Of a DNA stretch of 49,035 bases, positions 1-49,035 are shown in pieces. A model generated the notes under the pieces. That model was not told the DNA's origin and did no database searches. It worked only from the letters and a program-made list of their open reading frames with translations. The DNA is from Coriobacteriia bacterium (GTDB taxonomy: Bacteria; Actinomycetota; Coriobacteriia; Anaerosomatales; PALSA-660), in the NCBI GenBank assembly GCA_023252055.1, contig JAHEXP010000006.1, positions 1 to 49,035 of the forward strand. Direction: 5' to 3'. A program made the translations under genes and the position numbers. How positions within the stretch are numbered: the stretch's first letter is position 1; each line of letters starts with the position of its first letter.

Positions 1-285
1 CGCGACCATCACGAGCACCGCCGCGGATAGTCCGTCCACGAGCAGGCCGAACTCCACGCTCACGCCGCCGACGACCATCCAGGGGAACGTCGCGTGCACG
101 ACCGGTTCTCCGCCGGCGCCTACGGCCGCCACCAGTAGCGCGACCGACGCGATCAGCGACCCCGCAAGTGAGCCGATCGCGACCCAGGCGCCGGGCTCGC
201 CGATGCGGCGGCCGAACACGGCGAGGAACACCGCGGCCAGAGCCGGCAGGCCGGGAACGAGGGCGGCTATGAGCGTCGGGGACAT
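1..285 (-). CDS. nuoL: NADH-quinone oxidoreductase subunit L, N-terminal part (runs off left edge)
   Basis: Minus-strand reading from ATG at 285 gives MSPTLIAALVPGLPALAAVFLAVFGRRIGEPGAWVAIGSL..., a hydrophobic NuoL-like N-terminus directly after nuoK. Confidence 0.8.
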   Translation of the reverse strand, partial: MSPTLIAALVPGLPALAAVFLAVFGRRIGEPGAWVAIGSLAGSLIASVALLVAAVGAGGEPVVHATFPWMVVGGVSVEFGLLVDGLSAAVLVMVA

Positions 286-288
286 CGA

Positions 289-597
289 CTAGCCCCTCAA
301 CAGGTCGATGTCGTCGGTGGTGGCGTCGCCATGGCGGCGGAAGTACAGCATCACGATCGCCAGGCCCATCCCCACCTCGGCGGCGCCGATGACGATGAGG
401 AACGTCGCCAGCGCCATCCCCTGCAGGCCGCCGTCGGGCATCGTCCGCCCCACGGCGAGGAACGTCAGCACGACCGCCGACGTCATGAGCTCGAGGCACA
501 TCAGCGCCTGAATGAGACTGCGGCGTGTGAGGAAGCCGAGCGTGGCGATCAGGAAGACCACCGCGCCCAGAACGATGAAGTACAGCGGAGGAACCAT
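289..597 (-). CDS. nuoK: NADH-quinone oxidoreductase subunit K
   Basis: MVPPLYFIVLGAVVFLIATLGFLTRRSLIQALMCLELM...; typical NuoK size and 3-TM pattern with conserved Glu; operon position. Confidence 0.93.
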   Translation of the reverse strand: MVPPLYFIVLGAVVFLIATLGFLTRRSLIQALMCLELMTSAVVLTFLAVGRTMPDGGLQGMALATFLIVIGAAEVGMGLAIVMLYFRRHGDATTDDIDLLRG

Positions 598-599
598 GC

Positions 600-1091
600 T
601 CACTCCGCCTCCCTTGCCAGGTAGATCGCGCCCACGAGCGCCGCGAGCAAGACGACGGAGGCGAGTTCGAATGGCGCCGCATACGGCCCCATGAGCGCGA
701 TCGCCAGGTCGCGCGTGCTCGCCGCCGGCGTAACCGTCGTCGGCAGCGTCGCCACCATCCGCATCAGCGCGTCGAGGAGCGGCGCTGAGACCGCCACCAC
801 CGCTGCGGCCGCGTAGAGCGTCTGCCTCTGCAACAGCGTGCGGTAATCGGCCACCTTCGGCCGTGTGAGCATCACCACGAACACGAGCACCACGGTCACC
901 GCACCCGCAGGCAGGAAGAGCTGCAGCAGCGCGAGGAACGTGGCGTCCAGCAGTGCGTAGAGCGCGGAGAACGAGCACAGCGCCAGGAGAAGGAAGAGCA
1001 CGCTGCGCACGAAATCACGGCTCACGAGCATCGCCACGGAGCTGGCCACGATCACGCCCGCCACAGCGAAGAAGACCACGAGCCCGGTCAT
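600..1091 (-). CDS. nuoJ: NADH-quinone oxidoreductase subunit J
   Basis: MTGLVVFFAVAGVIVASSVAMLVSRDFVRSVLFLLLALCSFSALYALLDATFLALLQLFLPAGAVTVVLVFVVML...; overlaps nuoI by 4 nt. Confidence 0.9.
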   Translation of the reverse strand: MTGLVVFFAVAGVIVASSVAMLVSRDFVRSVLFLLLALCSFSALYALLDATFLALLQLFLPAGAVTVVLVFVVMLTRPKVADYRTLLQRQTLYAAAAVVAVSAPLLDALMRMVATLPTTVTPAASTRDLAIALMGPYAAPFELASVVLLAALVGAIYLAREAE

Positions 1092-1510
1092 GGGCGGTCC
1101 ACCTCGCCTTCGTGCGTGCAGGCACCGTCCTCGATGAGGTGGTAGATGAGAGCGCCCTTGTCGCGCGTTGCCCGCTCGTAGTCCTGCGTGAAATAGAGGG
1201 CGTCGAACGGGCAGTTCTCCACGCACAACCCGCAGTACGTGCAGCGGCCGCTGTTCACGACGAACTCCACCGCCCGCTTCGGGTCGTCCGGGTCTTTCAC
1301 GAGCTTCAGCACGCGGTCGGGGCAGCCGACGATGCAGGTGTTGCATGCGCGGCATGCCGGAGCGCCCTCTTCGTTCACGTGCATCGCGATGAACGTCCGC
1401 GAGTTCGCCGGCGGGTTCTTGTGCTCGAACGGGTAGAGCTCGGTGACCGGACGCCCCAGCGCGTGGCGGAGGGTGATCCCCAGTCCCTTGAGAAGTCCCG
1501 ATCCGAACAT
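1088..1510 (-). CDS. nuoI: NADH-quinone oxidoreductase subunit I, 2x[4Fe-4S]
   Basis: Two ferredoxin motifs CRACNTCIVGCP and CTYCGLCVENCP; GGAAAGGAGG Shine-Dalgarno upstream of ATG (in-frame GTG at 1516 possible). Confidence 0.93.
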   Translation of the reverse strand: MFGSGLLKGLGITLRHALGRPVTELYPFEHKNPPANSRTFIAMHVNEEGAPACRACNTCIVGCPDRVLKLVKDPDDPKRAVEFVVNSGRCTYCGLCVENCPFDALYFTQDYERATRDKGALIYHLIEDGACTHEGEVDRP

Positions 1511-1525
1511 GGTCACCCTCCTTTC

Positions 1526-2485
1526 CTAGTAGATGCCGGGCAGCGCGAGTGCGAGCGCCGCGACCGCCATGATGTTGACGAGCGCGATCGGGAGCAACCA
1601 CTTCCACGAGAGGCTCATGAGCGAGTCCACGCGCAGGCGCGGGAACGTGCCACGGAACCACATCGTCATCGTCATGCACGCGACGATCTTCAGCAGCAAC
1701 CAGAGCGGCGAGGCCGGCAGGAACGGCATGTTCCAGCCGCCCAGGAACAGCGCCGACACGAGGTAGGACCCGGTGAAGAGCACGGAGTACTCCGCCAGCT
1801 GCACGAAGCCGAACTTCATCCCGGAGTACTCGGTCTGGTAGCCGGCCACGAGTTCGGACTCCGCTTCCGGCAAGTCGAACGGCGTACGGTTCATCTCGGC
1901 CAGCACGGCGATCCCGAAGATAGCGAACCCCAGCGGCTCTTTGAAGATGTACCAGACGCCCGCCTGCGCGTTGATGATGTCGGTCAGCCGCATGGAGCCT
2001 GCCGCCACCACCACGCCGAGCGCGGCCAGCAGCATCGGGATCTCGTAGCTGATGAGCTGCGCGGCCGCGCGCAACGCGCCGATGAGCGTGAACTTGCTCG
2101 CGCACGACCAGCCGATCACCGCGAACCCCAGCGGCAGCAGCGTCTGGAACGCGAAGATGTAGAAGAGGCCATGGTTCATGTCGAGCAGCCCGAAGCCCGG
2201 CGCGAACATGAGGGCCGCCATCGCCGCGATCGCCGGCACCACCACCATCAGCGGCCCGATCTGGAACAACCACGGGTCGGCAGAATCCGGGACGATGTCC
2301 TCCTTCGAGATCATCTTCACCATGTCCGCGGGCAGCTGCAGCAGGCCGTGGAATCCGTGATGCAGCGGACCGCGCCTGCGCTGCAGGTGGCCGATGAACT
2401 TGCGCTCCCACCACACGCCCATGACGGTCACCACGGCGATGAGCAGCAGCAGGCCGACGAGCCACAGCAGCGCGTGTATCCACAT
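1526..2485 (-). CDS. nuoH: NADH-quinone oxidoreductase subunit H
   Basis: MWIHALLWLVGLLLLIAVVTVMGVWWERKFIGHLQRRRGP..., ...AEMNRTPFDLPEAESELVAGYQTEYSGMKF NuoH signature; alternative GTG start at 2497 overlapping the nuoD stop. Confidence 0.95.
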   Translation of the reverse strand: MWIHALLWLVGLLLLIAVVTVMGVWWERKFIGHLQRRRGPLHHGFHGLLQLPADMVKMISKEDIVPDSADPWLFQIGPLMVVVPAIAAMAALMFAPGFGLLDMNHGLFYIFAFQTLLPLGFAVIGWSCASKFTLIGALRAAAQLISYEIPMLLAALGVVVAAGSMRLTDIINAQAGVWYIFKEPLGFAIFGIAVLAEMNRTPFDLPEAESELVAGYQTEYSGMKFGFVQLAEYSVLFTGSYLVSALFLGGWNMPFLPASPLWLLLKIVACMTMTMWFRGTFPRLRVDSLMSLSWKWLLPIALVNIMAVAALALALPGIY

Positions 2486-2493
2486 CGCCGCGC

Positions 2494-3624
2494 TCACCGG
2501 TCGATCTCCCCCATCGAGGTGTCGATGCCGCCGAAGATGACGAGCATGTCCGCCAGCAGGTGGTTCGGCAGCATGTGCGGCATGGCCGACAGGTTGTAGA
2601 AGATCGGCGACCGCACCCGGAACCGCAGAGGCTTGGTGGTGCCGTCCGAGGCAACGAGCACGCCGAGCTCCCCGCGCGGGGACTCGGTGCGAACGCAGAC
2701 GTCGCCCACGGGCGGCTTGAGCGCACGCGACACCTTGGCCCTGACGTCGCCGCCCGGCATGCCGTCGATGATCTGGACGCACATGCGCGCTGACTCGCGG
2801 ATCTCAGCCAGGCGCACCCGGCAACGAGCCAGGGAGTCGCCGACATCGTCGGTGCACACACGGAAGTCGAGCCGGTCGTACACGCCGTAGGGGACGTCCT
2901 TGCGCAGGTCGCGCTCGGAGCCCGATGCACGCAGCGCCGGACCGGTGACCCCCCACTCGACCAACTGCTCGGCAGAGAAGACCCCGATGCCCTTCATGCG
3001 CGACTGGACGATCTCGTTGCCCACCAGCAGCGCCTCGTACTCGTCGACCTCGACGGGAAAGTCGCGCTCGAGGAAGTCGCGCATCTCTTTCAGCATCGCG
3101 GAATCGATGTCGGTGTGGACGCCGCCGAGGCGCATCCAGTTGGGCATCACGCGCGCACCGGTCACCGCCTCGTAGAAGTCGAAGATGCGCTCGCGGGCGA
3201 CCCACGCGTAGATGAACGGCGTGCCGAGCGCACCGATGTCCATCGTCACGCCGGCGTACCAGATGAGATGGCTCGTGATGCGGTTCATCTCCACGAGCAG
3301 CGTGCGCAGCCACTCCGCGCGCTCCGGCACCTCGATGCCGGCAAGACGCTCGACCGCGCGGCAGTACGCCCACTCGTTGCTGAACTGCGCGACGTAGTCG
3401 AGCCGGTCGGTGAGCACGATGTCCTGCTGCCACGTGCGGCTCTCCGCGAGCTTCTCGATGCCGCGGTGCAGGTAGCCGATGACCGGCTTCGCGCTCACGA
3501 TCGTCTCGCCCGAGATCTCGCACATCATGTGCAGCACGCCGTGAGTGGACGGATGCTGCGGGCCCACGTTGAGCAACATCGTCTCGGTCGAGCCTTCGAC
3601 GCCTTTGCGCGGGAAGTTCACCAC
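2494..3624 (-). CDS. nuoD: NADH-quinone oxidoreductase subunit D
   Basis: TETMLLNVGPQHPSTHGVLH...GYLHRGIEKLAE...; 49 kDa subunit signature; GTG start overlapping the nuoC stop. Confidence 0.95.
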   Translation of the reverse strand: MVNFPRKGVEGSTETMLLNVGPQHPSTHGVLHMMCEISGETIVSAKPVIGYLHRGIEKLAESRTWQQDIVLTDRLDYVAQFSNEWAYCRAVERLAGIEVPERAEWLRTLLVEMNRITSHLIWYAGVTMDIGALGTPFIYAWVARERIFDFYEAVTGARVMPNWMRLGGVHTDIDSAMLKEMRDFLERDFPVEVDEYEALLVGNEIVQSRMKGIGVFSAEQLVEWGVTGPALRASGSERDLRKDVPYGVYDRLDFRVCTDDVGDSLARCRVRLAEIRESARMCVQIIDGMPGGDVRAKVSRALKPPVGDVCVRTESPRGELGVLVASDGTTKPLRFRVRSPIFYNLSAMPHMLPNHLLADMLVIFGGIDTSMGEIDR

Positions 3625-4043
3625 GTGCGCTCCTCGAGTTCGAAGGAGCGCCGCAGCGGGTGGATCGTGGAGGAGTCGGGCTGCAGGATCCGGGTCATGT
3701 CGGGGTTGCCCTCGAACACCACGCCGAAGAGGTCGAATACTTCGCGCTCGCCCCACTCCGCGGGCGGGAAGACGCCCGCAAGAGACTCCGCGCGCAGGCT
3801 CTCGTTCGGGCACGACGTGCGCAAGGTGAACTGGGTGGATGGCGTGTCCACGAGAACGAGGACGAGCTCGACGGCCTCGCCGCGGTCGATCGCGGTGATG
3901 TCGAAGAATCGCGCTCCGGTCGCGTGAAGGTCGGCCGCGCACGCGCGCCATGCATCGCGCGCCACGTCCGCGCGCGGGTCGAACCCGGACTCGTCGAGCA
4001 CGGCCCCGTGGCGCGCCAGCACGGCGCGGACCTCCGGCGTCAC
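3618..4043 (-). CDS. nuoC: NADH-quinone oxidoreductase subunit C
   Basis: ...[25 protein letters not shown]... 30 kDa subunit signature; GTG start. Confidence 0.9.
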
Positions 4044-4687
4044 AGCTCGTCCTCCGGAGCGCTCTCGGCATCGCCCAGCGGCGTCACAGGCGGCGAGTCC
4101 CGCTCCGGCTGCACCCACACCGCCCCAGCTTCGAGAGCGTCGTACTCGCCGAGCAGCTCCAGCGGCCACTCCTCGGGGAGCACCGGCGGCACGTACATCG
4201 GCTTTCGTGAGCTGCCGATCGTGCTGGTCTCGCTGATGAGCTTCTTGAGCTGGAGGCACCCGTACAGCAGCGCTTCGGGCCGCGGCGGGCACCCGGGGAT
4301 GTAGATGTCGACCGGCAGGATCGTCTCCGCGCCCGGGAGCACGTTGTAGGAGTCGACGAAGGTGCCTCCCGATATCGCGCAGCTGCCCATGGCGATGACC
4401 CATCGGGGCTCCGCCATCTGGTTGTAGACGCGCTGGACGATCGGGGCCATCTTCTTCGTGATCGGCCCAGGCACGATCATCACGTCCGCCTGGCGCGGCG
4501 AGGACCGGAACATGATGCCGAACCGGTCGAAGTCGTAGCGGGCGGCGCCGGTGGTCATCATCTCGAGTGAGCAGCAGGCGATGCCGGCGTTGACCGGCCA
4601 CATGCTGCGGCTGCGCCCCCACCGCAGGAGCTTGTCGAGCGTGGTGGTGATGAACCCGGGCTGCTCGGCGTCGTCGACTACACCCAC
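4040..4687 (-). CDS. nuoB: NADH-quinone oxidoreductase subunit B
   Basis: [48 protein letters not shown]...[16 protein letters not shown]; NuoB N2-cluster Cys pattern. Confidence 0.95.
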
Positions 4688-5037
4688 CTGAGCACCCCCT
4701 TGCGCCACGCGTACACGAGTCCCACGACGAGTATCGCGACGAAGATCGCCATCTCCCCGTATCCGGCCCATCCGATCTGCCGGAGCACGAGGCCCCACGG
4801 GTACAGGAACGCGGTCTCGACGTCGAAGATGAGGAAGACGATCGCAATGGCGTAGTACTGCACGCGGAACGGAGCGCGAGGGACACCCACCGGCTCGTGT
4901 CCGCACTCGTAGGTGGCGTTCTTCAGCGGGTTTGGGCGCTTGGGCGCCAGCAGCGCCACGACCCCGTAGAGCGCGAGCACGAAGAGCACGCCCGTGACGC
5001 ACGCCAGGGCGGCAACGAGTACGCTATCCGCATACAC
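4678..5037 (-). CDS. nuoA: NADH-quinone oxidoreductase subunit A
   Basis: ...[16 protein letters not shown]...[19 protein letters not shown]...; NuoA signature. Confidence 0.95.
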
Positions 5038-5145
5038 GTGCGCTCACCCCCTCGTCTTCATGCATCGCGTGACCGGCGCTTTCGGTTGAGATTCGACTCC
5101 CGAGGCCGATTCCCTGCTCGCCGTTGCCTTGGAGCCCCCTGTACA

Positions 5146-5172
5146 CGAAGGGCCCCGCTGCGGGGCCCTTCG
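5146..5172 (-). terminator. Perfect hairpin, probable terminator of the upstream zinc-ribbon gene before nuoA
   Basis: CGAAGGGCCCCG-CTG-CGGGGCCCTTCG: 12-bp perfect stem, 3-nt loop. Confidence 0.75.
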
Positions 5173-5209
5173 ACGTGACAGATCGATTCTGCGCTCCCGC
5201 ACGGCTGCG

Positions 5210-5836
5210 CTAGAACAGCTTCACGAGCCATTTCCCGTCCTGCTTGACCAACGAGAGCGTCTCGTTGCGCAGGGCGTACTTCCCGGTCTTGGCGTCCAGG
5301 ATCGACTCGGTGAGCTGAACCGTCGCGACGTTCGGGTTCTTCGGATCGACCGTCACCTTCGTCACGGCGATGTCTTTCAGCAGATCGACGCCCTTGTTGG
5401 CGACCTTGGTGTCGGCCGCCTGCTTCTCGAACGTGGCCTGGTCGGTCGCGGTGAGGCTGGCGTGGGTCATGTTGTTCAGCATGCCGCGGGCGTCGTAGAC
5501 CGCGTACGCCTGCATGACGCGCAGCGCCGCTCCCTCCGGCGTGTTGGCGCCGGTGTTGAAGACGGAGAAGACGACCCAGCCGCTGACCGCGACGACCACT
5601 GCGACGACGGCGAGCAGCGCCGGCACCTGCCACGCGGGACGGCCTGCAGAAGTGGGCCGCTGCGCTGAAGCCGCTGGCACCGCCGGGACGGCCGGCGACG
5701 CTGCCGGCGCGGCGGGGGCGGAGGCGCGCTTGCGCGGGGCCGCGACCGACTTCCGGGTGGGGACGACGCGCGTCTCGCACGACGGGCACACGGTGGCGCC
5801 GGGCTGCAGGTCGGCGCCGCATTTCGCGCATTGCAT
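5210..5836 (-). CDS. Zinc-ribbon membrane-anchored protein of unknown function
   Basis: MQCAKCGADLQPGATVCPSCETR (CxxC-x12-CxxC), Ala/Pro linker, single TM (VPALLAVVAVVVAVSGWVVFSVF), extracellular domain. Confidence 0.75.
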   Translation of the reverse strand: MQCAKCGADLQPGATVCPSCETRVVPTRKSVAAPRKRASAPAAPAASPAVPAVPAASAQRPTSAGRPAWQVPALLAVVAVVVAVSGWVVFSVFNTGANTPEGAALRVMQAYAVYDARGMLNNMTHASLTATDQATFEKQAADTKVANKGVDLLKDIAVTKVTVDPKNPNVATVQLTESILDAKTGKYALRNETLSLVKQDGKWLVKLF

Positions 5837-5943
5837 GGCGCGGGTTCCTCTCGTGACACACGGGGCTGCGAACGCCGCGAAGTATAGCACCGGGCACGGA
5901 GCATGAGCGCGCCGGGCGGCCGGGAGCCGCCGTTCATCGCGCC

Positions 5944-6474
5944 TCAGGCGACCGGTGGTCCCGTCGGATCGGCCGACACTCCATGACCTCGAAGGTCGTT
6001 CGTCAGCACACCCGTCACGCGACCCTCACTCGGGTCGGCATCGGCGACGCGCCGGCCGTCAGGGAGCACTGCGTCGGGCGCGATCTCGAGCAGAGGCGTG
6101 ACGACGAAGTCACGCTCGAGCATCCGCGGGTGCGGGACGGTCAGCTCCGGTTCATCGATCCATTCGTCGCCGAAGCTCAGGATGTCGAGGTCCAGCGGGC
6201 GCGGCCCGTTTCGCGGCCCGACGATGCGACCGGCCTCAGCCTCGAGCGCTTTCAAAGCAGCGAGCAAGCCCGCGGCAGACAGGTCCACATCCAGGGCCGC
6301 GACCGCGTTCGCGAAGGGGGGCTGGTCCGTGATGCCCCACGGTTCGGTCTCGTAGGCGGATGACACCGTGGCCACGTGCACCCCCGGAGTGGCATCGAGC
6401 GCATCCAGGGCGCGAGCAAGGGAGGCGAGCCGGTCCCCAAGGTTGGCTCCGAGACCGATGTAGACGCGCGTCAT
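5944..6474 (-). CDS. folK: 2-amino-4-hydroxy-6-hydroxymethyldihydropteridine pyrophosphokinase
   Basis: MTRVYIGLGANLGDR...SSAYETEPWGITDQPPFANAV...GRNGPRPLDLDIL-type motif (GPRNGPRPLDLDILSFG), PHPRMLERDFV. Confidence 0.93.
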   Translation of the reverse strand: MTRVYIGLGANLGDRLASLARALDALDATPGVHVATVSSAYETEPWGITDQPPFANAVAALDVDLSAAGLLAALKALEAEAGRIVGPRNGPRPLDLDILSFGDEWIDEPELTVPHPRMLERDFVVTPLLEIAPDAVLPDGRRVADADPSEGRVTGVLTNDLRGHGVSADPTGPPVA

Positions 6475-6482
6475 GCGGCCGT

Positions 6483-7295
6483 TCAGCCCCTCAGGAGCAG
6501 GAACGCAGCAGCCATGATCGCCACGAGCACGACCGCGATGCCGGCCACCGCGACGCCGGCAGGCGTGCCGCCGCCGGCCAAGTGCTCGAGGCGCCGGTTG
6601 TCGGACAGACCGGGATCGGCGGACGTGACGGGGCTCGGGACCTGCGCGGGATGGAAGCCGGCTCCACCCGCCTGGGAGATCGCCGCTCGGACCTCGGCAC
6701 TGGCGCCCGGAGCCGACCACGCGTAGGTCACGCCGGCAGGCGGAGTCCCGTACAGGACGTCGCGCGCCTTGGGCCCCTGCGACTCCGGCACCGTGACCGC
6801 GAAGAGCTTCCGTGAAGTCAGTCCCGCATTCGGCGGCAGGAAGTTGACCGTATCGCGGGGGTCGTACGGCTCCCACCCGCAGTCCACGCCCTCCGACTCC
6901 AAGGCCCGGACGACATCCTCGAGCCCCAGCGTGTCCCCGGGCGACTCCTGGGTCGCCACGACAGTCCACGGCTCGTCGATCGGCTTCCTGTCCTCTGTCT
7001 CGGCGCGCTCGTGACCCATGACCGCCGCCTCAGCGCGCCGCAGCGCCTCCGGATCTTCGACGTCGTCCTCGAACGAGGCGCCCTCCCGGGCATCGAGTGC
7101 TTCCAGGAGTCCGGGGAGGCCGCCGGTCATGAAGCCGACGAGGGCGGAGCCGGCTGCGGGCGTCACATGTTCAAGCGGCGATGTGCCGGTACGTGCCTCG
7201 TCGCCGGACGCGCTGTCGTCGGCCGGTGCCTCTGCCCCGCCGTCGGCCGCTGCATGCTCAGGTCCACCCGACCAGAAACCGTCCTCGTCGTTCAT
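6483..7295 (-). CDS. Hypothetical protein with DUF2007-like segment and C-terminal TM
   Basis: WTVVATQESPGDTLGLEDVVRALESEGVDCGWEPYDP...; C-terminal GVAVAGIAVVLVAIMAAAFLLLRG; start overlaps the folP end. Confidence 0.6.
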   Translation of the reverse strand: MNDEDGFWSGGPEHAAADGGAEAPADDSASGDEARTGTSPLEHVTPAAGSALVGFMTGGLPGLLEALDAREGASFEDDVEDPEALRRAEAAVMGHERAETEDRKPIDEPWTVVATQESPGDTLGLEDVVRALESEGVDCGWEPYDPRDTVNFLPPNAGLTSRKLFAVTVPESQGPKARDVLYGTPPAGVTYAWSAPGASAEVRAAISQAGGAGFHPAQVPSPVTSADPGLSDNRRLEHLAGGGTPAGVAVAGIAVVLVAIMAAAFLLLRG

Positions 7296-8158
7296 CGCGC
7301 CCGCCCCTCCCCCTCGATCGCTTCCTGCAGCGCCAGCGCCTGGACCGTCTCGGCTACGTCGTGGACCCGTACCACCCGCGCGCCTCTGAGGACCGCATCG
7401 AGTGCCACGGCAACGCTCCCGGCCATGCGGTCGCGCGGCTCGGTGACACCCGTGATCTCACCGATGAACCTCTTGCGCGATGCGCCGACGAGCACCGGGT
7501 ACCCGAGCGCGGTCAACACGTCCAAACTCCGCAGCAGCTCGAGGTTGTGCGCGGTGGTCTTGCCGAAGCCGATGCCCGGGTCGAGGACGATGCGCTCGGC
7601 CTCTACGCCCGCGGCGCGCAACGCCGCCGCCTGCCCGGCGAGGTACGCGCTGACCTCTGCGACCACGTCGTCGTACACCGGCTCGGTCTGCATGGTCTTC
7701 GGCTCGCCCAGCATGTGCATGACGACGAGTCCGGCGTCCGTCCGCGCGGCGAGCCGCACCATGTCGGGATCGCGGAACCCGGAGACGTCGTTGACGATCG
7801 CCGCCCCAGCTGCGAGCGCTCCCTCAGCCACCGCCGCGTGCCGCGTGTCGACCGAGACGCACAGCCCTCGTCCGGCGAGTGCGGCCACCACGGGAACGAC
7901 GCGTGCGAATTCCACGTCGAGCGCAACCGCGTCCGAACCCGGTCGCGTCGACTCCCCGCCCACGTCGATGATCGCGGCGCCATCGGCAGCCATGCGAACC
8001 CCGGCCGCGACCGCGTCATCCACGTCACAGTGCGCGCCGCCATCGGAGAACGAGTCGGGCGTGACATTCAGGATGCCCATGACCGCCGCGCGCGACAGGT
8101 CGAGTGCGAACGGTCCGCAGCGCCACAGGAGCGGCTGCTCCGCCGACTGCCGCTGCAC
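7292..8158 (-). CDS. folP: Dihydropteroate synthase
   Basis: MGILNVTPDSFSDGGAHCDVDDAV...DVGGESTRPGSDAV...DPGIGFGKTTAHNLELL; GTG start overlapping the folE stop. Confidence 0.93.
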   Translation of the reverse strand: MQRQSAEQPLLWRCGPFALDLSRAAVMGILNVTPDSFSDGGAHCDVDDAVAAGVRMAADGAAIIDVGGESTRPGSDAVALDVEFARVVPVVAALAGRGLCVSVDTRHAAVAEGALAAGAAIVNDVSGFRDPDMVRLAARTDAGLVVMHMLGEPKTMQTEPVYDDVVAEVSAYLAGQAAALRAAGVEAERIVLDPGIGFGKTTAHNLELLRSLDVLTALGYPVLVGASRKRFIGEITGVTEPRDRMAGSVAVALDAVLRGARVVRVHDVAETVQALALQEAIEGEGRAR

Positions 8159-8727
8159 TAGCGGCTCCCGCCCTTGATGAGCGACATCGCCTCGGCGCGC
8201 GTGGCCGCCTGCGTGCGGAATATCCCGCGGACCGCGGAGGTCGTGGTGATGGCGCCCGGCTTCTGGACCCCGCGCATCGACATGCACAGGTGCTCCGCCT
8301 CGATGACCACGATCACGCCCTGCGGCGCGAGATGCTGCACGATCGTGTCGGCCACCTGCGAGGTGAGCCGCTCCTGGACCTGCGGGCGCTTGGCGAACAC
8401 GTCAACCACGCGTGCGAGCTTCGAGAGTCCGCAGATGCGGCCGTTCGCCCCGGGGATGTACGCGACGTGGGCGCGGCCCACGAACGGGAGCAGGTGGTGT
8501 TCGCACACCGAGTACAGCGGGATGTCGCGGACGAGCACCATCTCCTGGTGGCCTTCGTCGAACGTCACGCAGAAGTGCTCGCCCGCGTCCGCATCGAGCC
8601 CCGCGAAGATCTCCTCGTACATCTTGGCGACGCGCTCGGGCGTGCCGAGCAGCCCTTCGCGCGTGAGGTCCTCGCCGACGCCTTCGAGGATGAGCCTGAC
8701 GCCGGCCTCGATCTTCGCCTTGTCCAT
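8158..8727 (-). CDS. folE: GTP cyclohydrolase I
   Basis: ...[57 protein letters not shown]...[16 protein letters not shown]. Confidence 0.95.
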
Positions 8728-8821
8728 GTGCATCCGCCTCGCCGTTGGATCGCGCGCCATAAGCCGTCTCTCCGTGCGAGCCAAGTATGCCGCAAAGGCG
8801 GGGCGCGAAGATGCCGCGCAG

Positions 8822-9754
8822 CTACTTGATCATCCCGAAGGTGCGTCCGATGGAGATCACGGCGGGGCCGAGGATGACCAGCATGGTGGCCGGCAGTATG
8901 CACAGGATCGTCGGGAACACCATCTGGACCGGGGCCTTCTGCGCCTTCTCCTCCGCCCGAGCCCGTCGCTTCTTGCGCAGCTCCGACGCCTGAGAGCGCA
9001 GGATCCCGCTGATGGATACGCCGAAGACGTCGGCCTGTACCATTGCGACGATGAACGCATCCAGTTCGGGAACCTCGGTCCGCTCGCCCATGTGCCGGAA
9101 CGCGTCGCGCCGGGAGACCCCCGCCTGTACCTCGCGAAGCATCCGGGCGAACTCGCGTGCCAGAGGACCACTCGTATTGCGCACCAGCTTCCCCAAGGCC
9201 ATGTCGAAACCAAGACCGGCCTGCACGCTGATCGTCAACATGTCGAGCATGTCGGGCAGCGCGAGCTGGATGCGCGCTTTCCGCTGTGCGATGACCTGGG
9301 ACAACCAGATGCCGGGCGCCAGCGCCCCGAGCGCCGCTGCTCCGGCCGTCATGAGGATCGATATCGAGGTCACTCCGCTGCGCGAGATGGCGAAGCCGAC
9401 GGCTGCGACGGACAGGCACACGAGCCCGACGACGAGGCGCAGCGCGGTCACTCCTTCCGGTGTCAGGCCTCCCGGTTCCCCGGCGAGTTCGAGGCGGTGC
9501 TGAGTGGCAGCGCGCGCGTTCGCCGGCACAAGGCGCCGGATGATCGAGGCGGCAGACGCCAACGACGGCCCCATGACACGCGTGCGGAACGGCTGCAGTT
9601 GGGGCTCCGCAACCGATATCTGGTTGGACTCCCACTCGGTGATCGTGCGCAGCGCGCGGGTCACCTGACGCTCTTCCGAGAACAGCAGCAGCAGGAGCAC
9701 CGCGGCGAGCAGCGCCACCGAGGCGAAGACGAGCAGCGAGATCAGGGTGTCCAT
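8822..9754 (-). CDS. tadC: Type II secretion F-like pilus assembly protein TadC
   Basis: T2SSF domain ([22 protein letters not shown]...[19 protein letters not shown]...), multiple TM; Tad locus context. Confidence 0.85.
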
Positions 9755-9758
9755 CGCG

Positions 9759-11738
9759 TCACACCTCCACGTTGACGATGCCGCGAAGCCAGACCATGCC
9801 CACGACGAGCATCGCGACCGCACCTGCGGCGGCATATCGGCCAACGGGCGCCGAGAGCAGGATCACGAAGTACTCGCGGTCGACGAGCCAGATCGCGGCG
9901 CCCTCCAGGAAGGGCAGTACGCACAGGATGATCGCGGACAACCGCCCCTCGGAGGTGAGCGAGCGCACCTGACGCCTCAGAGCCGTTCTCTCACGGATGG
10001 TCTCGGCTACCAGATCGAGGACTTCCGCCAGGTTCCCGCCCACCTCGCGCTGGATGTTGATCGCTGTCACGGCCCACTTGAAGTCCTCACTTCGGACGCG
10101 ATCAGCCATCTTGGATAGCGCCTCTTCAAGCGAGAGCCCCAGCCGGGCCTCGGTGACGACGCGCTCGAACTCCGGCCCCGCGGGCGCACCGATCTCCTTC
10201 GCCACGATGCCCGCGGCCTGCATGAGACCCCACCCGGCCCGCAACGAACCCGCGAGCAGGTTCAGCACGTCGGGAAGCTGAGACTGGAACGCTTCCGTCC
10301 GTCGCGTGGCACGGTTCTCAAGGAGAAGGACCGGGCCGAGCGAGACGAGGAAGACGACGAAGAGCGTGGCGATCCACTGGTGAGTGAACAGTTGCGTGAG
10401 CAGACCCGCCACCAACACGAGCCCTGCGTGGAGCGCCATATACTCGGCGGGGCGCAGCGGAAGTCCGGCGCGCTCCAGCGCTCCGCGGATCGTCGCGTCG
10501 AAGCCGCCTTTGGAGGCGACCGTCGCCGCCACGGCGAGCAGGCGGCCCCGCGCTCCGTCCGGATCGACATACTCGCGGTCCGTGGGATTCGTGGTTCCTG
10601 CCCTGCTCTGCTCGTAATACTCGAGGTGTTCCAGCGCATTGGCCTTGGGCCTCATCGCGAACAGCACGAATGCCGCAAGCGCGCCGGCCGCCGCGAACAC
10701 CGCGAGTCCGATCAGGAGCGGCCAACCGCCCCAGGGGAGCGCGGCGGCCGCGCTCACGGCCGCGACCGCCTGGTCGGCGTCGGGGTTGCCGATCACGGTC
10801 GCGAGCGTCGCGCGACGATCCCGCCCCGTGACGGTGAGGTCGATCTCAAGGTCGTGCGCGGGCGGCCTCAGGCTCTGGAAGGTCACCTCGTAGGGGCGGG
10901 TGATCTGCTTCGCGATATCGGCGAAGACCTTCGCCAGTCCGCCGCTGTCACCCACCTCGATGAGTGTCCCCGAGCGGGCCAGCGACCGCAACGCCGCTGA
11001 ATCGGCGCCGAGCGACGCGATCGCGACAGCGTACACGTGCGCGTCGGCACCGCTCACCGCCTGTGTTGCCGAACTCAGCGTGTTGCCGCTCGCGCTGTCG
11101 CCGCCGTCGGACAACAACACCACGACCTTCTCGCGGTCAGCCTCACTCCCGAACGACCGCGCTGCGAGAACCACCGCATCGTAGAGCGCCGTGGATCCGC
11201 CCGCCGCAAGGCCGTCGATCGCGGAGTCCAGAGCGCGGGCGTCACTGGTGAACGTGGAGGCCACGCCAGGTGCCCCCGCGAAGTTGATGAGCGCGACCCG
11301 GTCGCTTGCTTCCAGGGACCCAGCGAACGCCTTGGCCGCGGCCTTCGCGTCGGCGATGGGGGTGCCCTCCATACTGCCGCTCGTGTCGATGACGAGAACC
11401 ACATCCAGCGGCCTGCGAGAAGTCGCCAGCGGATGCGCCGTCACCCCGCCCACGACCACGCCGTTCTCGCGGACGGTGAAGTCCTTCGAGGCCAGCGCCG
11501 ACGAAAGCATGTCGACCGGCATCACGAGGTGGAGCGTGACCTGAGGCCACTTCGCCAAGCTGGTCGATTGCAGAGCGATCGTCCCGTCCCCCGCAAGGGC
11601 TCCGTGAGCGGGCGCGACGCCTGCGAACGAGAGCGCTGCGACGAGCACGACGCACGCCGCCACACCTCGCCAGATGCGGGCGTGCGTCCGCACGCGGTCC
11701 GGCGCTCGGAAGAAGGGGTGTTCGCGAGGAAGCAACAT
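9759..11738 (-). CDS. tadB: Fusion: secreted VWA domain + TadB-like T2SSF domain
   Basis: Signal-like N-terminus, MIDAS-like DVVLVIDTSGSMEGTPI...VVLLSDGGDS, TM, then LPDVLNLLAGSLRAGWGLMQAAGIVAKEIGAPAGPEFERVVTEARLGLSLEEALSKMADRV T2SSF. Confidence 0.85.
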   Translation of the reverse strand: MLLPREHPFFRAPDRVRTHARIWRGVAACVVLVAALSFAGVAPAHGALAGDGTIALQSTSLAKWPQVTLHLVMPVDMLSSALASKDFTVRENGVVVGGVTAHPLATSRRPLDVVLVIDTSGSMEGTPIADAKAAAKAFAGSLEASDRVALINFAGAPGVASTFTSDARALDSAIDGLAAGGSTALYDAVVLAARSFGSEADREKVVVLLSDGGDSASGNTLSSATQAVSGADAHVYAVAIASLGADSAALRSLARSGTLIEVGDSGGLAKVFADIAKQITRPYEVTFQSLRPPAHDLEIDLTVTGRDRRATLATVIGNPDADQAVAAVSAAAALPWGGWPLLIGLAVFAAAGALAAFVLFAMRPKANALEHLEYYEQSRAGTTNPTDREYVDPDGARGRLLAVAATVASKGGFDATIRGALERAGLPLRPAEYMALHAGLVLVAGLLTQLFTHQWIATLFVVFLVSLGPVLLLENRATRRTEAFQSQLPDVLNLLAGSLRAGWGLMQAAGIVAKEIGAPAGPEFERVVTEARLGLSLEEALSKMADRVRSEDFKWAVTAINIQREVGGNLAEVLDLVAETIRERTALRRQVRSLTSEGRLSAIILCVLPFLEGAAIWLVDREYFVILLSAPVGRYAAAGAVAMLVVGMVWLRGIVNVEV

Positions 11739-11743
11739 GTCGC

Positions 11744-13105
11744 TCAGCTCCGCGCCGGAGCTTCGTAGGCGAACATCTCGCCAGGCAGCTGGATCCCGGC
11801 ATCCTCCAGCCGGTGGGAACACTTCGGCCGTACGCCGGTCGACTTGATGCGCCCGCGAGAGCGGCCGCCCTCGTCCACACCCATTCCGAAATCGAAGGCG
11901 AAGACGTCCTCGAGCACGATCGTGTCCCCTTCCATCCCCTGCACCTCCGACACGTGCGTGATCCTGCGCGTGCCGTCCCTCAGGCGGGAGAGGTGGACCA
12001 TCAAGTCGATCGCGGACGAGGTCTGCTCACGGATCGCGCGCACGGGCAGTTCGAAACCGCTCATGAGCACCATCGTCTCGAGGCGCGCCAGCGCGTCCCG
12101 CGGAGAGTTCGCGTGGATCGTGGAGAGCGAGCCGTCGTGGCCCGTGTTCATCGCCTGCAGCATGTCCAGCGCCTCGGAACCGCGGACCTCACCGACGATG
12201 ATGCGGTCGGGGCGCATGCGCAGAGAGTTGCGGACGAGGTCGCGGATGGTGATCTCGCCTTTGCCCTCGATGTTGGACGGGCGCGACTCGAGCCGCAGCA
12301 CATGGTCCTGGTTCAACTGCAATTCGGCGGCGTCCTCGATCGTGACGACGCGCTCGTCTGAGGGCACGAAGCCGGAGACTACGTTGAGCAGCGTGGTCTT
12401 GCCCGAACCCGTGCCGCCGGAGATCAGGATGTTCAGGCGCCCGCGTACCGCCGCGTCGAGAAGCATCGCGACCTTCTCATCCAGCGTTCCGAACGAGATC
12501 AGGTCGTTGACGGTCAACGGGTCCTTGCTGAACTTGCGGATCGTGAGCATCGGACCGTTGATCGCGAGCGGGTGCACGATGGCGTTGACGCGTGACCCGT
12601 CTGGCAGACGCGCATCGACCATCGGAACGGACTCGTCCACGCGCCGGCCGACCTGGCCGACGATCTTGTCGATGATGCGACGCAGGTGCGCCTCGTCCAG
12701 GAACGAGCGGTCGGCGGGGTAGATGCGGCCGCCACGCTCGACGTAGATCGTCTCAGGGTTGTTCACCATGATCTCGGTGACTTCCGGGTCGTGCAGGAAG
12801 ACCTCGATCGGGCCGTAGCCGACGATGTTGTCGATAACGTCGGTGACGATCTCCTGGCGATCGGCGGCCGACAGCGGCGTGGACTCGTCGGCGAGCAGCG
12901 TGCGAAGCCGCAATTCGATCTCGCGGCGCATGGCCTTCTCGTCACCATCGAGCAGTGACAACTGCGGGCCGATCGTCTCGACCAGCACGTAGTGCATGCG
13001 GCGCTTGATCTCGCTCGTGTCGCGGTCAGCGGGCGGCAGCTGAGCGCCCGGGGCCTGGCCCGCCACAGTGGCGGAGCTCGCGGCCAATCTCTCTCGAAGC
13101 GACAT
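11744..13105 (-). CDS. tadA: Tad secretion ATPase TadA/CpaF
   Basis: Walker A ISGGTGSGKTTLLN, MRPDRIIVGEVRGSEALDMLQAMNTGHDGSLSTIHANSPRDAL; CpaF family. Confidence 0.95.
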   Translation of the reverse strand: MSLRERLAASSATVAGQAPGAQLPPADRDTSEIKRRMHYVLVETIGPQLSLLDGDEKAMRREIELRLRTLLADESTPLSAADRQEIVTDVIDNIVGYGPIEVFLHDPEVTEIMVNNPETIYVERGGRIYPADRSFLDEAHLRRIIDKIVGQVGRRVDESVPMVDARLPDGSRVNAIVHPLAINGPMLTIRKFSKDPLTVNDLISFGTLDEKVAMLLDAAVRGRLNILISGGTGSGKTTLLNVVSGFVPSDERVVTIEDAAELQLNQDHVLRLESRPSNIEGKGEITIRDLVRNSLRMRPDRIIVGEVRGSEALDMLQAMNTGHDGSLSTIHANSPRDALARLETMVLMSGFELPVRAIREQTSSAIDLMVHLSRLRDGTRRITHVSEVQGMEGDTIVLEDVFAFDFGMGVDEGGRSRGRIKSTGVRPKCSHRLEDAGIQLPGEMFAYEAPARS

Positions 13106-13131
13106 GGCGGACGACCCCCTTGAGCGATCGG

Positions 13132-14283
13132 CTACGCGGAAGCGACTTCGCGAACGAGACCGACGATGGCGCGCGCCACGCCGGAGCGCGGCGCGTCGAG
13201 CACGACGGGCACGCCTCGGTTGACGGACCGGGGCACGATGCGATCGGACGGGATGCGAGCCACGAGTCGGTCGGCCATGGCCTTCTCGATCTCGTGAGGC
13301 TCGAGCCACACCTTGCTGTCAGCACGGTTGAGCACGAGCCGCACCGAGCCGTCCAGCCCGAGTTGGTGGAGCTTCGCGAGCGAGACCTTTGTGTTCTTCA
13401 CACTCGGGATGTCGAGCGTGGCGACTGCGAGAACGACGTCGCTGTGCTCGAGCGCCGTGAGCACCACATCGGAGAGCGATGCCGGCGTGTCGATGACGAC
13501 GTAGTCGGCCATCGTCTTGAGCATCGTGATGATCTGCGCGACGCGGTTCATCGTCACCGACTCCGCCTCCTCGGGGCGCACCGGCGCGAGAAGCGCGGAG
13601 AGCCCCGACGAGTGCTTGACCAGGAAGCCGGCGAGCATCTGTGGATCGAGGCGGTCGAACGCCTGAGCGGCGTCGTAGATGGTGCGTTCCGGGGGAAGTT
13701 GCAGCATCACCGAGACGTCGCCGAACTCGAGATCGAGATCGAGCAGGACCGTCTTCTTGCCGAGGTCGTGCGCGAGGGCGGCGGCGATGTTGGTGGACAG
13801 CACGCTCTTGCCCACGCCCCCCTTCGTGGAGAAGACGGTGATGACCGTCGCCGAATGTGGCGGCTCCGCGGGCGTCTCTACACGATTCCCCTGCGGCTCC
13901 CGCCTCCGCGAGATCGCAGCGGAGGCCGCGATGACAGACTCCGCCATGGTCGCGACTCCGTCGGCAGGCATGAACACGTCGCGGACGCCCGCTTTGAGCG
14001 CAGCCCGCAGCAGCGCCGCATCCGGATCCTCCGCCACGAGCACGACCACCGTGTCCGAATCGCGACGCTGCATCAGCGTCGCAAGGGCGACGCCCTCCAC
14101 GGGTTCGATGGGCGGGCACACGACGACCACGGTCGGGCTGGAGGCGTCGATCGTGTCGCGGGCGTCCTCCAGCGACTCGGCCATCTGGATCTGAAGGGAT
14201 GGGTCCAGGCCCAGCTCCGCAGCCAGCTGCTGTCCGGTGTCGCCCTCCGACCCGGCGATGATGACGAGTGGCACGCCCACCAC
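13132..14283 (-). CDS. tadZ: Pilus assembly ATPase TadZ/CpaE (MinD/ParA-like)
   Basis: Receiver-like N-terminus, VITVFSTKGGVGKSVLSTNIAAALA deviant Walker A; between cpaB and tadA. Confidence 0.85.
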   Translation of the reverse strand: MVGVPLVIIAGSEGDTGQQLAAELGLDPSLQIQMAESLEDARDTIDASSPTVVVVCPPIEPVEGVALATLMQRRDSDTVVVLVAEDPDAALLRAALKAGVRDVFMPADGVATMAESVIAASAAISRRREPQGNRVETPAEPPHSATVITVFSTKGGVGKSVLSTNIAAALAHDLGKKTVLLDLDLEFGDVSVMLQLPPERTIYDAAQAFDRLDPQMLAGFLVKHSSGLSALLAPVRPEEAESVTMNRVAQIITMLKTMADYVVIDTPASLSDVVLTALEHSDVVLAVATLDIPSVKNTKVSLAKLHQLGLDGSVRLVLNRADSKVWLEPHEIEKAMADRLVARIPSDRIVPRSVNRGVPVVLDAPRSGVARAIVGLVREVASA

Positions 14284-15027
14284 CTACTTCATCACCGTGG
14301 CGGCGGTCTGTCCCGAGCCGGGCTGTGCGGACGAGGCCGTCGTGGACAGCAGCGCGAGCCACACGCCACCCGTCTCAGCCACGAACACGAGCTTCTCGGC
14401 GTCCGCGGGTGAGACCGCGAGCGTCACCGTCTCCTGGCCGGAAGTCTGGGCGGAAGTCCCGATCCCGGCCGATGATCCCTCTTCTGCGGCGCCTGCCCCG
14501 GTGTTGCGGTCGACGGCGAGCACACGCACGCCGCCGAGCACGATCCTGGTGCGCTCGTCGCCGGCCGACTTTCCCGGCAGGGTACCGAGCACGGCAACGC
14601 GATCGCCGGCCTTCAGCAGCTGCGCCAGGCCGCGGGACTCGTTGACCGGCACGGTCACAGCAACGAAGTCCTTGGGGACGGCGAAGGCGAGGCCCGCATC
14701 ACTCGGGTACTGGAAGCGCGCCGACGTGATCAATTCACCTTTGGTCACCGGCACCGCGAGCACCATGTCCGTCAGCGCCCGAAGTGACGAGACCGCGCCC
14801 TTCGGCACATAGCGCTGCGGGACCTTCATCATCTCGACCAGGCCGGACGACAACAAGGTATTGGCGTCAGCACCGCGTGGGACATCTTGCGTCGCGACCA
14901 GGACATCGGTCATGACGCTACCGGCTTCCGCCTGCAACTGCACGCCCGCGAGGTACCTGTACGTACCGAAAGCGGCGATGCCCCCGAGCACCACCGCTAT
15001 GACGACCAGCACCACCTTGGACTTCAT
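14284..15027 (-). CDS. cpaB: Flp pilus assembly protein CpaB/RcpC
   Basis: N-terminal TM, SAF-like DVLVATQDVPRGADANTLLSSGLVEMMKVPQRYVPKGAVSSL..., RVAVLGT...RIVLGGVRVLAVD. Confidence 0.85.
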   Translation of the reverse strand: MKSKVVLVVIAVVLGGIAAFGTYRYLAGVQLQAEAGSVMTDVLVATQDVPRGADANTLLSSGLVEMMKVPQRYVPKGAVSSLRALTDMVLAVPVTKGELITSARFQYPSDAGLAFAVPKDFVAVTVPVNESRGLAQLLKAGDRVAVLGTLPGKSAGDERTRIVLGGVRVLAVDRNTGAGAAEEGSSAGIGTSAQTSGQETVTLAVSPADAEKLVFVAETGGVWLALLSTTASSAQPGSGQTAATVMK

Positions 15028-15124
15028 CCGGCCCCCCTCTCGTGCTCTCCTCATTCAACGCCCCCGGCGGAACCGGCGGGGCGCCCGGAAGACGGACGCC
15101 CCGCCGCGGTCCGCACCCGGAATG

Positions 15125-15298
15125 CTAGGGCAGCATGCCGGCGACTTTGGTGAGCGTGGCGGCGAGGTTCTGTCCGAGCGCCCCGACCGCGCCGATGATC
15201 GCCACGGCGATGAGCGCCACGAGGATCCCGTACTCGACGGCGGTCGCGCCCTCGTCGCCCCGCGACGCCGGACGCAAACGCATCCAGACCTTGGACAT
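15125..15298 (-). CDS. flp: Flp pilin paralogue 1
   Basis: DEG|ATAVEYGILVALIAVAIIGAV; Flp prepilin cleavage motif G/xxxxEY. Confidence 0.9.
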   Translation of the reverse strand: MSKVWMRLRPASRGDEGATAVEYGILVALIAVAIIGAVGALGQNLAATLTKVAGMLP

Positions 15299-15330
15299 CG
15301 GACCCCTCCTTGCTCGCCCGCACCACGCCG

Positions 15331-15510
15331 TTACTTCAGAGGCGCGCTGTTTGCGACAGTGTTGAACAGATTGGAGAGGTTCCCGCCAAGCAGTGTCACG
15401 GCACCAATGATCGCGACGGCGATGAGAGCGACCATGATCCCGTACTCGACGGCGGTCGCGCCCTCGTCGCTGGCACTCCACATGTGGAGCTGAGTCATCA
15501 GACGAAGCAT
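15331..15510 (-). CDS. flp: Flp pilin paralogue 2
   Basis: DEG|ATAVEYGIMVALIAVAIIGAVTLLGGNLSNLF; alternative GTG start at 15519. Confidence 0.9.
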   Translation of the reverse strand: MLRLMTQLHMWSASDEGATAVEYGIMVALIAVAIIGAVTLLGGNLSNLFNTVANSAPLK

Positions 15511-15675
15511 TCGATTCACCCCCCTCCGGGGTTCCCCCGTGGCGCGCCGCCCCCCAAGAGCGTTCGCGGCGACACCGTCCTCCCGTGCGGTCGAAGCTCG
15601 CAAGTCCCCGTTTGTGGATCCAACGGTACACGCCCTCGCATGCACCTGTGGGCTGACGCCGGGACGATTCTCGGC

Positions 15676-15693
15676 CTCATCCTCTGGTATGAC
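15676..15693. promoter_or_regulatory. Conserved 18-bp motif upstream of flp2 (copy 1)
   Basis: ctcatcctctggtatgac; 17/18 identical to 17523..17540; about 165 bp upstream of the flp2 start. Confidence 0.5.
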
Positions 15694-15724
15694 GACCGGC
15701 CTTTGGCTGGCCTGACACGCGGAT

Positions 15725-16924
15725 CTAGTCGACCAGGACGGAGCGACGCAGCTCGATCTTGCCGATCTTGAGGAGGAGGTCACGCAGCTGCGCGGGATCG
15801 CTGGTTTGCAGCGCCACGCCGCCGAGGTTCTTCCCGTCCGATCCGTTGTTGTAGACCTGCACCAGGTCCTGGTTGAACTTGAAGTCCGCGCCGGCCGTGC
15901 CGTACTGGCCCCCGGTGGGCTCGTTGGTGAGCGTGACGCTGTCGATCCGGATGCCCGCGGCCCCCGCGCGCCGCGCGGCGTCGTTGGTGAGACTGCGGTG
16001 CGAGGACGGGTTCGGCATGCCGTCGCTGACGAACACGATCACCTTGTCCGACCCGCTGGACCCTGATGCCGAGAGCTGGCTGACCGCCCAGTCGATACCC
16101 GATTCGGGATAGGTGTTGCCCCCCGCGAAGTCCTTCCCGGCGATCTGGTATGCCGTGGTTACCGCCGCAGGGAGCACTGCTGGGTTGGCGTAGTTGAGCG
16201 CCGTGAGAGAGAGTCGGAGTTGCTTCACGGCACCGTGGTGCGAATCCGTGTCGCCGACTGCATTCACCTTGCGCGGGTCGCCGAGCGCCCGGTTGTCCCC
16301 AAGGTAGGTGGTGCTCTTCAGGCCCTCGCTGAAGGCCACGAAACCGACCTTGTCGCCTTGGATGGAGACCTGGTTGATAAGGCTCATGAGCGCCTGATCT
16401 GCGCTTGTGGCCTGCGCCCACTCCTCGATGAAGGAGCCGGAGGCGTCCTGGACGACGATGACCTCCAACGGCCTCCTGTTCGAGGTGATGTTGGCTTGGG
16501 CGACCGCTCGCGCGACCGCCGTGACGGATCGCACTCCGAACACCCGGGCGAAGAATGTCGGCACCTGAAGGCTGACGGTCACCGTCGCCTTCCCCGGATC
16601 GCTCGCCCCACCGTCTTCGAAGTCGGTCGTCGCCTCGGGGAGGTTGCGCGTCACGTAGTCCCCGGCGGCGACCCGCGCGCCGGGCATGTCGTCGGGGAGT
16701 CGAGAGGCAGCGGCGAGCGCGGCGGCGTCGGCCGCGGTCTGTGTCTGCGCGCGTCTCACCAGGTAGTAGCCGACGTCGACGGCGAGTGCCGCGATCCCGA
16801 GCAGAACCACGAGCGTGAGGGCGACGGTGACGGCCACGGCACCCGAGTCGGTGGACCCCCACGGGCTTCCCGCCGTAAGTCTGCACTCACGCGTCTCACG
16901 CGGGGCATCAACCGGTCTCTTCAT
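15725..16924 (-). CDS. tadG: TadG-like pilus protein with VWA domain
   Basis: DSGAVAVTVALTLVVLLGIAALAVDVGYYLVRRAQTQTAADAAALAAA (TadG_N) followed by VWA (VIVVQDASGSFIEEW...VIVFVSDGMPNP). Confidence 0.85.
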   Translation of the reverse strand: MKRPVDAPRETRECRLTAGSPWGSTDSGAVAVTVALTLVVLLGIAALAVDVGYYLVRRAQTQTAADAAALAAASRLPDDMPGARVAAGDYVTRNLPEATTDFEDGGASDPGKATVTVSLQVPTFFARVFGVRSVTAVARAVAQANITSNRRPLEVIVVQDASGSFIEEWAQATSADQALMSLINQVSIQGDKVGFVAFSEGLKSTTYLGDNRALGDPRKVNAVGDTDSHHGAVKQLRLSLTALNYANPAVLPAAVTTAYQIAGKDFAGGNTYPESGIDWAVSQLSASGSSGSDKVIVFVSDGMPNPSSHRSLTNDAARRAGAAGIRIDSVTLTNEPTGGQYGTAGADFKFNQDLVQVYNNGSDGKNLGGVALQTSDPAQLRDLLLKIGKIELRRSVLVD

Positions 16925-16991
16925 CGCGATTCCCCCTGACTGGCGCATCGACAACGTGCCCCCCGCGGGGGCGCGCACGGTGACGGCGCAG

Positions 16992-17381
16992 TTACTCCAT
17001 CTTCATCTCGGCTGCCGCCGTGATCGCATCCGGCAGCACGAACATCGGCAACGGGATCAGTGCGGTTCGCGGGTATGACACCGTCACCCTGGCGGAATCC
17101 GTCGACTTCACGATGGTCACCGTCAGGGAGGCCGGGATCAGCCCGGGGGAAGCGTTGATGGTGCGCTGACGGACCTCGGCGTCGTTCTTGCCGATCGACG
17201 CCGCACGAGCGCCCTCGCGCGCGGCGGTGACGACCTCGTTGTACTCGAAGAAGGTGTAGCTGAACTGGATGATGCCGAATAGCAGGGCGACGAGCAGCGA
17301 TGCGACGAGTGCGAACTCGACCGCCGCGGCTCCGGCGTCGCCACCGTGCCGGCCCCCATCCAACATAGAGCGACGAAGCAT
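16992..17381 (-). CDS. tadE: TadE-like pseudopilin
   Basis: DAG|AAAVEFALVASLLVALLFGIIQFSYTFFEYNEVVTAAREGARAA; TadE signature. Confidence 0.88.
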   Translation of the reverse strand: MLRRSMLDGGRHGGDAGAAAVEFALVASLLVALLFGIIQFSYTFFEYNEVVTAAREGARAASIGKNDAEVRQRTINASPGLIPASLTVTIVKSTDSARVTVSYPRTALIPLPMFVLPDAITAAAEMKME

Positions 17382-17522
17382 CCTGCTCACCCTCCAGGCG
17401 GTACAGCTCGCGCCGCCACCCCCGTGCCGGCGCGCTGCGAAACGCTTCGCGTGCCCTTGTATGATTCTCCCTTGGCGCGCGCTTCGCGACCGCCTCGCGG
17501 TTGATTCAGGGGGTGAATACGG

Positions 17523-17540
17523 CTCATCCCCTGGTATGAC
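17523..17540. promoter_or_regulatory. Conserved 18-bp motif upstream of tadE (copy 2)
   Basis: ctcatcccctggtatgac; near-palindromic TCATaCC-AG-GGgATGA on the opposite strand; about 142 bp upstream of the tadE start. Confidence 0.5.
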
Positions 17541-17608
17541 TCACACGCGCGGGGGCGCGTATCCGGAGGCCGACGGTCGATGTGTCCCCCGGCGCGGGAC
17601 GTGCGCGG

Positions 17609-18250
17609 CTACCCCTCGCGAGACGGAGCCGACACCAGCCCCTTGGCCATGGCGTGGATGATCGCCTGCGTGCGGTCGGGCTGACCGAGTTTGGCCAGGA
17701 CGTGACTGACGTGCGTCTTCACGGTGGGATCGCTGATCCACAGCCTCGCCGCGATCTCGCGGTTCGTCAGTCCTTGAGCCATGAGCTCCAGAACCTCGTG
17801 CTCCCGCGGGGACAACGTGCCGCGGGGAGTCTCCACGGCGTGGCGCGGACCATCGAGCACCCGCTGGGCCACACCTCCATCCAGAACCGTCTGCCCGCTC
17901 GCAACGCCGCGTATTGCCGCGACCAGCGCCTCGGGCGCGACGTCTTTCATCATGTAGCTGGCCGCCCCTGCGGACAGGGCCCCGAAGACGTCCTCGTCGT
18001 CCGAAAAACTCGAGAGCACCACGATCCGCAGGTCCGGCGCGGTCCCGCTGAGGTGCCGACACACCTCAACGCCGCTCATATCCGGCATGCGCATATCGAG
18101 CACGAGCACGTCCGGCGCCAGCGACTCCGCCAGTTCGATCGCCTCGACGCCCCCGGCCGCCTCACCGACGACGTCGATCCCCGCCTCCTCGAGCACGGCC
18201 CGCAGCGCGACGCGCACCAGTTCGTGATCGTCCGCCAGGAGCACCCGCAT
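17609..18250 (-). CDS. NarL/FixJ-family response regulator (REC-LuxR HTH)
   Basis: MRVLLADDHELVRVALRAVLEEAG...DVLVLDMRMPDMSG...; LSPREHEVLELMAQGLTNREIAARLWISDPTVKTHVSHVLAKLG. Confidence 0.93.
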   Translation of the reverse strand: MRVLLADDHELVRVALRAVLEEAGIDVVGEAAGGVEAIELAESLAPDVLVLDMRMPDMSGVEVCRHLSGTAPDLRIVVLSSFSDDEDVFGALSAGAASYMMKDVAPEALVAAIRGVASGQTVLDGGVAQRVLDGPRHAVETPRGTLSPREHEVLELMAQGLTNREIAARLWISDPTVKTHVSHVLAKLGQPDRTQAIIHAMAKGLVSAPSREG

Positions 18251-18264
18251 GGCCTGCCCGTCTG

Positions 18265-19524
18265 TCAGCACGGTACCGTCGCCTCCACGGTCGTTCCCCG
18301 GTCACTGCTGCTCACGGTGAGCAGGCCTCCCTGGGACTCCACACGCTCACGCATGCTCCGCAGGCCGATGCACTCGTCGTTCGCGCACCGCGCGACCGCC
18401 GACCCCACGTCGAACCCGTGTCCATCATCATCGACGACCAGACGTGCCTCCGACGTGCCGTACTGGAGCATCACGACCACCCGGTGCGCCTTCGCGTGCT
18501 TTGCCACGTTCGAGACCGCCTCTTGCACGACGCGATACAGGCTGGCCTCCACGCCCGGCGGGAGCGGCCGCTCGCGTCCCTCGGTGTAGACGCGGACCGA
18601 CAGGCCACGCGCCTCGCCGATCTCGGTGGCGCGCTGGCTGATGGCGCCGACGAGACCCAACGTGTTGAGGCTGACGGGGCGAAGGTCGTAGATGTAGCGG
18701 CGGAGTTCGCTCAAGCTGCGGACGAGCACGGTCTGCATGTGTCCGAGACGGCGCTCGACCTCCGCGGGGTGCGTCGCGATGCGCTTTCTGCATACGTCGA
18801 GTTCCAGCGACACGCTGAACAGCGACTGGGACAGGCCGTCGTGCATCTCTTTGGCGATGCGGCCCCGGTCATCGGAGAGCAACGCATAGTGCGCCTGCGC
18901 GTTGAGCCGCGAGTTCTCGATAGCGGAACCCGCCAGCGCGCCGAGGATGGCCAGCAACGCAACCTGATCATGGCTGAACCGCCGCGAACTCGGATTCATG
19001 ACGGTGAGCACGCCGATCGCGCGTCCCTTGGTCTTGACCGGCACCGTCATGACCCACGTGGAGTCGGCGATCGCCGCCACAGGGCTGCGCTGCTCCGCGG
19101 CGGAACGCGCGACGTCTCCGATGCGCTCCCGCCACCACTCCTCGGGATACTGGTCGCGCCGCCCACGTACGAACACGGCACCGTCGTCGATCGTGAATTC
19201 GCTGCCGAGGTCATTGAACAGACAGAGAACCGCCTTGTCGGTCTCGATAAGACGCTTGGTCTCGTCGACGACGGTGTTGAGGATCTCGGGGATCGTCTTC
19301 GTGGACGAGATCGCCTCGGCGACCTCGTTCAGTGAGTCGATCAACCGTTCCTGACGACGCACCGAGCGGTCCCAGGGACGCCAGGAACCGAAGAGCGGTC
19401 TGGGCGATGGGGTCCGCTCGCGCTCGGCGACCGGTGCGCGTTCGAGTGCGGGCTCACGCAATCCCGCCGACTCGCGCGCCTGCGCGAGCGGCTCTTGGAT
19501 CCCCAAGGCCGTGTCGTCCGCCAT
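18265..19524 (-). CDS. GAF-domain sensor histidine kinase (HisKA_3)
   Basis: KEMHDGLSQSLFSVSLELDVC..., ...YRVVQEAVSNVAKHAKAHRVVV...VVDDDGHGFD; GAF segment; no obvious TM. Confidence 0.9.
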   Translation of the reverse strand: MADDTALGIQEPLAQARESAGLREPALERAPVAERERTPSPRPLFGSWRPWDRSVRRQERLIDSLNEVAEAISSTKTIPEILNTVVDETKRLIETDKAVLCLFNDLGSEFTIDDGAVFVRGRRDQYPEEWWRERIGDVARSAAEQRSPVAAIADSTWVMTVPVKTKGRAIGVLTVMNPSSRRFSHDQVALLAILGALAGSAIENSRLNAQAHYALLSDDRGRIAKEMHDGLSQSLFSVSLELDVCRKRIATHPAEVERRLGHMQTVLVRSLSELRRYIYDLRPVSLNTLGLVGAISQRATEIGEARGLSVRVYTEGRERPLPPGVEASLYRVVQEAVSNVAKHAKAHRVVVMLQYGTSEARLVVDDDGHGFDVGSAVARCANDECIGLRSMRERVESQGGLLTVSSSDRGTTVEATVPC

Positions 19525-19624
19525 CCCGCCTCCCCGCGGTCAAGCTACCGCGTCGCCCCCGCGACCCGGTCCCTCCGCGCATGACTCTACTCCTAACGCT
19601 GATTCCATGTATGCCCAAAGAGAA

Positions 19625-19646
19625 AGGCCCCGGTCTCCCGGGGCCT
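19625..19646 (-). terminator. Hairpin terminator downstream of ftsH
   Basis: AGGCCCCGG-TCTC-CCGGGGCCT, 9-bp perfect stem flanked by A-rich/T-rich sequence. Confidence 0.7.
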
Positions 19647-19701
19647 CTTCACGCGGTCTTCGTGCCGGCCGCGGGCCGCTGATGCGGCGCGGGACAGCGA
19701 T

Positions 19702-21687
<1,986 letters not shown>

Positions 21688-21731
21688 AAGGGAAGACCTC
21701 CTTCTCGGCGCGTCGTGTCCGAGTGCGGCCG

Positions 21732-22274
21732 TCAGTCCTGGTAGGCCGACGGACGCAGCACGCCGATGTAGGGCAGGTTGCGGTAGCGCTCTGCGAAATC
21801 CAGTCCAAAGCCCACGACGAACTCATCGGGGACGGAGAAGCCGATGTACTTGCATGAGATGGGTACCCGCTGCTTGCCTTCTTTGCTCAGCAGCGTGACC
21901 ACCTCGAGGCTGGCTGGCTTGCGGCTCGCCAGGTTCTTGAGCAGGTACTTGAGGGTGAGGCCTGTGTCGAGGATGTCCTCGATCACCAGAACGTGGCGGC
22001 CCTCGATCTGCTCGTCGAGGTCCTTCAGTATCCGGACCACGCCGGATGACTTCGTGGACGAGCCGTAGCTCGAGACCGCCATGAAGTCGATCTCCACCGG
22101 CACGGTGATCTGGCGAGCGAGGTCGGCCATGAACAGTGCGGCGCCGCGCAGCACCGCCACGAGCAGGATGCGCTCGCCGGCGTAGTCGCGGCTGATCTCC
22201 GCGCCAAGCTCGGCGATGCGCTGCCGGATCTCATCCTCCGAGACGATGATGGACTCGATATCGGGGTGGATCAC
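21732..22274 (-). CDS. hpt: Hypoxanthine phosphoribosyltransferase
   Basis: [18 protein letters not shown]...[17 protein letters not shown] (PRPP motif); GTG start overlapping the tilS stop. Confidence 0.93.
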
Positions 22275-23683
22275 GTGATCGTCCCTTCCGGGTTCGTTGG
22301 CTCCCACATCAGGCGCACCGTCCGCGATGTCCGCGGGCCGACGCGGTAGTCTTCACTGCTCTTCACACCGGCGAGCCACACGATACGCTCTCCGTCCCGG
22401 ACGACGGGGACCTGCGAACGCACCCGAGCCGGCACCTTCGCGTCGATGAGGATGTCGGAGACCTTGCGGGTCCCCTGCATCCCGAACGGGCGCATCCGGT
22501 CGCCGGGGCCGACAGGACCGACCGTGAGCGGACCGGTCAGCGCTTCGGCGTCGACGAGCGCGGTCGAAGGGTCGTGGGACGGGGCCTCATCGCCGCCCGC
22601 ATGAGCGGTGAGCCGCCCGATCCCATCGAAGTCGACCGATCCCGGGACCGGGAGCTCGACGGACGCGACGCGCCCTGCCGACTCCGCTTCCCGGGAAATG
22701 ATGAGTCTACCGTACTCGGCGAACGCCCGCAGCCCGTCGGGGAGGTCTCTGGCGAACGGTCCCGGCGCCAGGCCGTCGCAGACCGCCTCGACGTGGTCGA
22801 ATTCGATGCGCGACGCCTCCGGGAACGCGCCGCGGAGCGCGCCGCGCACGACCCGGCGTTGCAGCGCGCGCGGAAGGGCGGCGAGAGGTCCTCTGTCCAA
22901 AGAGAGCTCGTCGCCCGACCAGCGAGCACCGGTGCGCGCAGCCTCTCGCGCGAGATCGTCGAGCAGCGCGTCCTCGTCCCCCAGAAGCGTCAGGGTGCGC
23001 GCGATCGCTTCGTCGAAGCGGGGGTTGATACCGCGCAACAGCGGCATGAGCTCCGCACGGACGCGGGCGCGCAACCGTGCGGTGTCGAGGTTCGTCGCGT
23101 CCTCGCGCCACGGCTGGCCGAGCCCCTGGAGATAGGACACCACGTCCACGCGCGTGCAGTCGAGCAGCGGACGCACCACCCGGCCGCGCCGGTAGCGGGG
23201 CGACACGAGGCCCCCGGCGCCGGCGCCCTGCGCGAGGCGCATGAGAGTCGTCTCCGCCCGGTCGTCCAGCGTGTGGGCGGTGGCGATGCGGCCGATCTCA
23301 GGTGACACGCCGGCCCCGGCGCAGCGGGCATCGAGTTCGAGGTCCGCTTCCCGGTACCTGACGCGGCGCCCGGCGTCCTCCAGATTCAGCCCGTGCTGGT
23401 CGGCATAGGCTGCGACATCGATCGAGACGCGGCTGCAGCACACCGCCAACTCGTCGCACAGCGCCTCGACGAAGGCGGCGTCACCGTCGGATGCGGCCCC
23501 GCGCAACATGTGGTCGATGTGCAGTACCGACGGCGTGATGTCGCCGAACGCGCCGGCGGCGGCCGCGCGGAGCAGTGCGACGGAGTCCGCGCCGCCCGAG
23601 ACCATCAGCACGACAGGAGCGCCCGCCGCGAACAGTCCGTGCCGCCGCGTCGTGTCCCGCGCGATGTCGAGGAGTCCACTCAT
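22271..23683 (-). CDS. tilS: tRNA(Ile)-lysidine synthase
   Basis: VVLMVSGGADSVALLRAA PP-loop, HIDHMLRGAASDGDAAFVEALCDEL, ...ATAHTLDDRAETTLMRL; followed by hpt and ftsH. Confidence 0.93.
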   Translation of the reverse strand: MSGLLDIARDTTRRHGLFAAGAPVVLMVSGGADSVALLRAAAAGAFGDITPSVLHIDHMLRGAASDGDAAFVEALCDELAVCCSRVSIDVAAYADQHGLNLEDAGRRVRYREADLELDARCAGAGVSPEIGRIATAHTLDDRAETTLMRLAQGAGAGGLVSPRYRRGRVVRPLLDCTRVDVVSYLQGLGQPWREDATNLDTARLRARVRAELMPLLRGINPRFDEAIARTLTLLGDEDALLDDLAREAARTGARWSGDELSLDRGPLAALPRALQRRVVRGALRGAFPEASRIEFDHVEAVCDGLAPGPFARDLPDGLRAFAEYGRLIISREAESAGRVASVELPVPGSVDFDGIGRLTAHAGGDEAPSHDPSTALVDAEALTGPLTVGPVGPGDRMRPFGMQGTRKVSDILIDAKVPARVRSQVPVVRDGERIVWLAGVKSSEDYRVGPRTSRTVRLMWEPTNPEGTIT

Positions 23684-23804
23684 GCGTCACAGGGTAGCGC
23701 GTCGCGGGCGTCCGGCACGGCGATCTGCCCGGTTTGACCTGCGGCCTGTGCGGCCCGAAGATTGAGAGACCTGAAGACGAGGCAGCCGCGAAGGAGCGCC
23801 ACCC

Positions 23805-25076
23805 ATGCAGGCAGTCGACCCCCGGACGCTGGATCCGGCGCACCCTCGCCGGGTCGTGATCGTCGGCGGGGGGTACGCGGGCCTCACCGTCGCGGTCACG
23901 CTCGCGCATCGGGCGCGCGCCGGCGACGGCATCGAGATCGTGCTCGTCGACCCACGCCCGTACCAGCAGGCGCTGTCCGAGCTCGACCTGGTTGCGGCGG
24001 GCACCCCCCGCCCCCAATTCGCGGAACTCTGGTACGCGGACGTGCTCCGCGGACTTCCGATCAAGGTGGTGCACGACCGTCTCGAGAACGTCTGCACCGC
24101 CGAGCAGTGCGTCGAGGCCGGGCCGCGCGGGGGCCCCGTCGTCCGCATCCCCTACTGGCGGCTCGTCCTGGCCACCGGCGCGATCCCCTTCGTACCTCCG
24201 GTCCCGGGCCTGCGCGAGCGGGCGATCACGATGTGGTCGGTGGACGACGCGCTCGCCCTGCAGCGCTCCATCGAGGAGCAGTTCCGACACGCGGTGACGA
24301 TCTGCGACGCCGCCGAGCGCGCCTGTGCGCTGGCGGTCACCGTCGTCGGCGGCGGCGCCACCGGCGTCGAGATCGTCGGAACGATCGCGAAGCGGCTTCC
24401 GCGAATGATCGCGCGCGCGGGCCACGACCCGGCGGAGCTCACCGTCACATTGATCGAGGGACGACCGGACATCCTCTACGACCTCCCGGAGATCCAGCGC
24501 GTCCGCGCACGCCAGCGTCTCGAGAAGATGGGAGTCCACGTCCTTCTCGGACGGAACCTCCAGAGCGTCGACGCGACGACCGCCTACCTCGAAGGTGACG
24601 TGGCGGTGCCGTCGCCGGTGCTGGTGTGGTGCGGCGGTGCCCATGCCGACCCCGACGCCGTGCAGTGGGGGCTGGTTTCCGACAACTCGGGACGCCTCGT
24701 CTGCGACGAGAACCTGAAGGCGCAGGGGCACGACGCGATCTACGTGGTCGGTGACGTTGCGGCTTTCCGCGACCCTTCGAGCGCGCGCGTCCTGCCGATG
24801 CTCGCCCAGTTCGCGATCCGCGAGGCCGAGCACGCCGCCGACGCGGTGCTGCGCGAAGTGCGGGGTGGGCCCACTCGCCCCTTCGTCCCGAACATGCACG
24901 GCGAGTTCGTCAGTGTCGGACCCGGATGGGGCGTCGGCTGGATGTTCCACATGAACATCTGGGGCTGGCCGGCGATCGTCATGAAGCGCGTCACGTACAT
25001 CATGTACTGGGTGCAGGTCGGCAGCTTCCGGCTCGCGTGGAAGCGCACGGTGCAGATGCTGCGGATGCGGCACTAG
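23805..25076 (+). CDS. NAD(P)/FAD-dependent oxidoreductase, type II NADH dehydrogenase-like
   Basis: RRVVIVGGGYAGLTVAVTLAHRA; second dinucleotide fold VTVVGGGATGVEIVGTIA; YVVGDVAAF; C-terminal amphipathic helix region. Confidence 0.85.
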   Translation: MQAVDPRTLDPAHPRRVVIVGGGYAGLTVAVTLAHRARAGDGIEIVLVDPRPYQQALSELDLVAAGTPRPQFAELWYADVLRGLPIKVVHDRLENVCTAEQCVEAGPRGGPVVRIPYWRLVLATGAIPFVPPVPGLRERAITMWSVDDALALQRSIEEQFRHAVTICDAAERACALAVTVVGGGATGVEIVGTIAKRLPRMIARAGHDPAELTVTLIEGRPDILYDLPEIQRVRARQRLEKMGVHVLLGRNLQSVDATTAYLEGDVAVPSPVLVWCGGAHADPDAVQWGLVSDNSGRLVCDENLKAQGHDAIYVVGDVAAFRDPSSARVLPMLAQFAIREAEHAADAVLREVRGGPTRPFVPNMHGEFVSVGPGWGVGWMFHMNIWGWPAIVMKRVTYIMYWVQVGSFRLAWKRTVQMLRMRH

Positions 25077-25120
25077 GTCGTGCAGCGGCCCGCATCGCCG
25101 AGGGCTGTTTCGGAAGCATA

Positions 25121-25159
25121 CGAGAAACGGGCCGGTCCACGTGGACCGGCCCGTTCTCG
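25121..25159. terminator. Bidirectional terminator between convergent genes
   Basis: acgggccggtccac|gtggaccggcccgt perfect 14-bp arms, extended by cgag/ctcg flanks. Confidence 0.8.
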
Positions 25160-25182
25160 GTTACGCGAGTCGTTCTGTCTTC

Positions 25183-25953
25183 CTACGCCTCGCCGAGATA
25201 CGTCTTGCGGACCTTCTCGTCGTGCAGGAGCTCCTTGCCCGGGCCCTGCAGCACGACGCTGCCGGTCTCGAGCACGTAGCCACGATCGGCGATCGCGAGT
25301 GCCATCGCCGCGTTCTGCTCGACGAGCAGGATCGTGATACCGGCCTTGTTGAGCGTCTCGATCGTCTCGAAGATCGTTTCGACGACGACAGGGGCGAGGC
25401 CCATGGAGGGCTCGTCGAGCATCAGCAGCTTCGGGTCCGCCATCATGCCGCGGCCCATCGCGAGCATCTGCTGCTCGCCGCCGGAGAGCGTGCCGCCCTT
25501 CTGCGCGCGACGCTCCCTCAGGCGCGGGAACAGCTCGTAGACGAGCTCCAGTGTGGACTTCACGCCCTCGGGGTCCTTCGTGCGCAGGAACGCGCCCATC
25601 CCGAGGTTCTCCTCGACCGTCATCCGCGGGAAGATGCGGCGGCCTTCGGGGACCTGGACGACGCGCTTGGCGGCGACGTCGTGGACCTTCATGCCGGAGA
25701 TCTTCTCACCCATGAACGTGATCTCGCCGACCTTGGGCGCCAGCAACCCGGAGATCGTCTTGAGCGTCGTCGACTTGCCGGCGCCGTTCGCCCCGATGAG
25801 GGTGACGATCTCGCCTTCACGGACGTCGACCGAGATGCCCTTGAGCGCCTCGATCGCGCCGTAGAACGTGTGCACGTTCTTCAACTGCAGCACGAGCGCG
25901 CCCGATCCGGTGACCGGGGCGACCATGGCGGTTGTGCTTGTGGTGTCGCTCAT
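25183..25953 (-). CDS. livF: Branched-chain amino acid ABC transporter ATP-binding protein LivF
   Basis: GANGAGKSTTLKTISGLL, TLSGGEQQMLAMGRGMMADPKLLMLDEPSMGLAP. Confidence 0.95.
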   Translation of the reverse strand: MSDTTSTTAMVAPVTGSGALVLQLKNVHTFYGAIEALKGISVDVREGEIVTLIGANGAGKSTTLKTISGLLAPKVGEITFMGEKISGMKVHDVAAKRVVQVPEGRRIFPRMTVEENLGMGAFLRTKDPEGVKSTLELVYELFPRLRERRAQKGGTLSGGEQQMLAMGRGMMADPKLLMLDEPSMGLAPVVVETIFETIETLNKAGITILLVEQNAAMALAIADRGYVLETGSVVLQGPGKELLHDEKVRKTYLGEA

Positions 25954-25963
25954 CTGTTCCACC

Positions 25964-26746
25964 TCACGCCTGGGCCAACATGGCCTCGGCGCCCTTGCCC
26001 AGGTACGCCTCGATGACCTTCGGGTCCTTCTGGATCTCCGCCGGCAGGCCCTCGGCGATCTTCTCGCCGAAGTCGAGCACGTAGATGCGGTCAGCAATGT
26101 CCATGACGACCTTCATGTCGTGCTCGATGAGGAACACGGTGACGCCGCTCTCACGGATGCGTCCGATGAGTCGGGTCAGGTCGGCGGACTCCTGCGGGTT
26201 CATGCCTGCAGCAGGCTCGTCGAGCAGCAGCAGCTTGGGCTCGGTCGCCAGAGCTCGCGCGATCTCGAGACGGCGCTGCTGGCCGTAGGGCAGGTTCACC
26301 GCAAGCTCGTTGGCCTTGTCGGCCAGCCCGACGAAGCGCAGGTACTTGAGCGCCTCGTCCTCGGTCCGCTGCTCCTCGGCCTTGAACTTCTTCGTGCGCA
26401 GGATGGCCTGCAGCGGGCCCGCCTGACTGCGGCTGTGACGGCCGACCATGACGTTCTCGAGCGTCGTCATGTTGGCGAACAGCCGGATGTTCTGGAACGT
26501 ACGGGCCACGCCCATCGCGCAGATCTCGTGCGGCTTATGGCCTGCGACATCGGTGCCGTCGAACGACAGCTTGCCCTCGGTCGCCTGGTAGATGCCGGTC
26601 ATGATGTTGAAGAACGTCGTCTTGCCGGCACCGTTCGGGCCGATGAGGGCGACGATCTCGCCCTCTTCGATGTGCAGGTCGATGTCGCCGAGGGCGCGCA
26701 GGCCTCCGAACATCATCGTGACTTTCTCAGCTGAGAGTACGGACAT
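25964..26746 (-). CDS. livG: Branched-chain amino acid ABC transporter ATP-binding protein LivG
   Basis: GPNGAGKTTFFNIMTGIY, LPYGQQRRLEIARALATEPKLLLLDEPAAGMNP. Confidence 0.95.
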   Translation of the reverse strand: MSVLSAEKVTMMFGGLRALGDIDLHIEEGEIVALIGPNGAGKTTFFNIMTGIYQATEGKLSFDGTDVAGHKPHEICAMGVARTFQNIRLFANMTTLENVMVGRHSRSQAGPLQAILRTKKFKAEEQRTEDEALKYLRFVGLADKANELAVNLPYGQQRRLEIARALATEPKLLLLDEPAAGMNPQESADLTRLIGRIRESGVTVFLIEHDMKVVMDIADRIYVLDFGEKIAEGLPAEIQKDPKVIEAYLGKGAEAMLAQA

Positions 26747-26760
26747 GTCTTCGCTCCCCT

Positions 26761-27960
26761 CTACACATCGTCGGGTTCGGTATTGGCCCGGTTCTCTACA
26801 TCCCATTCCTGCATGTCTTCCTCGGCCAGGATGCGACCGTCCTCCGGCAGGAGCTCCCTGGCCCTACGCGAGCTTGGGATGATGCCCTGGGGCCGGACCG
26901 CCATCATCACGACCATGAGAAGGCCGAAGACGAGGAAGCGGTAGTTCGACATGAGGGACTGCATCTCGGCGGGCATCTTCAGGACACCGGCGACCGCGAG
27001 GCCCTGGATGAGGTCCGGCACGCCCTTGATGAGCAGCGCGCCCGCGATGACGCCCTTGATCGACCCCATGCCGCCGATGACGATGATGCAGACGACGAAC
27101 ACGGACTCCATGAACGTGAACGATTCAGGGCTGATGAACTGCTGCACGTAGGCGAAGGTGACGCCTGCGATACCGCCGGACAGCGCGCCCAGCGAGAACG
27201 CCCACAGCTTCTGGGTGCGGATGTTGATGCCGCACGCTTCGGCAGCGACCTCGTTCTCGCGCATCGCGACCCACGCGCGTCCCAGCCGCGAGTCGTCGAG
27301 GCGGCGGATCACGAAGATCGCGCCGAGGACGAGCATGACCACGATGACGTACCAGTACATGTTCGGGCCGAACTGGAAGAACCCGAGCGGCGTCTGGAAC
27401 CGGATGTTGTCCTGGAGCCACTGGGCGCCGAACGGAAGCGCCATGACCTGGTTGCCGTACGGCAGGCCCGAGGCGCCGTTGGAGAGCCCGAACAGGTTGT
27501 TGTTCAGACAGATGCGAACGATCTCCCCGAAGCCCAACGTCACGATGGCGAGGTAGTCGCCGCGCAGGCGCAGGACCGGGAAGCCGAGTGCGACGCCGGT
27601 GAGCGCTCCTGCGAGCGCCGCCGGTATCAACATCAGGAAGTAGGTCGCTCCACCGGTCCAGTGCGATACCGCCTGGCCGATGATCACGCCCGCGTACCCG
27701 CCCATCGCGTAGAACGCGATGTAGCCGAGGTCGAGCAGTCCCGCATACCCGACGACGATGTTGAGGCCCAAGGCCAGCAGCACCCAGATGCCCACGATGA
27801 CGAAGATGCGGACGATGAACTCCCAGCCGGTCGCGGACTGCACGAGGACGGGGACGAGCACGAGCACCGCCGCCAGGATCGAATACGCCACGATCGTCTT
27901 CGGCGGAAGCTTCTTGCGAGTCGGCGTCGGCATCACGGCCGCTGCTTTCGTGTCAGCCAT
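26761..27960 (-). CDS. livM: Branched-chain amino acid ABC transporter permease LivM
   Basis: LNIVVGYAGLLDLGYIAFYAMGGYAG...GFPVLRLRGDYLAIVTLGFGEIVRI signature. Confidence 0.95.
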   Translation of the reverse strand: MADTKAAAVMPTPTRKKLPPKTIVAYSILAAVLVLVPVLVQSATGWEFIVRIFVIVGIWVLLALGLNIVVGYAGLLDLGYIAFYAMGGYAGVIIGQAVSHWTGGATYFLMLIPAALAGALTGVALGFPVLRLRGDYLAIVTLGFGEIVRICLNNNLFGLSNGASGLPYGNQVMALPFGAQWLQDNIRFQTPLGFFQFGPNMYWYVIVVMLVLGAIFVIRRLDDSRLGRAWVAMRENEVAAEACGINIRTQKLWAFSLGALSGGIAGVTFAYVQQFISPESFTFMESVFVVCIIVIGGMGSIKGVIAGALLIKGVPDLIQGLAVAGVLKMPAEMQSLMSNYRFLVFGLLMVVMMAVRPQGIIPSSRRARELLPEDGRILAEEDMQEWDVENRANTEPDDV

Positions 27961-27962
27961 GA

Positions 27963-28940
27963 CTACACCTTCTCCGCGACGGCTTCGCCGAGCAGACCGC
28001 CCGGTCGGAAGATCAGGACAAGAACGAGCACGATGAACGCGATGACGTCCTTGTAACCGGTCTCAAGGAAACCGCCCGCCAAGGACTCGACGATGCCGAG
28101 GAGGAAGCCTCCCAGCATCGCGCCGCGCAGGTTGCCGATACCGCCGACGACCGCTGCGGTGAACGACTTGATGCCCGGGATGAAGCCCATGTTGTACTTC
28201 ACCGAGCCGTAGTACATGCCGTTGAAGACGCCGGCGACAGCACCGAGGGCAGGGCCGATGAAGAAGGCCAGCGCGATGACGCTGTTGATGTCGACACCCA
28301 TGAGGCCGGCTGCCTCACGGTCCTGGGAAGTCGCTCGCATCGCACGACCGATGCGCGTGCGGGCGACGAAGGTGTCAAGGAAGAGGAGCAGGAGCAGCGA
28401 CGTCACCACGATGAACACCTGCATGGTGGTGATCTCCACCCCGCCGAACTTGAGCAGCGTGTGCGACGTGACGAAAGCGGTGCCGTCGGCCCGCGAGTAC
28501 GGAAGCTGCTTGCTGCTGACCCACAGGAGGACGGCGTTCTGCAGGAAGATCGAGACGCCGATGGCGGAGATCAGCGGTGCGAGGCGCGGTGCATGCCGCA
28601 GCGGGCGGTACGCGAACCGCTCGATGAGCACACCAAGGAGGCCGACGATCACCGCCGAGATGAGGAACGTGGCGGCCATGAGGGCCACGAAGCCGAGCAT
28701 GCCGCTGTTGAAGAACGTCTGGGCCGGCTTCATGAACGCGAGCGGTCCGGTGGCGACGGCGCCGTCGGACAGGACCTTCAAGACGCCGAGACCGACGTAA
28801 CCGCCGGCCATGAACAACTCGCTGTGCGCGAAGTTGATCATCAGCAGGATGCCGTAGACGAGGGTGTAGCCGAGTGCGACGAGCGCATACAGCCCACCCA
28901 AGGTGATTCCGTTGATGAGCTGTGAGAGGAGGTAACTCAA
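27963..28940 (-). CDS. livH: Branched-chain amino acid ABC transporter permease LivH
   Basis: LSYLLSQLINGITLGGLYALVALGYTLVYGILLMINFAHSELFMAGGYVG; probable TTG start with upstream GGGAG. Confidence 0.93.
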   Translation of the reverse strand: MSYLLSQLINGITLGGLYALVALGYTLVYGILLMINFAHSELFMAGGYVGLGVLKVLSDGAVATGPLAFMKPAQTFFNSGMLGFVALMAATFLISAVIVGLLGVLIERFAYRPLRHAPRLAPLISAIGVSIFLQNAVLLWVSSKQLPYSRADGTAFVTSHTLLKFGGVEITTMQVFIVVTSLLLLLFLDTFVARTRIGRAMRATSQDREAAGLMGVDINSVIALAFFIGPALGAVAGVFNGMYYGSVKYNMGFIPGIKSFTAAVVGGIGNLRGAMLGGFLLGIVESLAGGFLETGYKDVIAFIVLVLVLIFRPGGLLGEAVAEKV

Positions 28941-29020
28941 GGTGAACGCTCCCGGTCGACTGGGGGCCGCGCGACGGCGAAGTGGCGGGACCCGGCGGGT
29001 CGCACGATGTGGGCAGCGGC

Positions 29021-29049
29021 CCGGGCGGACGCTTTGCGCGTCCGCCCGG
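29021..29049 (-). terminator. Strong hairpin between livJ and livH (attenuator / processing site)
   Basis: CCGGGCGGACGC-TTTGC-GCGTCCGCCCGG, 12-bp perfect stem. Confidence 0.65.
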
Positions 29050-29102
29050 ACCTTGCTCATACCCTGACTAGGCAGGGTGGATTCGTGCTGTACAGCGGAT
29101 CC

Positions 29103-30314
29103 CTACTTGGAGACGGGAGCCCAAGCGCCATCGGCACCGACGGTGTAGACGGTGATCGCCTTGTTCGTGGTGTCGCCGTGGGCATCGAAGGAAACGGTGC
29201 CGGAAACGCCCTCGAAGTTGGTCTTCGCCACAGCGGCGATGATGGCCTTCTTGCCCTCGGTGGTCGTGACCTTGTCCGCACCCATGGACTTGGCGACCGA
29301 GACGATGGCCTTGATGATCGCGTTGGCGGCGTCGAAGGAGTACGCGTCGTACGCGGCGATCTCATCGCTGGGGTACGCGGCCTTGTAGGCGGCGATAAAG
29401 TCCTGGCCCTTGGGCATCTGAGCGGTGGGGAGGCCGACGGACGTCGCGAGGTCGCCCTTGGCGATCGCGGCACCGGCGAGCTTGATGTACTCGGGGTCGA
29501 ACAGACCGTCGCCGCCCATGAGCGGGACGTTCACGCCACCCTCCTTGAGCTGCTTGGAGAGCAGAGCGCCGGAGTTGTAGATACCGCCGTAGTAGACGAT
29601 ATCGATGCCGGCGGCCTTGATCTTGGTGACGAGGGACTTGAAGTCGGTGTCCTTGTCGGAGGTCTTCTCGCGACCGGCAACCGCGCCGCCGTCAGCGGCG
29701 AACTGCTTGCCCCACTCGTCGGCAAGGCCGACGCCGTACGGGGTCGAGTCGTCGACCACGAAAGCCTTCTTGAAGCCACCGGTCTTGAACGCGTAGTCCG
29801 CGCCGGCCGGGCCCTGGACCGCGTCGTTGGCGCAGACGCGGAAGTAGTTCGTCATGCCCATCTGGGTGAGGTCGACGGCGGTGTTGGCCGGCGAGACCTG
29901 CACGATGTTGGCCTGGTTGTAGATCTTGACCGCGACGCGGGTGACGCCGGAGTTCAGGTGACCCATGACGCCGACGAGGGTCGGGTTCGACGCGAACTGG
30001 GTCGCGACGTTGCCGCCGGTGGTCGGATCGCCCTTGTCGTCGCCCTCAACGCTGGCGATCGTCAGGCCGAGATCCTTGACTTCCTGCGAAGCGTTGGCCT
30101 GCGTGATGGCGAGGTTCGCACCACGGACCATGCCCTTACCAAGAGCGACTGCACCGTCGGTCAGCGGAGCGCCGATACCGATGGTGACCTTGACGGCGCC
30201 CGTGGCGCCGCCACCTGCTGAAGAACCACTCCCGCCGCAACCTGTGACGACCAGCGCCACAGCGGCGAGGAGGGCCACGATGGCCATATACTTCCTAGCC
30301 TTGCCCATTGTCAT
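29103..30314 (-). CDS. livJ: Branched-chain amino acid ABC transporter substrate-binding lipoprotein
   Basis: Lipobox AVALVVTGCGGS; periplasmic-binding fold (VTIGIGAPLTDGAVALGKGMVRGANLAI...); first gene of the liv cluster. Confidence 0.92.
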   Translation of the reverse strand: MTMGKARKYMAIVALLAAVALVVTGCGGSGSSAGGGATGAVKVTIGIGAPLTDGAVALGKGMVRGANLAITQANASQEVKDLGLTIASVEGDDKGDPTTGGNVATQFASNPTLVGVMGHLNSGVTRVAVKIYNQANIVQVSPANTAVDLTQMGMTNYFRVCANDAVQGPAGADYAFKTGGFKKAFVVDDSTPYGVGLADEWGKQFAADGGAVAGREKTSDKDTDFKSLVTKIKAAGIDIVYYGGIYNSGALLSKQLKEGGVNVPLMGGDGLFDPEYIKLAGAAIAKGDLATSVGLPTAQMPKGQDFIAAYKAAYPSDEIAAYDAYSFDAANAIIKAIVSVAKSMGADKVTTTEGKKAIIAAVAKTNFEGVSGTVSFDAHGDTTNKAITVYTVGADGAWAPVSK

Positions 30315-30509
30315 CCCTTTCCTCCGACTCGACTGCCTGATCATCTGGCCGGGGTATGCGTGACTCTCCCTGAATACTCCCGGCCTCAGGATTACGAGAG
30401 TGTAACAGAGCGGTACATGCGCAAACAACACGGATGAGGTGGGGTTCGCCCCCGCCGAAACCACGCATTTCCTGCATGTTTCGTCCCCGCGGACATCGCG
30501 GATCGCCGT

Positions 30510-30926
30510 CTATATGTAGTAGATCGCTTCCCGGCTCGCGTCGAGGCGGTCCTGACGGGACGCGAGGTCCGCCAAAGTGACGGAAGCGAGCAGGCCGTCG
30601 AGCGAACGGGCGACGTCCGCCCACATGTCGGAAACGACGGTGCCACTCGTGCGCGGGACGTCCATGGCCGAACCCTCGAGCGCCTGGACGACATCCGCCA
30701 CCGAGACCGAGCCTGCGGGCCGAGCCAGCGTGCAGCCTCCGCCAGCGCCCCGGCGGCAATCGAGCAGACCCCCTTGGGCCAGCGCGGTGAACTGCTGCTC
30801 GAGGAACCGGCGCGGCAGCGACAGGGAGTCCGCGAGCTCGCCGGCGGCCACAGCCGTGCCGGGGGGGCGCTGCGCCAGCGCCACGAGCCCGCGAAGCGCG
30901 TAGTCCAGCCGCTGGGAGACCCTCAT
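30510..30926 (-). CDS. Rrf2-family transcriptional regulator
   Basis: MRVSQRLDYALRGLVALAQRPPG...LADSLSLPRRFLEQQFTALAQGGLLDCRRGAGGGCTLARP; Rrf2 winged helix. Confidence 0.9.
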   Translation of the reverse strand: MRVSQRLDYALRGLVALAQRPPGTAVAAGELADSLSLPRRFLEQQFTALAQGGLLDCRRGAGGGCTLARPAGSVSVADVVQALEGSAMDVPRTSGTVVSDMWADVARSLDGLLASVTLADLASRQDRLDASREAIYYI

Positions 30927-31882
30927 TGCCCGTAGCCTTCCCACAGCGGCGTCGAGAGGTAGCGCTCGCCGGTGGACGGCGCGACGGTCACGATCGCCTT
31001 GCCGGCCGCCTCGGGACGCGCGGCCAGCCGGAGTGCGGCCACAAGGTTCGCGCCGGACGAGATGCCGACGAAGATGCCCTCCTCAGCGGCCAGGCGCCGC
31101 GCTGCCGCGATGGCGGTGGGCGCGTCGACGCGCTCGACGCCGTCGAGTACGGAGAGATCGAGCGTCTTCGGGATGAAGTTCGCACCGATGCCCTGGATCC
31201 CGTGGGGCCCCGGGGTGAGGGGCTCACCCGCCAAAGCCTGGCCGATGATCGGAGACTCGGCTGGCTCGACGGCGATGGCGAGCGCGCCGGGCCGGATCTC
31301 TTTCAGGAATCGGCCGCCGCCGCTGATCGTCCCGCCGGTCCCCACTCCCGCGACGAACGCGAAGAGCTGCTCGTCGCCCAGCGCGGCATGGATCTCCGGG
31401 CCCGTCGTCGCGAAGTGGACCGCCGGGTTCGCCGGGTTGTCGAACTGCCCGGGCACAAAGGCGTCCGGGATCGTCGCCGCAATCTCGTCGGCCTTCGCGA
31501 CCGCGCCCTTCATGCCGAGCGCCCTGTCGGTCAGCACGAGCTCCGCCCCGAACGCCGCGAGAAGCTTGCGACGCTCCACCGACATCGACTCGGGCATCGT
31601 CAGGATGACCCGGTACCCGCGCGTGGCGCCGACGAGCGCCAAGGCGATACCGGTGTTGCCGCTGGTGGGCTCGACGATCACCGACTTCCCGCGCGTGATG
31701 AGGCCACGCTGCTCGGCGTCGTCGATCATCGCCTTGCCGATGCGGTCCTTGACGGAGCCGCCCGGGTTGCGCGACTCGAGCTTGATGTAGATCCGGCCCG
31801 GCAGGCCCTCGCCAAGATGGTCGAGGCGGACGAGATGCGTGCCGCCGATGGTGTCGAGAACGTTCGGAATGGGTGTGCTCAT
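30923..31882 (-). CDS. cysK: Cysteine synthase (O-acetylserine sulfhydrylase)
   Basis: YIKLESRNPGGSVKDRIGKAMI, VEPTSGNTGIALALVGATRGYRVILTMPESMSVERR, GVGTGGTISGGGRFLK. Confidence 0.95.
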   Translation of the reverse strand: MSTPIPNVLDTIGGTHLVRLDHLGEGLPGRIYIKLESRNPGGSVKDRIGKAMIDDAEQRGLITRGKSVIVEPTSGNTGIALALVGATRGYRVILTMPESMSVERRKLLAAFGAELVLTDRALGMKGAVAKADEIAATIPDAFVPGQFDNPANPAVHFATTGPEIHAALGDEQLFAFVAGVGTGGTISGGGRFLKEIRPGALAIAVEPAESPIIGQALAGEPLTPGPHGIQGIGANFIPKTLDLSVLDGVERVDAPTAIAAARRLAAEEGIFVGISSGANLVAALRLAARPEAAGKAIVTVAPSTGERYLSTPLWEGYGQ

Positions 31883-32047
31883 GGGTGGACCTCCGTGGTG
31901 CCGCTTCGGGGCCGCGCACGCCGGCCATGGCAGGAGTCTACCCTCGCGTGGCACCGGATTCACGCACTATTAGCATGCGCTTCATGCGATTCGCAGTTGC
32001 ACGGTGCGATACGGTACGCTGCATCGGTCGGAAGAAGGGGTTGCAGC

Positions 32048-32323
32048 GTGAACCTGTGGTTCTGGGGGTGGCTCATAGCGGCGGTCGCGATCGCTCTCGT
32101 CAGCGCGGTCATGCGCGACCGCGCCTCGGCGCCCTTCGCACTCGGTGCTGGTGTCGCAGCGGCCATGGATGCCGCGGGGCTCACCCCGTCCGCACAGTGG
32201 ATCGCCTTCGTGGGCGTCTCGGCTGCGGTCTTCATCGTGTTCAACCAAAGGCGCCACCGACGCCGTCACGATCGCCGCGGCCTCGGCCGTCACGGTGAGA
32301 GGCCCCCGCTCGACGAGTCGTGA
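32048..32323 (+). CDS. Small membrane protein (NfeD-N-terminus-like), unknown function
   Basis: GTG start; VNLWFWGWLIAAVAIALVSAVMRDRASAPFALGAGVAAAMDAAGLTPSAQWIAFVGVSAAVFIVFNQ. Confidence 0.5.
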   Translation: MNLWFWGWLIAAVAIALVSAVMRDRASAPFALGAGVAAAMDAAGLTPSAQWIAFVGVSAAVFIVFNQRRHRRRHDRRGLGRHGERPPLDES

Positions 32324-32390
32324 CGCGATGTCGGCGCGGGCCGGGCGATCGCACGTGCTAGGTGCGCGCTCGCCGAGCCGCCCGGACGCT

Positions 32391-33056
32391 CTATCCCAGC
32401 GTCACGAACACCTCGCCGCCGCGAACGGCCACCGCGTACGTCTTCACGTCGGCGTTCGGGTGATCGGTCGTGCCGTCGCGCACGTCGTATCGCCAGCCGT
32501 GCCACGGACACATCAACGCGTAGCCGTCGAGGTAACCGTCCGCCAGCGGCGCGAAGGCGTGACGGCATACGTTCGACAGCGCGAAGAAGCGGCCGCCCAC
32601 ACGTGCGAGCGCAATGTCGCGCTTCCCGAGTTTCAGATGGCGGACCTCGCCGTCGCGCATGTCGCTCTCGGCCGCAACGCGAACGTCGACCGGGCCCTCG
32701 GGTGCCTCGACGACGCCGTGGAGGCTCGACCCGTCCTCGATGTCGGTGCGGATGAAGAGCCCGCACCAGCACTTCCGCATCGCTGCGAACTGCTCGACAT
32801 TGACCGCGATGCAGGGACACACGATCGCTGCATCCTGCTTCGGATCACCGGTGCGGAGGCGACACGGGCAGTAGATATCGCCGGTCTCGTCGAGGATCCC
32901 GATCTCCGCCTCGAGCGTCTCCGTGACGAACGCTTCATCGGTGTTGAACTTGTAGCCGAGCCGCTCGACGTACGGCGTCATGAACGTCTTCAGGTCGCCG
33001 ATCGTCACGTCCGGCCCGAAGCGGCGGCGGACCGGTTCCGGTTCGCCCACGGTCAC
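32391..33056 (-). CDS. Ferredoxin:thioredoxin reductase catalytic-like domain fused to a Rieske [2Fe-2S] domain
   Basis: YCPCR-x-CPCI-x-CWCGLF FTR-like Cys motifs; C-terminal CRHAFAPLADGYLDGYALMCPWHGWRYD (CxH-x16-CxxH) Rieske motif; GTG start overlapping the glutaredoxin stop. Confidence 0.85.
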   Translation of the reverse strand: MTVGEPEPVRRRFGPDVTIGDLKTFMTPYVERLGYKFNTDEAFVTETLEAEIGILDETGDIYCPCRLRTGDPKQDAAIVCPCIAVNVEQFAAMRKCWCGLFIRTDIEDGSSLHGVVEAPEGPVDVRVAAESDMRDGEVRHLKLGKRDIALARVGGRFFALSNVCRHAFAPLADGYLDGYALMCPWHGWRYDVRDGTTDHPNADVKTYAVAVRGGEVFVTLG

Positions 33057-33301
33057 AGTCCAGCCAAACGGGAGATGCCCGCCTTGTCGAAGCCGACGAC
33101 GACGTCGTCTCCGGCGACGATGACCGGGAACGACGTACCGCCCGAGAGGCGCTTGACCTCTTCGATCGCGTCGGTGCGCTCCTGCCCGGTGAGCTTGTCG
33201 ACCTCGAGGACGTCGTAAGCCACGCCGCTATCGTCGAGGAACTTGCGCGCCTGGTGGCAGTACGGGCAGGTGGAGAGTGCGAACACCTTGATCGCTGGCA
33301 T
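33053..33301 (-). CDS. Glutaredoxin-like / NrdH-type redoxin
   Basis: MPAIKVFALSTCPYCHQARKFLDDSGVAYDVLEVD...GGTSFPVIVAGDDVVVGFDKAGI; CPYC active site. Confidence 0.9.
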   Translation of the reverse strand: MPAIKVFALSTCPYCHQARKFLDDSGVAYDVLEVDKLTGQERTDAIEEVKRLSGGTSFPVIVAGDDVVVGFDKAGISRLAGL

Positions 33302-33416
33302 GCTGCGGCTCCCGTTCATCGTGGTCGCTGTCGTGTGCGGGCGGGACGCCGTCTCACCGTCCCGCTGTGGTGTATGTTCCCAGGGACGGTGGCGCCGGGT
33401 CCAGGAACCGGGAGCG

Positions 33417-34007
33417 ATGACAAAGATCAGCGCGAAGAGGAGTTCGGCGGCCGCTGTGCCGGCCCGTCCCGCGGCGGTGCCGGGTGCTGCAGCTGCGCCG
33501 GTCAGAAGCGGTCCTCCTGCCCCCGTCCTCACCGCGGTCCTTGTCGTCTTCGTGCTGGTGGTGGGACTCGGCGGTTGGCTGCTGTACGGCGCGCTGAACC
33601 GCCCGCTGGCCACTCCGGCCGACCCGGCTCAGCTGAGGGCCCTGGACGCCCGCCTCCTCGAGATCGAGAACGCCGCGCGTCCCATCGCGACCCAGTTCAC
33701 CTCCGAGACGGCGACGTCGGCGATCGACATCGGCGCCTATCGCGCGCGGGCCGCCGCACTCCGGGATCTCGTCGATTCGACGAACGATCTAGCGGCCACC
33801 AGCCCGGATGCCCTTGAGATCCGCGACCTGATCCTCACGGGCGGGTCGCAGATCGCAGCGGGCATCGCGGACGCTCTCGATGCGGCGGCCAGCGACCAAG
33901 CCTCCGCCACACTGACCGCCGCGACCCGCGTCGACGAGGGACTGTCGAATCTCGCGGCGGCGCGGGCGAAACTCGACCTGCTTCTGGGCCGGACCAAGCC
34001 CGCATAG
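33417..34007 (+). CDS. Membrane-anchored hypothetical protein
   Basis: Ala/Pro-rich N-terminus, single TM VLTAVLVVFVLVVGLGGWLLYGAL, helical extracytoplasmic domain; ATG preceded by GGGAG. Confidence 0.6.
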   Translation: MTKISAKRSSAAAVPARPAAVPGAAAAPVRSGPPAPVLTAVLVVFVLVVGLGGWLLYGALNRPLATPADPAQLRALDARLLEIENAARPIATQFTSETATSAIDIGAYRARAAALRDLVDSTNDLAATSPDALEIRDLILTGGSQIAAGIADALDAAASDQASATLTAATRVDEGLSNLAAARAKLDLLLGRTKPA

Positions 34008-34063
34008 CCGCGCCGTGCCCGCAGCGCCCCACGCCCTTCCGCCCCGGGTATAGACTCTCGACC

Positions 34064-34888
34064 ATGCGAAGAAGGCGGCGCGTCCTGTATATCGTCCTGT
34101 GGATCCTCACTATCGCGGTGGTCGCGGTGGTGGGCCTTCGACTGCTCACGCCTCGCGCGGTCGCTCCGGCGCGCGTCGCGGACCCGGCCGCCGCCAAGGC
34201 CGCCGGAGAAGCGGTCCTCGCCTCTCACGATGCGACGACACTGATCGTGGTCGCGCATCCCGATGACATCGAGTGGTGGGCCGGCGGCACGGCGGCTCTG
34301 CTCGCCCAACGCGGACGCGTCGTCCTCGTCGTCGGGACGTCCGGCGAGCGCGGCGACGGCGGGCTCGTGCCGGGCCTCGGAGCGGTCCGCGAACGCCTGC
34401 AGCGCGAGGGCGGCGCCGTCCTCGGCTACTCGGAGGTCATCTTCCTTCAGCATCCCGACGGCGGGCTCGGGCAGGCGACCGCGTTCCCATCGGAGGTCGC
34501 GAGCGCGATCGCCGCGGCTCGACCCGCGCGGATCATCACGTTCGATGTGGCCAAGGAGGCCGCAGGCTACCACCACGTCGACCACGAGGCCGCAGGGCGC
34601 GTCACCGCCGCAGCCGCGGAGGCGGTCGGCGGAGTGGAACTGCTCCTGATGCACACGAGCGCACCCGACACGATCATCGACTACGCGTCGGTCAAAGATG
34701 AGAAGGCCCGGGCGTTCGCGATCCTCACCAGTTATCACGACCTCACGCCGGTCGTCGGGCCGCTGAGTAACTGGTTCGGCTCGCTGGTGGGCGGACGAAC
34801 GATCACGTACGGCTCGAAGGCCTCGTACCCCGAGGTGGGTATCGAATACGGCGAGGTCTTCCGCCGCGTCGTCATCCCCGCGAAGTGA
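34064..34888 (+). CDS. PIG-L/LmbE-family deacetylase, membrane-anchored
   Basis: N-terminal TM; LIVVAHPDDIEWWAGGT zinc motif; EVIFLQHPDG; YHHVDHEA. Confidence 0.88.
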   Translation: MRRRRRVLYIVLWILTIAVVAVVGLRLLTPRAVAPARVADPAAAKAAGEAVLASHDATTLIVVAHPDDIEWWAGGTAALLAQRGRVVLVVGTSGERGDGGLVPGLGAVRERLQREGGAVLGYSEVIFLQHPDGGLGQATAFPSEVASAIAAARPARIITFDVAKEAAGYHHVDHEAAGRVTAAAAEAVGGVELLLMHTSAPDTIIDYASVKDEKARAFAILTSYHDLTPVVGPLSNWFGSLVGGRTITYGSKASYPEVGIEYGEVFRRVVIPAK

Positions 34889-34922
34889 AGGCATCAGGTA
34901 CCCGACGGAAGGTTGCTCCACG

Positions 34923-35777
34923 ATGTGCCAGTTCTGCGTGCAGCACGGCGACGGCAAGGCGTGGTACCTCGAGGCGAGCACCTACGCATACGACCTCGAC
35001 AGCGACCTGAAGCGCCGTGACTACCTCGTCGACTTCGTCCAGGACTTCGGGAAGAACCGCGAGTTCGCGCTGACCAACCTGAAGCGTCTGGAGCGGTTGC
35101 CCGCCCCGCTGCGCGATCTTGGCCGCAGCATCGCCACCCGGAACATGAAGGTCTCGCACTTCGGCCAGCCGGTCCCCATCGAGGAGTGCGAGCAGATCTT
35201 CGACCTCGCCACATCCGTTGTGCGCATCCCCTGCCCATGCCGCTACGAGTCCGGCTCCAAGGACGAGGGCTACTGTCTCGCCATCACGACGAAGCCGATC
35301 GACCGCTATCTCGACGAAGCGTTCAAAGACTACGAGGTGGGACCGGACACGACGAAGTTCCAGCGGCTGACGAAAGCGGAGGCGCTCGCCCTGTTGCGGC
35401 GGGCCGAGGACGAAGGGCTCATGCACTCCGTGTGGACCTTCGTGACTCCGTTCGTCGGCGCGATCTGCAACTGCAGCCTCGAGGCGGGCTGCATGGCGAT
35501 GCGCATCACGGTGGAGCACGAGACGCCGATCATGTTCAAGGGCCACCACATCGCGCACGCGGACCTCGACGCGTGCACGGGGTGCGCCGAGTGTGTCGAA
35601 CGCTGCCCGTTCGAGGCGATCGCGATCGGTCCGGGCCACAAGCGGGCGATCGTCGATGCCGAGAAGTGCTACGGCTGCGGCGTGTGTCGCTCCGCTTGCG
35701 AATACGACGCGCTGGCCCTCCAGGACCGGCCGGCTCCCGCGCCCGGGATCCTCACCAGCGCACGCGCGACCGCCTGA
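34923..35777 (+). CDS. Cysteine-rich 2x[4Fe-4S] ferredoxin-domain protein of unknown function
   Basis: MCQFCVQHGDGKAWYLEA...; IPCPCRYESGSKDEGYC; ICNCSLEAGC; CTGCAECVERCP and CYGCGVCRSACEY. Confidence 0.8.
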   Translation: MCQFCVQHGDGKAWYLEASTYAYDLDSDLKRRDYLVDFVQDFGKNREFALTNLKRLERLPAPLRDLGRSIATRNMKVSHFGQPVPIEECEQIFDLATSVVRIPCPCRYESGSKDEGYCLAITTKPIDRYLDEAFKDYEVGPDTTKFQRLTKAEALALLRRAEDEGLMHSVWTFVTPFVGAICNCSLEAGCMAMRITVEHETPIMFKGHHIAHADLDACTGCAECVERCPFEAIAIGPGHKRAIVDAEKCYGCGVCRSACEYDALALQDRPAPAPGILTSARATA

Positions 35778-35786
35778 CCGACCGCA

Positions 35787-38282
35787 TCAGCGTGGGCGCT
35801 CGAGCTCCAGCCTGACCGCACCCGGCGACAGGCGGCACAGCAGGTCCGCCGTCGCGGGATGGCAGGTGAGGAACACCACTTGCCGGCGCGTCGCGAGGTC
35901 CGCGATCGCGGCGGCGGCCGGCTCGAGCCGGTCCGGGCTGAAGTCGACGAGGATGTCGTCCATCAGCACGGGCAGGCCGCGCCCCGCGTCGCCAAGTTGC
36001 TCGATGAGGCCGAGGCGCAGCGCCAGATAGAGCTGTTCGGCGGTTCCCCGCGACAACTTGCCCGGCGAGGTCGCCGCCGAAGAAGCGTCGAAGACCTCGA
36101 TGGCGTCCTTGCCGAGCGGCACCGCGATGCGCTCGTAGCGTCCGTTCGTCATCTCCGCGAACGCCGCTTCGGCACGCTTCACGACCTCGGGCTGCCGATC
36201 GCGCTCGTAGCGCTCCTGGGCAAGCGACAGGAGTCTGGCGGCGACCGCCAGAACAGCGTAATCGCGCACGCCGTCAGCGATCCGCTCACCGACCGTCTCC
36301 TCCTCGAGGCGCAACTCGGACAGAGCGCTCTCGCGGTGCTCCGCCCCGAGGGAGGTGCGCAGCTCGGTGGCCTCCCGGGACAAGCGGTCGAACTCGTCGG
36401 AGGCGTCGCGCGCACAGCCGCGCGCCTCCGTCTCGAGCATGCGTGCGGCCTCGATGTCCCCATCTGTCACGCCCAGCGCGCGCAGGGCGGTGCTCGCGGC
36501 CTCGCTGGCGGCACCCGCCCTGCCGCGGTCATCTGCCGCGGTCAGCGATAGACGCTCCGCCGTGGCCAGCGCGTCCATTCGCACGGCCGCCGCCGCCCGT
36601 GCGTCCGCGACCTTGGCCGCCGCCCTTGTCATGAGTTCCGGTATCCGGTCCAGGCGCGTCTCGGTCGCGGGCTCGCCAAGAAGCGGACCGGCGACTGCGG
36701 CCACACGCTGCGCATAGGCCTCCGCGCTGTCACGGTCGGCTCCGACCTCGGCATGCAGGGCCGACCTCTCCCCGTCCGCCTTGCGAACCTCGCGTGCGGC
36801 CTGGTACCTCAGGTCGATCGCACGCGGCTCCTCCGAGCCGTCGCCGAGTCCGCGCGCGCGAACCCATTCAGACCAAGCGCCCACAGCGGACGCCAACCCG
36901 GCTTCGGCGGCGGCGAGTTCGCCGTCCACCGCGGGCATCCGGGATGCCGGGGCGCCCGTCGCGAGTCCGGTCGCCACACTCGTGATGAGCGAGAGGACGA
37001 CGCCGACAGCCGCGAGGAGGCCGGCGAAGACCGCCAGTACGGTCTGCCCCAGAACCAGACCGGCGACGAGGCCGGCGACACCGAGCCCGGCGACCGCGAA
37101 CCCGGGTATGGCCCACGGGCGGTTGCGGCCTGCGGCGCTGGAGGCACCGGTCGGATCCTCGGCACGAAGGCGCTCCCGCGCTTCCACCGCGGCCTCGACC
37201 CTGGTCCGTGCTTTGGTGAGGGCCTCTCGGTGGACGTCGATCTCGGCGGCGACTCCGGCGTCGGCGGCGGCGGCCAGCGCCGACGCCTCGCTCCAACCGG
37301 TATCGTCCAAAGCCGCACGCAGCCGAACGTCGACGGCGGCTGTCTTGGACTGGCCAGAGGAGAGCGACGCCATGCGCTCCCGGAAGCCCGAGAGCTCCGC
37401 GAACAGGGCATCGACGATGTCGGCCGCGGCCAACGCGGCCTCGTCCGCTCCCGCAGTGGCGGCCTTCTCACGCGCAGCTGAGGCCTCGGTCTCGATCCGC
37501 TCCGCGTCCTGCGTCAGCAACGTGGCCTCGCTCGTGAGGCGCGCCGCGTCCGCAACGGCGCGCGATCCGCGCTCGGCGGTCACCTGGGTATCGTTGCGCC
37601 GCGCGCGGGCGGCCTCCACGGCGCGCTCGAGTTCCTCGAGACGGGAGCCGTCGATGCGCAGCGTCTCAGTCTCGGCCTCGAGTGTCCGGATCTGGACTCG
37701 CAGCTCCTCGCGCCGCGCCTTCGCTCGGTTGAGCGCCGGAGTGGAGGCGCGCTTCGCCCACAACGCGTCCATCGCGGCTTCCAGCTTGCTGCGAACATCG
37801 ATCGGGCTCACCGTGAGCCCGGCTCCCGCAGCGTACAAACGTGCGATGAGGTCGTCGTCCTTGCCCTTGAGTTCCTCGATCTGCTGCATCTCTGCGAGAC
37901 CGAAACCGAACACGACCCGGTACGCGAGCCGGCTGACGCCGGCCGTGAGCTCTCCGACGAGGCCGTCGCGCTGGCGACCGCTCAACGTCCGTACGGTGAC
38001 GGGCCCGCCGTGCACGCCCTCGCGGCGCTCGACGACCCACTCGCCGTCGTCGTCAGCGAAGACGAGTCTGCCCTCGCGAGCGCCCGCCTCCGAGAGGTAC
38101 GGGGCCTCCTTGGCGTCCGCCCGCGTGGGAAATCCGTAGAGCACGTGGCGGACGAGCGCCATGAGCGAACTCTTGCCGGCCTCGTTCGGGCCGTGCACCA
38201 CGGTGAGGCCCGGCGCAAGGTCCCCGAGCATGCGGCCGTCGATCTTGCCGAACCTTCCCGCCTCGACGCGGACGAGTCTCAT
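35787..38282 (-). CDS. SbcC/YhaN-like AAA ATPase
   Basis: MRLVRVEAGRFGKIDGRMLGDLAPGLTVVHGPNEAGKSSLMALVRHVLYGFP Walker A; central coiled coil; C-terminal LSRGTAEQLYLALRLGLIEQLGDAGRGLPVLMDDILVDF signature/Walker B. Confidence 0.88.
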   Translation of the reverse strand: MRLVRVEAGRFGKIDGRMLGDLAPGLTVVHGPNEAGKSSLMALVRHVLYGFPTRADAKEAPYLSEAGAREGRLVFADDDGEWVVERREGVHGGPVTVRTLSGRQRDGLVGELTAGVSRLAYRVVFGFGLAEMQQIEELKGKDDDLIARLYAAGAGLTVSPIDVRSKLEAAMDALWAKRASTPALNRAKARREELRVQIRTLEAETETLRIDGSRLEELERAVEAARARRNDTQVTAERGSRAVADAARLTSEATLLTQDAERIETEASAAREKAATAGADEAALAAADIVDALFAELSGFRERMASLSSGQSKTAAVDVRLRAALDDTGWSEASALAAAADAGVAAEIDVHREALTKARTRVEAAVEARERLRAEDPTGASSAAGRNRPWAIPGFAVAGLGVAGLVAGLVLGQTVLAVFAGLLAAVGVVLSLITSVATGLATGAPASRMPAVDGELAAAEAGLASAVGAWSEWVRARGLGDGSEEPRAIDLRYQAAREVRKADGERSALHAEVGADRDSAEAYAQRVAAVAGPLLGEPATETRLDRIPELMTRAAAKVADARAAAAVRMDALATAERLSLTAADDRGRAGAASEAASTALRALGVTDGDIEAARMLETEARGCARDASDEFDRLSREATELRTSLGAEHRESALSELRLEEETVGERIADGVRDYAVLAVAARLLSLAQERYERDRQPEVVKRAEAAFAEMTNGRYERIAVPLGKDAIEVFDASSAATSPGKLSRGTAEQLYLALRLGLIEQLGDAGRGLPVLMDDILVDFSPDRLEPAAAAIADLATRRQVVFLTCHPATADLLCRLSPGAVRLELERPR

Positions 38283-39526
38283 CACAGCTCGCCCTCCAAT
38301 CTGTCGAGGCACACGTCGCGTGCTCGTTCCACCAGCCCCGACACGCTCATGTCCGCCGGGTCGAGCGCGCCCAAGGAACCCTCGATCGGGCCCAGAGCCT
38401 CTGCGACGAGCCGCTCCATGAGGGAGGGATCCGTGAGGAGTTCGTCCGTGAGCCGTACGAGGTCGCCGGCGAAGTCCTGGGCGTCACGGAGTGCGGCGAT
38501 GTCCAGCGCGGCCGAGGTCCGGTCGCGCACACGGTCCACCCAGACCCAAGGCGCCGCGGCGAGTTGCTCGTCGCGCAGGTCGCGCACGAGGTCCTCGAGC
38601 ACCGTGCCGCGCACGAGCGGCGCGTGCGCTTCGGTGCGACCGGTGAGGTCGAGGCGGACTATCGCGGGCCTGTCCTCGGCCCTCGATCGAGCGCCGTCGC
38701 ACGCACCACGCATGGCCTCGCGGATATCGTCCAGCCCGGAGGCGGAGGACACATCGAGGGCGAGCCGTTCCCACACGATCGATGCGGTGGGCATGAAGCG
38801 CATCTCGGCATGCCCACCTGCGATCTCCACCAGGTAGCACCCGCGGACGCCGTCCTCTTTGGGGCTGCGGCCCTGAGGACACCCGGCATACACGATCGCC
38901 GGCGTTTCCGAGAGCACCTCGGGCTTGTGGATGTGACCGAGCGCCCAGTAGTCCATGCGCGCGGCTCGCAGATCCTCCATCGAAGCCGGCGCATAGTTGG
39001 CGACGCCTTCACGCCCGCCGACGTTCGTATGCAGGACACCGATGGCCACGCCGCCTGTGTCCGCTCGGGCGAAACCCTTCGCGAGATCGCGGGTCTCGGC
39101 AGCGCGCTCGTAGCCGCGGCCGTACAGCGTGCACAGGAGCTCGCCGTCGCGCTCCACGGGGATCGCCTCGACGTCGCGAGTTGAGAAGTAGTGCACGGAA
39201 GGCGGCAGCGCCAGTCCGGCCGACCAGCCGTCCGCGGGATCGTGGTTGCCCCGAGCGATGAACACCGGCACGCCCGCCTCCGACAGGCGGACGGCCTGCC
39301 TCTGGAAGAAGAGCTGCGCGGCCATGCTGCGGCTGTTGTCGTAGACGTCACCGGCGATGAGCAGGAAGTCGACGGCTTCTTCGATGCACAGCGTGGCGAT
39401 GCGCTCGAACGCCTCGAGAGTGGAAGCGACGAGCGCCGCACGGACGCGCGGATCCGACGCATCGACGCCCGCGAACGGAGCGTCGAGGTGCAGGTCGGCG
39501 GCGTGGATGAATCTCACAGGTCGCAT
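38282..39526 (-). CDS. SbcD/YhaO-like metallophosphoesterase
   Basis: RFIHAADLHLDAPF, FLLIAGDVYDNS, FIARGNHDPADG, WALGHIHKPEVL phosphoesterase motifs; ATGA overlap with the ATPase gene. Confidence 0.9.
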   Translation of the reverse strand: MRPVRFIHAADLHLDAPFAGVDASDPRVRAALVASTLEAFERIATLCIEEAVDFLLIAGDVYDNSRSMAAQLFFQRQAVRLSEAGVPVFIARGNHDPADGWSAGLALPPSVHYFSTRDVEAIPVERDGELLCTLYGRGYERAAETRDLAKGFARADTGGVAIGVLHTNVGGREGVANYAPASMEDLRAARMDYWALGHIHKPEVLSETPAIVYAGCPQGRSPKEDGVRGCYLVEIAGGHAEMRFMPTASIVWERLALDVSSASGLDDIREAMRGACDGARSRAEDRPAIVRLDLTGRTEAHAPLVRGTVLEDLVRDLRDEQLAAAPWVWVDRVRDRTSAALDIAALRDAQDFAGDLVRLTDELLTDPSLMERLVAEALGPIEGSLGALDPADMSVSGLVERARDVCLDRLEGEL

Positions 39527-39600
39527 CCGGGGCCCCTCGCAAGGATGTGCGTGACGTCGAGCAGGCCCATCGTATCGCAGGGGTGTGACAGCGGCCCGGT

Positions 39601-40476
39601 CTACCGCGACGAGTTCTTGTGCAGGTCCTCGCGTGTCTCGTAGACGACACCCATCGTCCCCGGGCCCACGTGCAGTCCGATGGCGGGGCCGATCTGCTGG
39701 ATGCGAGGTCTGCGCCCGATACGCTCGCCCAGCAGTTTGGCCAGAACCTCCGCCTCGGGAGCGGCGAGGATGTGGTGGACGACGATGTCCGCGAGGCCGT
39801 GGGCCTCGGCGTCGGAGGCGACCATATCGGCTATCGTCTCGATGGCGCGGCGCTGCGTGCGGACCGAGCGCACGGTCGACGTCACGCCGTCGATGACGGT
39901 GAGTATCGGACGCACCTGCAACAAGGTCCCGAGTAGAGCCCGCGCGTTGCCGATCCGGCCGCCCATCCGCAGGTACTCCAGCGATGCAGGGGCGAACAGC
40001 CACCTCGTGCGCGAAGTGGTCTCCTGCGCTGCGGCCACCGCTTCCTCGAGGGTGCCACCCGCATCCGCCACGCGCGCGGCGGCGAGCACGGCGAACCCCT
40101 CCTCCATGCAGTTGGACAGCGAATCGACCACCGCGATCCCCCCGGAGGGGTGCCGCGCCAAGATCTGGTCGCGGGCCATGAGAGCGGTCTCGTACGTACC
40201 GCTCATCTTGGACGAGAGCAGGACGGCCACGACCTCGTCGCCCGCCGCCACCGGCTCCTCGAGCGCCTGGATCATCGATGCCACCGAAGGCTGGGACGAG
40301 GTGGGGAACTCCGAAGCGGCCAGCATCGCCTGGTAGAACTGCTCGGGGTCGATCTCGTCCTCGGTGCGCGTCACTCCGTCGAGTGTCGCGGAGAGTTGCA
40401 CGACACGTACGCCGAGGGCCTGGGCCTCGTCGGCGGGGATGTAGCTCGTCGAATCCGTGATGACGCGGACCGCCAT
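39601..40476 (-). CDS. DegV family (fatty-acid-binding) protein
   Basis: MAVRVITDSTSYIPADEAQALGVRVVQLSATLDG...EFPTSSQPSVASMIQALEE...SSKMSGTYETA. Confidence 0.92.
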   Translation of the reverse strand: MAVRVITDSTSYIPADEAQALGVRVVQLSATLDGVTRTEDEIDPEQFYQAMLAASEFPTSSQPSVASMIQALEEPVAAGDEVVAVLLSSKMSGTYETALMARDQILARHPSGGIAVVDSLSNCMEEGFAVLAAARVADAGGTLEEAVAAAQETTSRTRWLFAPASLEYLRMGGRIGNARALLGTLLQVRPILTVIDGVTSTVRSVRTQRRAIETIADMVASDAEAHGLADIVVHHILAAPEAEVLAKLLGERIGRRPRIQQIGPAIGLHVGPGTMGVVYETREDLHKNSSR

Positions 40477-40654
40477 GGGTGCGGCTCCTCCATCGTGTGG
40501 CCGACCGTGCTCCGGCATCGTACCGCAGCACGCTGCGCGCATGAACGTGCGACATGCCCGCGACTCGTGCGTGCGCGGGCGACGGGTATACGATAGTGGC
40601 AGCGGAGTATGCAGCCGCGGTCTGGAGCCGGACACCGAGCCACGAGGAGTGCGC

Positions 40655-41986
40655 ATGGAGCGGACGAGGACGATCATCATGGGAGCGGCGGGGCGCGACT
40701 TCCACAACTTCCAGGTGGTGTTCCGTGACGATCCGGACGTGGAAGTGGTCGCCTTCACGGCCACGCAGATACCCGGCATCGATTCGCGCACCTATCCCGC
40801 CTCGCTCGCCGGCCCTCTGTACCCCGAGGGGATCCCCATCCATCCGGAGTCGGAGCTTTCGCGCCTCATCGCCGACCTCGAGGTCCAGCAGGTCGTCTTC
40901 GCGTACTCGGACGTCGCGCACGTCGACGTCATGCACAAGGCCTCCACCGTGCTCGCAGCCGGCGCCGACTTCTCGCTCCTGGGTCCGGACCGCACGATGA
41001 TCTCGTCCGACAAGCCGGTCATCTCGATCTGCGCGGTGCGCACCGGGGTGGGCAAGTCGGGGATCTCCCGCTACATCTGGCAGCTGCTGCGCGAGCACGG
41101 GCTGCGCGCGGTCGACATCCGCCACCCGATGCCATACCGCGACCTGACTGCGATGCGCGTCGAGCGCTACGGCTCGATGGAGGACCTCGACCGGCTGAGA
41201 GTCACCGTCGAGGAGCGTGAGGAGTACGAACCGTTCATCGATGCCGGCGGCGTGGTCATGGCCGGCGTCGACTACGCCGACATCCTGCTCGCGGCCGAGG
41301 AGGAAGCCGACGTCATCATCTGGGACGGCGGCAACAACGACATGCCGTTCATCCGGCCCGACCTCGAGATCGTCGCCCTCGATCCGCACCGGCCGGGCCA
41401 CGAGAGGCTCTACCACCCGGGCGAGGCGAACTTCCTGCGCGCCGACGTACTCGTCGTGACCAAGGTCGACACCGCGGACCCGAGCAGCGTCGCCGAACTC
41501 CACGCGACAGCGGCCCGGTTCAACCCCGGCGCGACCGTGGTCGAGACAGACTCGGTGGTACGCGTGGTCGGGGGAGACTCCCGAATAGCGGGCAAGAAGG
41601 TCCTCGTCATAGAGGACGGTCCCACCGTGACGCACGGTGGGATGGCCTACGGCGCGGGAGTGATCGCGGCCAGGCGCGCCGGCGCCGAGATCGTCGATCC
41701 CAGGCCGTTTGCGAAGGGCTCCCTGCGCGACACGTTCGCCGCCTGGACCCATCTGAGCGAAGTGCTCCCCGCGATGGGCTATTCGCCCGAGCAGCTCGCG
41801 GACCTCGCCGCCACCATCGCCGCCGTTCCGTGTGACGCGGTCGTGATCGCAACACCCATCGACCTCGCCCGCCTCATCGACATCGAGCAGGAGGCGGTCC
41901 GCGTCACCTACGAGGTGGAGGACCGCGGCGCGCCGACGCTGCGCTCGATCGTGGAGACGTTCCTACGTGACGGGAACCTCGTGTGA
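40655..41986 (+). CDS. Cyclic 2,3-diphosphoglycerate synthetase-like P-loop protein
   Basis: MERTRTIIMGAAGRDFHNFQVVFRDDPDVEVVAFTATQIPGI...; CAVRTGVGKSGISRYI P-loop; VIIWDGGNNDMPF. Confidence 0.82.
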   Translation: MERTRTIIMGAAGRDFHNFQVVFRDDPDVEVVAFTATQIPGIDSRTYPASLAGPLYPEGIPIHPESELSRLIADLEVQQVVFAYSDVAHVDVMHKASTVLAAGADFSLLGPDRTMISSDKPVISICAVRTGVGKSGISRYIWQLLREHGLRAVDIRHPMPYRDLTAMRVERYGSMEDLDRLRVTVEEREEYEPFIDAGGVVMAGVDYADILLAAEEEADVIIWDGGNNDMPFIRPDLEIVALDPHRPGHERLYHPGEANFLRADVLVVTKVDTADPSSVAELHATAARFNPGATVVETDSVVRVVGGDSRIAGKKVLVIEDGPTVTHGGMAYGAGVIAARRAGAEIVDPRPFAKGSLRDTFAAWTHLSEVLPAMGYSPEQLADLAATIAAVPCDAVVIATPIDLARLIDIEQEAVRVTYEVEDRGAPTLRSIVETFLRDGNLV

Positions 41987-42975
41987 CCGAGGCGGCCCAT
42001 CCCGCGGCAGCGCCCGCGCCCCGCTCCTCCTCCGTACCGATGACCCTCGTCGTCGCACTCGGCGGCAACGCGATGCTGCGGCGCAGCGACGACGGCACGA
42101 TCGAGACCCAGCTCGCCCGCTCCGACGAGGCGATGGCGCACATCGCCCGGCTCGTCGGCACCGGTGCGCATGTGGCGGTGACGCACGGCAACGGGCCGGT
42201 GGTCGGCAACATCGTCATCCGAAATGAAGCAGCCCGCGAACTCGTGACGCCCATGCCGCTCTATATCGCCGGCGCCGACTCCGAAGGCGGGCTCGGCTTC
42301 ATGCTGCAGCTCTCGCTCGCCAACGCGTTGTGGATGCGCGGCGACGAGAGCCCTGTGGTCACCCTGGTAACGGAGACGGTGGTCTCTGCCGACGACCCGG
42401 CCTTCGAGCGTCCGACCAAACCCATCGGCCCCTACTACACCGACGAGCAGGCCGACGCACTGCGCGCGAGCGAGCCGGCGTGGTCGTTCACCAGCGTCCC
42501 GGGCAGCGGGTGGCGGCGCGTCGTCGCCTCTCCGAAGCCGCTGCGCATCGTCCAGGCGCCGGTGATCGGGCGCCTGCTCGCGACCGGCACCGTGACGATA
42601 GCGGCCGGCGGCGGCGGTGTTCCGGTCTGTGAGGCCGCCGACGGGCAGTTGCATGGCATCGATGCGGTGATCGACAAGGACTGGGCGAGCGCCATGCTCG
42701 CCACGCAGATCGAAGCCGACGCGCTCGTCATCCTGATGGAGTCTGACCGCGTATACGCGGGCTGGGGCACCCCCGGGCAGCGTGCGATCGAGCACCTGAC
42801 CGCCCAAGGCGCAGGTGACCTGCTCGAGAGCGGTGCCCTTGAAGAAGGAAGCATCGGCCCCAAGGTCGCCGCGAGCGCATGGTTCGCGGCGACGACCGGA
42901 CGCCACGCGGTCATGTGCCGCGTCGAAGACCTCGATGACGCACTCGCGGGGCGGGCGGGCACCCGGATCGGGTGA
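41983..42975 (+). CDS. arcC: Carbamate kinase
   Basis: LVVALGGNAML, VAVTHGNGPVVGN, ...VASPKPLRIVQAPVIGRLL...TIAAGGGGVPV...IDKDWASAMLATQIEADALVIL. Confidence 0.95.
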   Translation: MTEAAHPAAAPAPRSSSVPMTLVVALGGNAMLRRSDDGTIETQLARSDEAMAHIARLVGTGAHVAVTHGNGPVVGNIVIRNEAARELVTPMPLYIAGADSEGGLGFMLQLSLANALWMRGDESPVVTLVTETVVSADDPAFERPTKPIGPYYTDEQADALRASEPAWSFTSVPGSGWRRVVASPKPLRIVQAPVIGRLLATGTVTIAAGGGGVPVCEAADGQLHGIDAVIDKDWASAMLATQIEADALVILMESDRVYAGWGTPGQRAIEHLTAQGAGDLLESGALEEGSIGPKVAASAWFAATTGRHAVMCRVEDLDDALAGRAGTRIG

Positions 42976-43023
42976 CCCGCCGCGCCCCGCGGCGATGTGC
43001 ACGTAACTTCGAAGCGTGCGCAG

Positions 43024-43323
43024 CTAGACGAGGGACTTCATGATCTCGTCGAACTGCTCCTTGGTGATCTCACCGGTGGCGAAGCGCTTGCGGGCGATGC
43101 CCACGGCCTCGTCCTCGGCGGGGGCCGACGGAGCTGCCCCCGGCATCATGTCGTGGTGCATCCCGTGCATGACCATGCCGCGGCGGTGCATCCGTCGCAC
43201 CATGACGACGATCAGCACGACGATCGCGACGACGAACACCAGCTTCAGCAGCCCGAAGAGCAGCAGAGCGAGTCCGCCGCCGCCCATGCCGCCGAAACCG
43301 TGATAGAACGCGAGTCCACGCAT
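43024..43323 (-). CDS. Small membrane protein with C-terminal SHOCT domain and Met/His-rich segment
   Basis: Single TM LVFVVAIVVLIVVMVRR, MHRRGMVMHGMHHDMMPG, C-terminal ARKRFATGEITKEQFDEIMKSL SHOCT. Confidence 0.85.
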   Translation of the reverse strand: MRGLAFYHGFGGMGGGGLALLLFGLLKLVFVVAIVVLIVVMVRRMHRRGMVMHGMHHDMMPGAAPSAPAEDEAVGIARKRFATGEITKEQFDEIMKSLV

Positions 43324-43680
43324 ATCCGACACTCCTTGATCGCAGGCGGTCTTACCTTCGAACACTATCAAGCAACCGGCGCGCCGTCGCACGCTCGGGA
43401 GCTGCGGAGATGTCGTGTAGGCCGCCCGGAGGTGAAGCCGGGTTCGCCGAATCCTGCGCCTCGGCCGCCAAGACGCCGACACCGCTGGTCGGACACAGCC
43501 TCCCACCTGCGACGTTACCGAAAATGGCACCGCTCTCGCTCCCCCATGCCCCGGCTGCCGCCGGCGCTCACCAAGAGCGAGTACATCCAACGCACGATCC
43601 GGCGGACCAGCACGCACCGCTCGGAAGCGTCCACGGAGGCGCTTCTGCCGGCGCGTACCGTACCCGGCGAAAGGCACCGT

Positions 43681-44379
43681 GTGAAGGTACCCGTCGCGTC
43701 CCGCACATTCGCCAGGATCCCCTGGCGCGCGAGCCTCGCAGCGCTCGCATCGGCACTCGTCGCCGTCCTCGGCCTGTTCCCGACGACCGCGCACGCCATC
43801 ACTCGGGCCAAGGTCCTCGACCGGGCACACCATTGGGTGGCGAAGAAGGTCACGTACAGCCAGAACTCCACGTTCGCCGGCTACCGCCGCGACTGCTCGG
43901 GGTTCGTCTCGATGGCGTGGAAGCTCGGCCGCAGTTACACCTCTCGCACGATCCACGCGGTCGCCGTTCGCATCCCGCTGGCGAAGATGCAACCGGGCGA
44001 CGCGGTCCACACACCCGGGCACGTCGCCATCTTCGTGAAATGGGCGAACAAGGCGCACAGCCGGTACGTCGCGATGGAGGAGTCCACGTGGGGACGTCCG
44101 GCGCTCAAGCACGCGCGGCCGCTGGGCCGCGGGGCCAAGGGCCTGCGCTACCGCCATATCGCGAAGGCGAAGCCGCAGCTGGTGGCGCCCCCGCTCACCG
44201 GCGTCTCCCCGATCGCCGCCGGCACCGTCGCGCCCTCGGGGAACGCGACAGCCGCCGCCTCGGTGCTTGCCACCCAGGCGACGGCCGCGTTTCTGTCAAC
44301 GGACGCCGCGCCGACCCTCTTTGTCGCGTCCGCGTCACAGCCTTTGGGGCTGCTCGCCCTGGTGCCTGCCGCCTACTGA
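43681..44379 (+). CDS. Secreted NlpC/P60-like (or CHAP-like) cell-wall hydrolase
   Basis: Signal peptide ...LVAVLGLFPTTAHA; AGYRRDCSGFVSMAWKLG (catalytic Cys), MQPGDAVHTPGHVAIFVKW (His motif). Confidence 0.78.
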   Translation: MKVPVASRTFARIPWRASLAALASALVAVLGLFPTTAHAITRAKVLDRAHHWVAKKVTYSQNSTFAGYRRDCSGFVSMAWKLGRSYTSRTIHAVAVRIPLAKMQPGDAVHTPGHVAIFVKWANKAHSRYVAMEESTWGRPALKHARPLGRGAKGLRYRHIAKAKPQLVAPPLTGVSPIAAGTVAPSGNATAAASVLATQATAAFLSTDAAPTLFVASASQPLGLLALVPAAY

Positions 44380-45629
44380 ACGGCGGAGTGGTCCTCGATC
44401 CAGGTATCGACCTTGAGCGACCCGTCCTGGATGACCGGGTACTTCGGCGGTGGGTAGTCGTCGAGGCGCTGGTCGTAGGTGTAGGTGCGGTTGCGGAAGC
44501 CGGCAGTGGCGTTGCCGTTGCTGTCGACGACCACGAAACCGCCGTTCGCGTCGTAGTAGGTCTCCGAGCCGGTGATCGTGATGTTGTTGCGGAAGACGCC
44601 CTGCTTCGTGTCGGCGTAGATGCGGCCGCTCTGCGACAGCATCGCGGCGGTCAGCGACATGTCCTGGGGGACGCTCGCATACCAGCAGGGGACGATGATG
44701 TTGCCGTGGGCGATGAGCCCGCCGGTAACCGTCGAGTTCATGGTGCTCGGGCCGTAGTTGTTGGGGATGTAGATGTCCTTGTCGCTGACGATCGTAAGAG
44801 GCACGGAGTGCGAGCCCGACACCCACACGCTGTCCGAGAAATAGAAGGCGCCCGAAGTGGGGACGGCCATCGTGCGCACCGGCGTGGTGACGAGAACGCC
44901 GGTCGTCGTGCCGCCCGTGATCTTGTCGATCGTCACGTTGGCGCCGTTGACCGTCACCCGGTAGCCGTAGGCACCGGAGGCCGGGAAGTACGAGTTGTTG
45001 CCCTTGGCGGACAGCATGATCGTGTCCATGTCCGCGAGCACCTGGTTGAAGTCCACGGCGGCCTGGTGCTGCAGAGCGCCCTGATCCATGACGCCGGTGT
45101 TCGACACGGTGCCCGCGGCGGTGACTTTGCCGGTGATGTGGCCCGCGTTGATGATGTTCGAGTTGCAGCGGACCTGACCGTTGATGAGCGCCGCCGAACC
45201 GATCCGGATGTCCGCGTTCGACAGGAACATGTAGTCGGCGAAGGAGGGGAACCTGATCGTCGCGGCGATCGTCACGGTGCCGTCGCCGGCAGCGCCCGTC
45301 GAGTACAGGGTCAGGGGCTTCCCGTTGGCCGCGGGTTGGGCGGTGACGCGGTAGCTCTCGCCGTTACCGATGGACACGACGCCGGTGTCGGGCGCAGTCA
45401 GGTAGTAGCCGTACTGCGACTTCAGCTGGAACAGGTAGGCGTTGATCCCGGCGTCCGCGACGTGCATGGCCCGGACGCGCGACGTCCTGATCATCGTCGA
45501 CTGTGTCTGGTACCCGACCATGAGCATCAGGGTCGTGGCGAGCACGAACAGGATGCTCGTCGTGGCGATGACCGTCATGAAGGCGGACCCGGCATCGCTT
45601 CTCAGCGGCGCCGCGGTACCCGCGTTATG
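44373..45629 (-). CDS. PilX-like pilus assembly / secreted repeat protein
   Basis: N-terminal SAFMTVIATTSILFVLATTLMLMVGYQTQSTMIRTSRVRAMHVADAGINAYLFQLKSQYG; large Ser/Thr/Gly/Asn-rich extracellular part; next to prepilins. Start uncertain (ORF extends to 45650). Confidence 0.65.
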   Translation of the reverse strand, partial: HNAGTAAPLRSDAGSAFMTVIATTSILFVLATTLMLMVGYQTQSTMIRTSRVRAMHVADAGINAYLFQLKSQYGYYLTAPDTGVVSIGNGESYRVTAQPAANGKPLTLYSTGAAGDGTVTIAATIRFPSFADYMFLSNADIRIGSAALINGQVRCNSNIINAGHITGKVTAAGTVSNTGVMDQGALQHQAAVDFNQVLADMDTIMLSAKGNNSYFPASGAYGYRVTVNGANVTIDKITGGTTTGVLVTTPVRTMAVPTSGAFYFSDSVWVSGSHSVPLTIVSDKDIYIPNNYGPSTMNSTVTGGLIAHGNIIVPCWYASVPQDMSLTAAMLSQSGRIYADTKQGVFRNNITITGSETYYDANGGFVVVDSNGNATAGFRNRTYTYDQRLDDYPPPKYPVIQDGSLKVDTWIEDHSAVQ

Positions 45630-46251
45630 AGAGCGAGTTGAACAGCGCACGGATCTTCACCCTTGTCGTGAACTCCACCGAGACCTGACCGTTCTGTGCG
45701 GGCCGCGAGGCCGAGAGCCGGATGCCTATCGCGCTGACATCGGGCGGGTTCGGATGCGACACCGGCGTGTTCGGGCTCCCGTTGTCGAAGTACGTGAAGA
45801 CGACCGCACTCGCCGTGGTCAGGTTCACCACGCGCTGGGCGGGGCCGTCCACGTAGCCGTACGGGTAGACCTGATTGACCGGCAGGGCCTGGGCCCGGTA
45901 CAGGTCGGAACCGTCGACGTAGTAGGTGATGCGCTCCGGGCGGCCATCGCGGTCGAGATCCGCGTAGAACGTGCAGGTCGTCTCGGTGGCTACCGCGACC
46001 GCGCCGCCGTCGGTGGTGACCTCCTGGGCCTGCCGCATCTCGCGGACCATCGTGTCCATTGCGCGCTGCGCTTCGGACGTGGCCTCGGACTGCGCGGAGA
46101 TCGAGCTGTAGTTGCCCGAGAGGGTTATGAAGACGAGGTACGCAGCGGAAAGAACGATCGGCAGGATCGCCGTGGCCACCAGCAACTCGGTCAGGCTGAA
46201 GCCGCGGTCGTCGTGCCGCGCGCGCATCCTGCGAGTGAGAGCTGTGATCAC
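45625..46251 (-). CDS. Type IV prepilin-like PilW-type minor pilin
   Basis: RGFSLTELLVATAILPIVLSAAYLVFITLSGNYSSISAQSEATSEAQRAMDTMVREMRQAQEV; class III signal GFSLTE. Confidence 0.85.
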   Translation of the reverse strand: MITALTRRMRARHDDRGFSLTELLVATAILPIVLSAAYLVFITLSGNYSSISAQSEATSEAQRAMDTMVREMRQAQEVTTDGGAVAVATETTCTFYADLDRDGRPERITYYVDGSDLYRAQALPVNQVYPYGYVDGPAQRVVNLTTASAVVFTYFDNGSPNTPVSHPNPPDVSAIGIRLSASRPAQNGQVSVEFTTRVKIRALFNSLS

Positions 46252-46258
46252 GTCGGGC

Positions 46259-47728
46259 CTACGATTTCTGCGAGACTTGGACTTCAGCGGTCTGACCGGC
46301 GTTCACGATCACGGTCGCGGTGCTCGCCGCCTTCGTGTAGCACTTGACCTGATAGCTTCCGGGAACGAGCCCCGAGAGGTTCAAGACACCATTCGATGCG
46401 GACCAGAGGTCGTTGCGGTAGTAGCCGCTGGGGCCACTGACGATCACGCGGATCGATGCCGTGTGTCCGTACTTGTCGAGCGTGGTGATCCTCATGTTCC
46501 CCGTGGTCACGACCGGGCTCAGGAAGAAGTCGAGCGTGTCGTGATCCCCGTCGTACATGTAGGTCGTCTTGACCTGGGACACCCAGCCGGACTTGTCGAC
46601 GGTCGCGTTGTAGCTGCCGGCGGTCATGCCGGTGAATGCGATCTCGCCGTTGGTGCCGACGGTCCCGGTCTGCAGCGGCGTCGAGTTGCCGTCGCGCCGG
46701 ATGGTGACGGTCGCGCCGGACAGCGCCGTCGCGTTGGTGTCGTAGACGCGGACCTGCAGGCCCACGCCAAGAAGCGGGGCGATGGCGACGGGAACGACGG
46801 GCTCGGCGGCACCGGCGCTGACGGTCACTGCCGCTGTTGCGGGCGGGTAACCGTCCTTGGCGATGGTGGCCGAGTAGTCCGCATACAGCAGCTGGCTGAA
46901 GATCACGTCGCCGTTGGCGTTGGTGAGCAGTGCGGGGAGCGTCATGCCGTCGGCGCGGCGCAGGGTCACTGTGGCGCCCGAGAGGGCCGCGCCGGATGTG
47001 TCCGTCACGTGGAACGTCGCCTGCGCCGGCTGCTGCACGTAGGCGATGATCGTCGTGACCGAGTCGGCGGCGATGTTGACGCTCGACATCGTGGAGGTGT
47101 CGACGACGCAGCCGGCAGGAGGCGTGACCGACAGCGCCACATTCCCAAGGGCGACCTGACCGAAGAATCCTTCGCCGGCGGCGTCCGAGAGGACGGAACG
47201 TGAGGAACCGTCGGCAGCAACGATCGCAACCGAGGCGTCGGTGACCGGGTCGCCGTTCTCCCGGTAGCGCAACTTCACGACGAGGTCGCCGCTCGTGACG
47301 ATGTCGCTCTTGCCGTAGATCATCGTGGTGACAGCGACCTCACCCGGGATCGGGTCGTGCCATGCAACGTGAACGGTGAGCTTCTTGTATGCGGCGCGCC
47401 CGGTGGAGGTGCGGACCCAGGTGCATTCCGACGTGACGGTGAAGCTGCCGTCTTGCTCAGGAGTAGGGATGTCGCCGGCCGGATCGCCGTAGACGCCGTT
47501 GCTGTAGTGGAGGCCGACGCGGTCGTAGTCGAGGCTGCGCGCGTACTCGATCTTCTCGTTCGCGAGGTTCGCCGCCTCGTCCCGGGCGCGGGCCATGCGG
47601 CTGGACGTGACGGAACCGCCGAGGAGACCCGCGAGCGACGTCAGACATACGAACAAAACCGATGAGGCCACCATCACCTCACCAAGCGTCATGCCGCTGT
47701 CCGTGTGACTCGTCTGGAAGATCCTCAT
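46259..47728 (-). CDS. Type IV prepilin-like protein with several Ig-like/carboxypeptidase-regulatory-like repeats
   Basis: GMTLGEVMVASSVLFVCLTSLAGLLGG class III-like signal; repeats such as SGATVTLRRADG...NANGDVIFSQLLYADYSATIAKDGY and SGATVTIRRDGN...GTNGEIAFTGMTAGSYNATVDKSGW. Confidence 0.8.
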   Translation of the reverse strand: MRIFQTSHTDSGMTLGEVMVASSVLFVCLTSLAGLLGGSVTSSRMARARDEAANLANEKIEYARSLDYDRVGLHYSNGVYGDPAGDIPTPEQDGSFTVTSECTWVRTSTGRAAYKKLTVHVAWHDPIPGEVAVTTMIYGKSDIVTSGDLVVKLRYRENGDPVTDASVAIVAADGSSRSVLSDAAGEGFFGQVALGNVALSVTPPAGCVVDTSTMSSVNIAADSVTTIIAYVQQPAQATFHVTDTSGAALSGATVTLRRADGMTLPALLTNANGDVIFSQLLYADYSATIAKDGYPPATAAVTVSAGAAEPVVPVAIAPLLGVGLQVRVYDTNATALSGATVTIRRDGNSTPLQTGTVGTNGEIAFTGMTAGSYNATVDKSGWVSQVKTTYMYDGDHDTLDFFLSPVVTTGNMRITTLDKYGHTASIRVIVSGPSGYYRNDLWSASNGVLNLSGLVPGSYQVKCYTKAASTATVIVNAGQTAEVQVSQKS

Positions 47729-47905
47729 CGTCCCCTGCCCGCTACATGCGCGCTTTGCAGCACGCTTCCCCCACGCCCTACACAGGTATGTCGGCACGTT
47801 CGCGCACCCACACAAGCACCGATTTTCGAGGCGGCGCCGAGCGGCCGCTCGTCCGCGGACCCGCATCCTCTTCGCGGCCGCACAGACACCTGAGCCCGCG
47901 ACGCC

Positions 47906-47939
47906 AGGCGGCCCGCCGGGTGTTCCCGACGGGCCGCCT
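47906..47939 (-). terminator. Hairpin terminator downstream of the multicopper oxidase gene
   Basis: AGGCGGCCCG-c-CGGG-tgtt-CCCG-a-CGGGCCGCCT followed by TT. Confidence 0.7.
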
Positions 47940-47991
47940 TCCCCGAGCTACGCGCGAGCCCCAGACACGGGTCCGCGCGATGGAACCGTGT

Positions 47992-49035
47992 CTACTTCGT
48001 GGTGGCGGTGATCGCCGCCGACACCGTCGAGCCGGCCGCGTTCACCGCAGCGACGCGTACGTAGTACTTCTTGGTGCGCGACAGTCCGGTGATGTTGTAG
48101 GAAGTGGCGCTGGCGGTCGTGGTCTTGGTCGTCCATGGGCCGTTCGACCCGGTCGCATACTGGACTTGGATCGACGTCCTCGTAGCGCCGCTGGTCGGCA
48201 GCGTCCAGCCGATGTTCAGCGTGCCCGAACCGGCGGTCACCAAGTGAACGCTCGTGACCGCCATCGGGAGCTGGCCTGCGCTCTTGGCCGTAACGACGTT
48301 GGACCACACCGAGAACGCCGAGGCGCTCTCCGCACGCACCCGGTAGTAATAGGTGGTGGATGCCGCAACGGTGGTGTCGGTGAATCCGGTCGACGTACCG
48401 GACGTCAGGAACGTCCACACGTTCGTGGCGAAGGTCGGATCGGTGGAGCGCTGCGTGAACATGTCGGCCGCGGCAGGAGACGTGGCGTTGTTCTTCCACT
48501 TCAGCACGATCTGAGGCGCGTTCACGCTCGCCGCCGATGGCGTTGCCGCGAGCCCGGTGGGTGCGGTGGGCGACGCCTGGAAGTCCACGGCGCGCATCAT
48601 GTCGTTCTCTTCGTGGCCCAGCAGGTGGCAGTGCCACACGTACTCCCAGCCGAAGTTGGCGAGGACGTTCGTCATGGTGATCGGGTTGCCGGTCGTCGGA
48701 TCGGTGACCGTGAGCGTCGCTCCGAGAGGCTGGGTCGGGTCGAGCGGACGGACGCTGTCGCCGATCTTGAACGGCAGGGTGGGAGCGACCGGCCGCATCG
48801 CGACGATGCAGTCCTCGAGCGGGTTCATGCGGACTGTCTCTTTCCAGCCGAGTTCGTTGGGCTCCGGCGGCTTGACCGCGCCGTCCCAACCCACGCGGTT
48901 GATGACCTGGACGTTGAACAGGTGGAAGTGGATCCAGTGTGTGTCCACGCCGTTGTGCGTGATCTTCCAGATCTGCGTGCCGTCACCCAGCGTGACCGGG
49001 CCCACCGCGCCGGAGTCCTTGAGCGTCTCGGTGAC
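47992..49035 (-). CDS. Multicopper oxidase, C-terminal part, with two FnIII-like domains (runs off right edge)
   Basis: THWIHFHLFNVQ and VWHCHLLGHEENDMM copper motifs; then two Ig/FnIII-like repeats ending ...TYYYRVRAESASAFSVWS and ...KYYVRVAAVNAAGST; reading frame open to the window edge. Confidence 0.85.
   Translation of the reverse strand, partial: VTETLKDSGAVGPVTLGDGTQIWKITHNGVDTHWIHFHLFNVQVINRVGWDGAVKPPEPNELGWKETVRMNPLEDCIVAMRPVAPTLPFKIGDSVRPLDPTQPLGATLTVTDPTTGNPITMTNVLANFGWEYVWHCHLLGHEENDMMRAVDFQASPTAPTGLAATPSAASVNAPQIVLKWKNNATSPAAADMFTQRSTDPTFATNVWTFLTSGTSTGFTDTTVAASTTYYYRVRAESASAFSVWSNVVTAKSAGQLPMAVTSVHLVTAGSGTLNIGWTLPTSGATRTSIQVQYATGSNGPWTTKTTTASATSYNITGLSRTKKYYVRVAAVNAAGSTVSAAITATTK

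Follow-up and report, generated by a model that had tools for sequence, protein, structure and literature searches.

The catalytic chain of plant and cyanobacterial ferredoxin:thioredoxin reductase (FTR; 1DJ7 and 2PU9) carries its six cysteines as CPC-x16-CPC-x8-CHC, a pattern that the preliminary description of the locus studied here had quoted as canonical and that our alignment to both structures bore out. This chain acts with a separate variable subunit, has thioredoxin as its partner and lacks a Rieske domain. In FTR, the second cysteine of the first pair and the last cysteine are redox-active, and the other four hold a [4Fe-4S] cluster. The ferredoxin-dependent disulfide reductase (FDR) of Methanosarcina acetivorans (4TPU) has an FTR-type domain with CPC-x14-CPC, a last spacer of x12 and CYC, with an aromatic residue in the place of the histidine, and its chain ends in a second small iron electron-transfer domain, a rubredoxin (one iron, four cysteines). 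As Prakash and coworkers are said to have found in 2018, it reduces a glutaredoxin-like protein. The Desulfotalea psychrophila protein (7PWE) fuses an FDR domain, with the spacing CPC-x14-CPC-x12-CYC, to a glutaredoxin and has no Rieske domain. Rieske clusters have mainly been described in oxygenases and in the bc and b6f complexes of respiration or photosynthesis, and ring-hydroxylating dioxygenases are served by Rieske-type ferredoxins (e.g., CarAc, 1VCK) that act as stand-alone carriers.

We analyzed a window of 49,035 nucleotides (the whole stretch of DNA under study) from a member of the Coriobacteriia, where one gene joins an FTR-like catalytic domain to a Rieske domain. Since FTR, FDR with rubredoxin and FDR with glutaredoxin are already known, what is new is the Rieske partner. 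It is apparently unreported: the open-access literature, a scope outside which key subscription papers on FDR fall, held no Rieske partner of FTR, either fused or operonic.

Domains and active site of the FTR-Rieske protein

The motifs CPC-x14-CPC-x13-CWC (C63-P-C65, x14, C80-P-C82, x13, C96-W97-C98) and CRH-x16-CPWH (C164-R-H166, x16, C183-P-W-H186) share one ORF, with coordinates, strand and residues as first described (Table 1). The profile search proposed at that time returned both domains in this protein, in one reading frame and far over the Pfam gathering cut-offs of 22 bits for FeThRed_B (PF02943) and 20.3 bits for Rieske (PF00355). The N-terminal part belongs to the FTR superfamily by its profile score and by six cysteines in the order CxC, CPC and CxC, and the C-terminal part has both the CxH-x15-17-CxxH ligands and the profile score of a Rieske domain.

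Table 1. Features of the FTR-Rieske locus, in positions of the window
Feature	Position	Strand	Evidence or remark
FTR-Rieske fusion gene	32391..33056	-	Single intact ORF, 221 aa/221 codons; GTG start at 33056, stop ends at 32391 (translation of the window)
FTR/FDR catalytic domain, aa 22-108	32733..32993	-	PF02943 (FeThRed_B), 62.9 bits
First CPC: C63 (putative cluster ligand), C65 (putative redox-active Cys)	32862..32870	-	Invariant, 19 sequences
Second CPC: C80, C82 (putative [4Fe-4S] ligands)	32811..32819	-	Invariant; roles by FTR homology
CWC: C96 (putative cluster ligand), W97, C98 (putative redox-active Cys)	32763..32771	-	
Rieske [2Fe-2S] domain, aa 125-207	32436..32684	-	PF00355, 70 bits
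Rieske box 1, C164-R-H166	32559..32567	-	Cys and His invariant
Rieske box 2, C183-P-W-H186	32499..32510	-	Invariant
Glutaredoxin, 82 aa, CPYC (putative substrate)	33053..33301	-	PF00462, 52 bits

The protein shares the catalytic domain family and the six cysteines of plant-type FTR, but its spacers are x14 and x13, and CWC stands where that type has CHC with the catalytic histidine. The position of this histidine, taken by tyrosine in FDR, is occupied by W97. The spacing is instead close to that of the FDR subtype (CPC-x14-CPC with an aromatic residue for the histidine), with a last spacer of x13 versus x12. Like M. acetivorans FDR, the protein carries a second small iron electron-transfer domain at the C terminus of the same chain; there is, however, no rubredoxin center, and a Rieske domain stands in its stead. 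Judged from these features, it would work like an FDR, yet outside the rubredoxin-FDR architecture. The altered cysteine spacing and the lost histidine had also been put forward as novel; the pattern itself is real, but x14 and an aromatic residue are ordinary in the FDR branch, which they mark. The x13 spacer and the tryptophan mark a sub-lineage within that branch, and CWC was identical in every fused and every operonic Rieske-linked FTR that we read.

By sequence, the best solved relatives of the FTR half were 7PWE and 4TPU (both CPC-x14-CPC-x12-CYC), entitled in the fold library "glutaredoxin/ferredoxin disulfide reductase fusion protein" (from Desulfotalea psychrophila) and "ferredoxin-dependent disulfide reductase from Methanosarcina acetivorans", respectively. 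When the FTR half was folded alone, these two and then plant-type FTR were the only credible fold matches (E = 0.003, 0.007 and 0.013), which are supportive only, given such modest E values and a domain pLDDT of 70. The full-length model (pTM of 0.64, pLDDT of about 50 in the cluster loop) predicted the domain interface poorly, and the 50 matches listed for it covered the Rieske half only. This half has the fold of Rieske-type ferredoxins, such as that of carbazole dioxygenase (E = 4e-8), and it shares fold and ligand spacing with the dioxygenase ferredoxins, which are stand-alone proteins, whereas the domain described here shares its chain with FTR. Its boxes, CRHAFA and CPWHGW, lack the extra disulfide-forming cysteines of bc1/b6f Rieske proteins. 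The domain is therefore not of the disulfide-bearing, high-potential bc1/b6f type, and a low-potential Rieske-type ferredoxin is to be expected.

We take C65 and C98 to correspond to Cys57 and Cys87 of spinach FTR. The redox-active pair would then be C65-C98, with C63, C80, C82 and C96 as predicted ligands of the [4Fe-4S] cluster. This assignment is independently supported by in-frame UGA codons in relatives, which fall only on these two positions: one FTR-Rieske relative (L065) has UGA in place of C65, and 10 FDR-rubredoxin genes have it in place of C98. In L065 (G010:C9, minus strand), the UGA gives CPU (reverse-complement position of about 1645), the upstream glutaredoxin is intact, and SelB is present in the genome. 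L065 is probably a selenoprotein form of FTR-Rieske, a nonsense mutation being possible. The FTRs of other Actinomycetota are mostly FDR-rubredoxin proteins (CYC), several of them with UGA for the last cysteine (CYU). The FDR-rubredoxin genes with UGA at this cysteine (CYU or CFU) are L085, L099, L100, L101, L103, L104, L106, L107, L112 and L113. Tandem rubredoxin domains, two per locus, were seen in three FDR-rubredoxin loci of Actinomycetota (L088, L111 and L112). The FtrB family double-selenoprotein (NCBIfam NF041072), an FTR-type family, matched only in part (36 bits versus a cut-off of 160), as did the UXX-star glutaredoxin-like family (47.5 bits versus 66). Neither has a Rieske domain, and the window protein has cysteine, not selenocysteine.

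Conservation in the order and association with glutaredoxin

When 85,488 species genomes were scanned, 18 other records gave a relative of 63 to 70% identity. All of them bear the names Coriobacteriia, Coriobacteriaceae or other Actinobacteria, and the remaining matches of the scan were Rieske-only. Reading of these 18 records showed the full-length architecture and the same spacings, at 62 to 68% identity. In the alignment of the 19 sequences, neither the six cysteines of the FTR half nor W97 nor any of the Rieske ligands varied. Within the order, the CPC-x14-CPC-x13-CWC pattern was present in all 49 loci, and 48 of them had the Rieske half in frame, the last one being cut by a contig end. 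PF02943 was found in 54 of the 61 relatives among the sampled genomes. Across the class, 59 genomes of the order had it, and outside the order there were only two weak matches. It was missing from some genomes of the order with a completeness of at least 90%, and FTR-Rieske is therefore not strictly essential. Some genomes of the order or phylum carry a second FTR type (CPC-x14-CPC-x12-CHC; L061, L063, L064, L066, L074 and L108), in which the FTR domain is followed by about 110 residues without a recognized domain.

In 48 of the 49 loci, the gene directly before the fusion encodes a glutaredoxin, so that the architecture first proposed, with an FTR-like domain and a full Rieske domain in one protein beside a glutaredoxin, holds across the order as well as by profile scores. 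The TGA stop of the window's glutaredoxin gene and the GTG start of the fusion overlap (GTGA). The product is a dithiol glutaredoxin by its PF00462 score and its CPxC site, and it falls below the NCBIfam cut-offs for NrdH, GRX3, YruB and UXX-star (best, YruB, with 50.1 versus 88.55 bits). Since 7PWE is a glutaredoxin-FDR fusion, glutaredoxin is a natural partner of the FDR class; in 7PWE the glutaredoxin is fused, whereas in the window it is encoded by a separate, overlapping gene. There is no other constant neighbor in the order: an ABC transporter cluster lies next to the fusion at some loci and a stomatin/slipin-like gene at others. Downstream, on the strand of the fusion, a gene for an Rrf2-family regulator (weakly CymR-like) overlaps a cysteine-synthase-like PALP gene (30510-31963, minus strand), a sulfur-metabolism neighborhood that is not conserved in most relatives. 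The window also encodes, at 34923-35777 on the plus strand, a protein of 284 aa that ends in a two-cluster ferredoxin domain and whose unassigned N-terminal half has CPC and CNC motifs.

In six of eight genomes of the order, among them a complete single-contig one, no Rieske domain was found apart from the fused one, so that in these genomes the domain does not serve an oxygenase or a bc complex. A leftover oxygenase ferredoxin is unlikely for the same reason. Thioredoxin reductase (TIGR01292) scored over its cut-off in seven of eight genomes of the order and was split into pieces in the eighth. With this NADPH-dependent enzyme also present, the fusion system is not the sole thiol reductase of the cell, and FTR-Rieske represents a second thiol route.

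Rieske-linked FTRs in Actinomycetota and archaea

A tree built from 102 FTR domains, short (91 columns) and unsure in its deeper branches, placed 57 Rieske-linked FTRs in one clade (SH-aLRT of 97), and the 24 fused ones were on one side of a branch with a support of 93. All 57 members of this CWC-x13 clade were Rieske-linked, being either fused or encoded in operons of the form Rieske (one to three genes)-glutaredoxin-FTR, with or without a final Rieske or nitroreductase gene. The Rieske link is thus a property of the whole clade. The nearest CWC-x13 group outside it has one member with an N-terminal rubredoxin-like domain, and the FDR-rubredoxin genes that we read fell in a different group. 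One CWC-x13 FTR (L117:6341-6796, minus strand) has an N-terminal domain of the rubrerythrin rubredoxin-like type, just below the cut-off of RUBY_RBDX, a mirror image of the FDR-rubredoxin layout. Among the loci read, no Rieske gene lay within about 1.5 kb of FTRs of the CHC, CYC or CFC types. In the phylum sample around a locus labeled "Proteobacteria" (L028), 4 of 192 genomes had an FTR, none of them with a Rieske gene nearby.

The operonic form was found in another actinomycetote and in over 30 archaea. The former, from another class (L115), encodes in succession a Rieske protein (107 aa), a CPWC glutaredoxin (84 aa), a stand-alone CWC-x13 FTR (111 aa) and a second Rieske protein (111 aa), in genes that overlap or stand a base or two apart. 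In the archaeal phylum holding Halobacteriales, a profile of the subtype gave 150 to 180 bits for 36 FTR genes versus at most 82 bits for all other FTRs, and each of the 30 archaeal loci read had, on the same strand and upstream of or around the FTR, a glutaredoxin gene and one to three Rieske genes. One archaeal operon (L205) has two consecutive glutaredoxin genes upstream of the FTR. Ligand motifs are intact in the Rieske genes of the archaeal and actinobacterial operons, and the archaeal upstream ones mostly carry the extra box cysteines, unlike the fused domain. In about 20 archaeal operons (L188-L212), the FTR is directly followed by a nitroreductase-family flavoprotein gene (PF00881, 127.9 bits), and all of these operons lack a downstream Rieske gene. 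The fusion in the window has no nitroreductase gene as a neighbor. An attractive possibility is that the fused domain was derived from a downstream operonic Rieske gene, a descent that the Rieske tree merely did not reject (p-AU of 0.53). The archaea with the operon probably include a cultured methanogen, Methanocella paludicola, and the main text of its genome paper (PMC3146512) does not mention Rieske, thioredoxin or glutaredoxin.

Proposed electron route and alternative readings

Two domains with conserved ligands are thus present in one chain next to an overlapping glutaredoxin gene, and their FTR clade is constantly linked to Rieske and glutaredoxin genes in two domains of life. On balance, we think it probable that the protein is an FDR-class reductase of the upstream-encoded glutaredoxin and that its Rieske [2Fe-2S] domain is a built-in electron-transfer module. 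Single electrons would pass from ferredoxin, or from a flavoprotein like the nitroreductase of the archaeal operons, to the Rieske cluster and from there to the [4Fe-4S] cluster, with C63, C80, C82 and C96 as its ligands. Two successive electrons would open the C65-C98 disulfide, through an intermediate in which one thiol is held at the cluster, as in FTR and FDR. C65 would then attack the CPYC disulfide of the glutaredoxin, which would reduce target proteins in host cells that probably lack glutathione. The Rieske domain would take here the electron-entry place that rubredoxin has in M. acetivorans FDR. That it serves as the enzyme's own electron donor or acceptor had been suggested from the fusion; the unfused operons of archaea and of another actinomycetote, together with the absence of a second Rieske protein from most of the order's genomes, strengthened this idea, and we infer both the donor and the direction of electron flow.

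Rieske-type ferredoxins have potentials of about -150 mV and FTR disulfides of about -320 mV. Transfer from the Rieske cluster to the disulfide would therefore be uphill, which counts against the preferred explanation, a puzzle common to the rubredoxin of FDR. The likeness to the dioxygenase chain (flavoprotein, Rieske ferredoxin, terminal enzyme) suggests a flavoprotein as donor for the Rieske cluster. A more far-reaching proposal, which we regard as tentative, is that these proteins form a separate class of disulfide reductases in anaerobic archaea and bacteria, in which flavoprotein-fed Rieske proteins, and not ferredoxin, would supply the FTR-type [4Fe-4S] site. NAD(P)H or F420H2 would enter through a nitroreductase-like subunit, and a dioxygenase-like Rieske chain might have been rebuilt for thiol reduction and, in this order, fused into one protein; we hold this with the same reserve.

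The same potentials raise the reverse direction, in which the FTR-like site would oxidize dithiols, such as those of reduced glutaredoxin, and the Rieske domain would carry the electrons to an acceptor, so that the protein would form disulfides or act as a redox sensor. The expected Rieske potential lies above that of a dithiol, so this flow would be downhill, and the archaeal nitroreductase could equally be the electron acceptor. All characterized relatives (FTR and FDR) are, however, reductases, 7PWE joins the same catalytic domain to glutaredoxin, and the hosts, apparently anaerobes, would have little need for disulfide formation in the cytosol, all of which makes oxidation improbable. We also think it unlikely that the Rieske domain stands outside the catalytic path, where it would dock a donor, stabilize the fold or sense oxygen or redox state while ferredoxin feeds the FTR domain directly as in plants. 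Plant and cyanobacterial FTR does work without such a domain and the poorly predicted interface would fit, but the four Rieske ligands are invariant and the archaeal and actinobacterial operons retain one to three Rieske genes with their motifs intact. A role in iron-sulfur handling, with the glutaredoxin carrying a [2Fe-2S] cluster that the FTR-Rieske protein receives or repairs, seems very improbable: some glutaredoxins do carry such clusters and Rieske proteins are [2Fe-2S] proteins, but the site here is dithiol (CPYC or CPWC), versus the monothiol CGFS typical of cluster carriers, and both redox-active FTR cysteines are kept, with UGA exactly at their positions in relatives. Lastly, the preliminary description had named a frameshift or assembly error, or a missing FeThRed_B match, as grounds for giving up the fusion. 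The match is strong, and that a frameshift, a chimeric assembly or an annotation error joined two genes is practically inconceivable, since independently assembled genomes, one of them in a single contig, show the identical architecture at 48 of 49 loci, and we found no point in its favor.

As a reductase of glutaredoxin, the FTR-Rieske protein looks like part of a real electron route for thiol reduction in anaerobes. Fusion and operons, in both domains of life, tie Rieske proteins to cytosolic disulfide reduction in apparent anaerobes. This would give a function to the otherwise orphan Rieske ferredoxins of methanogens and would add Rieske to free ferredoxin and rubredoxin as a further electron-entry design in the FTR/FDR family. 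It would also allow a direct test of how a modest-potential carrier of single electrons can drive the two-electron reduction of a disulfide.
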